A program made the translations under genes and the position numbers. Shown here piece after piece: positions 1 to 64,000 of a stretch of 64,000 bases of DNA (position 1 is the first letter of the stretch; every line of letters starts with the position of its first letter). Under the pieces are notes generated by a model that saw nothing but the letters and a program-made list of their open reading frames with translations, searched no databases and had not been told where the DNA came from. The DNA comes from a virus. Where the stretch lies: the IMG/VR virus record IMGVR_UViG_3300049726_000100, positions 17,975 through 81,974 of that record. One strand, 5' to 3'.

Positions 1-203
1 CTAAACGTGGTATTAAAGTAGAAGAAAATATTATTGGTGCAAGTAGTGCAAAATCAGTGGTCGGTTCAAATTCAAATGTTGAAGCAGAAAATGCCGATAG
101 TTTGAAAAAATATCAAGAATATCAAAAAAAAGATTTTAATTCTTTAAAAGATAATGAAAAAGAAGAATTTTTTGAACTTTGGAATAAATATAAAAATACT
201 TAA
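1..203 (+). CDS. 3' end of an unrecognised gene (partial)
   Basis: An open frame runs in from the left edge (first full codon at 3) and stops with TAA at 201-203, giving the last 66 residues of a protein. The tail is hydrophilic and ends in a Lys/Glu/Phe-rich helix-like stretch. No family is recognisable. The start of the lipoprotein gene lies inside it in another frame, so the two genes overlap by about 50 bases. Confidence 0.6.
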   Translation, partial: KRGIKVEENIIGASSAKSVVGSNSNVEAENADSLKKYQEYQKKDFNSLKDNEKEEFFELWNKYKNT

Positions 204-375
204 TATTATATTAATTATATTATTTGTATTTTTATTAATTGGATGTCATTCAAAAAAAAATACATCACAATATACAGCACGTAAAAATTATTCTAAAACC
301 GTAAATAAAATTCATAAGGATGTTTCAAAACATAAAAAGCAGCACAGGAAACAAGAAATAATTGTTTTTGAATAA
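154..375 (+). CDS. small lipoprotein, possible outer spanin
   Basis: This 73-residue protein has a basic N-terminus, a hydrophobic segment (residues about 15-30) and a lipobox ending LLIGC, with Cys near residue 31. It should be exported and lipidated by signal peptidase II. The mature part is short, basic and rich in Lys/His/Gln. Its start lies out of frame inside the upstream gene, an arrangement seen for outer-membrane spanins (Rz1 type), but the upstream partner is cut off and cannot be checked for a membrane anchor. A strong hairpin follows the stop. The lipoprotein call is firm; the spanin role is inference. Confidence 0.6.
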   Translation: MKKKNFLNFGINIKILNIILIILFVFLLIGCHSKKNTSQYTARKNYSKTVNKIHKDVSKHKKQHRKQEIIVFE

Positions 376-378
376 AAA

Positions 379-408
379 AATAAAGACTACTTAATAGTAG
401 TCTTTATT
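379..408. terminator. bidirectional intrinsic terminator
   Basis: A 13-bp perfect hairpin (AATAAAGACTACT and its complement, 4-base loop) is flanked by A-rich and T-rich runs. It sits between the convergent ends of the lipoprotein gene and the leftward endonuclease and can serve both strands. Confidence 0.8.
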
Positions 409-412
409 GTTT

Positions 413-1516
413 TCATAAAAAATTTAATATTTTATTAATAATTTTATATTTATAATATGGTATTCTTATTAATTTAATATTATTATTTTTAGCATAATTA
501 TTTTTAATATTATCATATTCATTTGTAATTTTAAAAGAACTCAAGCCACCAAAATATTCAATAGGTTCATAATGTTGTTTTCCATCATATTCAATTAAAA
601 TATTTTGTTTTGGTAAATAAAAATCAAATTTTAATTTTTTATTATTTTCATTTTTACAATTATCAAATGATTTTTGAAATATAAAATTAATATTTTTATT
701 ATTTAAAATTTCTTTAATTTTAAATTCACCCTTTGAAATATAACAATCAGGACATCCATGATTATTTATATGTGAATGCGGTGATTGTTTAAAAATTCCA
801 TGTTTAAGACAAATAATTTTTATTTTAGACCTACAGTTTATATATTTAACTAAAGAATAGTCATATTTATCACCATGCGTTTTCTTAGCTTTTTCAATAA
901 AACTATTTTTAGCTTTTAAAATTTTATTATTGCTTCTAATAATTTCTCCACATTTATAACAATCTTGTTTTGATAAATGATTATTTGGCTTTTGTTCAAA
1001 AATTCCATGTTTGGGACATATTATTTTTATTTTAGTGTGACTATTTTTATATTCCGATAAAGAATAGTCATATTTATCGCCATGAATTTCTTTAGCTTTT
1101 TTAATGAATATTTCTTTTGTTAATTTTTTATTATTTCCACAAATTTGACACCCATAATTTTGCAAATGGGCAAATGCTTTTTGTTCAAAAATTCCATGTT
1201 TAAGACAAATAATTTTTATAATATCATGTGCGCCAATATATTTAACTAAAGAATAGTCATATTTATCGCCATGAATTTCTTTAGCTTTTTCAATAAATGT
1301 TTTGGTTGTTAATTTTTTATTACTCGCACAATTAGGGCAACCATGTGGATTAGTTTTTCTTGTATGATTAGCAGGTATCTGTTTAAAAACTCCATGCTTT
1401 TTACAAATAATTGATACATTTAAATGATTTTTTTTATATTCCGATAAAGAATAGTCATATTTATCGCCATGAATTTCTTTAGCTTTTTCAATAAATGTTT
1501 CTGTATTATATTTCAT
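413..1516 (-). CDS. zinc-finger-repeat homing endonuclease with Vsr/PD-(D/E)XK-like nuclease domain
   Basis: A 367-residue protein. Four tandem repeats of about 57-60 residues each begin with a FIEKAKEIHGDKYDYS-like segment and contain a C/KHG...C..C finger pattern, as in DUF723-type DNA-binding repeats of phage homing endonucleases. The C-terminal domain (about residues 260-367) has DFYLPKQNILIEYDGKQH, the D...E.DG.QH signature of Vsr-like/DUF559 nucleases. It is one of only two leftward genes and sits between rightward genes, as expected for a mobile endonuclease. A relative lies at 16900-17628. The repeats are also nearly identical at DNA level. I see no intron or intein around it, so it looks free-standing. 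Confidence 0.8.
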   Translation of the reverse strand: MKYNTETFIEKAKEIHGDKYDYSLSEYKKNHLNVSIICKKHGVFKQIPANHTRKTNPHGCPNCASNKKLTTKTFIEKAKEIHGDKYDYSLVKYIGAHDIIKIICLKHGIFEQKAFAHLQNYGCQICGNNKKLTKEIFIKKAKEIHGDKYDYSLSEYKNSHTKIKIICPKHGIFEQKPNNHLSKQDCYKCGEIIRSNNKILKAKNSFIEKAKKTHGDKYDYSLVKYINCRSKIKIICLKHGIFKQSPHSHINNHGCPDCYISKGEFKIKEILNNKNINFIFQKSFDNCKNENNKKLKFDFYLPKQNILIEYDGKQHYEPIEYFGGLSSFKITNEYDNIKNNYAKNNNIKLIRIPYYKYKIINKILNFL

Positions 1517-1521
1517 GTTTT

Positions 1522-1531
1522 AGTATTTATA
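1522..1531 (+). promoter_or_regulatory. putative late promoter motif AGTATTTATA
   Basis: Exact copy of the motif that recurs before virion and late genes; it lies about 26 bases before the ATG at 1557. Confidence 0.55.
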
Positions 1532-1556
1532 ATAAATACAATAATAAATTAAAAAG

Positions 1557-2972
1557 ATGTCGATATTTAGAAGTTATTTTAAAAAGAACACAACTCTTAT
1601 TACTAATAATAAGACCAATAACTCGCAGAATCCTGTTACAGAAGTATCATATGGTACATCTAATAAACAGGTTAGTCGATTTATTTTTGATATTGACTTA
1701 ACTGAATTACATAATAGAATTACTGATGGTCTTATTAATCCAAATAGAATTGTGAAACACATATTACATATGACTAATACAATTAGTTATGCTTCGCAAT
1801 ATCTTGGACAAAAATCATATACACAAGCAATTAATAGAGCAAGTAGTTTTGATTTAAATTTGTTTAATATTAATCAAGATTGGGATGAAGGTAGTGGTTA
1901 TGATTTTATATATGATGATACAGTAATTGCTGTACCAATTATTGAAGCATCAAATTGGTATTCAGCAAGAACAAATACTTTATGGATAAATTCTGGTGCA
2001 TATATTAGTGGTGTAACTCAAACAATAGCTACTGAAAGATTTGAAAAAGGAAATGAAAGTCTTGATATTGATATTACTAATTATATAAATCAAAGATTAT
2101 TTGGTACTGGTTATACTGGAACATCTGCATTTACTGGTTCTTCATATGGTCTTGGTCTTAAATTTCCAAATAATCTTGAATCACAAGAAACAGCATATAG
2201 AGAAGCGGTTGCTTTTCATGCAAAAAATACTAATACTTGGTATGAACCATATGTTGAAACTATTATTGATGATACCATTACTGATGATAGAAATTATTTT
2301 TATTTAGATAAAAGTAATGATTTGTACTTATATATAAATATTGGTGCATTTTCACAAGATATTATAGTAAATAAAGTCAATATATATGATAATGAAGATA
2401 ATTTAATTGATATATTAAGTGGAACATCAATTGTTAATGTGGGTAAAGGTATTTATAAAATAACATATTTTGTTGATTCACAAAATTATCCAGATGCTGT
2501 ATTATTTAAAGATGTGTGGACTGTTACAATAAACAGTAGACAAAGTGAACATGTTGGAGAATTTTATTTAATATCTCCTGATAAATATTATACATTTGAC
2601 CAATCAAATCAAATTCAATTTGATAATTATTTCTTTTATTTTTGGGGAATTGGTGAAAGAGAAAATATTATTTCAGGTGTAGTAAAAAAAATAAAATTAA
2701 CAATAAAAGAATTATATCCAAATCAAAATAATTTCTTACCTTTAGATATTGAATATAGATTATTTACTACAATAGCTAATAAATATGAAATTGATGTAAT
2801 ACCATTTACATCGGTAAATAGAACAAATACTGGTTATGAATTTAATCTTGATACATCATGGTTAATACCTCAAGATTATCATTTACAAATAAGATTAAAA
2901 AATGGTAATTATTATGAAAATAAACAAACACTTTCTTTTACAATAGTTTCTAATAATTTAACTAATGTATAA
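1557..2972 (+). CDS. virion structural protein with DNRLRE-like domain
   Basis: A 471-residue protein rich in Asn, Tyr, Ile and Asp with no catalytic motif. Residues about 35-200 resemble the DNRLRE beta-sandwich pattern: an RFIFDIDL strand, LNLFNINQDWDEG, NWYSAR and a DIDITNYIN segment. The C-terminal half looks like further beta-rich immunoglobulin-type domains. A late-type promoter motif lies just upstream. I infer a tail or head decoration protein; the exact structure it belongs to cannot be told from sequence alone. Confidence 0.55.
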   Translation: MSIFRSYFKKNTTLITNNKTNNSQNPVTEVSYGTSNKQVSRFIFDIDLTELHNRITDGLINPNRIVKHILHMTNTISYASQYLGQKSYTQAINRASSFDLNLFNINQDWDEGSGYDFIYDDTVIAVPIIEASNWYSARTNTLWINSGAYISGVTQTIATERFEKGNESLDIDITNYINQRLFGTGYTGTSAFTGSSYGLGLKFPNNLESQETAYREAVAFHAKNTNTWYEPYVETIIDDTITDDRNYFYLDKSNDLYLYINIGAFSQDIIVNKVNIYDNEDNLIDILSGTSIVNVGKGIYKITYFVDSQNYPDAVLFKDVWTVTINSRQSEHVGEFYLISPDKYYTFDQSNQIQFDNYFFYFWGIGERENIISGVVKKIKLTIKELYPNQNNFLPLDIEYRLFTTIANKYEIDVIPFTSVNRTNTGYEFNLDTSWLIPQDYHLQIRLKNGNYYENKQTLSFTIVSNNLTNV

Positions 2973-3000
2973 AATATAAAAGGTTTATTTTTAAAAATCC

Positions 3001-3031
3001 TTGTATTTATGTAAAATGTGAAATATATTTG
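3001..3031 (+). promoter_or_regulatory. Bacteroidota-type promoter for the ssDNA-binding protein gene
   Basis: TTG at 3001-3003 and TATATTTG at 3024-3031, 20 bases apart, match the Bacteroidota primary sigma consensus (TTG...TAnnTTTG). The start codon of the gp32-like gene is 53 bases downstream. Confidence 0.7.
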
Positions 3032-3083
3032 TATTGCAATTTTTATAATTGAAAAAATAACTTTACTGTAATTTAAAATTGAA

Positions 3084-4304
3084 ATGGAAAATCAAAATTC
3101 AACGACAAATGCCCAAGGTGGTAATTTGTCAGATTTAAAAAAAATGTTTTCTGATTATCAGAAAAAACAATCTCAAACAAACAAAAGAAAATCACGTGAA
3201 GACCTTTTAGCAAAGTACTTTGTACCACGTAAAGCAAAAGAAATCTTCAGAATTCTTCCCCCAAAACCCAATAAAAAACATATTGAAGAAGCATTTTTTC
3301 ATGTTGTTACTACTAATGCTGCTGGTGGAAAAAAGAAACATGGAACGGTAATTTACTGTCCTGCTCATAATGACCCTAAAGTTCCTAAATTGGGAGCAGA
3401 TAATAAGCCATTAATCGACCAAGCAACTGGTAATCCTATTCTTGTACCTGCGCCATGTCCTCTTTGTGTAAGACATAAAAAATGGCTTGCAAAACAAGAC
3501 CAATCCTTAAAAGGAATTAAAAAGGAAAATATGAATGATGCACAAAAAGCAATCAAAGCTAAGAATGATGAAATTTATAAGGAAGCCATTAAATGGGAAG
3601 CCAAGAAATTTTATATTGTTCGTGGAATTGATAAAGGTGCTGAAAAAGATGGTGTTAAATTTTGGAGATTTAAACACAACTACAAAAATCAGGGTACTCT
3701 TGACAAACTTCTTCCAATTCTGGAAGATTATATGTCAAATCATCAAGCAGATTTTTCCGACCAGAATAATGGTACTGATTTAAGTTTAACTATGACTGAT
3801 AGTGAATTCAATGGTTATATTTATAAAGCAATTTCTGCAATCACAGCAAAAGGTAAATCATTATTAAATAATGACCCATTGATTATGAGAGCATGGCTTG
3901 AAGATGATATAACATGGAGAGATGTATTTAAACCAAAACAAGCACCCGGAATGCCACCATATGAATTTCTTGAAGCAGTGGCTAACGGTACAAGTCCTTA
4001 TTGGGATGATACTGATGCAAATAATAAACATTGGGTATTTCCGGGTCGTCCTGACTTGGAAGAAGCAGCTAATACTCGTACTCGTAATCTTGATGCAAAT
4101 GAAGAAAACTTTGAATATGCTTCAGATTTAGATGATGAATATCCAAGAGTTACTATAAGTAATATTACTGAATCAAAAGTCGGTACATTTGAAGATGATG
4201 CTACTGATTTAGGTAAGGAAATACTTGCAGAAACCGCAGAAAATGTCATTACTGCAGAAGAAAATCAATCAGGTAGTCCAGATTATGACGACCTTCCTTT
4301 TTAA
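3084..4304 (+). CDS. 32: T4 gp32-like single-stranded DNA-binding protein
   Basis: A 406-residue protein with the gp32 layout: a basic, polar N-terminal stretch (about residues 15-60) for cooperative binding, an OB-type core with a zinc-binding knuckle (CPAH near residue 92 and CPLCVRH near 125), and a strongly acidic C-terminal tail ending DYDDLPF. It would coat ssDNA during replication and recombination and recruit partners through the acidic tail. It has its own host-type promoter and a terminator of its own, which suits a highly expressed protein, and it is followed by uvsX. The family assignment rests on architecture and motifs. Confidence 0.82.
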   Translation: MENQNSTTNAQGGNLSDLKKMFSDYQKKQSQTNKRKSREDLLAKYFVPRKAKEIFRILPPKPNKKHIEEAFFHVVTTNAAGGKKKHGTVIYCPAHNDPKVPKLGADNKPLIDQATGNPILVPAPCPLCVRHKKWLAKQDQSLKGIKKENMNDAQKAIKAKNDEIYKEAIKWEAKKFYIVRGIDKGAEKDGVKFWRFKHNYKNQGTLDKLLPILEDYMSNHQADFSDQNNGTDLSLTMTDSEFNGYIYKAISAITAKGKSLLNNDPLIMRAWLEDDITWRDVFKPKQAPGMPPYEFLEAVANGTSPYWDDTDANNKHWVFPGRPDLEEAANTRTRNLDANEENFEYASDLDDEYPRVTISNITESKVGTFEDDATDLGKEILAETAENVITAEENQSGSPDYDDLPF

Positions 4305-4321
4305 AAAGTAATTAATTAAAT

Positions 4322-4351
4322 AAAAGGGGAATTTTTATTTCCCCTTTTTTA
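4322..4351 (+). terminator. intrinsic terminator after the ssDNA-binding protein gene
   Basis: AAAAGGGGAA and TTTCCCCTTTTTT form a GC-cored hairpin followed by a T-run. Confidence 0.85.
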
Positions 4352-4377
4352 ATCTATTTTAAAAAAATTAAAAATTT

Positions 4378-5481
4378 ATGAAAAAAAATGAAATTGAAGT
4401 ACCTTCAAATGAGGTAAGAAAACCGACTGCAAAAAAAACATTTAGTCTTGAAAATTTTAAAAAGAAGGTAGGAGTTGAAGATATTCCAGATAAACCACTA
4501 CAATGGATAAAAATTGATGATGCTATGGAGGAGGTAACTGGAATTCCGGGCTTCCCAAAGGGCTACGTATCAGCATGTTGCGGATTTTCTAATAGCGGAA
4601 AATCCACTGCAGTAGCGTTAGGTATTGTTAATGCACAAAAAATGGGATTGCTTCCAATAATAATTGATTTAGAAAATAACTTAAGTAAATATCGATTAAC
4701 TACAATGGGTTTTGATTGGGATAAAGAACATATTTTTATTGATAATGAATATCTGTTAGAACATTTTGGAAGAGTTTTAGATAAAAATAGAAATTATGCT
4801 TCAATTGAAGATTTAGCGAATTGTGTTCGTTTCTTATTACGTGAACAAAGCGATGGTAATTTACCATTTGATTTAGCATTTGCAATTGACTCAATTGGTA
4901 CGTTGAATTGCAATAAAACAATTAATGCTGCAGAAAAAAATGAATCAGATTCCAATTTTTGGAATGCAGGTGCGTATGAAAAAGAATTTATGTATTTATT
5001 TAATGATGTTATTCCAAATAGTAGGAAAGCAACAAAACAATATACAAATACAGTATTTGTTGTTCAGAAAATTGGTCGTGATGCAATGAATAATTCAATT
5101 ACTATGAAAGGTGGACGTACATGGGAATACACGCCTCGATTGCAGTATTATTTTGGTGGTATTGTGTCAAAAGGTGTTAAGAAAATTACAGCTATTTCAA
5201 AAAAACGTGAAATATCATATGGTGTGTCAGTAAAAGTTAATGTATTAAAAAATCAAATAGATGGACCGCTTGGTGGTATTTCGATGGAAGGGTCAATAAT
5301 TTCAGTACCACAAGGATTTATAACTCCTGAAGGTGTTGAAGAATATAAAAAGAAAAATATATTATATTTTCGTAATTTATTTGGTAATGATGATTTAAAT
5401 GTTGATGATATTGGCACAGGTGAACGTATTGAAAATACTGATGGAAAAGTAGTATTTGATATTATAGAAAAAGCTGAATAA
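4378..5481 (+). CDS. uvsX: UvsX/RecA-like recombinase
   Basis: A 367-residue RecA-fold ATPase. A short basic N-terminal part precedes the core, whose Walker A is GFSNSGKST at about residues 69-77, followed by LPIIIDLENN and a Walker B-like strand (LAFAIDSIG). The region TVFVVQKIGRDAMNNS followed by MKGGRTW is the expected loop region. Length is close to T4 UvsX (about 390). It would form filaments on ssDNA for recombination-dependent replication together with the preceding gp32-like protein. Its transcript ends at a strong hairpin at 5487-5522. Confidence 0.88.
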   Translation: MKKNEIEVPSNEVRKPTAKKTFSLENFKKKVGVEDIPDKPLQWIKIDDAMEEVTGIPGFPKGYVSACCGFSNSGKSTAVALGIVNAQKMGLLPIIIDLENNLSKYRLTTMGFDWDKEHIFIDNEYLLEHFGRVLDKNRNYASIEDLANCVRFLLREQSDGNLPFDLAFAIDSIGTLNCNKTINAAEKNESDSNFWNAGAYEKEFMYLFNDVIPNSRKATKQYTNTVFVVQKIGRDAMNNSITMKGGRTWEYTPRLQYYFGGIVSKGVKKITAISKKREISYGVSVKVNVLKNQIDGPLGGISMEGSIISVPQGFITPEGVEEYKKKNILYFRNLFGNDDLNVDDIGTGERIENTDGKVVFDIIEKAE

Positions 5482-5486
5482 TATTT

Positions 5487-5522
5487 AAATCTTTGGTTAA
5501 TAAATTTAACCAAAGATTTTTT
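5487..5522 (+). terminator. intrinsic terminator after uvsX
   Basis: AATCTTTGGTTAA pairs with TTAACCAAAGATT, followed by TTTTTT. It separates uvsX from the GIY-YIG gene. Confidence 0.85.
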
Positions 5523-5534
5523 ATTTTTTTTATT

Positions 5535-6308
5535 ATGAGAAAACCTAGAGGATATTGGACTAAAGAAAAATGTAAAGAAGAAGCATTAAAATATAATAAT
5601 AAACGTGATTTTAGATTGTTTGATTCGTGTGCATATAATGCAGCAAAGAGATATAAATATATTAATGATATTTGTTTACACATGAAACCACTAAATAATG
5701 CACATTATAGATGTATATATGCTGTTGAATTTATTGAAAGTCATTCGGTATATATAGGTTTAACATATTTCATGGAACAAAGGCAAATAAAAAGAATGAA
5801 TAAAAGTGGTGATACTGTAACAAGTTATATTAATAAAACGAGTTATATTCCAATATATAAACAATTAACTGATTATGTCGAAGTAGAACTAGCAATTAAA
5901 TTAGAAGAAGAATATCTTAATAAATATAAAAATAATGGTTGGGACATATTAAATCGAGCAAAAACTGGTTCTATTGGGTGGACAGGTAAAAAGCACAAAT
6001 ATGATGATTTAGATTATGTTAAATCAATAATAATTGAATATAAATCGGTTGGAGATTTAATGAAAAAGAATAACGCATTATATTTAAAAATAAGAGATAA
6101 TGGATGGAGAGATATTATATACCCAATGTTGAATTATAAAAAAAGATATCCAACATTATTTTGGACTAAAGAAAATATAATTGAATTTGCAAAAAATTTT
6201 ACAAAAATGAGAGACTTTGAAAAAGAATTTACTTGCGCATATAGAATTGCATGTAAAAATAATTGGTTGGGTGAAATATGTCAAAATTTGAAATTAATTG
6301 AAGTATGA
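5535..6308 (+). CDS. GIY-YIG homing endonuclease
   Basis: A 257-residue protein. I take ATG 5535 rather than an upstream start at 5493 because the latter lies inside the terminator hairpin. The central GIY-YIG domain shows CIYAVEF and VYIGLT in place of GIY and YIG, a downstream Glu region (LEEEYLNKYKNNGWDILN) and a closing Gly-rich turn. Similar helical modules flank it: WTKEKCKEEALKYNNKRDF at the N-terminus and WTKENIIEFAKNFTKMRDF at the C-terminus, with CAYNAAKRY/CAYRIACKN, probably DNA-binding repeats. Its stop overlaps the start of the exonuclease gene (ATGA), so it has become translationally linked to it. Confidence 0.75.
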   Translation: MRKPRGYWTKEKCKEEALKYNNKRDFRLFDSCAYNAAKRYKYINDICLHMKPLNNAHYRCIYAVEFIESHSVYIGLTYFMEQRQIKRMNKSGDTVTSYINKTSYIPIYKQLTDYVEVELAIKLEEEYLNKYKNNGWDILNRAKTGSIGWTGKKHKYDDLDYVKSIIIEYKSVGDLMKKNNALYLKIRDNGWRDIIYPMLNYKKRYPTLFWTKENIIEFAKNFTKMRDFEKEFTCAYRIACKNNWLGEICQNLKLIEV

Positions 6309-7363
6309 AAATACGCACATTATTAATTGATGGGTCATATTTACTTCAACGCTCATATCATGGAGCTAAAGATATATATACTTCTAATTTTGGACATTTT
6401 GGAGCAGTTTATCAATTTTTAACTACAACACGTAAATTAATTAAAAACCATATGATAACAAAGGTCATTATATGCTGGGACGGAGAAATGGGTGGGATTA
6501 TGCGCCACCAAATAGATACTAACTATAAATCTAATAGAAAAAGCAAAAATTGGTATGAAAAAATTGAAATGAGTGATGTTGAAATTCGTAGAGAAAGGGA
6601 GAAGGAAGAATCAATATTAAAACAAAGAAAAAGAGTACAAGCATATGTCGAGGAATTGTTTCTCAGACAGATTGAAGTAGTTGAGGTAGAGGCTGATGAC
6701 CTGATTGCTGCATACTGTTTACAACATAATAATCTCGAATCCATTCACCTATATTCTAATGACAGGGATTTCGCTCAATTATTGGATTTAAATATTACAA
6801 TAATATTTCCAAACATTGACCAACCAGTAACTCGTTCTAATTATTTAATGCATTTTAATCATCATTATTCGAATGCACTTGTTTTAAAAATAATATGTGG
6901 TGATGATGCCGATAATATTAAAGGTATTGAAGGTATTGGTGAAAAAACATTATTAGAACATTTTCCTGAATTGAAATTCAAACATATTAGTGTTAGGGAA
7001 ATTTGTAGAAGAGCAGATGAAATAAATAAAGAACGAATTGCCAATAAAAAGAAACCATTAAAAGCATTAGAAAAATTAATAAGTCCAGAAGGTGTTGAAA
7101 GATTAAAAACAAATTTTCAACTAGTTAATTTAAGAGAACCAATGCTTAATGAACAAGCAATTGAAGAATTAAAACAATTAGAAATACCATTATCTCCAGA
7201 AGGTCGAGGAAGCACAAATTTACTTAAAATGATGAATGAAGACCAGTTCTTATCAGTGTATGGTAGTACATTTGTTCAATATGTTGAACCATTTTATACA
7301 GTTATTATGAATGAAAAGCAATTATTTACAGAGTATATAAAAAATAATCGTGGTAATTTATAA
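6305..7363 (+). CDS. T4 RNase H-like 5'-3' exonuclease (FEN1/PIN family)
   Basis: A 352-residue nuclease that would remove RNA primers and flaps during lagging-strand synthesis. Acidic metal-binding clusters are visible in order: LLIDGSYLLQR near residue 8, CWDGEMGG near 60, EVEADDLIAAY near 130, SNDRDFAQL near 155, and CGDDADNIKGIEGIGEKT near 200, the last being the start of the helix-three-turn-helix DNA-binding part. Length is close to T4 Rnh (305) with an extended C-terminus. It lies in the replication cluster between uvsX and the helicase. Confidence 0.87.
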   Translation: MKIRTLLIDGSYLLQRSYHGAKDIYTSNFGHFGAVYQFLTTTRKLIKNHMITKVIICWDGEMGGIMRHQIDTNYKSNRKSKNWYEKIEMSDVEIRREREKEESILKQRKRVQAYVEELFLRQIEVVEVEADDLIAAYCLQHNNLESIHLYSNDRDFAQLLDLNITIIFPNIDQPVTRSNYLMHFNHHYSNALVLKIICGDDADNIKGIEGIGEKTLLEHFPELKFKHISVREICRRADEINKERIANKKKPLKALEKLISPEGVERLKTNFQLVNLREPMLNEQAIEELKQLEIPLSPEGRGSTNLLKMMNEDQFLSVYGSTFVQYVEPFYTVIMNEKQLFTEYIKNNRGNL

Positions 7364-7369
7364 AAAGTC

Positions 7370-7400
7370 TTTTACTTTTAGTAGATTCACACTATATTTG
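7370..7400 (+). promoter_or_regulatory. probable Bacteroidota-type promoter
   Basis: TATATTTG at 7393-7400 is a perfect -7 box. The -33 box is only TTT at 7370-7372, at the correct spacing. It lies 33 bases before the next gene start. Confidence 0.5.
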
Positions 7401-7432
7401 TCATAGTTATTAACAATTTAAAAATAATCAAA

Positions 7433-7975
7433 ATGAGCGAAAAAGAAAATAATAACGAATTTAGATTTTCATTATATCAAGAAAATATTTTGTTATGTGA
7501 AAAAGCATTTAATGCAGATAAATTTAATCCATTTACGAGATATTCAATTGATATTAGAGATATTCTTCCACGTGCAATAACAAAATTACAAAAAACTTTA
7601 TCAAAACGAAATTATTACGTTATTAGTGATAAAGTCGATACACATTATAATCCAAAACCTATTGTACAACAAATTGAAGAAAAAACAATTAAAGGAGTTG
7701 AATGTAAAATCGGTTTTTATATAAACAGTAATCCAATTGTTGAACGATTATTTTATGTTGATGGATTTAATCCTGTGGCAAGATGGTCATTTGATTTAAC
7801 AGATGCAGTTATTGAAATTGCTGATACTATTTTTGATAAAATAAAAAAGAATGACATTAAAAATATGTGGGATGATTATGATTTAATTAATTTGGGTGGC
7901 TTATCAATTAATCAAATCAGAGAATTTTCTATTTCTAAAAGAGAAGAAATATTAAAAAAAATTAGACGAAACTAA
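7433..7975 (+). CDS. unrecognised protein with an internal duplication
   Basis: A 180-residue protein of unknown function. It contains two similar halves: FRFSLYQENILLCEKAFNAD-K-FNPFTRYSIDIRDIL (about residues 10-45) and CKIGFYINSNPIVERLFYVD-G-FNPVARWSFDLTDAV (about 90-128). Each reads as a strand, a hairpin and an amphipathic helix, so the protein is probably a two-domain pseudo-dimer. It is transcribed from its own host-type promoter in the replication region, upstream of the helicase. Confidence 0.6.
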   Translation: MSEKENNNEFRFSLYQENILLCEKAFNADKFNPFTRYSIDIRDILPRAITKLQKTLSKRNYYVISDKVDTHYNPKPIVQQIEEKTIKGVECKIGFYINSNPIVERLFYVDGFNPVARWSFDLTDAVIEIADTIFDKIKKNDIKNMWDDYDLINLGGLSINQIREFSISKREEILKKIRRN

Positions 7976-8045
7976 ATAGAAAAATAATATTATTATTACT
8001 ATTTTTTATTAAAATTGTAATGATTTTTCACACACATATTTTAAA

Positions 8046-11000
8046 ATGGCAGATATAACAGAAAATACATTATCATCATATTTAGGTCCTGAATTTCAAC
8101 AACATCTTATGTGGCAGTTGTTAGTTGAACCAGAGTTTGCAGAAAAAATAATTCCAGATATAGCAATTGAATATTTTGATGACCCAAATCTTAGAAGATT
8201 ATTTTTAATTATTTTAGAATATTTTAAAGAATTTCAGAAAGTTCCAAATCTTCAAAATCAAAGTATTCATCAAGCAATTAATAAATATAAAACTCCAAAT
8301 AATGTAATTGAAGAAGAATCATTATTTGCTGTAATTAAACGTATTGAACTTTGGAATGAAAGAATTATTAATAAACAAATGCTTTATGATGGAGATGTTA
8401 TACAAAAATCTACAAATTCTTTTATTAAACAACAAGAATATCGTAAATTAGCTGAAGGTATTATTGATAAAGTAAAAAATGGTGAAATTAAAAGTAAATA
8501 TGTTATTGCAGCAATTGAAGAAAAATTTCAAAAAATTACACATATTGGTGAGGATGAAGATGATTGTGAAGAAGTAATAGAAGGTATTGAAAAAGCATTA
8601 AGAAAAGAATTTAGACAACCAATACCTACTGGAATTGGTGTAATAGATTCATTGACTGGTGGTGGTCTTGGTAAAGGTGAAATTGGTTTAATATTAACAC
8701 CATCAGGTGTAGGAAAAGCCTTGCCAAATAGCCATAAAGTATTAACACCAAATGGTTGGGTTGAAAATGGTACATTAAAAGTTAATGATTATATTTTTGG
8801 TAGTGACGGAAAAAAACAAAAAATATTAGCAGTATATCCACAAGGTAAAAGAAAAATATATAAAGTTACTTTTTCAGACCAAACAATATCTTATTGTGAT
8901 GTAGAACATTTATGGGCAGTTAATTCATTTAAACAAAGAAATCAAAAAACTAATATAAATGGTAAAACATTAAGTATTCCTGACCATACATTTCAGATAT
9001 TAAAAACGTCTGAAATTATGGAAGATATTAAAATAAAAAATAATTTAAATTATAGATTACCTAATGTATTACCAATTCAATTTAATAAATTAGAGGTTAA
9101 AATTGACCCTTATATAATGGGGGTATTATTGGGTGATGGATGTTTAACAAGAAAAAATCAACCACACATTATAACATCAGATTTATTTATTGTTGATAAA
9201 ATATGTAATCTTGAAAAAAATGTTATTGTTCATGAATATGAAGGAAGAAAAGAAAATTATAAAAAATTATATCGAATATCATTAATAAATTCGAGAAATG
9301 TTTTAGAAACAGAACTTAATTTATATGGTACTGATTCAACTAATAAATTTATTCCTAATATTTATTTATATAATTGTATCGAATATAGAGAAAAATTATT
9401 ACAAGGTTTAATTGATTCAGATGGTGGTGTTGGTAAAAATCATTCAATTATTTATTCTACAGTTTCAAAAGAATTATCAAAAAATGTTCGAGAATTAGTA
9501 TTATCATTGGGTGGAACATGTAGAATTAACGAAAAAATTAAATCGTATAATAAAAATGGTGTAAAAGTTTTAGGTAAAAAAAATTATTGTTTAACCATAA
9601 GTTTTCCAAACAATGGTATTAAACCATGTACTTTACCTACCAAACTTGATAGAATTGTAATTCGTGATAAATATGAATATAATAAATTTATAAAAAATAT
9701 TGAATATTCACATGAAGAAGATGCAACATGTATATATGTTGAAAATAATGACCATTTATATATAATTGATGATTATATTTTAACACATAATACTACTGCA
9801 CTTACAATTATTGCTAATACTGCTTATGAACAAGAAAAAAATGTTGCACAAATTATAATTGAAGATACAAAAGAACAGATTAAACGTAAACATTATACTA
9901 TTTGGGCAAAATCTGCATTAAGTAAACTTGATGATGAGGATGAAAATGCAAGAGTTTTTAAAATTGCAACAGAAAAAGCAGAATCATTAGAAGGAAAAGG
10001 TAGACTTTTGATTAAACAATTTAGTCAGGAAAATACTACAATGTTGGATATTAAAAATTGGATGATAGGATATCAAAAAAAATATGGTTTTAAATTTGAT
10101 ATACTTGTAATAGATTATCTTGATTGCCTTGAATCTCATAAAAAATCACCAGATAGAAATGAAGCTGAATTACAAATAGTAAAATCTTTTGAAGCACTTG
10201 CTTCAGATTTTGATATACCTGCATGGTCAGCAATTCAAACTAATCGTTCTGGTTTTGGTGCTGCAATTGTTGGAGCACAACAAACAGGTGGCAATATTAA
10301 AAGAATTCAAAAAGCACATTTTTTTATGTCAGTTGCTAAAACACCAGCACAACAAGATGCAAATTTTGCTAATATTAGTATTCTTAAAGCAAGATTTGCA
10401 AAAGATGGACAAACATTTGAAGATTGTATTTTTAATAATGATACAATGCAAATTATTATAACTGACTCAAAATATCCTGTAAAGAATAAACTGAAACATT
10501 ACGATGAAAATGATGTAAATAAAGTTGAAAGTACTGCAAATAAAATGCATGTTGTTGTTAGTCAACTTGCTGAAGATTCTAAAAATGCTGTTGATGTTGT
10601 AAATTTATCTTCTACTGAAATTAATAGATTATTGCAAAACAATTCTGAATTTGAAATTGAACAAAATACAGTAAAAGAAAATGAAACTGTAATAAAAACA
10701 AATACTGACGAACCTATTGTAAAAAAAGAAGAACCTATTGTTAAGACCGAACCGATTAAAGCTGAAAGTAGTGATTTTATTGAACAAATGAGAAGAGAGA
10801 TTGAAGGTGAGATACATGGTGTTCCTGTTAAACAAATAGAAAATATTCATATTAGTACTACAAGAATAGATTTAAATCAAAATGAAATTAAACAAATAAT
10901 TGATATTGCCAACGAAGCAATACTGGAAATTAATGGTGTGGTTGAAGAATTAAATGAAGAAATAATTCATCCTGAAGTAATATTTCATGAAGAACAAATA

Positions 11001-11366
11001 AAAAGGGATGAAAAAAAAGAACCATTTGAATGGAATGGTGAATCAGGTAGTACAATTAATGAAATTATTAATCAACCAGAAGTAAAATTAGAAGATATTA
11101 AAAAATCATTAGATTTAACTAAATTTGTTCCACCGGGAGTTTTTGTTAAAGAAATTGATAATAATATTGTTGAAAAAAATCGTGAGATTAAAGAAGAAAA
11201 TTTAACAATAAAACCATTAATTGAAAGAACAAATAAAAATATTAATATAAAAGAATTGGAAAATAAATTATTAATTGACCCTGATGAGCCACAAGAAAAT
11301 GAAAAAAATGTATTTAATATTTTAAATAAAGCACGTCAAAATCAGAGAGTTATAAAAGATGATTAA
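8046..11366 (+). CDS. DnaB/gp41-like replicative helicase interrupted by an intein
   Basis: A 1106-residue precursor; removal of residues 225-582 leaves an extein of 748 residues. The N-terminal part (about 1-170) resembles the helical DnaB/gp41 N-domain. The RecA-type core has Walker A (TPSGVGK at 218-224, continuing with TT after the intein), IIIEDTKEQIKRKHYT and the Walker B-like ILVIDYLDCLES. The core ends near residue 820. A long, charged C-terminal tail rich in Glu, Lys and Ile, including EEPIVK-type repeats, is much longer than in T4 gp41 and may be an interaction platform. It would be the hexameric 5'-3' helicase at the fork, active only after splicing because the P-loop is split. Confidence 0.85.
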   Translation: MADITENTLSSYLGPEFQQHLMWQLLVEPEFAEKIIPDIAIEYFDDPNLRRLFLIILEYFKEFQKVPNLQNQSIHQAINKYKTPNNVIEEESLFAVIKRIELWNERIINKQMLYDGDVIQKSTNSFIKQQEYRKLAEGIIDKVKNGEIKSKYVIAAIEEKFQKITHIGEDEDDCEEVIEGIEKALRKEFRQPIPTGIGVIDSLTGGGLGKGEIGLILTPSGVGKALPNSHKVLTPNGWVENGTLKVNDYIFGSDGKKQKILAVYPQGKRKIYKVTFSDQTISYCDVEHLWAVNSFKQRNQKTNINGKTLSIPDHTFQILKTSEIMEDIKIKNNLNYRLPNVLPIQFNKLEVKIDPYIMGVLLGDGCLTRKNQPHIITSDLFIVDKICNLEKNVIVHEYEGRKENYKKLYRISLINSRNVLETELNLYGTDSTNKFIPNIYLYNCIEYREKLLQGLIDSDGGVGKNHSIIYSTVSKELSKNVRELVLSLGGTCRINEKIKSYNKNGVKVLGKKNYCLTISFPNNGIKPCTLPTKLDRIVIRDKYEYNKFIKNIEYSHEEDATCIYVENNDHLYIIDDYILTHNTTALTIIANTAYEQEKNVAQIIIEDTKEQIKRKHYTIWAKSALSKLDDEDENARVFKIATEKAESLEGKGRLLIKQFSQENTTMLDIKNWMIGYQKKYGFKFDILVIDYLDCLESHKKSPDRNEAELQIVKSFEALASDFDIPAWSAIQTNRSGFGAAIVGAQQTGGNIKRIQKAHFFMSVAKTPAQQDANFANISILKARFAKDGQTFEDCIFNNDTMQIIITDSKYPVKNKLKHYDENDVNKVESTANKMHVVVSQLAEDSKNAVDVVNLSSTEINRLLQNNSEFEIEQNTVKENETVIKTNTDEPIVKKEEPIVKTEPIKAESSDFIEQMRREIEGEIHGVPVKQIENIHISTTRIDLNQNEIKQIIDIANEAILEINGVVEELNEEIIHPEVIFHEEQIKRDEKKEPFEWNGESGSTINEIINQPEVKLEDIKKSLDLTKFVPPGVFVKEIDNNIVEKNREIKEENLTIKPLIERTNKNINIKELENKLLIDPDEPQENEKNVFNILNKARQNQRVIKDD
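8718..9791 (+). mobile_element. class 3 intein with LAGLIDADG endonuclease inside the helicase P-loop
   Basis: Residues 225-582 of the precursor (358 residues) start with Ala (ALPNSHKVLTPNGW) and end ILTHN, followed by Thr at +1. Block B has EHLW (His B:10, Trp B:12), block F has ATCIYVENNDHLYI with Cys at F:4, and block G has Thr in ILTHN. This W-C-T triplet with a non-nucleophilic first residue is the signature of class 3 inteins, which use the block F Cys as first nucleophile. The endonuclease blocks are YIMGVLLGDGCL and LLQGLIDSDGGV. The insertion point lies between Lys and Thr of GVGK/TT. Confidence 0.88.
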
Positions 11367-11459
11367 AATATTTTATAAAAAACAATAACTTTTTTGAAAT
11401 TTCTACGTATTTATTTTTCCAGACGTTGTAAAATATTTTTTATTTTTTTTGAAAAAAAC
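11367..11459. other. A/T-rich spacer before the RNA locus
   Basis: No gene is seen between the helicase stop and the RNA promoter. A CGTATTTATT sequence at 11406-11415 resembles the late motif imperfectly. Confidence 0.4.
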
Positions 11460-11490
11460 TTGCACAATTAAAAAATGTGTTATAGATTTG
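11460..11490 (+). promoter_or_regulatory. Bacteroidota-type promoter of the RNA locus
   Basis: TTG at 11460-11462 and TAGATTTG at 11483-11490, spaced by 20 bases, match the Bacteroidota consensus. Transcription would begin shortly before the boxA-like element and the tRNA. Confidence 0.75.
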
Positions 11491-11510
11491 CATCGTCAAA
11501 ATGATATAAC

Positions 11511-11521
11511 GTTCTTTAAAA
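11511..11521 (+). promoter_or_regulatory. boxA-like element before the tRNA
   Basis: GTTCTTTAAAA resembles the boxA antitermination core (TGCTCTTTAA) used on stable-RNA operons by NusB/S10. The same 11 bases occur at 11786-11796, just before another structured RNA. Confidence 0.4.
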
Positions 11522-11537
11522 AGATTAAAAAGTATAT

Positions 11538-11609
11538 TGCGGGGTGGAGAAGAGGCATCTCGTTTGGCTCATAACCAAAAGGTCGGGGGTTCAAGTCCCT
11601 CTCCCGCTA
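11538..11609 (+). tRNA. initiator-like tRNA-Met (CAT)
   Basis: Full cloverleaf: acceptor GCGGGG/TCCCGC with an unpaired 1-72 (T-T), D-stem GAGA/TCTC with a 7-base loop, anticodon stem TTTGG/CCAAA with loop CTCATAA, variable AGGTC, T-stem GGGGG/CCCTC with TTCAAGT. The 1-72 mismatch and the A11-T24 pair are bacterial initiator hallmarks. Two of the three anticodon-stem G-C pairs are present. CCA is not encoded. Confidence 0.88.
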
Positions 11610-11613
11610 CAAA

Positions 11614-11680
11614 GATTAAGAGGTCACGGCATACACTCCGTTGAAAGTAAGTCACAAAAGAAGACTGCGCCAACTTAATC
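11614..11680 (+). ncRNA. structured RNA segment closed by a 7-bp stem
   Basis: GATTAAG (11614-11620) pairs with CTTAATC (11674-11680). Inside, CGG/CCG and AGTC/GACT hairpins are possible. ACGGCATACA at 11626-11635 can instead pair over 10 bp with TGTATGCCGT at 11724-11733 in the next RNA, so two exclusive folds, or a pseudoknot, exist. No known family is recognised. Confidence 0.4.
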
Positions 11681-11686
11681 AAAATG

Positions 11687-11775
11687 AGAAGAACTGATAG
11701 TGTTTACAGCAGTTGAAAAATAATGTATGCCGTCCATGAGTGACGGCAGAAAAACAATACTAACAAATTTCTTCT
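11687..11775 (+). ncRNA. Y-RNA-like RNA 1 (shared helix plus hairpin)
   Basis: Outer helix AGAAGAA (11687-11693)/TTCTTCT (11769-11775); internal loop CTGA by ACAAAT; inner helix TAGTGTT (11698-11704)/AATACTA (11756-11762) with one G-T wobble; then ACAG. The interior holds a hairpin GCCGTC/GACGGC with loop CATGAGT (11729-11747). Helix geometry and loop sizes match the three following RNAs. No tRNA-like arms are seen. Confidence 0.65.
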
Positions 11776-11785
11776 AATTTTTAAA

Positions 11786-11796
11786 GTTCTTTAAAA
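11786..11796 (+). promoter_or_regulatory. second boxA-like element
   Basis: GTTCTTTAAAA, identical to 11511-11521, lies five bases before the acceptor stem of the next tRNA-like RNA. Confidence 0.4.
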
Positions 11797-11800
11797 TATA

Positions 11801-11938
11801 TGGGGAGATAGCAAAATAAAAAACAAAAAATACTATCTCACTGCTCTCTTAACAGAGAGAACTGATTGTATTTTCAGTAAAAGGTAAAGCAATTGTCGTT
11901 AAAACAATGATGTGCAGGTTCAAATCCTGCTCTCCCCA
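11801..11938 (+). ncRNA. Y-RNA-like RNA 2: tRNA-like frame with the shared helix inserted in the D-loop
   Basis: Acceptor GGGGAGA (11801-11807)/TCTCCCC, discriminator A, T-arm GCAGG-TTCAAAT-CCTGC, an arm ATTGT-CGTTAAA-ACAAT in the anticodon position, and a GGTAAAGC D-type segment. Between the first D bases and GGT lies the shared helix as a closed hairpin: AAATACTA (11828-11835), TCTCAC, TGCTCTCT, tetraloop TAAC, AGAGAGAA, CTGA, TTGTATTT (11866-11873), TCAG. The arm loop has G where tRNA has U33, so decoding is doubtful. Anticodon-like TTA would read UAA, but I do not claim it. CCA is not encoded. Confidence 0.65.
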
Positions 11939-11977
11939 CAAATTTAAATGCGATATATAATTGCATAATAGTACAAA

Positions 11978-12120
11978 GGGAAAACGTAAAGTGTTTACAG
12001 TAATTTCGATGGTTCGAGTCCATCATTATTCGCCAAAATTGAATAATTAGACAAGCTGGTTAAGTCACAAGTCAGTTAAACTTGCAAAACAAAAACAACA
12101 AATACTTTAAAATTGTTCCC
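11978..12120 (+). ncRNA. Y-RNA-like RNA 3: circularly permuted tRNA-like module on the shared helix
   Basis: Outer helix GGGAA/TTCCC (12116-12120); internal loop CGTA by TAAAAT; inner helix AAGTGTTT (11989-11996)/AAATACTT (12100-12107); ACAG. The interior is a tRNA in permuted order: T-arm GATGG-TTCGAGT-CCATC (12008-12024), 3' acceptor strand ATTATTC, a 9-base loop, 5' acceptor strand GAATAAT (12041-12047), TA, D-arm GAC-AAGCTGGTTAA-GTC with the conserved GG, A, and an arm CAAGT-CAGTTAA-ACTTG (12068-12084). An A-rich linker leads back to the helix. T-loop and D-loop contact residues are kept. This arrangement matches what is known of YrlA-type bacterial Y RNAs. Confidence 0.75.
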
Positions 12121-12131
12121 TAAGTTATAAA

Positions 12132-12219
12132 GCGGTAAAAAGTTGTTAATAATAACAAATTAAACCCGCAAGTTTTTAGTTGTTGATATCAGAGTTTTTT
12201 ACAAAAACAAATTATATCA
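12132..12219 (+). ncRNA. structured spacer RNA of unknown family
   Basis: Two nested-hairpin units: GCGG (12132-12135)/CCGC (12166-12169) enclosing TTGTTA-ATAA-TAACAA, and TGATAT (12184-12189)/ATATCA (12214-12219) enclosing GTTTTT-TAC-AAAAAC. No shared-helix motif is present. Function unknown. Confidence 0.4.
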
Positions 12220-12252
12220 CCTAACATTTAATTGGTTAAAAATGGTTTTTCG

Positions 12253-12271
12253 AGCAGAAGTGCTTTTTTTT
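12253..12271 (+). terminator. weak intrinsic terminator inside the RNA locus
   Basis: AGCA-GAAG-TGCT followed by seven to eight T residues. The stem is only 4 bp, so termination is probably partial and would lower the level of RNA 4. Confidence 0.45.
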
Positions 12272-12287
12272 CTAAAAAAGGAATACT

Positions 12288-12379
12288 GAAGAACTTGTTG
12301 TGAATACAGTAAATTGTAAAAATGAAATCCCCTTCGTGAGAGAGGGGACAAACTTACCAAATTACAACTAAACTTCTTC
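12288..12379 (+). ncRNA. Y-RNA-like RNA 4 (shared helix plus hairpin)
   Basis: Outer helix GAAGAA (12288-12293)/TTCTTC (12374-12379); internal loop CTTG by CTAAAC; inner helix TTGTGA (12298-12303)/TTACAA (12362-12367) with the G-T wobble in the same place as in RNAs 1 and 3; ACAG. The interior hairpin CCCC/GGGG has a loop containing GTGAG, recalling the ATGAGT loop of RNA 1. Confidence 0.65.
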
Positions 12380-12401
12380 TCTTATTTGAAAGAAGTGTTT
12401 T
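12373..12401 (+). terminator. alternative hairpin with T-run at the end of RNA 4
   Basis: ACTTCTT (12372-12379 region) can pair with AAGAAGT near 12390-12396, followed by GTTTTT. It uses the same TTCTTC bases as the outer helix of RNA 4, so the two structures compete. Confidence 0.45.
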
Positions 12402-12412
12402 TCTAAAATAGA

Positions 12413-12462
12413 AATGGGCGGGGATTTGATTAAGAAATTAATCAATACTTGCCCATTTTTTT
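12413..12462 (+). terminator. strong terminator ending the RNA locus
   Basis: AATGGGC (12413-12419)/GCCCATT (12451-12457) encloses an 8-bp TTGATTAA-GAAA-TTAATCAA hairpin and is followed by a T-run. Confidence 0.85.
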
Positions 12463-12500
12463 GTTTTTTGTAATATTTTGATATTCTTTTGGTATAATAG

Positions 12501-12531
12501 TTGGATTTTAAATAAACTTTTTATATATTTG
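12501..12531 (+). promoter_or_regulatory. Bacteroidota-type promoter for the KilA-N/Ro60 operon
   Basis: TTG at 12501-12503, 20 bases, TATATTTG at 12524-12531. The KilA-N start is 53 bases downstream. Confidence 0.75.
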
Positions 12532-12583
12532 GCATCAAAAATTAATTAGATTTTGATAATATAAAAATTCAATTTAAAATATC

Positions 12584-13414
12584 ATGAAAGAAGAAATTAA
12601 AAAATTTGAATTTGAAGGAAATGAAATTTCATTTCTCACAGGCAGTAATGTTATGATAAATGCCACGGAAATGGCAAATCTTTTTGATGTTAAACCAAAT
12701 TTTTGGTTAAAAACTGATACTGCACAAAGAATTATTGCTAAATATGCCGAGTTGAAGAATATCAATACGGCTGATTTAGTGATGATTAGGCAGGGTGGTA
12801 ATGATAAATCTGCACAAGGAACTTGGATACATGAAGATATTGCTTTAATTTTTGCACAGTGGCTTTCACCAGAATTTTATTTTTGGTGTAATGACAGAAT
12901 AAAAGAGTTGTTCAAATATGGAATTACTGCAACACAAGAAAAAATAAGAAAAATTGTTTTTTCTTTAAGTGAAGCAACAAATGTTTTGAAGAATAATAGT
13001 AATTGTAAGACCGGAAGATATAAAATTTATGAACAATTACGTTTGAGAGGAATTCTTGATGAACATAATAAACCTTTTCCAGAATTTATTAATAAAGGTT
13101 ATTTTACATGCGAACCATTAGAAAGTAACAAATATATAAAACGTATTATGGTTGGTGAAGAAGGATTAAAATGGTTAAATCAAGCGTTTTATCCTGAACA
13201 AAATGTTTCTGAGGATTATTTGGAACTGAAAATGAGGATTGATGAAATGCAACATGACCAAGCAATAATATTAGAAGGTATTGCGGTAGTTGCTGAAACA
13301 ATGCTTATGGCAAAGGGTGGTCATCTTACTGATGAAATGAGTAAAAATGTAACAAATAGATTACGTGATTTTGTTGAAAAATCAAAGAAAATTCAACTTG
13401 CACTTAATAAATAA
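12584..13414 (+). CDS. KilA-N domain DNA-binding protein, antirepressor-like
   Basis: A 276-residue protein. Residues about 5-120 match KilA-N: MINATEMANLFDVKPNFWLK, a GTWIHEDIALIFAQWLSPEF core and CNDRIKELF. The C-terminal part (about 135-215) resembles the winged-helix domain of phage antirepressors (GRYKIYEQLRLRGILDEHNKPF, GLKWLNQAFYPE), followed by a helical tail. Such proteins bind DNA and act as regulators in phages and large DNA viruses. It opens the operon that contains the Ro60-like gene, ending 11 bases before it, under its own host-type promoter, so it may control that operon or the RNA locus upstream. This role is inferred. Confidence 0.78.
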   Translation: MKEEIKKFEFEGNEISFLTGSNVMINATEMANLFDVKPNFWLKTDTAQRIIAKYAELKNINTADLVMIRQGGNDKSAQGTWIHEDIALIFAQWLSPEFYFWCNDRIKELFKYGITATQEKIRKIVFSLSEATNVLKNNSNCKTGRYKIYEQLRLRGILDEHNKPFPEFINKGYFTCEPLESNKYIKRIMVGEEGLKWLNQAFYPEQNVSEDYLELKMRIDEMQHDQAIILEGIAVVAETMLMAKGGHLTDEMSKNVTNRLRDFVEKSKKIQLALNK

Positions 13415-13424
13415 ATTATATATT

Positions 13425-15059
13425 ATGGAAAATTTGGTATTAACACAGAAAATGTTGGCAACAGTTAAGCAATCATTAATTGATGGTCTTACTATTGCAT
13501 CTGGTAGTAAAAGTTCAGCAACTTACTATCACAGTAAAGACGAACAAATGAAAGCAATTCAGGGTCAAATAAAGAACCTGTATAAACTTTCAAAGGAACT
13601 CCCATTGATTATAGCAAGTCAAAAAGGAGCTACTGGTAGATTTGTTTCTGAAGTACTTTTGAATGAATTCAAAAATACTTTAAGGGGTGGAGCATGTAAT
13701 ATTGTTAATCCAATTGATTGGTATGATAATGGTTTAAGTGATAAGGCAGTACTTTCTGCATTAAACAATCTTGGCGAAAATGGTTTACCATATGTATTAC
13801 GTCTTTTCATTGATTTGAAGAATGAAAAAGTAAACAATGAAAGAACAAGAAAAATTATGCTTGGTTTTATTTGGGGTCAAGCAAATCTTGAATTCTATTC
13901 AATGAAATATCGTAATAAAATTGCTGAAGTACTTAGGCATGCATATGGTGTTAAGAAAACATCAATATTACTTTCAATTGCTCAAAAACAAATAAATATT
14001 AATGGAGCAACTTTGCTTGGAAGTGAAAAAGAAATGAGTATTGTAAATGAATGTATATTGAAATATTTCAATGGTGATTCAATTAAAGCATTCAAATTGT
14101 TATTATTTTTATTTAAAAAAGATAGTGGCGTAGCATATAATGCAACTGAATTTCCTCTTTTAAGTGAATATCAGAAAGCAAAAATTGATATTACTGGTAT
14201 TAAAAATGTACCAGAAGAAGTTTTACTTGGTTTAATTTCAAGTGTAAAACATCCACAATATCATTCAATGTGGTCAACTGATATTCAGAAAGAAGCAACA
14301 AAAGCACTTATTCGTAAGAATGTTGAAGTTACTTCTGTAAATCAGCAGGTTCGTCAAACCAAATCAACTGCAAAGTTGGGTGTTGAAAAAACTGTTGATT
14401 TGGAAAAAGCAACTGATTTTCTTGCACTTTACAAAACTGGTTATGAAAATGGTTTTACTGACGAAATTAGGTCAGCAATTGTAAAACTTGCACAAAAGAA
14501 AAAAATTCAGGGATTCTTTTACCAGAATATTGGTGTTATTGTCGATAAAAGTGTATCTATGACTGGTGATAAAAATGAATCAAAAAATACACCAATGGCT
14601 ATTGCAGATTTTACTGCATTGGTTCTAACTGCTTCAGCAAAAGAATCTAACAGAGTAAATACTAGAGGTGAAATTACTGATTTGGCAACATCATTTATTG
14701 ATTTGTTAAAAGAAGAAAATTCTTTAAAACCATATGATGCAATTTTTATTTTAACAGATGGTTATGAAAATGCTTATGATGGATTGACTAATGAAGTTAT
14801 TTCAATTTGGAAAGCAGAAAGTGGTAGGAATATTCCAATGTTCCAAATATCACCAATTACAAGTGCTGAAATGGGTGCTAATGTAAGAAAATTGGGTGAA
14901 GGTGTTGTCACAATGGCAATAAATAATCCAGTCGCATTACAGCCTCAAATCAATGCAAGATTGCTTGAAATTGATACAAAACGTTGGTTGGAAAATCAGG
15001 TATTGGCTCTTGAAGCAGCACCTGTTAAAAGAATTAAAAAAATTAATATAAACGATTAA
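13425..15059 (+). CDS. TROVE/Ro60-like RNA-binding protein with C-terminal vWA domain
   Basis: A 544-residue protein, close to Ro60 length (about 540). ATG 13425 is chosen because the longer frame starts inside the KilA-N gene. The N-terminal two-thirds is helical and repeat-like, as in the TROVE ring (IWGQANLEFYSMKYRNKIAE, LRHAYG). The C-terminal vWA domain has a complete MIDAS: DKSVS (Asp374, Ser376, Ser378), a Thr-containing loop and ILTDGYEN (Asp445). Ro60/Rsr proteins bind Y RNAs and misfolded RNA in the ring and are tied to RNA quality control and repair. The structured RNAs 1 kb upstream make such a role plausible. The alternative is a vWA protein of a MoxR-type system; no MoxR ATPase is seen here. 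Confidence 0.68.
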   Translation: MENLVLTQKMLATVKQSLIDGLTIASGSKSSATYYHSKDEQMKAIQGQIKNLYKLSKELPLIIASQKGATGRFVSEVLLNEFKNTLRGGACNIVNPIDWYDNGLSDKAVLSALNNLGENGLPYVLRLFIDLKNEKVNNERTRKIMLGFIWGQANLEFYSMKYRNKIAEVLRHAYGVKKTSILLSIAQKQININGATLLGSEKEMSIVNECILKYFNGDSIKAFKLLLFLFKKDSGVAYNATEFPLLSEYQKAKIDITGIKNVPEEVLLGLISSVKHPQYHSMWSTDIQKEATKALIRKNVEVTSVNQQVRQTKSTAKLGVEKTVDLEKATDFLALYKTGYENGFTDEIRSAIVKLAQKKKIQGFFYQNIGVIVDKSVSMTGDKNESKNTPMAIADFTALVLTASAKESNRVNTRGEITDLATSFIDLLKEENSLKPYDAIFILTDGYENAYDGLTNEVISIWKAESGRNIPMFQISPITSAEMGANVRKLGEGVVTMAINNPVALQPQINARLLEIDTKRWLENQVLALEAAPVKRIKKININD

Positions 15060-15067
15060 TAATTTGT

Positions 15068-15634
15068 ATGATACTTGATAAATTAAAATTATTTTTATTT
15101 GAAAAATGGAAGGATGTTATTGATTATGAAGGATATTATCAAATAAGTAATTTTGGTAGATTAAGAAGTGTTGATAGATTTGTGATAAATAAAATGGGTG
15201 TTAAACGAAAATTAAAAGGTTCATTGAAAAATACATATCAAATAAATGGTGGATATTTAATGGTTTCATTAGGTAAGAAAGGTATTAATAAAGCATATTT
15301 AGTACATAAATTAGTAGCAAATGCATTTCTTTTAAATCCATTTAATTATAAACAAATTAATCATAAAAATGGTAATAAAAAAGATAATATATTAAATAAT
15401 TTAGAATGGTGTACTGCAAGAGAAAATACTCATCATGCAAGACAGAAAATGAAAAGTAGTTCTAATTATATTGGAGTTTCATTTTCTCCAAACGATAAAA
15501 CTAATCCTTGGGTTAGTAGAATTACAATTAATGGAAAGATTAAATATATTGGTAGATATTCGAATGAAAAATTAGCATATGAGGCATATTTAAACGAATG
15601 TAAAATTAATAACATTAAAATTAAAAAATTATGA
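15068..15634 (+). CDS. NUMOD4-HNH homing endonuclease
   Basis: A 188-residue protein. The N-terminus has the NUMOD4 pattern EKWKDVIDYEGYYQISNFGRL-RSVDR. The HNH domain follows (about residues 80-125): YLVHKLVANAFL, QINHKNGNKKDN, NNLEWCTARENTHHA. The C-terminal SSNYIGVSFSPND...WVSRI-type segment is an AP2-like DNA-binding domain. It is wedged between the Ro60-like and ARPP-like genes, with its stop overlapping the next start, so it has invaded that operon. Confidence 0.87.
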   Translation: MILDKLKLFLFEKWKDVIDYEGYYQISNFGRLRSVDRFVINKMGVKRKLKGSLKNTYQINGGYLMVSLGKKGINKAYLVHKLVANAFLLNPFNYKQINHKNGNKKDNILNNLEWCTARENTHHARQKMKSSSNYIGVSFSPNDKTNPWVSRITINGKIKYIGRYSNEKLAYEAYLNECKINNIKIKKL

Positions 15635-16737
15635 ATAATCAAAGAGAATTTACTGAACTTTTAAAGGGATGTAGACCACATAAAGATTCAAATGGAAATA
15701 TTATTATTCAATCTATTATGAATATGTCAATAATAACATTGACAACTGATGAAGAAAACTCATTGGATACTAGATTTGCGAATCCATTAACTTCGCTTCA
15801 AGCAGGTAATCAAACTTATGGTCAAATTAGTTTTACTAATAAAGAAAATAAAGAAGTTATTGTACCTACTCAAATGGCTGTTATGACTAAACAAAGTGCT
15901 CAAAATCATGGTATGATAAAGGCGGGTTATTTGGAAAAATATGCAAATACCACTTATCATGATGCAGGTTGTGTACAAGGTGGACAAACAGGTTATTTTT
16001 GTGGAACTAATGAATTTCGTATGATACCCGTATCAATGCGTGAAATGTTATTTGATACAATTGGACAAACAGGTGGTTATTCAAGAATTTATCCTGCTAT
16101 TCAGAAATTGGGTAGTGATACTCAATCTGGTACAGGTAATTACTTGAATGTATATTTCGAAAAATATGATAAGAAACTTGAACAGTTTATTGCACATTTT
16201 GAACGTCCACGTAATCTTATTGGTATTATTGTTTTAATAGATGGTGAAATTGTTGCAATAGACAAATTTCCTTCATTCACATATGCTGAACAGGTATGGG
16301 ATTTGATGATTCGTGACTGTTATGGTTCTTTGGCTATCATTTCTGAAATTAAGAAGAAAAGTTCTGGAAAAGAATTTACTTCAACATATAATGAAATGAA
16401 AAAAACTCATCAAGAAAATATTGTTGATTTACTTGAAAAAGCATTAAAGAAAACAAAACAGAATATGACAGCTAATGTTCAGGAAAAGATTCAAGAACTA
16501 CTTGAACTTACTTTTGATGCAACTCTTGATACAGAAGGACAATCAACTTTTGCAAAAGCACCAAAATCTTATGTTTTAAAAGAAACTAATAATAGTTATG
16601 TTGGTCAAGTGATTACTGAAAATGAATTTAATCATCTTGTAAGTATAGTTAAAAGAGAAAAATTTGACCCTAATGCTTATAGAGAAGTTAACGAATTGAG
16701 AAAAAAAGCTAGAAAGCAAGAAAAATTTACTTTATAA
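15631..16737 (+). CDS. ARPP-1-like protein (Ro60-operon partner)
   Basis: A 368-residue protein. Residues about 40-215 follow the ARPP-1 pattern known from operons with vWA and RNA-repair genes: a beta-rich start with VIVPTQMAVMT and QSAQNHGM, CVQGGQTGYF (family form: C-E-x-G-R-W), SMREMLFDTI, then a QS.TGNY-type turn, and the closing LIGIIVLIDGEIVAIDKF-P with a final Trp helix. The C-terminal 140 residues are helical and charged. The biochemical activity of the family is not established. With the TROVE-vWA gene it forms one transcription unit that ends at a strong terminator, so I infer a joint function. Confidence 0.65.
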   Translation: MNNQREFTELLKGCRPHKDSNGNIIIQSIMNMSIITLTTDEENSLDTRFANPLTSLQAGNQTYGQISFTNKENKEVIVPTQMAVMTKQSAQNHGMIKAGYLEKYANTTYHDAGCVQGGQTGYFCGTNEFRMIPVSMREMLFDTIGQTGGYSRIYPAIQKLGSDTQSGTGNYLNVYFEKYDKKLEQFIAHFERPRNLIGIIVLIDGEIVAIDKFPSFTYAEQVWDLMIRDCYGSLAIISEIKKKSSGKEFTSTYNEMKKTHQENIVDLLEKALKKTKQNMTANVQEKIQELLELTFDATLDTEGQSTFAKAPKSYVLKETNNSYVGQVITENEFNHLVSIVKREKFDPNAYREVNELRKKARKQEKFTL

Positions 16738-16756
16738 AATTTAAATTATTTATTTA

Positions 16757-16787
16757 AAACCCGTAAGAAATTCTTACGGGTTTTTTA
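16757..16787 (+). terminator. intrinsic terminator ending the KilA-N/Ro60/ARPP operon
   Basis: AAACCCGTAAG and CTTACGGGTTT form a perfect hairpin followed by T residues. Confidence 0.9.
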
Positions 16788-16821
16788 TTTTACATATATC
16801 TCGATTTTAAATTAAATTAAT

Positions 16822-16862
16822 TGTATTTATTATAAATAAAACTGAAGCAAAAACTTCAGTTT
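16822..16862 (+). promoter_or_regulatory. late-like motif followed by a hairpin before the endonuclease
   Basis: TGTATTTATT (16822-16831) resembles the late motif. AAACTGAAG/CTTCAGTTT (16840-16862) is a 9-bp hairpin with a short T-run. Together they fill the spacer before the gene at 16900; the hairpin may weaken its expression. Confidence 0.4.
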
Positions 16863-16899
16863 TGGTAATTAGGGGTACGGTCATATAGTTACAAAGATT

Positions 16900-17628
16900 A
16901 TGAAAAATAAATTAACTACATTAGAATTTATTGAAAAAGCAAATAAAATACATAATAATATTTATGATTATTCTTTGGTTGAATATACGGGTAATAGAAA
17001 TAAAATTAAAATAGTTTGTTCAAAACATGGAATATTTGAGCAAATACCATTTGACCATTTAGATGGTCATGGTTGTTCAAAGTGTTCACATCCAAGTAAA
17101 AAATCAACGATAGAGGAATTTATTGAAAAGGCAAATATTATACATGATAATAAGTATAATTATTCATTAGTAAAATATGTTAATGCACATAAAAAGATAA
17201 ATATAATTTGTAAAAAACATGGTGAATTTTTACAAAAACCTAATGCTCATTTGTGTAGTCAAGGTTGTCCTATTTGTAAAAATTCGAAAGGCGAAGAAAA
17301 TATTATAAAATATTTAAAAGAAAATAATGTTTTATTTGAATATCAAAAAAAATTTGATGATTGTAAAAATAATAAATATAAATTATTTTTTGATTTTTAT
17401 TTGCCAAATCAAAATTTATTAATTGAATATGATGGTGAACAACACCATAAAATTTTTAAACATTTTGGCGGTAATATAAAATTTGAAAAAACTAAATTAA
17501 ACGATAAATTAAAAACAGAATATGCATTAAACAATAATATTAAATTATTGCGTATTCCATATACTGAAAAGAAAAATCTTTCAGAAATATTAAAAAATAA
17601 TATAAGTATTTTAATAAATACAAAATGA
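16900..17628 (+). CDS. zinc-finger-repeat homing endonuclease with Vsr/DUF559-like nuclease
   Basis: A 242-residue relative of the protein at 413-1516 with two finger repeats instead of four (FIEKANKIHNNIYDYSLVEY, FIEKANIIHDNKYNYSLVKY, each followed by C.KHG...C..C). The nuclease domain has KLFFDFYLPNQNLLIEYDG-EQHH. It ends two bases before the first fibre gene and would have entered between the Ro60 operon and the fibre cluster. Confidence 0.8.
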   Translation: MKNKLTTLEFIEKANKIHNNIYDYSLVEYTGNRNKIKIVCSKHGIFEQIPFDHLDGHGCSKCSHPSKKSTIEEFIEKANIIHDNKYNYSLVKYVNAHKKINIICKKHGEFLQKPNAHLCSQGCPICKNSKGEENIIKYLKENNVLFEYQKKFDDCKNNKYKLFFDFYLPNQNLLIEYDGEQHHKIFKHFGGNIKFEKTKLNDKLKTEYALNNNIKLLRIPYTEKKNLSEILKNNISILINTK

Positions 17629-17629
17629 C

Positions 17630-18745
17630 ATGCCATTTTTCGCAAGACCAAACTTAGAGAATACTCAATTTAAGCAATTAAGTGGAAGTACACTAACCTT
17701 AGAAGGTCAGACTCAAATAGCATCTGTATCTGGTTTAACACTTACTGATGGTAATCCAATTCCAACTAATGTATTACTTACTGCAAGTGGTGCATCATTT
17801 TCAACAGATGGATATGTTTTAACATATTGTGATACTACAAAAACAATATCATTAGCACAATCATCTGCATCAGGTGGTTCGACAATATATAATGGTGCAT
17901 CACCTACAACATGTTCTGTTGGTGGATTAGATATTAATACTCCTATTATAGGTTGTCAATTATCATGTATAATTGAAATGATGGTTGCACCAGTACTTTA
18001 TCCTACATTAATATCGCCAAGTAGTTCACTTTCATTATCACCAACAACAACAATTTTTGAAATAGGTTGTAGTATTGCATTTACTGGAACAATAAATTTT
18101 GACAGGGGTAGTGTATTTCCCGTATATTGTGGTGGTACTCAATATAGAACAGGCGTTGCTGATTGTTATGTTTTTACAGATATGGGTGGTAATCAATATT
18201 CGGGAATAACTAATACATGCATAATGCCAAGTATAACAATATCATCTGGTAATAATACTGCATTTGGTGTTGTTGATTATACTGCAGGAATAGCACCTAC
18301 AAAAAGTGATGGAAATTTAATGACAGGTTGTACATGTTCTGCAGATACAATTTCATCATGTGCTGTTGTTTGTGGTATATATCCATATTTTTATGGAAAT
18401 AGTGTAAGTGTTCCTACTGCTGGTTCAGCATTACTTACAACAGGTACTAAATGTGTAATTGATAGTAGTAGTAATGTCATAGTAAATTATAATGTTACAA
18501 GCAAATATATTTGGCTTGCAACTCCCGCAACATCAACAACAAAAACTAAGTGGGAAGGTTCAAATGCACCAACAACAAATACAGAATCAATACCGGGTGG
18601 ATTATTTAATGCACCAACAACAGTATCAGTAAATTCTCCAAGTTCTTGTTGGTCAGGAGTAAATTATAAATTTTACATTAGTAATTATCCAACAAGTACA
18701 ATAGCTGGTGGTACTCCTTATAATATAACATTTAAAAATAGTTAA
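17630..18745 (+). CDS. tail fibre/adhesin protein A
   Basis: A 371-residue, Ser/Thr/Gly/Asn-rich protein without catalytic motifs. It has a short N-terminal attachment-like segment (QFKQLSGSTLTLEGQTQIAS) also found in the protein at 23053, then a cysteine-rich adhesin-like module starting CSVGGLDINTPIIGCQLSCI. The same module ends the proteins at 18748 and 23053 (VGG..., a strand with PS.S.SL..., EIGCS, NxGxxxPxY). I infer a trimeric fibre or baseplate spike component exposed on the virion. It is the first gene of the fibre cluster. Confidence 0.6.
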   Translation: MPFFARPNLENTQFKQLSGSTLTLEGQTQIASVSGLTLTDGNPIPTNVLLTASGASFSTDGYVLTYCDTTKTISLAQSSASGGSTIYNGASPTTCSVGGLDINTPIIGCQLSCIIEMMVAPVLYPTLISPSSSLSLSPTTTIFEIGCSIAFTGTINFDRGSVFPVYCGGTQYRTGVADCYVFTDMGGNQYSGITNTCIMPSITISSGNNTAFGVVDYTAGIAPTKSDGNLMTGCTCSADTISSCAVVCGIYPYFYGNSVSVPTAGSALLTTGTKCVIDSSSNVIVNYNVTSKYIWLATPATSTTKTKWEGSNAPTTNTESIPGGLFNAPTTVSVNSPSSCWSGVNYKFYISNYPTSTIAGGTPYNITFKNS

Positions 18746-18747
18746 AC

Positions 18748-20715
18748 ATGGCAACACAATTAAATACAAATATAAAAGTTTCAGCACCTGCACCAATTGA
18801 TAAACGATATTTAAGTGAAAGAACAGTTGGTGGTAGTCCATTGCCATATTCCGCAACAACAGAGGTAATTGCAATAATTCCTTCAAGTGAAAGATATATT
18901 GGATTAACAGTCAACATTAATAATGTTGATTATTGGTTTAAAAATGGTGTTGCTGATGGTAATTTGATATTAAAAACAGTTACGGGTGGAACAGTTAATA
19001 TTATTAATGCAATAACTGGTGCAACAAATATTGGATTTTTTAGCGGAAAAACAGGTATACAAACACTTAATTTAAGTGGTGCTGGTTTTGGTTCATATAT
19101 TGGTAATTATTATTCTGAATATAATAATTATTATAGAGATAGTTCAGGAATTGTAAGACTTGGTACACCAACATATCATGGGGCACTTAGACGTGCATAT
19201 ATAAATTCTGCAAGAACAGTTTCATGGTTATTTGACCAAGGTTTAAATGCATGGCAATTAAGTAGTGTTGATATTACTTCATATATTGGAAATTATGTTC
19301 CAATTATTGGATATACTGGTAGTGGATTTACAAATGCAACATGGAGTGGAAGTACATATAATGGTTCTGTTTTAGTTACAGCATATGGTAGTTTAAATAC
19401 AGGTGTAACAATTACAGTAGGTAATCCAGTGTTTAATAATATACGATATAATGAACTTAGATTTAGAACAATAAAATCAAAAAATCCGGGTGTTATTAAA
19501 ATAACAAACGATGATAGCTTTATATATTTTTCAGGTTCATCATTAACAAGAGGTCAAAATCTTGGTATTGGTATTGGTATTTATACTGGTGTAACTGGAA
19601 ATACATTACAATTCAGGAGTATTCTTGGAACAGGTGGTACTACTGTAACAAATAATGGTGGTACAATTCTCATATCTTCAAGTAGTGGTGGTACAACAAT
19701 AGGTGCTAATATTGGTATTGGTACTGGTATTTATAGTACTAAAGTTGGTGCTTCATTATTATTTAGAAGTCTTAAAGGTAGTGGTAATACCACAGTAATT
19801 CAAAGTGGTAGTACAGTTGTAATATATTCAAGTGGTGGTACTGGTAGTGAAAAATATACATATGGTTCACCTTCAGTATGTACTGTTGGTGGTTTACCTG
19901 CTGGTTCAACATTAACAGGTTTAACAGCAAATCAAATATTAGCAGAAATTTTAGTTCCAGAATTATGTGGTACAATTACAGCACCTTCAATTGGAATTGG
20001 ATTAACTGCTTCAGGATTATATGAAATTGGTTGTAGTCTTTCTCAAACAGTTACTGGAACATTTAATAGAGGTTGTATTAATCCACAATATTGTAGTAGT
20101 TCAGATAAACGAAGTGGTTGTGCAATTTCATATTGTTTTACTGGTTGTGGAATGCCTTCTGGTTTTCAGAGTTGTGCATCATCACCTGCAATACAAACAA
20201 ATCCAAGTTATAGTGTTATAATAAGTTCACAAAGTTGGGGAGTTTGTACTTGTTATGATGCAGGTAGTCCTGCTTTAGGTAGTAAAGGTACACAATATTG
20301 TACAGCACTATCAGCAGGTTGTACAAGTGCTGCAAACAGTTCAATTGTAGGTGTTTATCCTCTTTTTGGAACAACTTCAAGTATTACTGTTTTAACTAAA
20401 CAATCATTAGTAGATATGACCACAGCAAATAATGTTCAAATGAATTTAGTTTCAGATAGTAGTCCAAATAAACAAAAATTTGAAATTCCATGTGCTTGGC
20501 TCAGTACACCAACTAATAGACCATTAGTAGGTGTTCAACAATATAATACTGTTTCAGCACAATGGGAATATCCGGGTGGTTCACAAGGAAGTTCATTAGC
20601 ATTATGGAATTGTAGCACATCATCAGAAACAATACAAGGAAATTCAATTGGTTATTGTAGATATACATATAATGGTGTTGATAGAAGCGCAGTATGCATA
20701 AGATTAGTTTTTTAA
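18748..20715 (+). CDS. tail fibre/adhesin protein B
   Basis: A 655-residue protein that begins with a segment shared with the fibre at 24149 (N-terminal QLNTNIKV, a PIDKRYLS/PIDSRYLN turn, and RYIGLTVNI...YWFKNG), probably the attachment domain. The middle is Gly/Thr/Ser-rich beta repeat (NIGIGTGIY and NLGIGIGIYTG). The C-terminal 280 residues repeat the cysteine-rich module of its neighbours (CTVGGLPAGSTLTGLTANQI, NRGCINPQYC). It starts two bases after protein A, so the genes are co-transcribed. Confidence 0.62.
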   Translation: MATQLNTNIKVSAPAPIDKRYLSERTVGGSPLPYSATTEVIAIIPSSERYIGLTVNINNVDYWFKNGVADGNLILKTVTGGTVNIINAITGATNIGFFSGKTGIQTLNLSGAGFGSYIGNYYSEYNNYYRDSSGIVRLGTPTYHGALRRAYINSARTVSWLFDQGLNAWQLSSVDITSYIGNYVPIIGYTGSGFTNATWSGSTYNGSVLVTAYGSLNTGVTITVGNPVFNNIRYNELRFRTIKSKNPGVIKITNDDSFIYFSGSSLTRGQNLGIGIGIYTGVTGNTLQFRSILGTGGTTVTNNGGTILISSSSGGTTIGANIGIGTGIYSTKVGASLLFRSLKGSGNTTVIQSGSTVVIYSSGGTGSEKYTYGSPSVCTVGGLPAGSTLTGLTANQILAEILVPELCGTITAPSIGIGLTASGLYEIGCSLSQTVTGTFNRGCINPQYCSSSDKRSGCAISYCFTGCGMPSGFQSCASSPAIQTNPSYSVIISSQSWGVCTCYDAGSPALGSKGTQYCTALSAGCTSAANSSIVGVYPLFGTTSSITVLTKQSLVDMTTANNVQMNLVSDSSPNKQKFEIPCAWLSTPTNRPLVGVQQYNTVSAQWEYPGGSQGSSLALWNCSTSSETIQGNSIGYCRYTYNGVDRSAVCIRLVF

Positions 20716-20725
20716 AATATAAAAT

Positions 20726-22960
20726 ATGTCAAGAAATATAGGTACATTTAATTTTGCAGCAAATTTCGAAGGTCTTTTAAAAGCACCTATCGATGCAAAA
20801 CAATTAGTTGGTACATATGCTGACCTAACATTACCTGCAACATGGTGTGGAAGTGGTAGTGTTTGGCTTTATGATGGTGCAGTAGTTTCAGTTGCTTCAG
20901 GTGTAAATAGAGGATTATTCTATTTATGTGATGCTAACAACTATACTTCAACAAGTAGTTGGATAAAAGTTGGAAGTGGAAGTGGTACATTAACTGGTGC
21001 AACAAATGGTTTACATCTTGCAAATAGTGGAACAACAGTTGCATTAGGTGGTAATCTTTTAAGTGGAACAACAATTAATGGTATTGGTTTACATAATATA
21101 AGTTTATCAAATCTCACCGATTTTCAAGTATCTACAAGTGGTTTAACAACTATTTTTGGTATTGATAATGTTGGTTTACTTTTTTTATTTTCAGGTGGTT
21201 CATTTTCTTATGAAGACAATGGTGGTATAAAATATGGTGGTGATTATGAAAGTTATTTCACTAATCGTTCTCTTATAACTAAACAATATGCGGATGAAAT
21301 AGTTACTGGTTTAAAACCTAAACAAGTAGTTAAAGTAGCTACTACAACAAATTTAACATATCCTTTCAGTGGATTATCAACAATTGATGGTATTATACTT
21401 TTAAATGGTGATAGAGTTTTAATAAAAAATCAAATACCATTTATACCAAGTGGTAAAACAAATGGTATTTGGATTGCAAGTGCAAGTACGTGGACACGTG
21501 CAATAGATTTCGATGGTACACCAAGTGGTGAAGTAGTTTCTGGTTCATATGCATGGGTTTTAAGTGGTGATACAAATAAAAATACTTCATGGGTATTAGC
21601 AACGGATGACCCTATAATTGTTGACACTACTCCATTATTATTTGTTTATTTTAATCATGTTACTGATGTTAAAGCAGGAACAGGAATTACTGTTACAACT
21701 TCAGGTACAACACATATTATTAGTCTTAATGATGCAACACAAGATATACTTGCTGTTACAATTACTGGTGCAACAAATGGTGTTTGTAAATACGATAGTC
21801 ATAATGTTTGTCTCGATAATACAATTCAAACAATACTTAATTCTACATTAACGGGTGTAACTGGTGGATTAACAAAATATAGTTGTCATGATGCTTGTCT
21901 CAGTACAATTACACAAAACATATTAAATATTTCAGTTACTGGTGCAACAAATGGCATTTGTAAATATGATAATCATAATATTTGTCTTGATGGTACTGTT
22001 TTTAATTCAGTATTAACAGGTGCTACAAATGGTATATGTAAATACGATAGTCATAATGTTTGTCTTACTACAATTACACAAAACACATTAAATACTTCAG
22101 TTACTGGTGCAACAAATGGTGTTTGTAAATACGATAGTCATAATGTTTGTCTTGATAATACAATTCAAACAATACTTAATTCAGCACTAACTGGTGCAAC
22201 AAATGGTTTAACAAAACAAGGACGACAAGTTAAACTTGGTGGTAATTTAACTGGTGTTACTACTATTAATTTATGTAATAATAGTTTGCGTTTACAATCA
22301 GATAGTACAAATATTTATGGACTTGCAGATTTTAGTTTAAATACTATATATTCAGATTCAAAATTTAATATATGTTCTCAAAATGGAAGTAGTGCACAAT
22401 GGGGATTATCTGGTAATAGTGTAAATATTGGCATGTATCATTGTATAAATCTTTCAAATGGAAGTAATATTAATATCTATAATACTGGAATTACATTTAC
22501 AAATAAATGTTCAAGTGCATTAAAAATAGTTAATCTTGGTAATAGTGGTTTAACATATGGCGGTAATTATTGTAATAATAATCCACGTTGGATTCCTGAT
22601 AAAGAATATGTTGATGAACAAATAAGCGGTACTTCAAATCTTGTTAAGATAAAACTTAATGGTTATTATTGTACATTAAATCAAAATTATTATACATATA
22701 GTTGCGATGATATTATTGCTGTATCTGGTGTTTCATCACATCCAATATTTTTACCATCATTACCAGTTGTTGTTTGTAATTACACTCAAAAAATAACAAT
22801 TGTCGACATTTGTGGAAATGCGTTAGCAGACCCAATAACAATTAATGGTAATGGAACATGTATTAACAATGGTGGTTATTCTACAATTAATACTGATTAT
22901 GGTTCAATAACATTTGTATATAATGGAATTTTTTGGAGTGCAATTGCTTTTGTTAACTAA
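20726..22960 (+). CDS. tail fibre protein C with CKYDSHNVCL repeats
   Basis: A 744-residue protein. After an N-terminal attachment region comes a module common in phage fibres (about residues 185-310: YADEIVTGLKPKQVVKVATT, GDRVLIKNQ, NGIWIAS-STW-RAIDFDG). Then come six repeats of the type TGATNGVCKYDSHNVCL (about residues 345-500) with regularly spaced Cys and His. The C-terminus carries a short beta-rich domain. The regular Cys/His spacing is unusual for a fibre and could support metal or disulfide stabilisation. Confidence 0.62.
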   Translation: MSRNIGTFNFAANFEGLLKAPIDAKQLVGTYADLTLPATWCGSGSVWLYDGAVVSVASGVNRGLFYLCDANNYTSTSSWIKVGSGSGTLTGATNGLHLANSGTTVALGGNLLSGTTINGIGLHNISLSNLTDFQVSTSGLTTIFGIDNVGLLFLFSGGSFSYEDNGGIKYGGDYESYFTNRSLITKQYADEIVTGLKPKQVVKVATTTNLTYPFSGLSTIDGIILLNGDRVLIKNQIPFIPSGKTNGIWIASASTWTRAIDFDGTPSGEVVSGSYAWVLSGDTNKNTSWVLATDDPIIVDTTPLLFVYFNHVTDVKAGTGITVTTSGTTHIISLNDATQDILAVTITGATNGVCKYDSHNVCLDNTIQTILNSTLTGVTGGLTKYSCHDACLSTITQNILNISVTGATNGICKYDNHNICLDGTVFNSVLTGATNGICKYDSHNVCLTTITQNTLNTSVTGATNGVCKYDSHNVCLDNTIQTILNSALTGATNGLTKQGRQVKLGGNLTGVTTINLCNNSLRLQSDSTNIYGLADFSLNTIYSDSKFNICSQNGSSAQWGLSGNSVNIGMYHCINLSNGSNINIYNTGITFTNKCSSALKIVNLGNSGLTYGGNYCNNNPRWIPDKEYVDEQISGTSNLVKIKLNGYYCTLNQNYYTYSCDDIIAVSGVSSHPIFLPSLPVVVCNYTQKITIVDICGNALADPITINGNGTCINNGGYSTINTDYGSITFVYNGIFWSAIAFVN
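21765..22215 (+). repeat. coding repeat block of fibre C
   Basis: Six in-frame repeats of GGTGCAACAAATGGTGTTTG-type units with near-identical DNA encode the CKYDSHNVCL motif. A further copy sits near 31000 in the long fibre. Confidence 0.75.
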
Positions 22961-23000
22961 CGAATAATATTTAAATAGTTAAATAATTAAGAATAAAAAA

Positions 23001-23010
23001 ACTATTTATT
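23001..23010 (+). promoter_or_regulatory. putative late promoter motif ACTATTTATT
   Basis: Imperfect copy of the late motif about 43 bases before the next fibre start, in an otherwise gene-free A/T-rich gap. Confidence 0.4.
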
Positions 23011-23052
23011 ATTAAAAGAAAAATAAAATTATAATATATAATAAATAAAATT

Positions 23053-24129
23053 ATGGCATTTAATACAAAAATTAAATTAACAAATCAACATGTTGAACAA
23101 ACTCAAAATAGTTCATTAGTATTAAGTGGTAAAACTCAAGTTGCAACAGTTGGTGATTTAAGATATCAAATACATCCTGATTTTACTGGAAATACACAAG
23201 TTGTTGATAAAAGATATGTCGACCTTCAAGCAAGTGGTGCTACTGGTAGTACTGTTTATAAATTAGCAAGTCCTACTTCAGTATGTGTCGGTGGTATTGA
23301 TGTTGGAACAATTTTAACTGGTAAAACATCAAACGAAATACTAAAAGAAATATTAGTTCCTACTTTAAATCCAGTTTTAACTAATCCATCAAGTTCAATT
23401 TCTTTAAATCCTTCAGGAACTTTTGAAGTTGGTTGTAGTATTTCAACATTATGCGTAATAACTACATTAAATCAAGGATGTATTAATCCACAATATACAG
23501 CAACATGTAATAAAATAAGTAATGGTGCATGTTGTTATAAATATAATGGTGTTGGTGTTACTGGAAATTATGCATGCACTGCATTAAGTGTAACTAAATG
23601 TGCTGCTTCTTATGTTATTTCTGCGGGTACACAAACATGGTGTTCATGTGTAACATATTGTGCTGGTGTTCAGCCAAAAAATAGTGCAGGTGGTAATTAT
23701 GGTTCACCTCTTTCTGCTGGTGATACAACACAACAAACAGCATCATTAACAGGTATTTATCCATATTTTTGGGGTAAATGTACTTGTCCCGGTGCTGCGG
23801 GAGCAAATCGTCCAACAGCAACAAGTGCTATGGTAGGTGGTGGAACTAAAATTGTTGCAAGTTCATCAAGTTCTATTAGTATTAATTTTAATAGTGGTAG
23901 TGATGATTATTTGTGGTTTGCATATCCAGCATCAAATACAGATAAAACATGTTGGTGTATAACTGCACTTAATAATGGTTCTATTGGTGGCGGTATTAGT
24001 CCTGCATGTAATTTATTTCCATCATCTAATATAACTAGTGTTACAACAGTTTGTTGGTCAGGACAAAGTTATAAAGTTTATATTAGTAATAAACAAACAT
24101 GTGTAACATCATCAATGTTAATAAGTTAA
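23053..24129 (+). CDS. tail fibre/adhesin protein D, paralogue of protein A
   Basis: A 358-residue protein. The N-terminus (QNSSLVLSGKTQVATVGDLR) parallels protein A. A collar-like VVDKRYVDLQASG segment follows, then the cysteine-rich module (CVGGIDVGTILTGKTSNEIL, EVGCSISTLCVITTLNQGC). The module ends CWSGQSYKVYISN, like CWSGVNYKFYISN in protein A. I infer duplication of one adhesin gene within the cluster. Confidence 0.62.
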   Translation: MAFNTKIKLTNQHVEQTQNSSLVLSGKTQVATVGDLRYQIHPDFTGNTQVVDKRYVDLQASGATGSTVYKLASPTSVCVGGIDVGTILTGKTSNEILKEILVPTLNPVLTNPSSSISLNPSGTFEVGCSISTLCVITTLNQGCINPQYTATCNKISNGACCYKYNGVGVTGNYACTALSVTKCAASYVISAGTQTWCSCVTYCAGVQPKNSAGGNYGSPLSAGDTTQQTASLTGIYPYFWGKCTCPGAAGANRPTATSAMVGGGTKIVASSSSSISINFNSGSDDYLWFAYPASNTDKTCWCITALNNGSIGGGISPACNLFPSSNITSVTTVCWSGQSYKVYISNKQTCVTSSMLIS

Positions 24130-24148
24130 TAAATAAAAATATAAAAAA

Positions 24149-26899
24149 ATGGCAATACAATTAAATGATAATTTAAAGATTAATGTTGGAAATCCAATTG
24201 ATTCAAGATATTTAAATTCTTGTAATTATCCATATGTGAGTGTTGCAGCAGTTAATGCTGACATTCCTCAATCACAAAGATATAGTGGTTTAACAGTAAA
24301 TATACTTAATACTGAATATTGGTATCAAACAGGTACTAATGATGGTAATTTGGTAATTAAAAATGCCAGTGGTACAACTTTATGTGCAAATAATGGTTTA
24401 GCAAAAAATGGTAATATAGTATCGTTAGGTGGTATATTAACTGGTGATACATTAATATCATTACCACTTAATTCCCAAATAACATTAACTGTTGGTCAAG
24501 GTAATCCTGCTAATTTTAATGGTGGATATTTTTCTGTAACAAGAGATTGTATTTTAGCATGTAATAATAAAGTGTTTATTGGTGCAAGAAGTGGTTCAAG
24601 AAGTGCAATAACTATAATACCAACAGGTATTACAGTTTGTAGCGATATTGGTAGTTTTAAAGGTATTGAATATTATTGTGATTATAGCGTAAATTATACT
24701 AATCGTTCATTAGTTGACAAAGGTTATGTTATTAGTGTAATTTCTGGTAGTACTGGTGGAACTAATATTTGTTCAAGTGATACACAAATAATATTCAATA
24801 AAAATAATATATTAAGTGGTAGTACAGGTTTAATTTATTGCCACACAATAGATGCATTACAAATTAATAATGGAAGTCAAGCATTAGGTTGTGGTTCAGT
24901 AGCAATGGCTGGTGGTAGTACTACTTATAGTGGTGCAACAAATTCTGTAGCAATGGCTGGTGGTTATACTTGTGCTGATTATTCAATAGCAATGGCTAAT
25001 GGTACTGCTTGTGGTATTAATTCAATAGCAATTGGTAATGCTATTACTTATGGTTGTAATTCAGTAGCAATGGCTGTTGGTGCAACACATGGTTGTAATT
25101 CAGTGGCAATTGCTAATGGTTTTACAGACACTGGTGCAACAAATTCAGTAGCAATGGCTAGTGGTGCTGCATTTGGTTGTATGTCAGTAGCAATGATTGG
25201 TGCAACACATGGTTGTTGTTCAATATCAATGATTGGAGAAGCATATGGAGATTGTTCAATAGCAATGAATGATGGAACTACATATGGTATTAATTCAATA
25301 GCAATGGCTGGTGGTATTACTTGTAGTGGTGCAACAAATTCAGTAGCAATGGCTAGTGGAACTGCTGTATGTGGTTTTAATTCAGTAGCAATGGTTTGTG
25401 GTATTACATATTCTGATTGTTCAGTAGCAATGGCTTGTGGTCAAGCATGCGGTTATTTTTCAGTAGCAATGGCTGGTGGTACTACTTTTGGTAGTAATTC
25501 AGTAGCTATTGGATGTAATAGTATTACATGTATTGGATGTAATACAGTAGCAATGGCTGGTGGTATTACATTTTGTGATAATTCAGTAGCAATGGTTAAT
25601 GGTTTTACTAATGCTTGTTCTTCAGTAGCAATGGCTGGTGGTACTACTAATGGTTTTAATTCAGTAGCAATGGTTAGTGGTCAGACAAATTGTATTAATT
25701 CAGTAGCAATGCTTGGTGGTATTACTTGTGCTGATTGTTCTATTGCAATTGGTATTAATAGTAGTACTTGGGCTTGTAATTCAGTAGCAATGACTGGTGG
25801 TTTAACTTGTGCTGAATGTTCAGTAGCAATGAATGGTAGTATTTCAAATTGTTGTAATTCAGTTGCAATGGCTTGTGGTTGCACAAACGGAATTAATTCA
25901 GTTGCAATGGCTTGTGGTTACACAAACGGAATTAACTCAATTGCAATGAATACTGAAAGTGTTACTTTTAGTGATGAATCCGTAGCAATGGCTGGTGGTC
26001 AAACAAACGGAATTAATTCAGTAGCAATGGCTTTAGGTGCAACGCAAAGCGGTGCAACATATTCAGTAGCAATGGCTGGTGGTCAAGCAAATAATTGTTT
26101 TTCAGTAGGAATGGTTTGTGCTCATGCAGTTGGTTGTTTTTCAGTAGCAATGGTTTGTAGTCAAACATATGGAATTAATTCAGTGGGAATGATTAATGGA
26201 ATTGTTTGTAGCGATTGTTCAATAGCAATGATTGGTGGAACTACATTTGGTTGTAATTCAGTGGCAATGATTAATGGAACAACACAAACTGGAGCAATAA
26301 ATTCAATAGCAATGATTGGTGGAACTACATTTGGTTGTAATTCAGTGGCAATGATTAATGGTTATACTGATACTGGTGCAACTTGTTCTGTAGCGATTGG
26401 TGTGGGTAGCATTACATATTGTTGTGGTTCAATAGCAATGATTGATAGTATTGCATGTAGTATTTGTTCAATAGCAATAGCTGGTAGTAGTACATATGGT
26501 AGTGCAACATATTCAGTAGGAATGGCAAGTGGTGTTGCAGGTGGTTATAGTTCTGTAGCAATGGCTGGTGGTCAAGCAGATGGTTGTTATTCAGTAGCAA
26601 TGGCTGATAGTCGTACGTGTGGTAAATATTCAGTAGCAATTGGTTGTGATAGTATTTCATGTAGCGATTGTTCAATAGCAATGCTTGGTGGTATATCAAC
26701 AATTAATTGTTCAATTTCCATAGGTAATATAATTTGTGGTAATGTTACTGGTTGTACTGTTACAATAAATAACATATTAAATTTAACACCAACAACAACA
26801 CCAGCAAATCCAACACTAGGTACAATATTTACTTGTTGCACAGATAATCATTTATATTTCTATAATGGTGGTGGTTGGAAACAATTAGATAATCCATAA
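24149..26899 (+). CDS. tail fibre E with a long YadA-like beta-roll
   Basis: A 916-residue protein. The N-terminal 230 residues resemble fibre B (attachment). Residues about 250-850 consist of roughly 40 repeats of 14-17 residues with the core NSVAMAGG or NSIAIG, the pattern of YadA/Hia head repeats that build a left-handed trimeric beta-roll. Many repeats have Cys just before the Asn-Ser (GCNSVAM) or in C.DCS positions. The C-terminus (TTTPANPTLGTIFTCCTDNH, then YFYNGGGWKQL) is a small domain typical of phage fibre ends. It should form a rigid shaft on the virion. Confidence 0.75.
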   Translation: MAIQLNDNLKINVGNPIDSRYLNSCNYPYVSVAAVNADIPQSQRYSGLTVNILNTEYWYQTGTNDGNLVIKNASGTTLCANNGLAKNGNIVSLGGILTGDTLISLPLNSQITLTVGQGNPANFNGGYFSVTRDCILACNNKVFIGARSGSRSAITIIPTGITVCSDIGSFKGIEYYCDYSVNYTNRSLVDKGYVISVISGSTGGTNICSSDTQIIFNKNNILSGSTGLIYCHTIDALQINNGSQALGCGSVAMAGGSTTYSGATNSVAMAGGYTCADYSIAMANGTACGINSIAIGNAITYGCNSVAMAVGATHGCNSVAIANGFTDTGATNSVAMASGAAFGCMSVAMIGATHGCCSISMIGEAYGDCSIAMNDGTTYGINSIAMAGGITCSGATNSVAMASGTAVCGFNSVAMVCGITYSDCSVAMACGQACGYFSVAMAGGTTFGSNSVAIGCNSITCIGCNTVAMAGGITFCDNSVAMVNGFTNACSSVAMAGGTTNGFNSVAMVSGQTNCINSVAMLGGITCADCSIAIGINSSTWACNSVAMTGGLTCAECSVAMNGSISNCCNSVAMACGCTNGINSVAMACGYTNGINSIAMNTESVTFSDESVAMAGGQTNGINSVAMALGATQSGATYSVAMAGGQANNCFSVGMVCAHAVGCFSVAMVCSQTYGINSVGMINGIVCSDCSIAMIGGTTFGCNSVAMINGTTQTGAINSIAMIGGTTFGCNSVAMINGYTDTGATCSVAIGVGSITYCCGSIAMIDSIACSICSIAIAGSSTYGSATYSVGMASGVAGGYSSVAMAGGQADGCYSVAMADSRTCGKYSVAIGCDSISCSDCSIAMLGGISTINCSISIGNIICGNVTGCTVTINNILNLTPTTTPANPTLGTIFTCCTDNHLYFYNGGGWKQLDNP
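24890..26720 (+). repeat. tandem coding repeats of the beta-roll fibre
   Basis: About 40 units of 42-51 bases with the conserved core TTCAGTAGCAATGGCTGG, in frame throughout. Unit length varies by whole codons. Near-identical units suggest that copy number can change by recombination or slippage. Confidence 0.85.
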
Positions 26900-26938
26900 A
26901 AAATATTTTTAATATTATTAACTTTTTATAAATATTTT

Positions 26939-26948
26939 AGTATTTATA
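26939..26948 (+). promoter_or_regulatory. putative late promoter motif AGTATTTATA
   Basis: Exact motif copy, 45 bases before the glycosyltransferase start. Confidence 0.55.
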
Positions 26949-26992
26949 AAATATTATAAAAAATTATAATAGTATGATAAATAAGAAAATTT

Positions 26993-27904
26993 ATGATAAT
27001 AGATGACAAAATAAAAGATGATGATAAATTTGCAATTGTACATGTTGAAGGTGGTCATGGTAAATGTATAATGTCTAGTGCTTTAATAAGAGCAATAAAA
27101 AAAGCATATCCTGAATATAAAATTGTGGTTGTTTGTGCATGGGACGGACCTTATTTTTATAATCCAGACGTTTTTAGATTTTATACTTTTGGTCAAATGC
27201 AGTACTTTTTTTCAGATTTTATTCGACCAACAACTAAAATTTTCAGACATGAAGTTTATCATAGTGAAGACCATATTCTTCAAAGAAAACATCTTACACA
27301 ATCTTGGTGTGATATGTTTAATATTCCTTATGATGGATATAAACCAAAAATATATTTAAATCCAAGAGAAATTGAAATTGCTAAAGATAAAATAAAACCG
27401 GATAATAGACCAATTATGTTATTACAAACACATGGTGGTTCTCCACAAGGACAATATTCAAAAAAATCTTGGTATAGAGATATGCCAATTGAAATTGCTC
27501 AAAAACTTGTAAATTATTTCAATAAATCATATAGGATTTTACATATTAAATCTCCAGAACAACCAGTTCTTCAAGGAGTGGAACAACTTAATTTACCACA
27601 TAGAGAATTATATGCAGTATTTCCATTAAGTACTAAAAGATTATTTATCGATAGTTTTGCTCAGCATGTAGCAGCAGCTTTGGATTTACAAAGTACTGTT
27701 GTATGGATTGGAAATAAACCAGAAGTTTTTGGTTATGCTGAAAACATTAATGTTATACCAAGTGCAAATTATGTAAGAGAATTAAATAAATTTAGTTATC
27801 TTGACCAATTCGATATCGCAGGACAGATACAGCAGTTTCCTTATGATACGGTAAATGTATTAGATATAAATAAAATTATTGAAGCAGTTAATAAACAAAA
27901 GTAA
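26993..27904 (+). CDS. GT9-like (heptosyltransferase-type) glycosyltransferase
   Basis: A 303-residue GT-B-type protein. The N-terminal domain opens with FAIVHVEGGHGKCIMSSALI, the GT9 start (G.G..I...P.i..L) in slightly altered form, followed by ALIRAIKKAYPEYKIVVVCA. The C-terminal domain has LLQTHGGSPQGQYSKKSWYR, and the SFAQHVAAALDLQSTVVWIG segment matches the family's nucleotide-sugar site (D...H.A.A...P.v...G). It lies inside the fibre cluster, so it may glycosylate fibre proteins, or alter host surface sugars. Substrate unknown. Confidence 0.72.
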   Translation: MIIDDKIKDDDKFAIVHVEGGHGKCIMSSALIRAIKKAYPEYKIVVVCAWDGPYFYNPDVFRFYTFGQMQYFFSDFIRPTTKIFRHEVYHSEDHILQRKHLTQSWCDMFNIPYDGYKPKIYLNPREIEIAKDKIKPDNRPIMLLQTHGGSPQGQYSKKSWYRDMPIEIAQKLVNYFNKSYRILHIKSPEQPVLQGVEQLNLPHRELYAVFPLSTKRLFIDSFAQHVAAALDLQSTVVWIGNKPEVFGYAENINVIPSANYVRELNKFSYLDQFDIAGQIQQFPYDTVNVLDINKIIEAVNKQK

Positions 27905-27934
27905 ATTAGAATTGAATTTTGTTGTAACAATTCA

Positions 27935-27944
27935 AGTATTTATA
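27935..27944 (+). promoter_or_regulatory. putative late promoter motif AGTATTTATA
   Basis: Exact copy, 14 bases before the next ATG. Confidence 0.55.
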
Positions 27945-27957
27945 TTAAAATAAAATT

Positions 27958-28206
27958 ATGGCACAAGGATTAGATTTTAGCATTCAATTACCTTCTAATA
28001 TTGAATCACCAATGTTGATTGATGAAGTATCATCAAATGAAATTTATATTGGTGTTTCAGCAAATAGTAAAGACATAAGTAAAGATACTTGGAAAATAAA
28101 AAGAATTTGTAAATCAGGTAGTGAATGGAGCATAGGTTTTCCAAATGGTTCTCAAGAATTTGGTTTTGCTTGGGATTGTAGATTTGGTTTCACATATTCG
28201 GCATAA
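27958..28206 (+). CDS. small virion-type protein of unknown function
   Basis: An 82-residue protein: a beta-rich stretch EIYIGVSANSKDISKDTWKI, then KRICKSGSEWSIGFPNGSQ. It is not assignable to a named family but looks like small structural proteins found next to fibres. It has its own late-type motif and stands between the glycosyltransferase and the longest fibre gene. Confidence 0.6.
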   Translation: MAQGLDFSIQLPSNIESPMLIDEVSSNEIYIGVSANSKDISKDTWKIKRICKSGSEWSIGFPNGSQEFGFAWDCRFGFTYSA

Positions 28207-28270
28207 GATTATATATAATACAATAATCATTTTTATTTTGGCAAAAACAAAAGCCAATTTAAATCTATTT

Positions 28271-28280
28271 AGTATTTATA
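28271..28280 (+). promoter_or_regulatory. putative late promoter motif AGTATTTATA
   Basis: Exact copy, 15 bases before the ATG at 28295. It helps decide that start against an in-frame start at 28145, which would lie inside the previous gene. Confidence 0.6.
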
Positions 28281-28294
28281 AAAAAGATATTATA

Positions 28295-31200
28295 ATGGCA
28301 ACTTTCACAGTAGATTTGTTATCTGGAAACATATTTTTATTTAATGGTAATTTCAGTGGTAGCGGAAGTACACCAACAACAGGTTCAACATATCCACAAG
28401 TAAATTTATATACAGATTTACCTGCTGCAGGTACGTCAAGTGGTAAAATTTATGTTGTTAGAAGTGGTAGTGGCACTTATGTTGCTAATAGAAAATCATC
28501 TGGATTTTATTTTAGTAATGGTAGTAGTTGGAAATTTCTTGGTGATACACCTGATTATTTTAAATCAAATAATTTTCAAATATATGATAGTGTAGATAAT
28601 GCTAAAGGTGTAATGTTTATTACATCAGGTATTAGTACAAATAATTTTAGAAATTTAACTATTCAAAATTCGGATGGTACTTTAGCGTATCTTACTGATT
28701 TAAATACTAAAGTAGATGTCAGTGTTTTTAATAACTTTACGGGTACTACATTACCAACATTTTATTATAATAAAGCACAAATTAATAGCTATACTGGTAA
28801 AACAAATACATTAATTGGAACTAAATTAAATATAATTAATTTTAATAACTTTACTGGTACTACATTACCTACAAATTATTACAATAAGACTCAAATTAAT
28901 AATTATACTGGTTCAACAGGTTTGCAACAAGTTACTGAAATTAATGCTAGTACAAATATTGAAAGTAGTTTTAATGGGGGTTTAGTTTCAAGTAAAATTA
29001 GACCAACTGGTGACACAGTATCTGCCATTACAATTAATAAAGCAGATGGTATAACGCCAATTATTACAATAAATACAATAAGTGGATTAACTGGTTTTGG
29101 AACAATAACACCAAAAGGTCTTGTACATGCATATGGAATAGATACTATTGGTGATTTAATTGGTACTGAAACTAATGCGCTTATTATAGACGGTTCTTTA
29201 GATGTTGATAAAAATGTTCAATGGGCAGAAAATGGCGTTGCTAAATGGCTTGCAGAAACTTATAGAGATGAAAATGCAAAATTTTGGTATCTTTATAATA
29301 TTGACGATAATAATAGTCCAATAGTGATTTCAGAAACTGGTAGATTTGGTGTCAATAGCCCAAGTAATATTATGAATAGTCATGCTGCATTAGTAATAGG
29401 TGGTCCAAATGATATATCGATTGGTGGAATATATACTCGAAATTATATAAGTATTTTTGAGTTTGAAATTGATAGTATTACTGGTACAACAGATACTTTT
29501 AGATGGAAAATAAGTATTGACCAAGGACAAACTTTTAGTGCTTGGTCAATAAGTAGCGGTTGTACAACTGGTGCAACATTAATTTATGCTGGTATTACAG
29601 TTCAATTTAAAAATATTACTGGACATGGTTTAGGAACAACATTTATTTTTGCCGCTTTTGGACAATTACCAATTGGAACTTTTGTTGTATCAACTGTTGG
29701 TTTTACTGATGTTCAACAAACATTAGATTATACTGCAAATCCTATTATTTATAATAATATAACTGCAGAAGCAAATAGTAGTACTTTAGGTGGTGATGTT
29801 ATTATATTTAATTCTGGTACTACTGTTAATGCTATTTATTTTGGAACACAAGTTAAAATAGATAGTATCTATGTAAATATGTTAAATATTGCTTCAGGTA
29901 TTATTTTAGTTACAGAATATTGGACAGGTAGTATGTGGGTTGATATTAATAATTTTAATAATAATTATATAGATTGTACAAAAAATTTAACACAAAGTGG
30001 TTCATTATCATGGGATAGTACATTAATGACAAATTGGATTCAAGATGATTTGTCTGACTTACCGGGAGATGAAAATTATTTATATTGGATACGAATAAGA
30101 ACAACAACAAATCCAATCATTGCTCCTATTGCAAATAGTTTTGCTCGTGGTGGTAATTATAGATTTGCAATAATGTCTTCACCAAATGATACTGTTCCAC
30201 ATATGTATGTTGATAGTTTAGGTCGTGTAAATATTGGTGGTGGCGTAATAACAAGACTAAATAAATTTCAAATCAATGAAGCAAATTTTCTTGATGTTGC
30301 TGTTGGTAGTCAGAGTCTTATTGAAATGGATTCCAATAATGCTAATGCTGCTGATTTAAGAATAAAATTAAGTTCAAATGATGCGATTGGTACTGGTTTA
30401 GCAATTGTTAAGACGAGAGGTACTTTATGTTCAGTATGTGGAGTACAAAATGGTGACGAAATTGGACACGTTTGGTTCAGAGCACGTATTGCTAATACTG
30501 GTGCAACAGTAAACTCAATTATATCACAATATACAGGTAATGGTTTACTTGGTTCATATAATGGTGATATATTATTTAACACTGCAACTAATTCAGTTCC
30601 GACTGAAAAGGTAAGAATTACTGCTGTTGGAAACACAGGTTTTGGCATAGTACCAACTGCTGTTATACATTTGAAAGCAGGTACTATAACAAATGCACCA
30701 CTTAAATTTACAAGTGGTTCATTACTTAGTAGTCCAGAAGTGGGGGCAGTTGAATTTGATGGTTATAATTTTTATTTTACTATAACTGGTAGTACAATAA
30801 GAAAAACATTCTCATCTCTTGAAAGTCCAATATTTACTGGAAATCCAGAATTACCAGTAAGTACTTGTTTAAATAATATAAATTTATGTAATTTTATATT
30901 AAATTCCGGTGGTACTAATAACAACACTTTATTCAAAACATGTGATTTTAATGCATATACTGGTAGTACACAACCAGCAATCGTTAAAGTAATTACTGGC
31001 GCAACAAATGGTATTTGTAAATATGATAATCATAATATTTGCCTTGGTGGTATATTAACTGCACCAATAATAATTTGTGGAAATCAAGATTTTTGTTTAC
31101 AAAGTAGAAGAATTAATATTGCAAGTTCATGTGGTGCTCAAATATATGATAAAAATGGTTGTGGTATGGAATTTTATAGCAGTGGTGGTACTATTTCTAT

Positions 31201-33472
31201 AAAAGGTATGACAAGTGATGGTACAGAAGCAATACGTTTTCAATTAAGTAATACTCAAGTAACAATTACTGATAGTAGAGCAATACCAAGAGGTTTTGAA
31301 TATAATAATGATTATAGTAGTACTTTCAGTTCAAATTCTTTGGTTTCAAGAGCATATGTTGATACAGTTGCAACAGGTTTACAAGTACATGCTGCTGTTG
31401 AAGTAGCAACAACAGGTCCTGTAACACTTTCAGGTTTAACAATAATTGGTGGTGTTCAACTTACCATAGGTATGAGAGTTTTAGTTAAAAATCAAGCAAG
31501 TGGTGCTACAAATGGTGTTTATACCGCATCAACAACCAATTGGGGTCGTGCATCAGATTTTAATGGCTCAGTTTTTGGTGATGTTGTTTCAGGTGCTTAT
31601 ATGTCAGTTATCAGTGGTGCAACCAATAAAAATACTTCATGGATTCTCACAACACCTAACCCAATTTATATTGGAATTACACCTTTAACATTTGTATTAT
31701 TCAATTCTACCCAAGGTACTGTTAGTGGTAATGGTATTTGTGTTACATCAGTAGGTGGAAACTATAATATTGCAGTTAAATTAGCAAGCAATTCAAGTTT
31801 ATGTAGTGATGTAAGTGGTTTATATGTAAATTCAGCCATTGCAGGAATTGGTTTACAATATAGTACTGGTGTTATTAATTTAAATGGTTCAAGTCTTGCA
31901 GGAAACAGTATTTGTTGGTCAGGTAATAGTTTTAATGTAAATGTTAATAGTGGTACACTTAGTACTACTTTAACAAGTAAATTAAATACAAGTATATATC
32001 AAACATATACTGGTACAACAGCACCTGCAACATATGCAAGTAAATCATTTGTAAGTGGTTATACTGGAATAACAGCACCTAATACTTTTGCTTCAAAGTC
32101 ATTTGTAAGTGGTTATACTGGAACAACAGCACCTAATACTTTTGCTTCAAAGTCATTTGTAAGTGGTTATACTGGAACAACAAATGCAATATTAAATAAA
32201 AAAGCAAATATAAGTGGCGTGACATTTACAGGTGTAGTTAATGTATGTACACCAGCAACAAATGATAATAGTAATTGTGTAATAAATAGTGCATGGTATA
32301 TTGGTCAATGTGCAACAGCAATGCCTTTAATGGATGGTACTGCTACAGTTGGTACTTCAACATTATGGGCAAAACAAGACCATACACATCCAAGTGATAC
32401 AAGTAAATTATTTACAAGTGGTGGTACAATGAGTGGTACATTAAAAGGAACTATAATAACAGGTTCAACAAGAGTATGTTCTCCAATAGTATGTGGTACT
32501 TCATGTGTTCAAACAGCATTATTATGTTCAACAGGTACAGTAAAAGGAACTATAATAACAGGTTCAACAAGAGTATGTTCTCCAATAGTATGTGGTACTT
32601 CATGTGTAAGTGGTGCTATTATATCAGGTTCAACTTGTATGATAACATCAGTTATTAGAATAAAAACAGGTGCTGGTATAGGAAAAGTTTTAACTTCGGC
32701 AGCAGATGGAACAGGTTGTTGGTGTAATCAAGCAGCATCAGTTCCTTTCTGTTGGGTAGGTACTACTGCTAATGGTGTTGGTACATATGTTAATATGAGT
32801 TGTATATGTTCACAACCTAATATGACTTTTAATGGTAGTACTTTATCTGTAACTGGTAATATTAATGCAAGTACTTATATATGTTCACCAATAATAACAG
32901 GTAGTACAAGAGTATGTTCACCTATTGTTTGCGGTACATCATGTATAAAAAGTCCATTGATTTCTGGTGGAACAAGTGCATTCGCTCCTACTCCTGCAGT
33001 AAATAATAATAGTACTTGTATTGCAACAACAGCATGGTATATCAAACAAGGTAGTACTGCACTTCCATTAATGGATAGTACAGCAACAAGTGGTAGTTCA
33101 ACATATTGGTCAAGACAAGACCATGTACATCCAAGTGATACAAATAAAATATCATTAATAAGTTATAGTGGTTATACACCCGGTACAGGTGCTACTGTTA
33201 CTATTGATGCAAGGGTAATGAATCATCAAATTACAATGCCAGCAGGAAATATAACAATTGCAGTATCTAACGCAACAAACGGATTAAAATTTTTTGTACA
33301 TATTACACAAGATGGTGTTGGTGGACGTACAGTTACTTGGTTTAGTACAATTAGATGGGCAGGTGGTACTGCTCCAATATTAACAACAACAGCAAGTAAA
33401 CGTGATGTATTGGGTTTCTTTAGTACATCAAGTAATACTTATGATGGTTATTTAGTAGGATTAAATATATAA
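28295..33472 (+). CDS. long tail fibre (gp37-like), 1725 residues
   Basis: The start at 28295 is preferred over 28145 because the longer frame overlaps the preceding gene and the late motif. The order of modules is: N-terminal attachment; FNNFTGTTLPT...YYNKTQINNYTG repeats; a middle part with lectin-like beta regions (about residues 290-760); a CKYDNHNICL repeat; the RVLVKNQASGATNGVYTAST fibre module shared with fibre C; three 18-residue ASKSFVSGYTG repeats; VCSPIVCGTSC repeats; and a C-terminal domain with FVHITQDGVGGRTVTWF and ASKRDVLGFFS, typical of distal fibre tips. It is followed directly by a glycine-rich tip protein, the T-even gp37/gp38 order. Probably receptor-binding. Confidence 0.75.
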   Translation: MATFTVDLLSGNIFLFNGNFSGSGSTPTTGSTYPQVNLYTDLPAAGTSSGKIYVVRSGSGTYVANRKSSGFYFSNGSSWKFLGDTPDYFKSNNFQIYDSVDNAKGVMFITSGISTNNFRNLTIQNSDGTLAYLTDLNTKVDVSVFNNFTGTTLPTFYYNKAQINSYTGKTNTLIGTKLNIINFNNFTGTTLPTNYYNKTQINNYTGSTGLQQVTEINASTNIESSFNGGLVSSKIRPTGDTVSAITINKADGITPIITINTISGLTGFGTITPKGLVHAYGIDTIGDLIGTETNALIIDGSLDVDKNVQWAENGVAKWLAETYRDENAKFWYLYNIDDNNSPIVISETGRFGVNSPSNIMNSHAALVIGGPNDISIGGIYTRNYISIFEFEIDSITGTTDTFRWKISIDQGQTFSAWSISSGCTTGATLIYAGITVQFKNITGHGLGTTFIFAAFGQLPIGTFVVSTVGFTDVQQTLDYTANPIIYNNITAEANSSTLGGDVIIFNSGTTVNAIYFGTQVKIDSIYVNMLNIASGIILVTEYWTGSMWVDINNFNNNYIDCTKNLTQSGSLSWDSTLMTNWIQDDLSDLPGDENYLYWIRIRTTTNPIIAPIANSFARGGNYRFAIMSSPNDTVPHMYVDSLGRVNIGGGVITRLNKFQINEANFLDVAVGSQSLIEMDSNNANAADLRIKLSSNDAIGTGLAIVKTRGTLCSVCGVQNGDEIGHVWFRARIANTGATVNSIISQYTGNGLLGSYNGDILFNTATNSVPTEKVRITAVGNTGFGIVPTAVIHLKAGTITNAPLKFTSGSLLSSPEVGAVEFDGYNFYFTITGSTIRKTFSSLESPIFTGNPELPVSTCLNNINLCNFILNSGGTNNNTLFKTCDFNAYTGSTQPAIVKVITGATNGICKYDNHNICLGGILTAPIIICGNQDFCLQSRRINIASSCGAQIYDKNGCGMEFYSSGGTISIKGMTSDGTEAIRFQLSNTQVTITDSRAIPRGFEYNNDYSSTFSSNSLVSRAYVDTVATGLQVHAAVEVATTGPVTLSGLTIIGGVQLTIGMRVLVKNQASGATNGVYTASTTNWGRASDFNGSVFGDVVSGAYMSVISGATNKNTSWILTTPNPIYIGITPLTFVLFNSTQGTVSGNGICVTSVGGNYNIAVKLASNSSLCSDVSGLYVNSAIAGIGLQYSTGVINLNGSSLAGNSICWSGNSFNVNVNSGTLSTTLTSKLNTSIYQTYTGTTAPATYASKSFVSGYTGITAPNTFASKSFVSGYTGTTAPNTFASKSFVSGYTGTTNAILNKKANISGVTFTGVVNVCTPATNDNSNCVINSAWYIGQCATAMPLMDGTATVGTSTLWAKQDHTHPSDTSKLFTSGGTMSGTLKGTIITGSTRVCSPIVCGTSCVQTALLCSTGTVKGTIITGSTRVCSPIVCGTSCVSGAIISGSTCMITSVIRIKTGAGIGKVLTSAADGTGCWCNQAASVPFCWVGTTANGVGTYVNMSCICSQPNMTFNGSTLSVTGNINASTYICSPIITGSTRVCSPIVCGTSCIKSPLISGGTSAFAPTPAVNNNSTCIATTAWYIKQGSTALPLMDSTATSGSSTYWSRQDHVHPSDTNKISLISYSGYTPGTGATVTIDARVMNHQITMPAGNITIAVSNATNGLKFFVHITQDGVGGRTVTWFSTIRWAGGTAPILTTTASKRDVLGFFSTSSNTYDGYLVGLNI
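32018..32179 (+). repeat. three 54-base tandem repeats in the long fibre
   Basis: Units at 32018-32071, 32072-32125 and 32126-32179 encode TAPNTFASKSFVSGYTGT. The last two are almost identical. Confidence 0.85.
32443..32607 (+). repeat. 66-base direct repeat in the long fibre
   Basis: An identical 66-base segment occurs at 32443-32508 and 32542-32607 (protein KGTIITGSTRVCSPIVCGTS), with a diverged third copy near 32890-32945. Confidence 0.8.
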
Positions 33473-33474
33473 TA

Positions 33475-34146
33475 ATGGTTATAACATATAATACATCAGG
33501 TACTTTTATTTGGACATGTCCATTATATCTAACACAAATAAGAGTTGAATGTTGGGGTGCTGGTGGTGGTGGTGCAACAAAGACAACTATTACATATGGT
33601 GGTGGTGGAGCAGGTGGTGGTGCATATTCAAGTGGTTTTGTTAATGTTATTCCCGGTTCTGGTTATACTATTATAGTTGGAAGTGGTGGTGCTGCAGGTA
33701 TAAATGGTGGTGATAGTAGTTTTAATGTTACTACTGTTGTTGCAAAAGGTGGTACAGGAGTAATACTTGATAGTACGGGAGGTACACAAGGTGGACAAGC
33801 AAGTAGTGGTACAGGAACTATAAAATATAATGGTGGAAATGGTGCAAATAGTTATCCGGGTGGTATTCTTGGTGCTCCAAGAGGTGGTGGAGGTGGCGGT
33901 GCTGCTGGAAATAAAAATGCTGGTGGAAACGCAATTATGGCTTCAGGTGGTACTGGAGGAGTAGCTGGTGGTGGTGCAGGTGGAAATGGTACTATAACAT
34001 TACCTAGTTCAAATGGTTATCCGGGTACTGCTCCGGGTGGTGGAGGTGGTGGTGCTATTAGAGCATATACGGGTGGAACATCAATTGGTGGTACAGGAGC
34101 AAGTGGAAAAATTGTTATTACTTATTGTGAAGTTTCATTTTTTTAA
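33475..34146 (+). CDS. glycine-rich tail-fibre tip adhesin (gp38-like)
   Basis: A 223-residue protein. After a beta-strand start (FIWTCPLYLTQIRVECWGAG) it is dominated by glycine-rich runs (GGGGAGGGAY, GGGGGGAAG, GGGAGGNG, GGGGGGAI) separated by variable segments, and it ends GASGKIVITYCE. This matches the glycine-rich domain family, including the S16-type gp38 adhesin whose polyglycine helices display receptor-binding loops. Two bases separate it from the long fibre gene. I infer that it caps that fibre and sets host range. The strand-rich ends fit the more general glycine-rich tail protein family equally well. Confidence 0.7.
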   Translation: MVITYNTSGTFIWTCPLYLTQIRVECWGAGGGGATKTTITYGGGGAGGGAYSSGFVNVIPGSGYTIIVGSGGAAGINGGDSSFNVTTVVAKGGTGVILDSTGGTQGGQASSGTGTIKYNGGNGANSYPGGILGAPRGGGGGGAAGNKNAGGNAIMASGGTGGVAGGGAGGNGTITLPSSNGYPGTAPGGGGGGAIRAYTGGTSIGGTGASGKIVITYCEVSFF

Positions 34147-34157
34147 AATAAAATATT

Positions 34158-34167
34158 AGTATTTATA
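34158..34167 (+). promoter_or_regulatory. putative late promoter motif AGTATTTATA
   Basis: Exact copy, 16 bases before the holin-like gene. Confidence 0.55.
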
Positions 34168-34182
34168 ATTAAAAATATAATC

Positions 34183-34494
34183 ATGAAATTAACTAATTTT
34201 ATTGCAAATTTTTTTAGAGGTAGTGGTTCTGAAAGTAGTATGAGATTAATATTTATATTAACTGCATTAACTACATTAACTGGATTACTTACTATAGATA
34301 TAAAGTTCGCAATTCATATTATTAAATATACTGGAGTTGAAATTGCAGCAGTAATTGGTGCTAATTCATTATTTTTAGGTAGTGTTATTTATGGTAAAAA
34401 CAAAGCGAAAACAATTGAAAATGACGGTAAGTTGATAGATAATAAAATAAATAATATAGACAATACTGATAGTAGTACTAAAACTGATAAATAA
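34183..34494 (+). CDS. small two-helix membrane protein, holin-like
   Basis: A 103-residue protein with two hydrophobic segments: RLIFILTALTTLTGLLTI (about residues 21-40) and GVEIAAVIGANSLFLGSVIY (about 52-72). A hydrophilic tail of about 30 charged residues follows. Size, two membrane helices and charged C-terminus fit a class II holin-type lysis protein, and it follows the fibre genes. No endolysin is seen next to it, so the lysis role is inference. Confidence 0.5.
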   Translation: MKLTNFIANFFRGSGSESSMRLIFILTALTTLTGLLTIDIKFAIHIIKYTGVEIAAVIGANSLFLGSVIYGKNKAKTIENDGKLIDNKINNIDNTDSSTKTDK

Positions 34495-34496
34495 AA

Positions 34497-34919
34497 ATGG
34501 ACTATTCAACATTTAATATTAATAATTTTTTTATTAAGAAAGATAGCACACTTCCTGAATTAAAATATCCATTAATTCAACATACATTAGAACAATATGA
34601 TATTACTGCAGATATGTTAGAAAATGTTGCAGTTACTGTATCAATGATTGATGAAAATGGATTATATCGAATTGCTAACGCACCAGCAAATCTTGTTGTT
34701 AATAATGATAGACCAGATTTTCCTGCAGAAGAAAAATATACATTAACATATAGGTTTAAGTTAAGAGATACAAGAAAAGCAGGTAATTATAAAATGGAAT
34801 TTAAATTAGACTTTATTTCATCTGGAAATGAGGGCGGTTGCGGTAAAATAACATTACCTGTTAATGGATATATAAATGTTATAATATCTAATAGTATTAC
34901 AAAAACCACAGTAATTTAA
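34497..34919 (+). CDS. probable baseplate/virion protein, BppU-like N-terminus
   Basis: A 140-residue beta-rich protein. NFFIKKDSTLPELKYPLIQ followed by ENVAVTVSMID resembles the start of BppU-type baseplate proteins (F.I..G.T.P.L...L). RFKLRDTRKAGNYKMEFKLDF is a typical edge of a beta-sandwich. It starts two bases after the holin-like gene. Structural role inferred. Confidence 0.5.
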   Translation: MDYSTFNINNFFIKKDSTLPELKYPLIQHTLEQYDITADMLENVAVTVSMIDENGLYRIANAPANLVVNNDRPDFPAEEKYTLTYRFKLRDTRKAGNYKMEFKLDFISSGNEGGCGKITLPVNGYINVIISNSITKTTVI

Positions 34920-34927
34920 AATATTAA

Positions 34928-34957
34928 TTGACATTTAAATTTTTTTAATTATCTTTG
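34928..34957 (+). promoter_or_regulatory. Bacteroidota-type promoter of the SNF2 helicase gene
   Basis: TTG at 34928-34930, 19 bases, TATCTTTG at 34950-34957. Because this box overlaps a possible TTG start at 34955, translation should begin at ATG 34979. Confidence 0.75.
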
Positions 34958-34978
34958 CATGTAAAGTCAAAAAGTTAT

Positions 34979-36772
34979 ATGCAATCACTACCCCCATTCA
35001 TAGTTTGTTGTGAAAGAATTTCTAAAAGACAAGCATATTATCTTAGGTTTCAATATAATGAAGGATTAATAAATAATCTTAAATCATTACCTGAAGAAAC
35101 TCGTAAATGGAATGCTGGTATGATGGTATGGGAAGTAACTACAATGTCATTATTTTCTTTAATCAAAAAATATAAAGGTTCAAATAAAATTCATTTTGAC
35201 TTTGGTAATGATGATAGTCGAAATATTTTCATTCAACAAATACAAAAACTTGAAATTGCTGAAGCAGAGAAACGTAAATTTATTGCCGAATTAAATATTA
35301 AGAAAGAATTTTGGGTTAAATACAAGCAAGAATTAGAAGAAACTTATGAAAAATATATAGATGTTGTACAAAAAAATTTAAAACCAAATATAACATTATT
35401 TAAACATCAAGTTGTAGGAATAATGTTTTTAAATGTAGTAAGAAATGCATTATTAGCTCTAGGGATGGGTTCAGGAAAAACTTTAATCTCAATAGGTTAT
35501 GTAGAAATGAATGATTTTAAAAAAGTAATTGTTATAACACCCAACTCATTGAAATACAATTACTTAAATGAAGTAAAAAAATTTTCAAACAATTCACAAG
35601 TTTTTATTGTTGGTAAAAAAAATACGTGTAATATTGAAAATAGTAAATACATTATCTTCAATTATGATTATTTTAATTCATCTGATTTTAATAAGGTAAA
35701 AGATAAGTTTGATAAATTAAATATAGGTAAAATAGATTGTTTAATTGCAGATGAGTGTCATCGTATTTCTTCAACCTCAACAAATACGTATAAAGCGTTT
35801 AAAAGATTATTTAAAGACGATATTTTTAATGATGGAAAAATATCAAAAATTTTTATGTCCGGGACTCCAGCAAAATCGCACGCATATCAGTTATATAGCG
35901 TGTTACATCAAATTTCACCATTAGAATTTCCAACAAAAGATAAATTTTATAAAATTTATTGTGGAATGTCGTATAATATTGATGGCTTTGGTTGGGAAAC
36001 AGATATTAGTTTAACAAAATTCGAAGAATTATTTAATAAAATAAGCCCATTTACATACAGAAAAAAACTTGAAGAAATGCTTCTCGATTTGCCAGAGAAA
36101 ACAGTACAAAAAATAGTTCTTGAAATGACACCTAAAGAATATGAAATATATTATGAATTAGAAGATGGAACAATTAATGAGTTTAATGATAAAAAAATCA
36201 TACATCCATTAGCAATATTAAGTAAGTTACGAGAATATACTAGTCATTTGAAAACAAATAGTGTGAGAGAATTAATAGATTCAATTTTAGAATGTGGCGA
36301 TAAATTAGTAATTGTAGATTTTTTCAAAAAAAGTTTACATGAATTACATGATAAATATCCTGAAATATCAAAACTTCATATTGGAGATGTTTCTGATACT
36401 GAAAGAGCCGAAATTGTTAGAGATTTTCAAGATGAAAATGGAAAAACCAAATTATTATTGGGTTCTCAAAGTACAATTTCTGAAGGACTTACATTAACAG
36501 CAGCAAATAAGATTGGTATTATTACAGTACCGTGGACACCTTCTGATATGGACCAGATAGTTTTTCGAATTTATCGCATAAATCAGCGCAATGCAGTTAA
36601 TGCATATTTTTTTGTATATAAAGATACTATAGATGAATACGTTTTCGATTTATGTGAAAAGAAACATCAAGAACTTTCAATGGTAATTGATGGGAAAAAA
36701 TCCGAATCAGACATTAATCAAAGTATTATTAATGATTTAATCGAAATTATTAAAAATAAACATAAAAAATAG
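34979..36772 (+). CDS. SNF2-type helicase, SMARCAL1/UvsW-like
   Basis: A 597-residue superfamily 2 ATPase. ATG 34979 is chosen since the upstream frame lies in the promoter. The N-terminal 60 residues (AYYLRFQYN..., ...RKWNAGMMVWEV) resemble the HARP-like substrate-recognition part of annealing helicases. Walker A is GMGSGKT near residue 162, DECHRI near 257, MSGTPAKS (motif III) near 294; motifs V/VI are LLGSQSTISEGLTL and DQIVFRIYRINQ. It would remodel forks or recombination intermediates, a role UvsW has in T4. It has its own host-type promoter among late genes. Confidence 0.8.
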   Translation: MQSLPPFIVCCERISKRQAYYLRFQYNEGLINNLKSLPEETRKWNAGMMVWEVTTMSLFSLIKKYKGSNKIHFDFGNDDSRNIFIQQIQKLEIAEAEKRKFIAELNIKKEFWVKYKQELEETYEKYIDVVQKNLKPNITLFKHQVVGIMFLNVVRNALLALGMGSGKTLISIGYVEMNDFKKVIVITPNSLKYNYLNEVKKFSNNSQVFIVGKKNTCNIENSKYIIFNYDYFNSSDFNKVKDKFDKLNIGKIDCLIADECHRISSTSTNTYKAFKRLFKDDIFNDGKISKIFMSGTPAKSHAYQLYSVLHQISPLEFPTKDKFYKIYCGMSYNIDGFGWETDISLTKFEELFNKISPFTYRKKLEEMLLDLPEKTVQKIVLEMTPKEYEIYYELEDGTINEFNDKKIIHPLAILSKLREYTSHLKTNSVRELIDSILECGDKLVIVDFFKKSLHELHDKYPEISKLHIGDVSDTERAEIVRDFQDENGKTKLLLGSQSTISEGLTLTAANKIGIITVPWTPSDMDQIVFRIYRINQRNAVNAYFFVYKDTIDEYVFDLCEKKHQELSMVIDGKKSESDINQSIINDLIEIIKNKHKK

Positions 36773-36791
36773 AATTATTTTAAAAATTAAA

Positions 36792-36801
36792 AGTATTTAT
36801 A
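36792..36801 (+). promoter_or_regulatory. putative late promoter motif AGTATTTATA
   Basis: Exact copy, 20 bases before the small RHH gene. Confidence 0.55.
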
Positions 36802-36820
36802 TATAAAGATAAGTAGTAAT

Positions 36821-36985
36821 ATGAAAAGAGAAAAAATATTAGTTGATACAATTACGATTAAAATATCGAAAGTTTTATCTGAAAAATATAAAAAATTTTG
36901 TGATGACAATGGCTTATCACTTTCCAAAAGATTAAGGTTTTTCATGGAAAAAGATATTGAAGGTAAAATTGAAATAAAAAAATAA
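36821..36985 (+). CDS. small ribbon-helix-helix-like protein
   Basis: A 54-residue ORF, ATG to TAA. A strand (ILVDTITIKIS) is followed by two helices (KVLSEKYKKFCDDNG and LSKRLRFFMEKDIEG), the order of CopG/Arc ribbon-helix-helix DNA-binding proteins. It has its own promoter motif and precedes the polymerase region. A transcription regulator is inferred. Confidence 0.55.
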   Translation: MKREKILVDTITIKISKVLSEKYKKFCDDNGLSLSKRLRFFMEKDIEGKIEIKK

Positions 36986-37006
36986 TACTATGTTAATAAA
37001 TATGAA

Positions 37007-38143
37007 ATGATATTGGATGAATTTGTTGAAACAATATGGCATGCAAGTAATAAAAAATATTATCAAAATAAAGGTTATGTTTTTACAAAAATTAATAATA
37101 AAATTTTAATTAAAGTTTCTGATTTAAAAAATGGAAGTCATTGTATGGTTCATGTTAAATGTGATATATGTGGAAAAGAAAAATATTTAACATATAAGGT
37201 TTATAATAAAAATATTAAATCTGGTGGTTATTACGGATGTTCAGACAAATGTTCAATTAATAAATATTATGAAACAAATTTAAAAAAATATGGATATAAA
37301 AATCCAGTTAATTCAGATGAAATTAAACAAAAAACAAGACAAACGTGTTTAAAAAAATTTGGTGTTACAACAAATTTATTATGTGAAGACACCAAAAATA
37401 AAATAAAAGAAACGACTATAAAAAAATTTGGTTGTAAACATAATTCACAATCTAATATAATTAAAGAAAAGAAAAAACAAAATGATTTGAAAAAATATGG
37501 TGTTAATTACTTTTTTAATACTAAAGAATTTAAAGAAAAATCAGAAAAAACCAATTTGGAAAGATATGGATATAAAAATCCAGTTAATTCTAATGAAATT
37601 AAAGAAAAAACAAAACAAACTAATTTAAAAAGATATGGCTGTGAATATACGCTACAAAATAAAGAAGTAAGAGAAAAGATAAAACAAACCAATCTTAAAA
37701 AATACGGTGTTGAAAATATTACTATGAATAAAAAATATTCTGAAAAAGCAAAAAACACAATGATTGAAAGATATGGTGAATTATGGCTAAAACACGCTCC
37801 CAAATATAATGCAAATTCAATAATTTATTTAGATATAATTTCAGAAAAATTGGGTTTACCAATACAACATGCATTAAATGGCGGTGAAAAGAAATTTATA
37901 AGATATTGGGTTGATGGATATATTGAAAAATATAATATTTGTATTGAATGGGATGAAATTAGTCATAACGAAACAAAACAAAAAGAACGTGATTTAATTA
38001 GAGAAAATTTTCTTAAAGAAAAGCACAATTGTCATATTATAAGAATTAATGAAAAAGAATTTCTTAAAGATATTGACAATCAAATTAACATTGTTTGTAA
38101 TAAAATAAATAATATTATAAATTTAATTAATACAACCATATAA
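37007..38143 (+). CDS. homing endonuclease with KYG-repeat DNA-binding region, copy 1
   Basis: A 378-residue protein. The N-terminal zinc ribbon (CDICG and YYGCSDKC) is followed by about seven helical repeats of the form LKKYGVxN...EIKEKxKQT, a DNA-binding array common in phage endonucleases. The C-terminal 120 residues contain RYWVDGYIEKYNICIEWDE-x-SH and HIIRINEKEF, with D...E.DE..H residues like Vsr/EDxHD nucleases. This end is almost identical to that of the protein at 42850-44091. It separates the RHH gene from the polymerase operon. Confidence 0.75.
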   Translation: MILDEFVETIWHASNKKYYQNKGYVFTKINNKILIKVSDLKNGSHCMVHVKCDICGKEKYLTYKVYNKNIKSGGYYGCSDKCSINKYYETNLKKYGYKNPVNSDEIKQKTRQTCLKKFGVTTNLLCEDTKNKIKETTIKKFGCKHNSQSNIIKEKKKQNDLKKYGVNYFFNTKEFKEKSEKTNLERYGYKNPVNSNEIKEKTKQTNLKRYGCEYTLQNKEVREKIKQTNLKKYGVENITMNKKYSEKAKNTMIERYGELWLKHAPKYNANSIIYLDIISEKLGLPIQHALNGGEKKFIRYWVDGYIEKYNICIEWDEISHNETKQKERDLIRENFLKEKHNCHIIRINEKEFLKDIDNQINIVCNKINNIINLINTTI

Positions 38144-38144
38144 C

Positions 38145-38507
38145 ATGGCTACACTTTATACTTGGAATATGAATCCAATTCGAGATGTTTTATTAAATAT
38201 GTTATTATCAAATGCTAATATATCTGATGATAATATAAAGGAAGAAATTCACAATATTTTCATTGAAATCTTTAAACCTTATTTAAAAAATGAAGGTGAT
38301 TTAATTTATTTAGATTTTAAGATAAAAAAATCTAAAGAGTATTATAAATTTATTGCAAATAATTTACCAACAAGTCTTTGGAGTATAGGTATTTTAATGG
38401 AAAATCCCAGCATGGTAATGAAAGACAATAAATATAAATATGGTGATAAAATATATACTTTTAATAACAAAACTAAAACGTTGAAATATGTTACGTTAAA
38501 TAAATAA
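38145..38507 (+). CDS. unrecognised protein upstream of DNA polymerase
   Basis: A 120-residue protein: helical N-terminus (MNPIRDVLLNMLLSNANISD), then alpha/beta with a basic C-terminal part. No family recognised. It lies nine bases before the polymerase gene, so the two are probably co-translated. Confidence 0.55.
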   Translation: MATLYTWNMNPIRDVLLNMLLSNANISDDNIKEEIHNIFIEIFKPYLKNEGDLIYLDFKIKKSKEYYKFIANNLPTSLWSIGILMENPSMVMKDNKYKYGDKIYTFNNKTKTLKYVTLNK

Positions 38508-38515
38508 CATTAAAA

Positions 38516-41500
38516 ATGAATAAACAAAACATATTGGGTGAAATTAAAGGATTTCTTGAAGGTTATAATAATGATTTAAAATATTTAGTTAATGTTGAAA
38601 CCGACCCAAGAACAAATATTGCCCAATGCATAATACATGAACCAAATAAAGAATCAAGAATAGAAAACATTAAATATATTCCATTTCTTTATATGAAAGA
38701 TTTATCAAAAGTAAAGAAATTATATGAAGGTCAATCTGAACAATATATTGAAAGTAAAAAAATTAAATATGGAATTACTATTATTCCATTAAAAACTGGT
38801 AATCAAAAAAGATTAGTGGAAGGTTATTGTTATAAAATAACCAGTAGTAGGTCATATAATGATATTAGAAATTATTTTAAAGATGGTGGTATTGACCCAT
38901 ATGAAAAATTAATTGATGATAATGACCAGATAGTTAAAGATAAAAAAGGTGAACCAATTTATTTATATAGGGATTTGTTTTATGCACCAAGAACAACTGA
39001 ACAATTTTTTATTTCAACACAAACAAGACTTTATAAAGGATATGAAGAATATAAAAATGTTCATAAATTAACATTTGATATTGAAACCACTGGTTTACGT
39101 TATCAAATTGCCAGAGTATTTGCAATTGGGGTTAGAGATAATCGTGGTTTTGAAACAATTCTGGAAGTAGATAAAACAAATGATGATGAATCTGAAATTC
39201 GACTAATTCAAGATTTTTTTAATTTAATTAATCATTTACATCCAGCAGTTATTTTAGGACATAATTCTGAAACATTCGATTTTGACTTTATTCTAGGTAG
39301 AGCAAAATTATTAAAAATGGATTTAACTGAAGTACCTACCGGACTTAAAGAAGGAATACAATTAAAAAGAAGAGGTAATGTTTCTGTTAAGTATGGTAAC
39401 ACTGCTGACAAATATACTGCTACAGAAATGTGGGGATATTCAATTATTGATACATTACATGCTGCAAAACGAACTGCAGCAGTAAATTCTGATTTAAAAT
39501 CAACAGGATTAAAATATATTGCAAAGTTTGAAAAATTGGCAAGACAGAATAGAACATATATCGAAGGAGAAGATAATTCAATTGGTAAATATTATAATGA
39601 AAATAAAATATTTCTTATCGATGAAAAAAATAATTATGTTCAAGTACCTGATGAATATCAGGAAGTATCAAGAAATTTATACAAACTTCAAATTAATAAA
39701 ACCAATTTTGATGATGAACAATATAAAGTATTAAAAAAGACATATCTTGATGAATGTAAGGGTTTTATAGATTGGTTTAAAATAGAAGCACTTCCAAAAA
39801 ATTTAATTATATTTATTGGTGGTAAGAAACTTGTAAAACAATATCTTCTTGATGACTTGTGGGAAACAGAACAAGTCGATGAATTATATAATCAATCATC
39901 ATTTATGCTTGCTAAAATAGTACCTACTACATATCAACGTATTTGTACAATGGGTACTGCAGCAATATGGAATTTGCTTATGACTGCGTGGAGTTATGAA
40001 AATGATTTGGCAATACCTCAATCAGATAAATATGAAAAATTTAGTGGTGGTTTAGCAAGATGTTATAAAACAGGATATTCAAAACGTATTATTAAAATTG
40101 ATTATGCCAGTCTTTATCCTATGATTCAATTAACAGAAGGAGTATTTCCAATTTTTGATATTACAGGTGTTATGAAAAAATTATTACTTTATCTTACAAC
40201 TACTCGTAATATTTACAAAAAATTGGCAAATAGTACTAAATTGGATAAGGAAGAAGTTGAATTGTTAAGACAAATTGACCCTGAAATACATGTGAAATAT
40301 ATTAATAATGAACTTACTGCAGCAGATGTTGCAATGTCTAAAGTCAAACAATTACCTATTAAGATTTTAAATAATTCATTATTTGGTGCATTGGGTTCGA
40401 ATATTTCATTTAACTGGTCAGATAATGTTTGTGCAGCAAGAATTACTTGTGTGGGTAGAATTCATTTAAGACATGCAATTAATTGGTTTAGTAAATATGG
40501 TTGTATTGCATTACTTGCGGTTACTGATGGTATTAATTTTCAATATCCTGAAAGAACTAATATTAGTTTAAATGGAGCAATTGAAGGAATAATGGATTAC
40601 GATGGTACAATTGAAGAAATGTGGAAGTATGATGATAAAGTAGGTATTGATGCACTTATTGAAAAATATAATAAGGAAGAGTTTCAAAGTAATACATCAA
40701 ATAAAACTAATTATATAAGCATAGATAACGATGGCAAAAGTATTTCTTGTTTAAATCTTTCACGTATTAATTATGGTACACTTTCAATGGCTAAAGATAA
40801 GAAAACTGGTGAAATGAAAGAAAAAATTAAATTAACTGGTAATACTATCAAGTCTAAAGTAATGCCTGAATATATTGAAGAATTTATTGATGAGGGATTA
40901 AAAATGATTCTTCATGGTCAAGGTAAAGAATTTGTAAAGTATTATTATGATTATGCTGATGATATTCGTTATATGAGAATTCCTTTAAAGAAAATTGCAA
41001 GTAAGAGTAAAATTAAAAAAACTTTAAGTGCTTATAAAAAAAGAGGTGATGATAAAAATGGTAGAGAAAAGGGCATGCAAGCACATATGGAATTATTAAT
41101 TGAAAAACGTGAAAAAATTGGAGAAGAACTTTTTGAAAAGCATAAAGATAGTCTTAATCTTGAAAAATTAAAAAAAGAACCCACTATTGATGATAAAATG
41201 AAGTTAATTGCTAATTACATGCCAGCAGAACCTGAATTAGATAGCGTGGTATATTATGTAAATAGTGGATATAAAAAATCTCATGGAGATTCACGTAAAA
41301 TTATTGATAAAATTACTGGTGAAGAAAGATATTGTGCCACATTAATTAATAATGAAGACCTTCAACAAAATCCAAATATGACAGGGGTTTATAATTATGC
41401 GAAATATCTCGATGCTTTTAATAAAAGAGTTGAAACACTTTTGGTTGGATTTGCACCAGATGTTCAGAAAAAAATATTAGTTAAAATGGATAAAGAAGAT

Positions 41501-42187
41501 AATTTAATAAAAGCAGATTTTAGTCCATTACTTGATGAATTAGTATTAAGAAATTTTGATTCGGATAATTTTGATGAATCAATGCATTTGGAAGACCTTG
41601 AAGTTGATTTCTGGAATAAAACCGGATATGACCCAAGAAAGATTTGGAATGGTTTTAAAATGAATGAAGAATATTGCGTTCATTATGAAATATATGATAA
41701 TGCATTAATTTATCTTAATGAAAAAATGACAATAAGTAATAAGCCAAGAATCAAATCAATAAATGATGAATATAAAGAAGGCGATTTAGTACTTGTAAAA
41801 GATGGTTGTGATTATCATGTTGGTTTGTATAATGGTGTTTATATTCAAATAATCAGAAGTAATGTTGATATTCCTAAAAGTCAAATTGAACTTGAACTTG
41901 ACAAACAAAGAGAAGAACATCAAAAGAAACTTCAAGAATTAAAAATTACTGAATTGGCAACTAAAAGTGATAGAGAATTGTTTTTAGAAAAAGAAAGAAA
42001 ATTTAGAATGACTGCGTTTGCAGAATTCAAACAAAAATACGAAATTCCATTAGATAAAACTATGGAATGGGTATTTGCTGAAATGGAACATTCTGATGAA
42101 GCATTTGAAGATTTTGTTATTGAAAAACATGAAAATGGTGAGGAAGAAGCAGCAGAATTTTTAGATGTTGATGATGGTGAATCTTAA
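38516..42187 (+). CDS. family B DNA polymerase with 3'-5' exonuclease
   Basis: A 1223-residue polymerase, longer than T4 gp43 (898). Exonuclease motifs: HKLTFDIETTGL near residue 187, VILGHNSETFDFDFI near 245, and a later Tyr/Asp region. Palm motif A is KIDYASLYPMIQ near 528 and motif B KILNNSLFGALGSN near 616. Motif C reads AVTDGINFQ near 670, where most relatives have DTDS, so the first Asp is Val while the metal-binding second Asp is kept. The C-terminal 250 residues hold an extra, highly charged extension. It would be the replicative polymerase working with the helicase and gp32-like protein. Confidence 0.88.
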   Translation: MNKQNILGEIKGFLEGYNNDLKYLVNVETDPRTNIAQCIIHEPNKESRIENIKYIPFLYMKDLSKVKKLYEGQSEQYIESKKIKYGITIIPLKTGNQKRLVEGYCYKITSSRSYNDIRNYFKDGGIDPYEKLIDDNDQIVKDKKGEPIYLYRDLFYAPRTTEQFFISTQTRLYKGYEEYKNVHKLTFDIETTGLRYQIARVFAIGVRDNRGFETILEVDKTNDDESEIRLIQDFFNLINHLHPAVILGHNSETFDFDFILGRAKLLKMDLTEVPTGLKEGIQLKRRGNVSVKYGNTADKYTATEMWGYSIIDTLHAAKRTAAVNSDLKSTGLKYIAKFEKLARQNRTYIEGEDNSIGKYYNENKIFLIDEKNNYVQVPDEYQEVSRNLYKLQINKTNFDDEQYKVLKKTYLDECKGFIDWFKIEALPKNLIIFIGGKKLVKQYLLDDLWETEQVDELYNQSSFMLAKIVPTTYQRICTMGTAAIWNLLMTAWSYENDLAIPQSDKYEKFSGGLARCYKTGYSKRIIKIDYASLYPMIQLTEGVFPIFDITGVMKKLLLYLTTTRNIYKKLANSTKLDKEEVELLRQIDPEIHVKYINNELTAADVAMSKVKQLPIKILNNSLFGALGSNISFNWSDNVCAARITCVGRIHLRHAINWFSKYGCIALLAVTDGINFQYPERTNISLNGAIEGIMDYDGTIEEMWKYDDKVGIDALIEKYNKEEFQSNTSNKTNYISIDNDGKSISCLNLSRINYGTLSMAKDKKTGEMKEKIKLTGNTIKSKVMPEYIEEFIDEGLKMILHGQGKEFVKYYYDYADDIRYMRIPLKKIASKSKIKKTLSAYKKRGDDKNGREKGMQAHMELLIEKREKIGEELFEKHKDSLNLEKLKKEPTIDDKMKLIANYMPAEPELDSVVYYVNSGYKKSHGDSRKIIDKITGEERYCATLINNEDLQQNPNMTGVYNYAKYLDAFNKRVETLLVGFAPDVQKKILVKMDKEDNLIKADFSPLLDELVLRNFDSDNFDESMHLEDLEVDFWNKTGYDPRKIWNGFKMNEEYCVHYEIYDNALIYLNEKMTISNKPRIKSINDEYKEGDLVLVKDGCDYHVGLYNGVYIQIIRSNVDIPKSQIELELDKQREEHQKKLQELKITELATKSDRELFLEKERKFRMTAFAEFKQKYEIPLDKTMEWVFAEMEHSDEAFEDFVIEKHENGEEEAAEFLDVDDGES

Positions 42188-42194
42188 TATAAAG

Positions 42195-42204
42195 AGTATT
42201 TATA
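42195..42204 (+). promoter_or_regulatory. putative late promoter motif AGTATTTATA
   Basis: Exact copy, 15 bases before the next ATG. Confidence 0.55.
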
Positions 42205-42218
42205 TTTAAATTAATTAT

Positions 42219-42857
42219 ATGAAATTAAAAAAGAAAGACTTACTCGAAATAATTGATTCGAATGGTGAGTTAATTGGTAAGAACGATATACCTACAAATG
42301 GCAGTGATTTAGAAAGTCAAGCTAATAATACTACAGACTATAATTCTAAAATTGGTACGCAACCCTTTAGATATGATTTCTTAGGTCGCCTAGGTTTTTC
42401 CTTACTACCATTCATGGAAGGAAAAGAAAATGATAGTCAAATAGAATTATTAAAAGATTTGGCTGAACTTGTTCATGAAAAATATATGAAGGATTTACAA
42501 TATTTTTATAAAAATCCAAATAAATTAAAAAGTGATTATAGAAAAGCAAGTGAAGGTGGACATTCAGAGGAATGTCAGAAAGCAGATATAGAATGGTCCA
42601 AAAAAATAATTAAATTAATGGAACCACATTTTGAAAAAGCATTTAAAGAACCAATTGATGAGGTGAATTCAATTACTGAATCGAAAGTAGAAGAAGACAA
42701 ACTTGTTAATAAAAAATCTGAAGATGAAATGTCAAAGAAATCAGAAGATGAAGAAATTAAAGACAAAAAACTTCAAAAAGTTGCGGGTTTAATTAATAAA
42801 CTTGATAAAAAAGATATTGACAAATTAATAAATTTATTAGAAAGAAAAAATGAATAA
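42219..42857 (+). CDS. unrecognised virion-type protein with charged tail
   Basis: A 212-residue protein. The first half (TQPFRYDFLGRLGFSLLPFM, then a helical ELLKDLAELVHEKYMKDL) looks folded. The second half is a charged coiled-coil-like tail (KSEDEMSKKSEDEEIKDKK, ...KKDIDKLINLLERK). Its late-type promoter suggests a morphogenesis role such as scaffold or head component, but there is no family match. The invading endonuclease gene overlaps its last codons. Confidence 0.55.
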   Translation: MKLKKKDLLEIIDSNGELIGKNDIPTNGSDLESQANNTTDYNSKIGTQPFRYDFLGRLGFSLLPFMEGKENDSQIELLKDLAELVHEKYMKDLQYFYKNPNKLKSDYRKASEGGHSEECQKADIEWSKKIIKLMEPHFEKAFKEPIDEVNSITESKVEEDKLVNKKSEDEMSKKSEDEEIKDKKLQKVAGLINKLDKKDIDKLINLLERKNE

Positions 42858-44091
42858 TAATTTTTTAAATTTTTTAGATGGTGGTTATAAAGGAATTTCG
42901 CAAATAAGAACTGAATTTCCTAATGAACTTAATAACATAATAGAATTTAACAAAAATTTTAAGATAACAAATTGGGGACAAATGTTATTTAATTATCTAA
43001 ATAATATATCTGAATTACCGAAATGTAAGTGTGGTAATTTAGTTAAATTTATAAAATTTAATAGAGGTTATACTACGCATTGTTCAGTAAAATGTAAAGG
43101 TTCTGATGAGGATATTAAAAATAGAATAAAACAAGGTTATTTGAAAAAATATGGCGTTGAAAATCCATTACAATCACTAGAAGTACAAGAAAAAAGAAAA
43201 AAATTATTTTTCGAAAAACATGGTGTTGAGCATCAATCACAATTAGCAGAAGTTAGAGAAAAGAGAAAACAAACATGTTTGAAAAAATTTGGCACAACAA
43301 CAAATTTATTGTGTAAAGATACTAAAAATAAAATAAAACAAACCAATTTATTAAAATTTGGTGTTGAACATAATTCACAATCTGCCAAAATTAAAGAAAA
43401 GAAAAAACAAACATGTTTGAAAAAATTTGGTGTTGAATATAATTTACAATCATCTGATACCAAAGAAAAAATTAAAAGAACTAATTTAATTAAATATGGT
43501 GTTGAATGTTCATTATTGAATAAAAATGTTAAAGAAAAGGCAAATAAAACAAATTTGAAAAGATATGGTGTGAAGAATCCAAATTCTTCTTTAGAGATTA
43601 AAGATAAAATAAAAAAAACGAGTTTAGAAAGATTTGGTGTTGAATATCCCTCACAAAATAAATTGGTTTCAGAAAAAATTGTAAATACTATGATTGAAAG
43701 ATATGGTGAAATTTGGAAAAAACGTGTTCCATCATATAATGCGAATTCAATAATTTATTTAGATATGATTTCCGAAAAGCTAGGTTTACCAATTCAACAT
43801 GCATTAAATGGCGGTGAGAAAAAATTTATAAGATATTGGGTGGATGGTTATATTGAGAAATATAATATATGTATTGAATGGGATGAAATTAATCATAATA
43901 AAATAAAATGTAAAGAAAGAGATATTATACGTGAAAATTATCTTAAGGAAAAACACAATTGTCATATTATAAGAATTAATGAAAAAGAATTTTTGAAAGA
44001 TATTGATAATCAAATTAATATTACTTGTGATAAAATTAAAGATATGATAAGAATAATAAATAAATCTACAGTTAATATAATGACATCATAA
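42850..44091 (+). CDS. homing endonuclease with KYG-repeat DNA-binding region, copy 2
   Basis: A 413-residue paralogue of 37007-38143. It has a different N-terminus with a zinc ribbon (CKCGNLV, HCSVKCKG), about nine LKKFGVE-type repeats, and a C-terminal nuclease domain that is nearly the same as in copy 1 (NSIIYLDMISEKLGLPIQHA through the IEWDE-I-NH motif). It overlaps the gene before and touches the gene after, as expected from insertion between co-transcribed genes. Confidence 0.75.
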   Translation: MNNNFLNFLDGGYKGISQIRTEFPNELNNIIEFNKNFKITNWGQMLFNYLNNISELPKCKCGNLVKFIKFNRGYTTHCSVKCKGSDEDIKNRIKQGYLKKYGVENPLQSLEVQEKRKKLFFEKHGVEHQSQLAEVREKRKQTCLKKFGTTTNLLCKDTKNKIKQTNLLKFGVEHNSQSAKIKEKKKQTCLKKFGVEYNLQSSDTKEKIKRTNLIKYGVECSLLNKNVKEKANKTNLKRYGVKNPNSSLEIKDKIKKTSLERFGVEYPSQNKLVSEKIVNTMIERYGEIWKKRVPSYNANSIIYLDMISEKLGLPIQHALNGGEKKFIRYWVDGYIEKYNICIEWDEINHNKIKCKERDIIRENYLKEKHNCHIIRINEKEFLKDIDNQINITCDKIKDMIRIINKSTVNIMTS

Positions 44092-44873
44092 TGGCAAATC
44101 AAGAATTACTAAATAAACAATATTATATACCTCAAAATATACTTAAAAGTATTGAGATAGCAAAAGCATCCACTTCAGATACAGATGGTCTAAAACGAGC
44201 TAATTTTATACTTAAAAACGGTGTTTTGACATATCAAGCATTAAAAAGATTAAAGAATTTTTTTGATTATTTTAATCCACAAACTGGAGATAAAATACAA
44301 TACGCACTTGCTGGCGGTGATTTAATGAAAAATTTTATTGAAACAACATTAAATCAAGACCGTGCAAGTATTGAAAGGTCAAAAAAAATTAAACAAGATA
44401 TGACAACAAATCCTAATTCAGAATTAATGCCATATCAAACACCAAGGTTAAATGAAGAAAAGAAAGAATTAAAAAAAAACGCAGTTGCAGTAATTGTTAA
44501 TAATAATAACAAAATTTTATTACTTAAAAGAGCAGATGATAGTAAAATTTGGATGCCAAATAAATGGTCATTAGTTGGCGGTGAAATTAAAAAGGGTGAA
44601 AAACCACAACAAGCGATTGAAAGAGAAATTCTTGAAGAAACTAAATTAGAAATTAAAAAATTTATAAAAACATTTAGTATTCAAAGACATACTGATAGTA
44701 TTGAACATGTATTTGCTTGTAGATATACTGGTGAAGAAACAGATGTTAAATTAAATGATGAAAATACAAAATATGGTTGGTATAGTGTTTCTGAAATGAA
44801 ATATTTAGATATTGTACCTCATTTAATAGAATATATTACACTTGTGTTTAAGTCATATGAAGATGAAAAATAA
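44091..44873 (+). CDS. Nudix hydrolase fused to a phage-specific N-terminal domain
   Basis: A 260-residue protein. Residues about 1-125 form a helical domain of unknown function with several polar linkers. Residues about 127-255 are a Nudix domain with a complete box GGEIKKGEKPQQAIEREILE-ET near residue 163. Nudix enzymes cleave nucleoside diphosphate-linked compounds such as damaged dNTPs, NAD derivatives or capped RNA 5' ends. The N-terminal fusion may target the enzyme to the virion or a replication complex (inference). Confidence 0.78.
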   Translation: MANQELLNKQYYIPQNILKSIEIAKASTSDTDGLKRANFILKNGVLTYQALKRLKNFFDYFNPQTGDKIQYALAGGDLMKNFIETTLNQDRASIERSKKIKQDMTTNPNSELMPYQTPRLNEEKKELKKNAVAVIVNNNNKILLLKRADDSKIWMPNKWSLVGGEIKKGEKPQQAIEREILEETKLEIKKFIKTFSIQRHTDSIEHVFACRYTGEETDVKLNDENTKYGWYSVSEMKYLDIVPHLIEYITLVFKSYEDEK

Positions 44874-44884
44874 TTTAGTTTAGA

Positions 44885-44894
44885 ACTATTTATA
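44885..44894 (+). promoter_or_regulatory. putative late promoter motif ACTATTTATA
   Basis: One mismatch to AGTATTTATA; 33 bases before the next ATG. Confidence 0.5.
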
Positions 44895-44926
44895 GTAAAT
44901 AATAATAAAAAATTAAAACATAAAAA

Positions 44927-45208
44927 ATGGCAGATATTACATGTGATAATAGTAGTAGACTATTAGTAAATAGTGCAAGTTTTAGAGATGAAAATCTTGT
45001 TAGGAATTCAGGTCGTTATACTTGTGCTAAAGAATATTGTGCAGGAAGTCCAGACACAATTTCTGATGGCGATTGTAAAGGTAGAGACCCACAAACACCG
45101 GGTGCTCCAATTGGTACTAATGAAGATATTGCAGATAGAACTTGTTCAATTGCAAAAAACAGTAAACGTTATATTCCGGGACACGAATATTGTTCAGCAA
45201 CAGCATAA
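44927..45208 (+). CDS. small Cys-containing protein of unknown function
   Basis: A 93-residue polar protein with six Cys, two of them in YTCAKEYC and others in DGDCKG and HEYCS. GRYTCAKEYCAG near the middle is partly echoed at the end by KRYIPGHEYCS. No family recognised. It has a late-type motif upstream and ends a few bases before the WYL gene. Confidence 0.55.
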   Translation: MADITCDNSSRLLVNSASFRDENLVRNSGRYTCAKEYCAGSPDTISDGDCKGRDPQTPGAPIGTNEDIADRTCSIAKNSKRYIPGHEYCSATA

Positions 45209-45213
45209 TTATA

Positions 45214-46161
45214 ATGTTAACTGAAATTAAAATATTATTCAATAATATTAAAAATTTTCGTCATCTTTTAAAAGAAGGTGTCGGTGAGAATGATATTGTC
45301 AATGCAATTCAAAATCATGAGTATATTTATATTTATTATGCTGGTGATAATACAATTGAAAGAGGTTATCGAACAATACGACCATTTGTATTAGGTACAA
45401 GTACTGCAGGTAATAAAGTTTTGAGGGCATGGCAAGATAAAGGTAAAAGTGATAGTCTTAGAGCAGATAGTCCAAGAAAAAGAATTGACCATGAATACCA
45501 TAGAGATAATGATGGTAAAGAAAAAGCTGGTTGGAGATTATTTCTTGTAGACAAAATTAGTTCAGCATATCCAACAGGAAAACGTTTTGTTGATGAAGAT
45601 GGTAATGTAATGATTCCACCATTATATAATCAAAACGATAAACAAATGACAAATATTATTGCTTCCGTTTCACCAAAAGAGCCAAAATCAGTACAAACAA
45701 AAGGTTTAGGTAAGGTTGCAGCACCTTCAGTTGTTGCAGCAAAAGTAGATAAATCACAATTTGATACACAAACAAATAAATTTAAGAAATTTTATAATGC
45801 TGGTAAGCAAAAAAGAGATGCAACAGCAAAAGATATTCAAAATTTATATGATGTGGCTAAAAGAGTTATGAAAAAATCACCTGATAGATATTTAGTTGCT
45901 ATTGATAAAAAAGGAGATTTTCATCTTGTTGATATTGCTCAAAAAGATAAACTTCCACCAGAAGCAATTGTTGGAAAATTAACAAATCTTTATGATAAAT
46001 TGGTTAGAACAACAAAAACAACCGTACCTGCAGAACAAAGTTTCATTAAACAACAAAAAGATTCGGTCATGAAAAAACAACCAAATATAAATAAAACACC
46101 TACAATGGTTAAAGAAAATGAAAAAAATCTTGTTCAAAGAAAAACTTTTTTCAAACAATAA
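45214..46161 (+). CDS. WYL-domain-like protein
   Basis: A 315-residue protein; ATG 45214 is chosen over a start inside the previous gene. Residues about 25-125 match the WYL fold: IYIYYAGDNTIERGYRTIRP, FVLGTSTAGNKVLRAWQ, and GWRLFLVDKISSAYPTGKRF. WYL domains bind ligands or nucleic acid and regulate defence and DNA-repair systems; in phages free-standing WYL proteins are known but their role is unclear. The C-terminal half is basic and helical with long linkers. Confidence 0.65.
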   Translation: MLTEIKILFNNIKNFRHLLKEGVGENDIVNAIQNHEYIYIYYAGDNTIERGYRTIRPFVLGTSTAGNKVLRAWQDKGKSDSLRADSPRKRIDHEYHRDNDGKEKAGWRLFLVDKISSAYPTGKRFVDEDGNVMIPPLYNQNDKQMTNIIASVSPKEPKSVQTKGLGKVAAPSVVAAKVDKSQFDTQTNKFKKFYNAGKQKRDATAKDIQNLYDVAKRVMKKSPDRYLVAIDKKGDFHLVDIAQKDKLPPEAIVGKLTNLYDKLVRTTKTTVPAEQSFIKQQKDSVMKKQPNINKTPTMVKENEKNLVQRKTFFKQ

Positions 46162-46171
46162 AGTATTTATA
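46162..46171 (+). promoter_or_regulatory. putative late promoter motif AGTATTTATA
   Basis: Exact copy, 23 bases before the next ATG. Confidence 0.55.
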
Positions 46172-46193
46172 AAAAAATATAAAATTTTATAAA

Positions 46194-46907
46194 ATGGCAA
46201 CAAAACCTGATTTAAATAAACTTAAAACCGAAATAGCAAGTCGTAGAAAAGAGAAAAATATAGCACCTGATGGTATGGGTGAACAGAATCAATTCGGAGC
46301 ATCACCAAGAGATACATTTTTATATGGATTAATAGAATCTTTAAAAACTGGTAGAGATACAGCATCAAGTAATTTAGTTAAAATTGTTGATAATCAAGTG
46401 GCTGTAAAGAAAAAAGAAACAACAAGACTACCGATTAATGAAACTGTTGAACCACAACATCCACAACAACAACATCCACAACAACAACGTCCGCAACAAC
46501 ATCCAGTTATACATGAAGCAGTTGATATGTCACCGGAAAGAGATGAATTATTATATAAAGACCTTGAAAATAAAAGAAAACAAACACTTGCTGAAGCAAT
46601 ATCTGCAGGAATAGTATCGAATAAGGGTATGAATACTGGAATATCATCTTACAATCCAAATTCTGGACAACCAATGCAAATTAATGAAGGTTATTTGGTT
46701 GAGAATGTAAAGAAAATTGTTGATAATTATCTAATAGATAATTTTGGTCCTGTTGTAGAAGAAGCAATTAAAGGTACAATCATTGAAATGTATGCAGTTG
46801 AAAGAATTAAAGAAGTTTTACAGGAAAATCGTGAAATGATAAAAACACTTGTATACGAAACTATTCGAGAAATACAAGCAAAGAGTAAAGCAAAAACAGT
46901 AAAATAA
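46194..46907 (+). CDS. virion-type helical protein with a Pro/Gln-rich linker
   Basis: A 237-residue protein. Two charged helical parts are joined by a low-complexity linker HPQQQHPQQQRPQQHP (about residues 87-104). The C-terminal part is a helical domain rich in Glu and Lys (VKKIVDNYLIDNFGPVVEEA). No catalytic motif. A late promoter precedes it. Structural or scaffolding role inferred. Confidence 0.5.
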   Translation: MATKPDLNKLKTEIASRRKEKNIAPDGMGEQNQFGASPRDTFLYGLIESLKTGRDTASSNLVKIVDNQVAVKKKETTRLPINETVEPQHPQQQHPQQQRPQQHPVIHEAVDMSPERDELLYKDLENKRKQTLAEAISAGIVSNKGMNTGISSYNPNSGQPMQINEGYLVENVKKIVDNYLIDNFGPVVEEAIKGTIIEMYAVERIKEVLQENREMIKTLVYETIREIQAKSKAKTVK

Positions 46908-46948
46908 CATATAAATTCATTATTTTTATAAAATTCATTAAAAACTTA

Positions 46949-46958
46949 ACTATTTATG
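46949..46958 (+). promoter_or_regulatory. putative late promoter motif ACTATTTATG
   Basis: Imperfect copy of the late motif, 20 bases before the next ATG. Confidence 0.45.
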
Positions 46959-46977
46959 AATATACTTATATTCAAAA

Positions 46978-49900
46978 ATGACATACGATGAATTTAAACA
47001 GAATTTCTTAACGGAATTTCTTAACATAAAATCATTTGCAAGTAGAATACAATATGCTAATGAACATCTATCAAGAATTGGTAGTGGTAGTGGTAGAATT
47101 GTTTATGATATTGATGGTCAGAAAGTATTAAAATTAGCAAAAAATCAAAAAGGTATTGCACAAAATGAAGCCGAAGCCAATATTGGATATTATAGAGATA
47201 CACAACATATTGTTACAATTATTTATGACAATGCAGATGATGATAGTTGGTTGATTGCGGAAAAAGTAAAAAAGGTGGGTGAAAAGAGAATCAAAGAATT
47301 AACTGGTATTCCAAGTCTTAGCGATTTATTTTATTATTTAAGAAACTATGAATCTGAAAATAGAGGTGGTAGACCAATATTTGGACAAGATGAAAATATT
47401 AAAAATCAATTAGATAATAATGAATTTGTTATTGATTTAATTGATTTTGTTGCAAATTATTCAATAAATGTTGGTGATTTAAGTAGACCAAGTTCTTATG
47501 GTGAAGTACTTCATGATGGTCAACCCACAATTGTATTAACTGATTATGGTCTTAATGATGAAGTATATGATACTCATTATAGTCCTCAAAAAAAACAAAA
47601 ATATCACATGTATGAATTGTATAATTTTGCTAATGGTAATGATGATATTCTTTCCGATATAGGTAACGTTGGACAAGACCAAAGACATGGAATGTGGGCA
47701 TTAATGCCATATGGTGTAGGTGATGGCGATGGTGTAATAAATGAAGAATTTAAAGAATTTATTATAAGAAGAAGCATATATCCAAATAAGCCTATAAAAA
47801 ATATGCCACAACTTGTAGATAATTTTCATGAATGTGTAAATAATCTTAAGGAAACATTAAATCATGTTGATGATAAGAAAAAATTTTATAATAATTTATT
47901 AGAACTTCAAAAATATCTTATTTCACAAAATTATTATGATAGAGAACCACTTAGTAGTGAAGAATATGTTATAAATGAAGATATTAAACATGAAGTACCA
48001 CAAGTTCAAGACATCGTATTTGATAAAAATTATGCAATTCAATTAGCAAATTCAATTGCAGAAAAATTAGGAATAAAAACTATAGAATATATGGCAGGTA
48101 GTACTGGTGGTCATGTATTTGATATTGGAGATACAAAGATTTTAAAACTTACTACTGATATTAGTGAAGCAGATGCTGCAGCTAAATTAATAAGAGTAAA
48201 ACCAATACATATTGCAATTGTTTACAATATATATAAAATAGTTGATACTGAAAAAAATAAATCATTTTTTGGAATAATTGAACGTAATATTATTGACAAA
48301 CCAGTTCAACAATTTGTTCGAAATGTTGAAATAATAGATACTATTATGCCAAATGATATGACGACAGTTGATTTCTATATTATAATGAAAAAACGTTTTG
48401 ATTATAATAATTTAGTTAATTTGGCAAAAAATATACTTACAGAAAAACCTGAAGTAAATATTTCTAATATTGAAAGACAACAAGCATATGATTGGTTAAT
48501 AGAATTATTTGAAATAAAAAAAGAACTGTTGAGTTATAATATTAAATCAGATGATTATAGTAATCCCAAAAATCTTGGATATGAGGATGGTATTTTAAAA
48601 TTTTTTGATGTTGGTGATTATTATGGCGTTAATGAACCTGATTTGGGAGATGCAAATATTATATTTTTACCTGAAAACGAAGAAATATTAGATGAAAAAT
48701 ATAATAGAAATATTGCAGATAATATCGCAAAACAAATTGCTAAAATAAGAGGATATAACGAACCAAAATTTATTGATGCTGGTGAATATGGTGTTGCTTA
48801 TGATATTGGTGATGATAAAATTTTAAAAATAACTGCAGATAATAGTGAAGCAGCAGAAAATTTAAAACTTATAAATAAACCATTAAAATATATAGCACAA
48901 CCATATAATGTATTTACAATCGATTCAAAAAATACATATATTTCTAAAACATATGCAATTGTTTTGGAAAAATTAAAAACAGACCCACAAAAATTTAAAA
49001 GACTTAAAGAAAGAATTGATTTTATTTTTGGAAAAATATTTAATCTCAGACTTTATGATATTATTGATTATTATATAAATGGATATGGGGACATAGATAC
49101 AAAAAAAATTGATGGATATATGTCAAAAAATCCAGAAGATGCTGAATTTTTTTATTCTATATTAAGAATTGCTGAAGAAGCAAAACAATATGGAGTTGAA
49201 AGTTTGGATTATTTTAATTATACTAATTTAGGATATAAAAAAAATGGAGTAATTGCATTTTTTGATGTGGGATTTAGTAATGGTTACTTACAACCGAATG
49301 GTGCAGAAAATATAAAAATAACTGAAGATGGAACTTCAAAATTCTCAACACCAAATAGTATTGGACAGGATAATTTTCCACCATATGAAAATAATGATAC
49401 ATCTCCAGTTACAGATAATAACGTACCAACAACTCCAGAAAGTGTAAAAGAAGATTTAGAATATCATCATGTTGTAGGTGATGCAACACAAGATAAATTT
49501 GCTCTTGATGAAATTGGAAAAAAATCATTTATGAAAGGAGCACAAGCTGTTACAGTAAAAAAGAAATGTAGATTAGGTGGTTTGGGAAATACAAGTGTAG
49601 CTTGTAATCAAGGTGATATTAATAATCTTGATATTAAAACAATTAATGAAAATGTTAATTATATTGGTAAAGCATATCGGGTAGATAGTTTATTTTCACA
49701 AAAAAAAGGTACATCTGCTGGAGATGTTGTTAGGTTTGAAAGAGATGAACTTGGTAATGAAGAAATGAATATACCTGAAGAAAAATTAGCTGAATTGAAT
49801 AAATATCCTGCTAATAATATTGTCTGGGTTACAAAAACATTTGAAGATGCTACAAGATATTCAAATGAAAATGATTTTTCAGATATTGATGAATTTGATT

Positions 49901-50469
49901 TAACTGGCGAAATTATTGCTGAAGATGGTGATGGTGGTTATTTAGTTTTAATGAAAAATAATAATCTTAATGAACAATCATTTAAGGATTTTGAAAAGCA
50001 AATTGAAAAAGACAATAAAATACATGGATTAGATAAATTGTTCTTATTTCAAGAAGATGACTATAAAGTATATGCAATTAATGGTGACCATGTGAGAAAA
50101 AATTCGTTCGATGAATATGTTGACGGTGGACATCATTACGTTGATTTGGATTTACCAAAGAAAGAGCAAAAATATGCTAAATATATTCCTGAAGACGAAA
50201 TTTGGATTGATGATGTATTTTTAATTAAACCTGATGATTTAGGTGCAATACTTTTACATGAAACGCTAGAAAGACATTTAATGAAATATTATGGCTTAAA
50301 GTATAGTAATGACGATAGTGGCAAAGATGGTGCACATGAAATTGCCAATAAAGCAGAAGTAGAATTTAGAAAAAAAGTAAAAAGCGGTATGAATCATAAA
50401 ATAAGTGAAAATATATATAATAAGTTTGTAAATAATTATGCAAGAGAACACAAGAAAAAAATAAATTAA
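46978..50469 (+). CDS. giant polyvalent protein with three kinase-like domains
   Basis: A 1163-residue protein. Three diverged protein-kinase-like domains lie in a row. Domain 1: GSGSGRIVYDIDGQKVLKL near residue 35 and IVLTDYGL near 187. Domain 2: GSTGGHVFDIGDTKILKL near 373 and LKFFDVGD near 543. Domain 3: GEYGVAYDIGDDKILKI near 601 and IAFFDVGF near 763. Each has a Gly-rich loop, a Lys strand and a DFG-like DYG or DVG. A region at about 895-995 (YRVDSLF, NNIVWVTKTFEDATRYS) recalls ART-like domains of polyvalent proteins. Near 1095, LLHETLERH suggests a zinc-binding helix. Such proteins are often packaged and injected to modify host proteins. Confidence 0.65.
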   Translation: MTYDEFKQNFLTEFLNIKSFASRIQYANEHLSRIGSGSGRIVYDIDGQKVLKLAKNQKGIAQNEAEANIGYYRDTQHIVTIIYDNADDDSWLIAEKVKKVGEKRIKELTGIPSLSDLFYYLRNYESENRGGRPIFGQDENIKNQLDNNEFVIDLIDFVANYSINVGDLSRPSSYGEVLHDGQPTIVLTDYGLNDEVYDTHYSPQKKQKYHMYELYNFANGNDDILSDIGNVGQDQRHGMWALMPYGVGDGDGVINEEFKEFIIRRSIYPNKPIKNMPQLVDNFHECVNNLKETLNHVDDKKKFYNNLLELQKYLISQNYYDREPLSSEEYVINEDIKHEVPQVQDIVFDKNYAIQLANSIAEKLGIKTIEYMAGSTGGHVFDIGDTKILKLTTDISEADAAAKLIRVKPIHIAIVYNIYKIVDTEKNKSFFGIIERNIIDKPVQQFVRNVEIIDTIMPNDMTTVDFYIIMKKRFDYNNLVNLAKNILTEKPEVNISNIERQQAYDWLIELFEIKKELLSYNIKSDDYSNPKNLGYEDGILKFFDVGDYYGVNEPDLGDANIIFLPENEEILDEKYNRNIADNIAKQIAKIRGYNEPKFIDAGEYGVAYDIGDDKILKITADNSEAAENLKLINKPLKYIAQPYNVFTIDSKNTYISKTYAIVLEKLKTDPQKFKRLKERIDFIFGKIFNLRLYDIIDYYINGYGDIDTKKIDGYMSKNPEDAEFFYSILRIAEEAKQYGVESLDYFNYTNLGYKKNGVIAFFDVGFSNGYLQPNGAENIKITEDGTSKFSTPNSIGQDNFPPYENNDTSPVTDNNVPTTPESVKEDLEYHHVVGDATQDKFALDEIGKKSFMKGAQAVTVKKKCRLGGLGNTSVACNQGDINNLDIKTINENVNYIGKAYRVDSLFSQKKGTSAGDVVRFERDELGNEEMNIPEEKLAELNKYPANNIVWVTKTFEDATRYSNENDFSDIDEFDLTGEIIAEDGDGGYLVLMKNNNLNEQSFKDFEKQIEKDNKIHGLDKLFLFQEDDYKVYAINGDHVRKNSFDEYVDGGHHYVDLDLPKKEQKYAKYIPEDEIWIDDVFLIKPDDLGAILLHETLERHLMKYYGLKYSNDDSGKDGAHEIANKAEVEFRKKVKSGMNHKISENIYNKFVNNYAREHKKKIN

Positions 50470-51470
50470 ATATATTTAAATATATATTTTTTGGTGTTTT
50501 TTCTAATACCCATCGCAACTCTATGAATTGATTTATATGATAATCCTGTTTCTTTTTTTACTTCATGAAAATTATTAAAATGTTTAATAAAATTATTATT
50601 TAAATCATACATTTTTATTTGTCGTAATTGTTTTGTGTGGTCAAAATTACCTTTTTTATATTCTCTTAGTGTTTGAAATAAATCATATTTTCTTGATAAC
50701 CTTAAGTCTTCAGAATCACAATATATTTTATTTTTTAATATATTAACATCATGAAATGAATGGTAATTAATTCTAATAAGATGTCCATTGTTTGATTTAT
50801 AATCAGTATTAATTATTTTTGTATTAGATATTCCCACTAAATTAAATTTATTTTTTATTTCTGTCAATAAATTTTCCGACCCAATAATTGAAAAATATAA
50901 ACATCCTTCCTTATTTGATGTTGCTTTAAATATTGTTCCATCACCATCAAAAATACCTCTAACAAAATGCCAAAAATATTCTTCAGGTATATTTGGCATT
51001 TGACAATCAAAGGATTTCTTAGAAAAAACACCCAAATTATTTAAATCATTAATAATTTCTTTAGATGGAATTGATAATGAATTTCTTAAATAATATTTAT
51101 TTGTTCTTTTATCAAAAACATTATATGTTGCTAATTTATGTTCGGATTTAAGTTCTCTCTTTAAGATTTCAACCAACTCAATATCTTTAGATGTGAATGT
51201 AATTGCATTTTTATAAATGCAACCATCTGAAATAATTAATCCTAATACATATGCTTTATTTTTATTATCAATTTTTTTAAAAAAATTTTTATCAACATAA
51301 TATCTTCTACTATTACCATCATGAGACCTATTATCTAAAACATATCCATTTATCTTTAATAAATTGCTAATTTTTTTTGGCTGTACGTGCATGAGTTTTC
51401 CTATTTTTTCTAATGAGTATTTTTTTATAAAATATAAATTTGCAATTTCGTTTATATCATAATTTTTCAT
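50466..51470 (-). CDS. LAGLIDADG homing endonuclease
   Basis: A 334-residue protein on the leftward strand. An N-terminal helix-turn-helix-like part (YSLEKIGKLMHVQPKKISNL) is followed by two LAGLIDADG helices, AYVLGLIISDGCIY and HFVRGIFDGDGTIF, and a C-terminal NUMOD1-type module (MYDLNNNFIKHFNNFHEVKK). It sits tail-to-tail with the kinase-like gene (stop codons overlap) and head-to-head with the CCA-fusion gene. Confidence 0.87.
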   Translation of the reverse strand: MKNYDINEIANLYFIKKYSLEKIGKLMHVQPKKISNLLKINGYVLDNRSHDGNSRRYYVDKNFFKKIDNKNKAYVLGLIISDGCIYKNAITFTSKDIELVEILKRELKSEHKLATYNVFDKRTNKYYLRNSLSIPSKEIINDLNNLGVFSKKSFDCQMPNIPEEYFWHFVRGIFDGDGTIFKATSNKEGCLYFSIIGSENLLTEIKNKFNLVGISNTKIINTDYKSNNGHLIRINYHSFHDVNILKNKIYCDSEDLRLSRKYDLFQTLREYKKGNFDHTKQLRQIKMYDLNNNFIKHFNNFHEVKKETGLSYKSIHRVAMGIRKNTKKYIFKYI

Positions 51471-51636
51471 ACATTTGTTTTTTATTAAAAATAGAACATA
51501 TAATTACGGAAAAAATTTAAATCTTCTTCTAATGTATATAAATACTACAATAATTAATATTTTATTATGATGGACAAAATTTTATTTAAAATTTTAAATA
51601 TTGATTTTTTTTATTGTATTTATATTAAAGATTTTT
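51471..51636. other. divergent intergenic region with late motif
   Basis: A/T-rich spacer between the leftward endonuclease and the rightward fusion gene. It contains TGTATTTATA at 51615-51624, 13 bases before ATG 51637. That position argues against a TTG start at 51601. Confidence 0.5.
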
Positions 51637-54600
51637 ATGCTAATAGACATTATTAATAGTGAAATAATATTATTTGAAAATTATATGAGAAAACAAATTA
51701 ATGAATCTGTTATCAGTAATGCACAAAATTTTAGTTATGAAACATTAAATCATGAATTTCCAATAATAAATGGAAATAATATTAATGGATTAATAATTCG
51801 AAATGATGTTCCAAACATGAATTCAATTGAAGCATCATTAACAAATTATGAAATACTTAATGGAATTAGAGAAGTTTCATTCAATTCATTTCCACAAATG
51901 GGAGATTTAAAATATTATTCTCCTGATGAAGAACAAAAAACAAAAAAATTAGCAAAACAGATTGAATATAATAAAGAAATTAGTCCACTAATTGTTGTTA
52001 TTGATGAAGATGGTTCATATGTTTTAGAAGGTGGTCATAGATTTGATGCATTACGAGAATTAGGAATTTCATCATTTCCAGCTAAAGTAGTTTTTGATTT
52101 AGATTCAATAAATATTGCAGAGAATATGTGCGAAAACAATATACAACCAAATAATAAAATTACTGAATTTGTAAATAATTTAAAACAAAAACCATTTATT
52201 CAATCACTTATAAATGACTTAGGGTCTGAAATTTATGCTGTTGGTGGGGTTGTGAGAGATTTGGTACTTAACAAACCCAATAAAGATATTGATTTAATTG
52301 TTAGAAACACATCAATTGATTTATTAATATCGCAATTACAAAAATTTGGTAAAGTTGATGTTGTTGGCAAATCATTTGGTGTTATAAAATTTATTGATAA
52401 AGATGGTACTGATTATGATATAGCGTTACCACGTAAAGAAAAACCAAATGGTGAAGGTGGTTATCATGGTTTTGATGTTCAGAGTGATGAAAATCTTCCA
52501 ATTGAAGATGATTTGACGAGACGTGACGCAAAGCTGAATGCAATGGCAATTAATATTAATTCAGGTAAATTTATTGACCCACTCGGTGGATTGGAAGATA
52601 TAAAAAATAAACAAATTTCTGCTGCAAATCCACAGGCATTTTCAGATGACCCATTACGTATGATGCGAATGATAGGGTTTGCAAGTCGTTTTGATTTTAC
52701 AATTGAACCACAAACAATGCAAATGATTAAAGATAATGCAAGTCGTATTAAAGAAATTCCGCCAGAAAGAATATTAATTGAGTTCGATAAAATTTTAAAA
52801 AAAGGTGACAAACGTATTGGTATACAACTACTTAAAGACACTGGTTTATTTCAACAAATTTTTAATTTTGATTTAAAACAATCAACAATTGATAGAAGTC
52901 CATTTGAAGAAGTTAAAACAATAGGTGAGTTTATTTATTTATTAATACGATTATTACCAAATCCTGCAGAATTTTATAAAAATAATTTAAAGGGTGATAT
53001 TGATACTTATAAGGAAATTAAAGCACTTGAAATGGCATTTGATAGTGGTGAAGCAACTAATTTAATTGAAGCACGAACAGTTGTGCATAATATGTATGTA
53101 ACATCACCACAATCACTTCAAAGCCAAATAATACCTAGTGTAATTGAAACCGCAGCACAAGAATTATTACAAGGCAAATATCCAAAAGCAGTTGGTGAAC
53201 TAGCAATTAATGGCAATGATTTAATTCAATTTGGATTAAAAGGTAAAGAGATTGGTGATATGTTAAAATCATTATTGTTAAAGGTATATTCAAATAATGT
53301 TAGGAATAATCGAGATGATTTATTAAATTTGACAAGTCAAAAAAATAAATCAATAAAACAAGAAGGTGTTGCAGATAAATATGCAGAAAAAACTTTTAAT
53401 GTTCCTGATTCAAATACTGCAATGGATGTTAAAGCAATGGGTGGTATAGAAAAAAATAAAGAAAAACCATATGCAATTAGTGAAGAGGGTGATTTATTTT
53501 TTAAGAATCCAAAATCGTTAACTAATTTTGATAAAAATGTTAGAGCAATTGCTGATAGTGATGGAAACTTATTTGTTGCACAATCTGATGGTGCTTTTAA
53601 TCATGCAGATATGGCAGATATATTAGGAATTACCGAATATGTATATAATAATTTCAATTATCAAGTATTACAAAGAGTAAGTGATTCTAATAATTTTGGA
53701 TTGAGTGATTCGGGTGAAGAATTTATTCAAAGAGGTGAAGACCAAAAAGAAACATCAATTGAAATATTACGTGCAACAAAAAGAAAAAATCCACAATATG
53801 ATTTTTATTTAGAATATTATGGTCTTATTAAATATGGTAGTATGCCTATTAATCTTACTGAAGAATATCATGAAGTTGGTGATGGTAAATATGTTGTAAA
53901 CAATAAAATAGTTGATATTAATTTCTTTGCTAAAGAATATGATATATGGAATACTGAAAGTGGAAGAGGAAGAGCAGAATATTCAGACCCAAATGAAGCA
54001 TCAGTATTAGAATTTTTACAAAATAATTATGAAGATTTTAGCCATAATGAAAAATTAAAACATAAATTATTATGGAAACTTACAGATAATGATGTTTTAA
54101 ATGAAACACCAATTGATTCAATAACTTCAGATAATATAATAACACCGCAATATATAAAAGATGTGAAACGTAGTGATAATTATGAAAGATATATTGAATA
54201 TTATAAATATGAAAATAATTTGGAGGATGAAGATAAGGAAGTTATTGAACAAAATGAAGATTTTAAAGAATGGTTTATATGGGAATTAAAATATAAATAT
54301 GATGATGTAATAGATAAAATAAAAGAAAAAATAAAACCAAATGATACTATTGATATTTGGAGAGAAATGACAGTTGATGATAATTGGATTTATCATATTG
54401 GTACACAAGGAAAACATTTAGGTATTTATTGGTCTTGGGAAGAAAATGCTGCTGAAGCACATTGGGGAGATAGTAAAAAATATAATAAAGCAATAATAAA
54501 AACATCTGTGAAAGAAGACAATATTGATTGGACTAATACAATATATGCTAATATGGATTTGGCTCTTGGCGAAGATGAAAAAGAAATAACATTATTTAAA

Positions 54601-54699
54601 AATACATCATTAAAAATTGAAGAATTATATATAAATGGTGAAGATATTATGGATTCTCCGCAAGCAATACCAATTAAAAATAAAATATTTTATGCTTAA
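51637..54699 (+). CDS. ParB-like / CCA-adding nucleotidyltransferase / ADP-ribosyltransferase-like fusion
   Basis: A 1020-residue protein. Residues about 115-165 are ParB-like (SPLIVVIDEDGSYVLEGGHR-FDAL). Residues about 185-430 match class II CCA-adding enzymes/poly(A) polymerases: YAVGGVVRDLVLNKPNKDID, RRDAKLNAMAININSGKFID, and DDPLRMMRMIGFASRFDF. The C-terminal part (about 895-1000) has an Arg (DIWREM), a YWSW-x-AAEAHWG segment and GEDEKEITLF, the R-S-ExE order of ADP-ribosyltransferases. The first two domains are clear and the third is moderate. It could add CCA to the tRNA and tRNA-like RNAs, none of which is clearly CCA-encoded, and modify proteins. Confidence 0.78.
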   Translation: MLIDIINSEIILFENYMRKQINESVISNAQNFSYETLNHEFPIINGNNINGLIIRNDVPNMNSIEASLTNYEILNGIREVSFNSFPQMGDLKYYSPDEEQKTKKLAKQIEYNKEISPLIVVIDEDGSYVLEGGHRFDALRELGISSFPAKVVFDLDSINIAENMCENNIQPNNKITEFVNNLKQKPFIQSLINDLGSEIYAVGGVVRDLVLNKPNKDIDLIVRNTSIDLLISQLQKFGKVDVVGKSFGVIKFIDKDGTDYDIALPRKEKPNGEGGYHGFDVQSDENLPIEDDLTRRDAKLNAMAININSGKFIDPLGGLEDIKNKQISAANPQAFSDDPLRMMRMIGFASRFDFTIEPQTMQMIKDNASRIKEIPPERILIEFDKILKKGDKRIGIQLLKDTGLFQQIFNFDLKQSTIDRSPFEEVKTIGEFIYLLIRLLPNPAEFYKNNLKGDIDTYKEIKALEMAFDSGEATNLIEARTVVHNMYVTSPQSLQSQIIPSVIETAAQELLQGKYPKAVGELAINGNDLIQFGLKGKEIGDMLKSLLLKVYSNNVRNNRDDLLNLTSQKNKSIKQEGVADKYAEKTFNVPDSNTAMDVKAMGGIEKNKEKPYAISEEGDLFFKNPKSLTNFDKNVRAIADSDGNLFVAQSDGAFNHADMADILGITEYVYNNFNYQVLQRVSDSNNFGLSDSGEEFIQRGEDQKETSIEILRATKRKNPQYDFYLEYYGLIKYGSMPINLTEEYHEVGDGKYVVNNKIVDINFFAKEYDIWNTESGRGRAEYSDPNEASVLEFLQNNYEDFSHNEKLKHKLLWKLTDNDVLNETPIDSITSDNIITPQYIKDVKRSDNYERYIEYYKYENNLEDEDKEVIEQNEDFKEWFIWELKYKYDDVIDKIKEKIKPNDTIDIWREMTVDDNWIYHIGTQGKHLGIYWSWEENAAEAHWGDSKKYNKAIIKTSVKEDNIDWTNTIYANMDLALGEDEKEITLFKNTSLKIEELYINGEDIMDSPQAIPIKNKIFYA

Positions 54700-54729
54700 A
54701 AACATCTTCATAAAAGAAATTTTAACTAA

Positions 54730-55386
54730 ATGAAAAGAGAAATTATAATTAAAGAACAGCAACGTAATAAATTATTGGAAGATTCTGGAATTAATCTTGT
54801 TCAAAACGCTAATTTAATTTCTGTTGATATTCAACCAGAATATGAAAAAGGTTTTACTTTTAATATTTATCAATTTACAAAATTTATTAATGAAAATATT
54901 TATAACATGAATTCAATTACTTTATTATATAATGGTGCTGATACATTAGGTATGATAAGTGAAAATGATTATAAAATGTGGTTGTTAGAAAATGGATTGG
55001 AAGAAGATAATTTACAGGTTATCAAATACTTAGATAAAGGTTATGCTTTTTTTAGAACCTGTATGGATGAAGGTGCTGAAGAAGATGAAACAGTTAATCT
55101 TGTTAAATATATGATTCAACACAATATTAATGATAGTCGTGATATTGATGAAGAAATGTGGAATGGATTTATGCGACAATATGATTATGATACAAGTGTT
55201 GTTCGTGACCTTTTAGAACCAGCACAAGATTGTATTAATATACCAGACTTAATGGATTATTTAAAAAAATTTTCAGGTAAATTAGTAATATGTGGTGGTG
55301 GTATTAATGAATGCTTTAAAGAAGTTGAAATAGCATTAAAAGCATTAAACAAAAATTATAATGTTTTAACAAAATTTACATATTAA
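54730..55386 (+). CDS. unrecognised protein with a GGGINEC motif
   Basis: A 218-residue acidic alpha/beta protein. The C-terminal segment (KLVICGGGINECFKEVEIAL-KAL) looks like a nucleotide- or phosphate-binding turn followed by a helix. It belongs to no family I can name. It lies in the operon with the CCA-fusion and the 2H phosphoesterase, and its stop overlaps the next start region. Confidence 0.55.
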   Translation: MKREIIIKEQQRNKLLEDSGINLVQNANLISVDIQPEYEKGFTFNIYQFTKFINENIYNMNSITLLYNGADTLGMISENDYKMWLLENGLEEDNLQVIKYLDKGYAFFRTCMDEGAEEDETVNLVKYMIQHNINDSRDIDEEMWNGFMRQYDYDTSVVRDLLEPAQDCINIPDLMDYLKKFSGKLVICGGGINECFKEVEIALKALNKNYNVLTKFTY

Positions 55387-55769
55387 TGAATAACATATCT
55401 TATAGTGCAGTCGTTCTTGATGATAGGTCAAAACAACGACTTATTGAACGTTTTAGTTCAATAATTCCTAATGATTGGAAAATAATTTGTGACCATATGA
55501 CAATAAACATGGGTGAAATTGACCCAGAACTTGAAAAATATTTAGGATTACCAGTACGATTAAGTGTTAATGAATTCGCTATAGATGATAAAGTAATGGC
55601 TGTTGGTGTCAGTGGTTTTGAAACGCATAATGCTAAAGCACATATAACAATGGCTGTTAATCGAGCAAATGGTGGTAAACCAATGATGTCAAATAAATTA
55701 ATTAATTGGCAACCATTAAAAAGACCTATATTTGTGACAGGTAAAGTAACTGAAGTAGAATATAAATAA
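55386..55769 (+). CDS. 2H-type phosphoesterase
   Basis: A 127-residue protein with the two HxT motifs of the 2H superfamily: CDHMTINMG near residue 37 and KAHITMAVN near 80, in a duplicated alpha/beta frame. The family includes RNA 2',3'-cyclic phosphodiesterases and ligases, the cyclic-phosphodiesterase domain of tRNA ligases, and phage Acb1, which cleaves CBASS cyclic nucleotides. The closely following HAD_SAK gene favours an RNA-repair role; an anti-CBASS role remains possible. Confidence 0.7.
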   Translation: MNNISYSAVVLDDRSKQRLIERFSSIIPNDWKIICDHMTINMGEIDPELEKYLGLPVRLSVNEFAIDDKVMAVGVSGFETHNAKAHITMAVNRANGGKPMMSNKLINWQPLKRPIFVTGKVTEVEYK

Positions 55770-55770
55770 C

Positions 55771-56274
55771 ATGGCTGATTGGAAAGAATCATCAAGAATG
55801 GGATTTGAATTTGAGGATTTTTGTTTAAAAGATTTAAATGAAAAATTATTTCCTCTTGCATATAAAAATATGAAAAAAGAAGAATATAGTTATTATGATA
55901 TTATACTTTTTAATGGTAACTTTGCAGAAAAACAAAAAACAATTGAATGTAAATTTGATAAAATGGGTAGTATTAGTGGCAATATTTGTATTGAAACCGG
56001 ATATTGGGGAAGACAATCAGGATTATTAATTACAAAAGCTGATTATTGGATTATTAGTGATGGTAAAATTACATATATTGCTAAAACAAAAAGAATACAT
56101 GATTGTATTGTTGAAAATATAAATCAAATTGAATATAAGAAAAAAGCAAGGATTGAACAAAAGAAAGGTGTTTTCAAAGAAATGGATATGTATATAATAC
56201 CAAAAAGATTTTTTGAACCTTATTGCGAAGAAATAGGAAATATTAATGAAATGAAATATAATTGTTTGTTATGA
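55771..56274 (+). CDS. PD-(D/E)XK-type nuclease
   Basis: A 167-residue protein. The core reads YYDIILFN, then KTIECKFDKMG (the Asp...Glu-x-Lys active site), then GNICIETGYWGRQSGLLITK and ADYWIISDG. This pattern is common in small phage nucleases and restriction-enzyme folds. It is placed between the 2H phosphoesterase and the HAD_SAK phosphatase. Its target (DNA junction, damaged RNA or foreign DNA) cannot be read from sequence. Confidence 0.68.
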   Translation: MADWKESSRMGFEFEDFCLKDLNEKLFPLAYKNMKKEEYSYYDIILFNGNFAEKQKTIECKFDKMGSISGNICIETGYWGRQSGLLITKADYWIISDGKITYIAKTKRIHDCIVENINQIEYKKKARIEQKKGVFKEMDMYIIPKRFFEPYCEEIGNINEMKYNCLL

Positions 56275-56837
56275 TAAAAAGACTTTGTGTATTTGATTTT
56301 GACTCGACACTCATAATGAGTCCTGAAAAAGAAATAGGTAAAGTTCAGTGGTCTGAGAAAATAGGAAAACCATATCCATATCAAGGTTGGTGGGGCAGAC
56401 CTGAGAGTTTGGATTTAAATGTTTTCAATATTAAACCATTTCCAAGTGTATTAAAACAATTAAAAGAAGAACAAGCAAAACCAAATACTTATGTGGTAAT
56501 TCTTACATCAAGAATGGAAAAACTACGTCCACAAGTTCAAGCAATACTTGATGCAAATCATATTAGTGTTGATAAAGTAGATATGAAACGTGCTGAACCA
56601 GATAAGGGTAAAAAAACATTACGTTATATTCAGCAATTTCCAGAATTAAAGGAAATAAATGTTTATGAAGACCGTGATACTGATATTCAATCTTATGAAG
56701 CAATAAAGAAACAGATTCCAAAAGGTATTAGATTTAACATATATTTAGCTAAAGAAGGTAAAATATCTTTATTAGAAAACAAATTTACAATATTAAATAT
56801 TATTCGTGAAGAAATTCAAAATATATTAAAAAATTAA
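56271..56837 (+). CDS. HAD_SAK-type phosphatase of the Swiss-Army-Knife RNA-repair family
   Basis: A 188-residue protein beginning at ATG 56271, which overlaps the previous stop. HAD motifs: VFDFDSTLI (nucleophile Asp and DxDxT), ILTSRME, and VYEDRDTDI. The family-specific YQGWWGRPESLDLNVFNIKP follows motif I. In Swiss-Army-Knife RNA repair proteins this domain is fused to ligase and 2H domains; here the 2H and HAD parts are separate neighbouring genes. A role in removing phosphates from broken RNA ends is inferred. Confidence 0.77.
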   Translation: MIKRLCVFDFDSTLIMSPEKEIGKVQWSEKIGKPYPYQGWWGRPESLDLNVFNIKPFPSVLKQLKEEQAKPNTYVVILTSRMEKLRPQVQAILDANHISVDKVDMKRAEPDKGKKTLRYIQQFPELKEINVYEDRDTDIQSYEAIKKQIPKGIRFNIYLAKEGKISLLENKFTILNIIREEIQNILKN

Positions 56838-56843
56838 AAGAAC

Positions 56844-56853
56844 TGTATTTATA
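56844..56853 (+). promoter_or_regulatory. putative late promoter motif TGTATTTATA
   Basis: One mismatch to AGTATTTATA, 21 bases before the next ATG. Confidence 0.5.
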
Positions 56854-56873
56854 ATAAAATTTAATAACACATT

Positions 56874-57716
56874 ATGCTTAAAAATGGAAGACCATATCAT
56901 CTACCACAAGTTAGTGCACCGTTTGAAATAGTTCTTCAAAAACTTGATGAAGAAGGTATAAATTATGAATTAATTTCATTAAATCCAAGTGAAGACGATG
57001 ATATTAAAACATCACAACCTGTCGTATATTCAGATGAAATGGAAAAATGTAATATTAATGATATGAATCCAATTTGGTTAAGCATTGATAATCAAATAAT
57101 TGATGGACACCACAGATATACTAAAGCATTAATTGACAATGAGTTACTTAAAGCAATTAAAATTGATTTAAATGAAAAAGATACAGCAAGGGTATTAAAT
57201 AAGATTCAAGATATTTACGAATATGAGCAAGCACGTAATATGGAAGAAGTAGAAAATCAAGGTGCAATCAATTATTATAATAATGCTGAAAGTGGTAAGG
57301 GTAATACAAATACAGAATTTTTAGATTCTCTGGAAGAAGATAATCTTGCATTACAAGCAGAAACACCAAGTAAAAATGAAAAAACAATTGTCGCATATAG
57401 AAAAGAACCAATTAAAGAAAATTCAGTTATTGGAAACTTTTTTATGTTAAAACCAATTGATGGATATGATAAATATGAAATTGATTTTGAAAATTTATTG
57501 GACATACAAGCATTAGGTGTTATTTATAAAGATGGACAAGAACCAGTTGATATATTAGCAAAAAATTGGTTTCCACATGTAAATTTTGAGAAATTAAGTG
57601 AGCAATATAATGTGCCATCAATGAATCTAAAAAATAAAGCAATTGCAGAAAAAGCAATGAAAAATGGTTATGATGGAATTAAATATAACGATACATTAAT
57701 ACAAGGATTAAAATAA
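56874..57716 (+). CDS. ParB-like / ADP-ribosyltransferase-like protein
   Basis: A 280-residue protein. The N-terminal domain (about 1-110) has IWLSIDNQIIDGHHRYTKAL, a ParB/sulfiredoxin-type core. The C-terminal part (about 170-280) resembles ART-like domains of polyvalent phage proteins: IVAYRKEP, GNFFMLKPIDGYDKY, and AEKAMKNGYDGIKYND. It repeats, in small form, the ParB + ART layout of the 1020-residue fusion, so both may be injected effectors. Activity unproven. Confidence 0.55.
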   Translation: MLKNGRPYHLPQVSAPFEIVLQKLDEEGINYELISLNPSEDDDIKTSQPVVYSDEMEKCNINDMNPIWLSIDNQIIDGHHRYTKALIDNELLKAIKIDLNEKDTARVLNKIQDIYEYEQARNMEEVENQGAINYYNNAESGKGNTNTEFLDSLEEDNLALQAETPSKNEKTIVAYRKEPIKENSVIGNFFMLKPIDGYDKYEIDFENLLDIQALGVIYKDGQEPVDILAKNWFPHVNFEKLSEQYNVPSMNLKNKAIAEKAMKNGYDGIKYNDTLIQGLK

Positions 57717-57724
57717 TTAAAAAT

Positions 57725-58096
57725 ATGGGTACATTTAAAATTACAAACATAACAAATCTCGCTTCAAAGCGTGATTTTAAATACAAATCAATACTTGATA
57801 TTGATTATGTAGATAAAATGACTAAAAAAGTTATTAGTATAAAACCGGGTGATGTTGTTTATTTAACGGTATCATCATTACCATTGTCAGCACATAGATT
57901 AAGAGTTAAAAATTTAATAACTGTAGATGAAATTGATGGTACAGAACTTGCTATATCAATGAATAATATAAAAACCAAAACAGTTACTAAAGAAGTTATT
58001 GATGATGAAGAAAAAAAATCGGTTCAAAAAAGTAAAAAAAAATCAGTTAAAAAAGAAGAAGAAACAGATACTGAGATAGATATACCACATATATAA
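57725..58096 (+). CDS. unrecognised small protein with charged tail
   Basis: A 123-residue protein. The first 90 residues are beta-rich (FKYKSILDIDYVDKMTKKV, GDVVYLTVSSLPLSAHRLRV). The rest is a Lys/Glu tail. No family assignment. It follows the ParB/ART gene by eight bases and ends before a strong terminator. Confidence 0.55.
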   Translation: MGTFKITNITNLASKRDFKYKSILDIDYVDKMTKKVISIKPGDVVYLTVSSLPLSAHRLRVKNLITVDEIDGTELAISMNNIKTKTVTKEVIDDEEKKSVQKSKKKSVKKEEETDTEIDIPHI

Positions 58097-58123
58097 AATA
58101 TATTTATTTTTAAATAATATAAT

Positions 58124-58147
58124 GCCAATATTTTATTGGCTTTTTTT
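58124..58147 (+). terminator. intrinsic terminator
   Basis: GCCAATA-TTT-TATTGGC followed by seven T residues. Confidence 0.88.
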
Positions 58148-58167
58148 ATGTTTTTAGTAATAAAATT

Positions 58168-58950
58168 ATGGATATAGAAACAAATTTTCATATTGATTAT
58201 CACATATCTCATCTTTGTAATTTAAGTTGTGAAAGTTGTAATCATCTTACAAATAGTAAACATAATAAAATATTAACATTAAAAGAAATTGAAAATGATT
58301 TTTTATTATGGTACAAAAAAATTCAACCTTGTAGTATACATTTACTTGGTGGTGAACCACTTTTAAATCCCCAAATATACGAAATATTAGAATTAATAAG
58401 AAATTATTTTAAAAATAGTAATATAAAATTATTAACTAACGGATTATTATTACATAAATATCCAAATTTGCCCATTTATTTAAAAAATAATAATATATTT
58501 TTAAAAATATCATTACATGGTCATAATTTAAACGAAAATTTAGAATTGGTAAATCAATGGGTTAATAAATATGATATAAAATATGATGTGATAGATAATA
58601 CTAAAATTTGGTCTAAAAGATATAACGGAATTGATAATTTAATACGACCATTTCATAATGAAAATAATCCCAAAAAAAGTTATAGTGTATGTTGGGATGT
58701 TTCTTGCAAACAATTATATGATGGCAAATTATGGAAATGTCCAATTGTAACATATTATCAATTACAAAAAATAAAATATCCTGAAATAAAACAATATTGG
58801 AAAGAATTTGATATGTATCAACCATTAAGTTCAAATTGTTCAAATGATGAATTAAAAAAATTTTTATCTACAAAAGAAGAATTGTGTTGTGGATTATGTC
58901 CAACAATAGAAAATAAAATTAAACCAAAAAGCACATTAAATTTTATTTAA
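58168..58950 (+). CDS. radical SAM protein with SPASM-like C-terminus
   Basis: A 260-residue protein. CNLSCESC at residues 17-24 (CxxxCxxC) is the 4Fe-4S/SAM site, followed by LLGGEPLLNP (the GGEP motif) and TNGLLL. Cysteines in the C-terminal part (VCWDVSCKQL, WKCPIV, ELCCGLCP) suggest a second cluster as in SPASM enzymes that modify peptides or sugars. The next genes are a glycosyltransferase and small virion-type proteins, so a role in modifying a surface or fibre component is a reasonable guess. Confidence 0.75.
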   Translation: MDIETNFHIDYHISHLCNLSCESCNHLTNSKHNKILTLKEIENDFLLWYKKIQPCSIHLLGGEPLLNPQIYEILELIRNYFKNSNIKLLTNGLLLHKYPNLPIYLKNNNIFLKISLHGHNLNENLELVNQWVNKYDIKYDVIDNTKIWSKRYNGIDNLIRPFHNENNPKKSYSVCWDVSCKQLYDGKLWKCPIVTYYQLQKIKYPEIKQYWKEFDMYQPLSSNCSNDELKKFLSTKEELCCGLCPTIENKIKPKSTLNFI

Positions 58951-58996
58951 TTTTTTTAAAAACCCTTTCATATTTGATGACTTTGTATTATTTTTA

Positions 58997-59006
58997 CGTA
59001 TTTAGT
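58997..59006 (+). promoter_or_regulatory. weak late-like motif CGTATTTAGT
   Basis: Partial match to the late motif, 34 bases before the glycosyltransferase start. Confidence 0.3.
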
Positions 59007-59040
59007 AATAAATTACATTATTTTATAATAAATTATAAAC

Positions 59041-60429
59041 ATGGACGGAAAAATCAGAGTTTTATTTTACAATCTTGATGGTGCTGGAGTAAATTATTTT
59101 AGAACATTAACACCAGCAATGGAACTTGAAAGAAATCATTCAGAAGATTTTTATGTTGAAATTAACCCACAAATTGATTTTAATGACCCTAAATACATTG
59201 ATTATCTTAAAACATTTCATATCATACATTATCACCGCCAATTTCTTGGCGAAACACAAAAAATGATTCAATTAGCGAATGAACTAAGAAAAGCTGGGAC
59301 AATATTAATTGTTGATATTGATGACTATTGGAAATTACATAGGCAACATCCTTTTTATATAATGAGTCAAGAAAAAAAATTACATATTCCAATCATTGAA
59401 AATCTTAAAATTGCTGATTATGTTACAACAACAACTGATTTATTTGCTTCAGAAATTCGTACAATAACTGGTAAAGATAATGTTGAAGTATTTTATAATT
59501 CTGTTGACCCTATTTGGATGAAACAATTTCAAAATAATTGGAAACCTGACCCTGATGGTTTGGTTCGAATTACTTATATGGCAGGTAGTTCGCATTTAGG
59601 TGATATGGAGCAACTTGAAGGAGTTATGAATGTATTATCAAATGACATAAATACTAGAAATAAATTCAAAGTAATTATTTCCGGTTGGGATACTGAAGGT
59701 AATACAACAGATATTACTTTCAATCAAGAATTTGGTGATGAATTACAAAAAAGAGGTTTATGGACACCTCAAACAGTAAAAGCAATTAATAATTCCAGAG
59801 GTAATGTTGATATAATCCCTAAATTACCCATAGATTTGAAAGAAAAATATAGAAATAATGTTTTTAATCAAAAACAAAGAGATATTAAATCAGTTGAAAG
59901 TGTGTATTTAATTTATGAAAAAATTTTAACTGATAATCATCATATGATTAAAAATCCAGATTATCTTCAATGGCTTATGAATTTTGAAAGAAACGTAAAA
60001 TATGAAAATGAGGGTAATTTTGGTAGACGTTGGACACAAAAAGCAAATACATATGCACAAGTACTTGATGAAACTGATATAGTTATTGCTCCACTTGCCA
60101 ATAATCCATTTAATAAAATGAAGTCGAATCTTAAACAAGTTGAATGTTGGACAAGAAAACTTCCTATAGTATGTTCAGATATTCCACCATATAATGTACA
60201 TGGTAAGCACATGGAAAATTGTGTATTAATTCCGATGGAATTACCAAAAAATGCAAGAAAATATTGGGTTAAGTATTTAAAGAGACTTATATTGGATGCA
60301 GATTTAAGAAAAAAACTTGGTGAACAATTATATGAAGACTTTAAGGTTGAATATTCATTAAAAAATGTAACCCAGAAACGTGCAGAATTTTATAAGGCAG
60401 TAGTTGCTAAAACATTAGTAGTAATTTAA
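59041..60429 (+). CDS. GT-B glycosyltransferase
   Basis: A 462-residue protein. The first domain starts IRVLFYNLDGAGVNYFRTLT and contains HIIHYHRQF and ILIVDIDDYW; the second has VRITYMAGSSHLGDMEQLEG and ends with IVIAPLANNPFNKMKSNLK and the WTRKLPIVCSDIPPYNVHG segment, typical of GT4-type acceptor/donor sites (the E/K...SN.K motif). It may glycosylate virion proteins or host surface molecules. Confidence 0.8.
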   Translation: MDGKIRVLFYNLDGAGVNYFRTLTPAMELERNHSEDFYVEINPQIDFNDPKYIDYLKTFHIIHYHRQFLGETQKMIQLANELRKAGTILIVDIDDYWKLHRQHPFYIMSQEKKLHIPIIENLKIADYVTTTTDLFASEIRTITGKDNVEVFYNSVDPIWMKQFQNNWKPDPDGLVRITYMAGSSHLGDMEQLEGVMNVLSNDINTRNKFKVIISGWDTEGNTTDITFNQEFGDELQKRGLWTPQTVKAINNSRGNVDIIPKLPIDLKEKYRNNVFNQKQRDIKSVESVYLIYEKILTDNHHMIKNPDYLQWLMNFERNVKYENEGNFGRRWTQKANTYAQVLDETDIVIAPLANNPFNKMKSNLKQVECWTRKLPIVCSDIPPYNVHGKHMENCVLIPMELPKNARKYWVKYLKRLILDADLRKKLGEQLYEDFKVEYSLKNVTQKRAEFYKAVVAKTLVVI

Positions 60430-60440
60430 AAAACAAAAAC

Positions 60441-61052
60441 ATGAAAAAAAGTAAAATTAAAAAATTAATAAGAAAAGAAATTAACAAAATACTTCCTTTC
60501 TTAATAGAAGAATTATTAAATGCAGTAAAATATCAGAACATTTATAACAAATCTGATGATATTGGTAAAGTAGAAAATGTTGACAATAAATCAAATACTA
60601 CATTCGATGAGGATGTGAGATTTGATAATATCAAGAAAGAATATCCAGAAATCGATGAAATTAAAAATAAAGTTCAACAAACTTTTTTTCCTTCTGGTGT
60701 TGAAACTAGGTTTCCTTCTGGTGTTGAAACTAGGTTTGTTAACTATTTAGCAGAAGCTGTTTTATTAAATAAAAGAATTATTAAACGAGATGGAAATTGG
60801 AAAGGTGAATATTATAAGAATCTTTTTAATGAATTTAAAAAATTTGTTGACGATTATAATGATGTGTATTATAATAAGGCAAAAAAAGAATTATCATTAA
60901 ATAATGAATTAAATAATATTTCCACTACTTTGAATGATTTAAAAAAAGAATCAATTATTAATAATAAATTAGTAATTGATTTGGATGAATTGAAAAAAGA
61001 AAATGTTGAACAAAAAATTAATAATATGACTAATGAAGCAAATAATAGTTAA
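60441..61052 (+). CDS. coiled-coil protein with a fresh tandem duplication
   Basis: A 203-residue, highly charged helical protein, probably coiled coil over residues 130-200. Near residue 83 the peptide FPSGVETR occurs twice in tandem, from a 24-base perfect DNA repeat. No family recognised. It is placed among virion-type genes. Confidence 0.55.
   Translation: MKKSKIKKLIRKEINKILPFLIEELLNAVKYQNIYNKSDDIGKVENVDNKSNTTFDEDVRFDNIKKEYPEIDEIKNKVQQTFFPSGVETRFPSGVETRFVNYLAEAVLLNKRIIKRDGNWKGEYYKNLFNEFKKFVDDYNDVYYNKAKKELSLNNELNNISTTLNDLKKESIINNKLVIDLDELKKENVEQKINNMTNEANNS
60687..60734 (+). repeat. perfect 24-base tandem duplication
   Basis: TTTCCTTCTGGTGTTGAAAC plus TAGG occurs twice without a mismatch (60687-60710, 60711-60734), in frame. 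Confidence 0.9.
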
Positions 61053-61065
61053 TTAATAAATTTAG

Positions 61066-61977
61066 ATGAAACATTTATTTCAAAAAATAATTCTTTGGAC
61101 ATATATAAAAATTCATACAATTATTATATATGTTTCTTTGGCATTATATAGGACTGAAGAAGACATATTAAAATCATCTGCTATTGATATTCAGGATAAA
61201 GATAAAAAAACAACAAGAAAACTTCATAAAAATCCTTTGCTTGAAAAATTTTATGCTGGTCAACGTGATGAACGCTATGTTAAAGATTATTATGAACTTC
61301 TTAAGAAAGCAGATAAATTTATGTGCAAATCAACACCACATCAAATGGCTGTTGCTGCAGATAAACATGGCATGAGTTATGGAATGAAAGACCAATATGG
61401 TCGTAGATATGAACATTATGGATTTTTCGATGATAAGCATAAACATGCTGGTAAGACATTGGGTGAGGTTTTGACTTTAGAATTTGAAGAAAGGCGTACT
61501 AAAGATGACAATTATAAAATAATGTACATTTTTAATAATAAACCAATTGAAGTGGGTTTTGCAAAAGTATTGGATGTTGTAGAAAAAACCCAAAAAGAAA
61601 ATGCGGATTTTAAATATGAGGTACAAGATATGTTCAAGAAATCCAAATCTTTTGAATTTCCAATTAAAGCAACACATATTAATGAAAATATTATAAATAA
61701 AATTGAGGAATTAACAGAATATTTACACATAAAAAGAATCGGTTTTGAATATAGGATATTAGAATTTTTCATACCATTGAAGTTTAAAACTTTAGAATTA
61801 GATGATGATTCAAATGCATTTAAGGAAATTCAAGATATTAAAGAAATTTATGTGAGAGATGAATATGGCGAATTGAAAGCATTTAGAATTATTAAATTCG
61901 TGAAAAGATTAATACATAATGACATATATGAAGTCCTGAAATTTGAAGGAATTGAAATGGAAACAATAAAATTATAA
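61066..61977 (+). CDS. unrecognised protein with a hydrophobic N-terminus
   Basis: A 303-residue protein. Residues about 8-27 (IILWTYIKIHTIIIYVSLAL) are hydrophobic and could be a membrane anchor, unless translation starts later. The rest is a soluble alpha/beta domain with HKNPLLEKFYAGQRDERYV and KDQYGRRYEHYGFFDDKHKH. No family recognised. It is part of a run of co-directional virion-type genes. Confidence 0.5.
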   Translation: MKHLFQKIILWTYIKIHTIIIYVSLALYRTEEDILKSSAIDIQDKDKKTTRKLHKNPLLEKFYAGQRDERYVKDYYELLKKADKFMCKSTPHQMAVAADKHGMSYGMKDQYGRRYEHYGFFDDKHKHAGKTLGEVLTLEFEERRTKDDNYKIMYIFNNKPIEVGFAKVLDVVEKTQKENADFKYEVQDMFKKSKSFEFPIKATHINENIINKIEELTEYLHIKRIGFEYRILEFFIPLKFKTLELDDDSNAFKEIQDIKEIYVRDEYGELKAFRIIKFVKRLIHNDIYEVLKFEGIEMETIKL

Positions 61978-61997
61978 TAAAACTAAAACGAAATATT

Positions 61998-62507
61998 ATG
62001 GCAGATTCAAGTTTTTTAGAAAAACTCAAAAAAGCAGTTGATACTGGTGAGTTTAATTCAGAAGCAGCAAAAAAAATAATTGAAATTGATAAATTAGCAG
62101 ATGAAAAATTATCAACAATGACAAAACCTAATATATCTATTGATGATAGTGATTTATCAAAATCAATTAATGACCGTGTAAAAAAAGCAGGTATTAAAAC
62201 TGTAAGTGAAGAAGAAGTACTTATACTTAATTCAGAATATGAAAAAAAAATGCAAGAAATGAAAGAAAGTGATGAAGAAAATAAACGAATTGCTGGATTA
62301 ACAAATTTGGCTGATAAACAACTTGAAACACTTATCGAAATTGAAGATATGTTGAAAGCAAGCATTCAAGATTTATTATCTTTTACCAAAGAACTTGAAG
62401 AAAAATTTGGTAAAGAATTTGAAGCAAAGAATCCAATATTTACAAACTTACTTGAAAAAATTAATCAAATAAATATGAAATATAAGAATTCTATTATTAA
62501 CAATTAA
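61998..62507 (+). CDS. helical coiled-coil protein of unknown function
   Basis: A 169-residue, acidic, almost fully helical protein (EFNSEAAKKIIEIDKLADEK, SEYEKKMQEMKESDEENKRI). No catalytic motif. It lies 12 bases before the next gene. Structural or chaperone role possible. Confidence 0.5.
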   Translation: MADSSFLEKLKKAVDTGEFNSEAAKKIIEIDKLADEKLSTMTKPNISIDDSDLSKSINDRVKKAGIKTVSEEEVLILNSEYEKKMQEMKESDEENKRIAGLTNLADKQLETLIEIEDMLKASIQDLLSFTKELEEKFGKEFEAKNPIFTNLLEKINQINMKYKNSIINN

Positions 62508-62518
62508 AAATAATTATT

Positions 62519-62983
62519 ATGGCAAAAATTGAAAAAGCATCAGAAGAAATGATTAATCTTTTCGGTGAAATTAAAAGTAAAACAACAATCAAAAATTGGC
62601 TTGAATTTGAAGTTCTTTGTAACAATAAACAAAAGGAACTTTATAAAATCGTTAAAACAAATGACCTTGTAGAGGTATTAACAAATGGTATTAATTTTGC
62701 GGTCATTTTTAACGAAGAAATTTTCGACCAATTACCCCCAGACTTACAAGAAATTGCAATTGTTGAATGTCTTGCAGGTGTAAGTGTCAATGAAACAGAC
62801 ACAGTTTCATTAGAGAAACCTAATTTCAATACACATACTGGTGTATTAGAAAAATATGGACATGCTCCAATTATTACATTACATGAATCAATTAAAAGCC
62901 TTTATGATGTAAAAAAACAAAAAGAGGATGAGGCAAAAGCATTAACAAAAGGTAAACGAGGTAGAAAACCAAAGCAAATGTAA
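62519..62983 (+). CDS. unrecognised conserved phage-type protein
   Basis: A 154-residue protein. The middle part (IFNEEIFDQLPPDLQEIAIV, ECLAGVSVNETDTVS, KPNFNTHTGVLEKYG) resembles in layout a putative phage metallopeptidase-type domain, but the zinc ligands are not evident, so I leave it unassigned. The tail is basic (KGKRGRKPK), suggesting nucleic-acid binding. A terminator follows. Confidence 0.5.
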   Translation: MAKIEKASEEMINLFGEIKSKTTIKNWLEFEVLCNNKQKELYKIVKTNDLVEVLTNGINFAVIFNEEIFDQLPPDLQEIAIVECLAGVSVNETDTVSLEKPNFNTHTGVLEKYGHAPIITLHESIKSLYDVKKQKEDEAKALTKGKRGRKPKQM

Positions 62984-63002
62984 ATAAATTATTAATAATA
63001 TT

Positions 63003-63031
63003 AAATCCCGGCAAGTTTGTCGGGATTTTTT
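63003..63031 (+). terminator. intrinsic terminator
   Basis: AAATCCCG and CGGGATTT form a hairpin around GCAAGTTTGT, followed by a T-run. Confidence 0.85.
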
Positions 63032-63039
63032 ATTTATTA

Positions 63040-63049
63040 AGTATTTATA
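63040..63049 (+). promoter_or_regulatory. putative late promoter motif AGTATTTATA
   Basis: Exact copy, 16 bases before the gp25-like gene and directly after a terminator, which makes a promoter here logical. Confidence 0.65.
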
Positions 63050-63064
63050 TAAAAAATAATTACA

Positions 63065-63463
63065 ATGAATTCTTATAATATTACCTATCCATTTCAAGAT
63101 GACCAAGCAACTAATTCGTTTCTTTTAATGAATCAAGTAACTAAAGATTCATATAGTTCTAACTTGCTTTTACTTTTATTGACACAAAAAAATGAAAGAT
63201 ATTATGAACCTGATTATGGTACAAATTTATTAAAATATATATTTGAACCAAATGATGATTTAACTTCAAGTCAAATAGAAGAGGAAATAAAAAATACTGT
63301 TTCATTATATATTCCAGAGATTAAAATAACTTCTGTAACATTTAATAAACTTGTTGATGATAATGGACAACCAATATCTGATAGTCAATTAAATGTTAAT
63401 ATTAAGTTTGTATATACTGAAGGTGTACTTAATGAAGAAGGTAATATTGATTTAAATTTTTAA
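63065..63463 (+). CDS. 25: T4 gp25-like baseplate wedge protein
   Basis: A 132-residue protein, the same length as T4 gp25. It has the family signature NERYYEPDYGTNLLKYIFEP (usual form: R...P.fG..l...lFe) followed by an SQIEEEIKNTVSLYIPEIKI segment with the usual conserved Pro/Glu, and ends in beta-strands. gp25 belongs to the inner baseplate of contractile tails, so this phage should be a myovirus. Confidence 0.83.
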   Translation: MNSYNITYPFQDDQATNSFLLMNQVTKDSYSSNLLLLLLTQKNERYYEPDYGTNLLKYIFEPNDDLTSSQIEEEIKNTVSLYIPEIKITSVTFNKLVDDNGQPISDSQLNVNIKFVYTEGVLNEEGNIDLNF

Positions 63464-63465
63464 AT

Positions 63466-64000
63466 ATGATAATATCTTTGTGTACTACATGTATGAATAG
63501 AATAGAGTTTTTAAATTTAACTATATTTAAAAATATTGAATTAATTAAAGAATTTAATGCTTCTAATAGTGATAAATTTGAAATATCATTATGTAATTAT
63601 GATTCTAAAGATGATATGGATAATTTTGTTTCGAATAATCTTCAAGAATATATAAATTTAGGACTATTAAGGTATATTAAAATAAATAATAAAAAATATT
63701 ATAATTCATCTCATTCCAAAAATATTGCACATAAATATTCAACAGGAGAGGTATTAATTAATTTTGATTGTGATAATATATTAAATAAAAATATTATAAA
63801 TTTTATATATCAAACATTTTTATCAAATGACATTAATAACATATGTTTATGTGATTTAGAATGTTTAGGATTTATAGGATTAAGTAGATTTAATTATTTT
63901 AAATTAGGTGGTTATAATGAAAATTTATTTTCATATGGTTATGATGATAAAGACATAAAATTAAGAATTAAAAAATATCTTCATTGCTTAGAAATATTAT
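63466..64000 (+). CDS. GT-A (GT2-type) glycosyltransferase, partial
   Basis: The frame opens with ATG 63466 and runs off the right edge (178 residues seen). MIISLCTTCMNRIEFL is a typical GT2 start, SKNIAHKYSTGEVLINFDCD carries the DxD metal motif, and FKLGGYNENLFSYGYDDKDI matches the acceptor-side GG..E...YG.ED pattern of galactosyltransferase-like enzymes. It is the third glycosyltransferase in the window. Confidence 0.75.
   Translation, partial: MIISLCTTCMNRIEFLNLTIFKNIELIKEFNASNSDKFEISLCNYDSKDDMDNFVSNNLQEYINLGLLRYIKINNKKYYNSSHSKNIAHKYSTGEVLINFDCDNILNKNIINFIYQTFLSNDINNICLCDLECLGFIGLSRFNYFKLGGYNENLFSYGYDDKDIKLRIKKYLHCLEIL

What the first reader, a model, noticed from the sequence alone, without database searches (positions are those of the whole stretch)
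11687..12379. Four RNAs share one helix with a 4-by-6 internal loop and compensatory changes
Seen directly: gapless alignment of 11687-11709, 11854-11877, 11980-12000 and 12287-12309 on the terminal (A/T)CAG. Each 5' strand has a partner strand giving an outer helix, an internal loop of 4 nt (CTGA, CTGA, CGTA, CTTG) by 6 nt (ACAAAT, TCTCAC, TAAAAT, CTAAAC), then an inner helix with a GTG/TAC core (GTA/TAC in RNA 2). Outer-helix sequences differ (AGAAGAA/TTCTTCT, AGAGAG/CTCTCT, GGGAA/TTCCC, GAAGAA/TTCTTC) yet keep pairing. RNAs 2 and 3 even share an A-G mismatch at the second outer pair. This is strong comparative evidence for a real RNA family inside one locus.
Basis: seen in the sequence. Interest (0 to 1): 0.95.

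Follow-up and report, generated by a model that had tools for sequence, protein, structure and literature searches.

The report
Phage tRNA-like RNAs beside Ro60 gene
A large environmental phage carries, next to a hidden Ro60-type RNA-binding protein gene, a cluster of small RNAs that share one handle-like stem and some of which imitate transfer RNAs cut and rejoined in different places, which points to a phage version of the Ro60/Y RNA machine known from animals and bacteria.

Summary
In detail: four RNAs at 11687-12379 share a helix with an asymmetric internal loop, and partner strands keep pairing. (1) The stem carries tRNA parts. RNA2 (11802-11938) is a tRNA-like cloverleaf with the stem inserted in its D-arm; RNA3 (11978-12120) is a circularly permuted cloverleaf closed by the stem at the variable region; RNA1 and RNA4 carry short hairpins. 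(2) The gene downstream (13425-15059) has the Ro60/Rsr fold: all 13 PDB matches with E<=0.001 are Ro60/TROVE chains, though Pfam TROVE does not see it. The motif lies upstream of this gene in 61 of 62 related loci, in 7 of 7 more divergent ones, and in a huge phage whose Ro60 is about 30% identical. In 39 permuted copies cloverleaf plus stem is 99.0% paired, with 18 of 35 pairs doubly compensated. Best reading: Y RNAs whose shared stem is the Ro60 handle; its invariant C facing two or three unpaired residues (my drawing) resembles the vertebrate Ro60 site. Function (tethering Ro60 to an effector, decoying tRNA-cutting enzymes, or both) is inferred. tRNA splicing is the main rival. New variant of a known kind.

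The parts
11460..11490 (+). promoter-like stretch before the RNA cluster, TTGC...TAGATTTG, of the Bacteroidota type (consensus TAnnTTTG recalled, not from a call)
   Evidence: read; similar TAnnTTTG in L009 and L020. The sigma-70 scan does not cover this type and found no more sites than shuffles.
11538..11610 (+). intact tRNA-Met (CAU), ordinary, first RNA of the cluster
   Evidence: ARAGORN; Rfam RF00005 56.3 bits
11687..11775 (+). RNA1: strand A (11687-11709), hairpin module, strand B (11756-11775); predicted Y RNA without tRNA part
   Evidence: minimum free energy fold shows the stem, -22.6
11802..11938 (+). RNA2: tRNA-like cloverleaf (acceptor 11802-11808/11931-11937, T-arm, anticodon arm) with the B-A hairpin inserted in the D-arm after 11812
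   Evidence: (Rfam tRNA 25.2 bits, below cut-off)
11813..11877 (+). insert of RNA2: strand B (inner AAATAC 11828-11833; CTATCTC 11833-11839, also complementary to the 5' acceptor side; outer CTCTCT 11844-11849) and strand A (11854-11877)
11978..12120 (+). RNA3: circularly permuted tRNA-like. Strand A 11978-12000; T-arm 12008-12024; acceptor 3' strand 12025-12031; GCCA 12032-12035; acceptor 5' strand 12041-12047; D-arm 12050-12066; anticodon arm 12068-12084; strand B ending at 12120
12288..12379 (+). RNA4: strand A (12288-12309), hairpin module, strand B (12362-12379); predicted Y RNA without tRNA part
12414..12462 (+). terminator-like hairpin ATGGGC...GCCCAT and T run that closes the cluster
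   Evidence: read; not listed by the scan, whose loop limit is 8 bases
13425..15059 (+). Ro60/Rsr-fold protein gene (helical part plus vWA domain), 544 aa; the ORF is listed from an upstream GTG at 13365
   Evidence: AlphaFold model; Foldseek; VIA-align; not seen by PHROGs or Pfam
12584..13414 (+). KilA-N domain gene between the RNA cluster and the Ro60 gene (not at this place in several relatives, e.g. L008, L020)
   Evidence: Pfam PF04383

Best explanation
The four RNAs are Y RNAs of a phage-encoded Ro60 ribonucleoprotein. The shared A/B stem, with an invariant C facing unpaired, mostly A residues, is the handle that the neighbouring Ro60-fold protein binds (inferred). The part grafted on the handle is an effector module: a tRNA mimic joined at the D-loop (RNA2) or at the variable region in permuted order (RNA3), in relatives also at the acceptor end, or a short hairpin (RNA1, RNA4). 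The modules would tether Ro60 to something that recognises tRNA elbows or hairpins (a host nuclease such as PNPase, tRNA-modifying or repair enzymes) and could also be stable decoys for tRNA-cutting defences. Shown: structures, covariation, module positions, co-occurrence with a Ro60-fold gene. Inferred: binding, tethering, decoy role, transcription from a promoter before 11500.
For: Ro60 fold next door: the 13 PDB matches with E<=0.001 are all Ro60/TROVE/Rsr, including Thermus phage phiLo Ro60; the ten best VIA-align rows are Ro60/TROVE, Z 14.6 to 11.9 over about 400 residues. Linkage: 61 of 62 Ro60 loci carry the motif; the 7 further contigs with 46-66% identical Ro60 each carry two or more elements within 1.2 kb upstream; the huge phage LR756500.1, Ro60 30% identical, carries insert-type and acceptor-type elements 1.4-3.1 kb upstream. 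Starting from RNA patterns instead, 47 of 66 stretches hold the Ro60 gene. Architecture: 39 of 39 class III elements give an ARAGORN tRNA when read circularly, none as they stand; covariation in all four tRNA stems. Published YrlA has this plan: a stem of 5' and 3' ends bound by Rsr plus a tRNA-like domain (PMC8394870, passage), superposing on tRNA with a circular permutation (PMC11472068, passage). [quoted passage not shown] the C after AA is invariant in 39 of 39, 34 of 34 and 31 of 31 rows.
Against: No binding or expression data. The Ro60 gene is not found by Pfam TROVE nor by a profile search of PDB sequences; identity rests on a predicted fold (mean pLDDT 77.5) with 12-14% identity and rmsd 6-7 A. 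No Rfam family matches the RNAs above its cut-off except tRNA-Met (lower-scoring matches). RNA2-type elements have the hairpin inside the RNA, not at its ends, and their 5' strand also pairs with the insert (7 bp in 21, 6 bp in 8, 5 bp in 2 of 31; shuffles average 4.92), which looks like an intron feature. One 140.8-kb contig (L119) has class II and III elements but no Ro60, and one Ro60 locus (L041) shows no motif in 962 upstream bases. The bulge resemblance is to vertebrate Y RNAs; no bacterial consensus could be tested.
Confidence: 0.8

Rival explanations
1. The A/B stem is a splicing element: it marks introns in phage tRNAs (RNA2) and, in A-B order, permuted tRNAs (RNA3) that are cut at CAG| and rejoined, giving mature or circular tRNAs.
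For: Skipping the insert GC|...CAG| turns 30 of 31 RNA2-type elements into ARAGORN tRNAs (1 of 31 with the insert). ATP-dependent RNA ligases (PF09414) over cut-off in 8 of 10 records. The insert pairs with the 5' strand. The sequence after the stem, NCAGTAA, is largely conserved across classes.
Against: No conserved 5' boundary. In 7 of 39 RNA3-type rows only 5 nt separate the acceptor strands (L013, L014, L016, L023, L031, L033, L042), a nearly closed end; a closed acceptor loop in YrlA is recalled. Position 33 is U in 25 of 39 class III and 21 of 30 recognised class I, against 53 of 53 tRNA-Met of the same loci, so decoding is not conserved. RNA1 and RNA4 contain no recognisable tRNA. No tRNA-splicing endonuclease (PF01974) and no RtcB over cut-off in 10 records, which are partly fragments. 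Jumbo phages carry RNA ligases for repair (PMC7824862, passage). It does not explain the Ro60 gene.
Confidence: 0.1
2. The stems are tRNA-processing or stabilising signals in a tRNA operon, unrelated to Ro60; the gene next door is a neighbour by chance.
For: The cluster starts with an intact tRNA-Met, and boxA-like GTTCTTTAA repeats precede several RNAs (read). The first sample of related loci was drawn by the Ro60 gene itself.
Against: Co-occurrence holds down to about 30% protein identity in a 462-kb phage and mostly when the search starts from RNA patterns.
Confidence: 0.07
3. Decayed tRNA genes broken by insertions.
For: Loss of U33 in part of the copies and of encoded CCA in part of them.
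Against: Acceptor pairing 215 of 217 positions in 31 class I elements; 99.0% paired cells in class III; insertion in the same region of the tRNA in divergent phages.
Confidence: 0.02

Closest known systems
Bacterial Y RNA YrlA (Salmonella, PDB 6CU1) with Rsr
   Same: Long stem of 5' and 3' ends that binds the Ro60 protein, tRNA-like domain with D, T and acceptor arms, circular permutation relative to tRNA, gene next to the Ro60 gene (PMC8394870, PMC11472068, PMC7790460, passages)
   Different: Here several Y RNAs per genome with interchangeable modules; the stem sits at three different places of the tRNA mimic; an anticodon arm with covarying stem is kept; no Rfam family matches. The stem sequences were not compared with YrlA directly
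Vertebrate Y RNA lower stem
   Same: Single unpaired C with an unpaired stretch on the other strand in a conserved helix (PMC4726728, passage)
   Different: Different sequence (recalled); here the C faces the bulge inside one internal loop; vertebrate Y RNAs have no tRNA mimic (recalled)
Jumbo-phage ROT/TROVE proteins, Thermus phage phiLo Ro60 (PDB 9l5y)
   Same: Phage-encoded Ro60 fold
   Different: 11-13% identity to phiLo Ro60 in the structural alignments; here a linked multi-RNA cluster is described; the jumbo-phage paper mentions a tRNA-like partner only for cellular organisms in the passage seen
Permuted and intron-bearing tRNA genes of red algae and archaea (PMC3978253, PMC3218864, abstracts in search listings)
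   Same: 3' half before 5' half; helix formed by the flanks (recalled)
   Different: Those are spliced at bulge-helix-bulge sites by an endonuclease; none found here, and U33 is not conserved

Membership tests
Ro60/Rsr protein | Helical ring (TROVE) plus vWA domain fold | tested here: met
   top 13 Foldseek and top 10 VIA rows are Ro60/TROVE
Ro60/Rsr protein | DxSxS metal-site motif of the vWA domain (motif recalled) | tested here: met
   D374, S376, S378 invariant in 38 aligned sequences
Ro60/Rsr protein | Sequence match to Pfam TROVE PF05731 (a test of sequence reach, not a defining trait of the fold) | tested here: not met
   none for the window protein and the LR756500.1 protein; 0 of 8 records (control: Deinobacterium chartae rings)
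Y RNA | Encoded next to a Ro60 gene | tested here: met
   61 of 62 loci, 7 of 7 divergent loci, LR756500.1; exceptions L041 and L119
Y RNA | Stem formed by the 5' and 3' parts of the RNA | tested here: met
   RNA1, RNA3, RNA4 and class II; RNA2-type carries the stem as an inner hairpin instead; true transcript ends are unknown
Y RNA | Bulged C with three-nucleotide bulge opposite in the stem (vertebrate site) | tested here: inconclusive
   invariant C facing 2-3 unpaired residues; the drawing of the loop is mine and varies by class
Y RNA | Binding by Ro60 | not testable with these tools
   needs a binding assay
YrlA subfamily | Circularly permuted tRNA-like domain | tested here: met
   RNA3 and 38 homologues; RNA1 and RNA4 lack it, RNA2 is not permuted
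YrlA subfamily | Match to an Rfam Y RNA family (library membership, not a biological trait) | tested here: not met
   no Y RNA family listed; that Rfam 15 holds a YrlA family is recalled, not checked
Spliced (bulge-helix-bulge) tRNA intron | tRNA-splicing endonuclease in the genome | tested here: not met
   PF01974: 0 of 10 phage records, partly fragments; a host enzyme is not excluded
Spliced (bulge-helix-bulge) tRNA intron | Functional tRNA after splicing (U33 kept) | tested here: not met
   U33 in 25 of 39 class III, 21 of 30 recognised class I, control 53 of 53
Group I or II self-splicing intron | Match to the Rfam intron families | tested here: not met
   the RNA2 insert is only 65 nt

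The most novel reading that the evidence does not exclude
The shared stem is a new splicing or RNA-circularising device of huge phages: it removes introns from tRNAs and closes permuted tRNA genes and short hairpins into circles, with Ro60 as the RNA chaperone and the phage RNA ligases as the sealing enzymes.
Probability: 0.09. Interest if true: 0.95.

Novelty: new variant of a known kind. Interest (0 to 1): 0.74.

Why it matters
What Y RNAs do in bacteria and phages is an open question (my judgement), and studied bacteria offer few examples each. Here one phage group gives dozens of natural variants in which the same predicted Ro60 handle is grafted on a tRNA mimic at the D-loop, the variable region (permuted, and in L292 also unpermuted) or the acceptor end, or on plain hairpins. 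This natural module-swap experiment makes the tether and decoy ideas testable. It also shows that Ro60 genes too divergent for Pfam can be found beside such RNAs, and that programs which count phage tRNAs overlook such RNAs (ARAGORN: only tRNA-Met in the window) or report them as ordinary tRNAs (class II in relatives).

Tried and rejected
Ribozyme, kink-turn and group I/II intron readings: considered by eye; Rfam gave no match above cut-off besides tRNA-Met and only weak ones below it. Promoter-motif reading of the 18-nt strand: rejected because a partner strand changes with it between classes. Host-genome occurrence: one exact-pattern scan of genome contigs gave 3 stretches with the class III strand; none is followed by a tRNA 3' half, so chance. 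Lak phage and the 634- and 735-kb phage loci near their tRNA-Met: no A-type strand followed by a T-arm in about 12 kb each with my pattern; the rest of those genomes was not searched. A search for relatives of the LR756500.1 Ro60 in viral contigs found one contig, 100% identical in that protein. RtcB: one match below cut-off in 1 of 10 records. Fine placing of splice boundaries with ARAGORN failed because it tolerates long variable loops. VIA-align rows are a second look at Foldseek's own matches. Reviews by Sim and Wolin and the Chen 2014 YrlA paper are not held; their content is used only through passages of other papers or marked as recalled. Pairing of strand B with exon ends in classes II and III was tried by eye and dropped.

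Rows dropped before counts: classes were taken by patterns, so divergent copies (for example in L046 or L286) are not in the counts; identical element sequences were counted once. One of 34 class II elements (L052) lacked a recognisable partner strand and was left out of alignment A3; two of 53 class IV elements (L051, L056) likewise. Of 34 RNA4-type elements listed I aligned 31; L020, L035 and L040 were left out, L035 because its module is short and different, the other two by oversight. ARAGORN recognised 22 of 34 class II elements; position 33 is counted only there. In one search the script's control line reads 0 of 40; 39 elements were given and the extra entry is, I think, ARAGORN's closing line. 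Of the 19 pattern-found stretches without Ro60, 3 lie on contigs with Ro60 elsewhere (L107, L109, L125), 12 end within 639 nt of the motif, L135 ends 1.5 kb after it, L120 and L132 look like chance matches of the B pattern beside a TnpB-like gene, and L119 is a real exception.

Full report
What was claimed and what is there. The four strands and their partners are at the stated coordinates. One correction: in RNA2 the partner strand lies upstream of the motif strand, in the other three downstream. The window is 64 kb of an 82-kb virus record; four contigs carry the neighbour gene with 100% identity, one of them 349 kb long, so this is probably a jumbo phage. Call the motif strand A (consensus AAC-n4-GTGTTTnCAG) and its partner B.

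Relatives. The gene after the cluster was used as bait and gave 62 viral loci; 61 of them carry strand A upstream, mostly two to seven times (none in L041, which holds 962 bases upstream). Reading them shows four layouts. Class I, as RNA2: a tRNA cloverleaf with the B-A hairpin inserted in the D-arm. Class II: A, then a whole tRNA-like, then B, so that the stem extends the acceptor end (in relatives, not in the window). Class III, as RNA3: A, T-arm, acceptor 3' strand, acceptor 5' strand, D-arm, anticodon arm, B, a circularly permuted cloverleaf closed at the variable region. Class IV, as RNA1 and RNA4: A, a short hairpin, B. Outer helices differ by class (GGGAA/TTCCC, AAAGGA/TCCTTT, GAAGAA/TTCTTC, GAGAG/CTCTC), so each class pairs with itself.

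Tests of structure. Of 39 distinct class III elements none gives an ARAGORN tRNA as it stands and all 39 do when read circularly. RNAalifold on the alignment, given no structure, returns the permuted cloverleaf plus stem, 34 pairs, 18 with changes on both sides. With the structure named from the window row, 35 pairs, 99.0% of 1365 cells paired, covariation 0.420 against 0.122 in shuffles and 0.045-0.079 in slid controls; all 7 acceptor and all 5 anticodon-stem pairs change on both sides. The A/B stem itself hardly varies inside class III (of its 15 pairs one has a change on both sides), so its support comes from comparison between classes and. Class II (34 sequences, one from a distant phage): 24 pairs, 11 doubly changed. 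RNA4-type (31 of 34 sequences): 25 pairs, 10 doubly changed. In class I, skipping the insert gives a tRNA in 30 of 31 (1 of 31 with it), and the acceptor pairs in 215 of 217 positions. Minimum free energy folds of RNA1, RNA3 and RNA4 show the stem; RNA2 shows acceptor, T-arm and the inserted hairpin.

Not decoding tRNAs. Position 33 is U in 25 of 39 class III, 21 of 30 recognised class I and 20 of 22 recognised class II elements, and in 53 of 53 tRNA-Met of the same loci. Anticodons within a class differ widely. In 7 of 39 class III rows only 5 nt lie between the two acceptor strands; in the others 7-23.

The neighbour gene. PHROGs, Pfam and a profile search of PDB sequences find nothing relevant in 13425-15059. 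An AlphaFold model from an alignment of 38 sequences (mean pLDDT 77.5, pTM 0.75) matches Ro60: all 13 PDB chains with E<=0.001 are Ro60, Rsr or TROVE, among them Ro60 of Thermus phage phiLo; in the second look the ten best rows are Ro60/TROVE with Z 14.6-11.9 over about 400 residues, and single vWA domains follow at 10.9 and below. The metal-site residues D374, S376, S378 are invariant. Pfam TROVE does not ring in any of 8 records.

Linkage beyond the first sample. A second scan with the alignment brought 7 further contigs with Ro60 46-66% identical; each carries at least two such RNAs within 1.2 kb upstream. In L292 (46%) the stem sequences have changed and still pair, and a tRNA-like with the acceptor strands GGGGAAG/CTTCCCC, also seen in permuted copies, occurs unpermuted, with the hairpin inserted at the variable region; ARAGORN calls it a tRNA with an eight-base anticodon loop once the insert is skipped. 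This looks like a natural permutation pair. In LR756500.1, a 462-kb phage, the Ro60 is 30% identical over the alignment and insert-type and acceptor-type elements lie 1.4-3.1 kb upstream. Starting from RNA patterns alone, 47 of 66 stretches hold the Ro60 gene; the other 19 are told in Tried and rejected, with L119 as a true exception.

Identity. Bacterial Y RNA YrlA is described as 90-150 nt, with a large stem of its 5' and 3' ends that holds the Rsr protein and a tRNA-like domain with D, T and acceptor arms, modified by DusA and TruB, and linked to PNPase (PMC8394870, passages seen); its structure superposes on tRNA with a circular permutation (PMC11472068, passages); it sits in an operon with rsr (PMC7790460, passages). 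A small subset of jumbo phages is said to carry TROVE proteins (PMC7824862, passage), and a Vibrio jumbo phage a Ro60-like protein (PMC7765460, passages). [quoted passage not shown] in the phage RNAs the C after AA is invariant in all three alignments and faces, as I draw it, two or three unpaired, mostly A residues. This resemblance is suggestive only. I therefore read the RNAs as Y RNAs of a phage Ro60 particle. How it works is inferred: the stem holds Ro60, the module recruits or decoys tRNA-binding enzymes. PMC7790460 itself raises the idea that the YrlA tRNA domain competes with an anticodon nuclease (passage).

What stands against it. No binding or RNA data; the fold match has low sequence identity; class I places the stem inside the molecule, and there the 5' strand is complementary both to its acceptor partner and to the insert, also in LR756500.1 (read). 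That double pairing may be a switch or may be a trace of splicing; it is the best argument for the rival and remains unexplained. RNA ligases are present in 8 of 10 records, but jumbo phages carry them for repair.

Novelty. Searches of the paper library for permuted tRNA with phage, tRNA introns with huge phages, bulge-helix-bulge with bacteriophage, intron-containing or split tRNA with jumbo phage, Y RNA with YrlA, Ro60 with phage, bacterial Y RNA with tRNA-like, TROVE with phage, and Thermus phage Ro60 showed, in their listings and the passages read, no report of such RNAs or of a multi-Y-RNA cluster in a phage; listings were capped, and subscription papers and preprints are mostly outside this library. 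That YrlA RNAs occur in some phages is stated in passing in PMC7765460. The huge-phage paper PMC7162821 has no occurrence of intron or permuted in its main text.

Noticed in passing
window 11611-11686: A further conserved segment between tRNA-Met and RNA1 (GATTAAG ... AAGAAGACTGCGCCAA ... CTTAATC); the GAAGACTGCGCCA part recurs just before RNA1-type elements in L010, L016 and L022. Its ACGGCATACA also complements TGTATGCCGT in RNA1. Unknown RNA.
   Followed up: no
window 11510-11519, 11785-11794 and relatives: Repeated GTTCTTTAA, like the boxA antitermination signal of rRNA operons (consensus recalled), before several of the RNAs.
   Followed up: no
L292:4754-4889: Unpermuted counterpart of the permuted class III RNA: same kind of handle inserted in the variable region of a tRNA-like.
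   Followed up: partly
window 8046-11366: One 1106-aa ORF matches terminase large subunit at residues 222-586 and DnaB-like helicase at 585-817, perhaps an intein-like or fused region.
   Followed up: no
window 15068-16737: After the Ro60 gene: a NUMOD4/HNH homing-type endonuclease and an ARPP-1 domain protein.
   Followed up: no
L119 (140.8-kb contig): Carries class II and III elements but no Ro60, with an unrelated-looking ORF downstream; mosaic phage or assembly join.
   Followed up: partly
L120, L132: A 22-nt match to the class II B strand just upstream of a TnpB-like gene (named by eye), without strand A; probably chance.
   Followed up: partly
window 11802-11938 and L142 4867-5400: In class I the 5' strand can pair with two partners, acceptor 3' strand or insert; the alternative helix would form a pseudoknot with the inner stem helix.
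   Followed up: partly
L035:4780-4843: The RNA4-type element has a much shorter, different module (64 nt in all) than its relatives.
   Followed up: no
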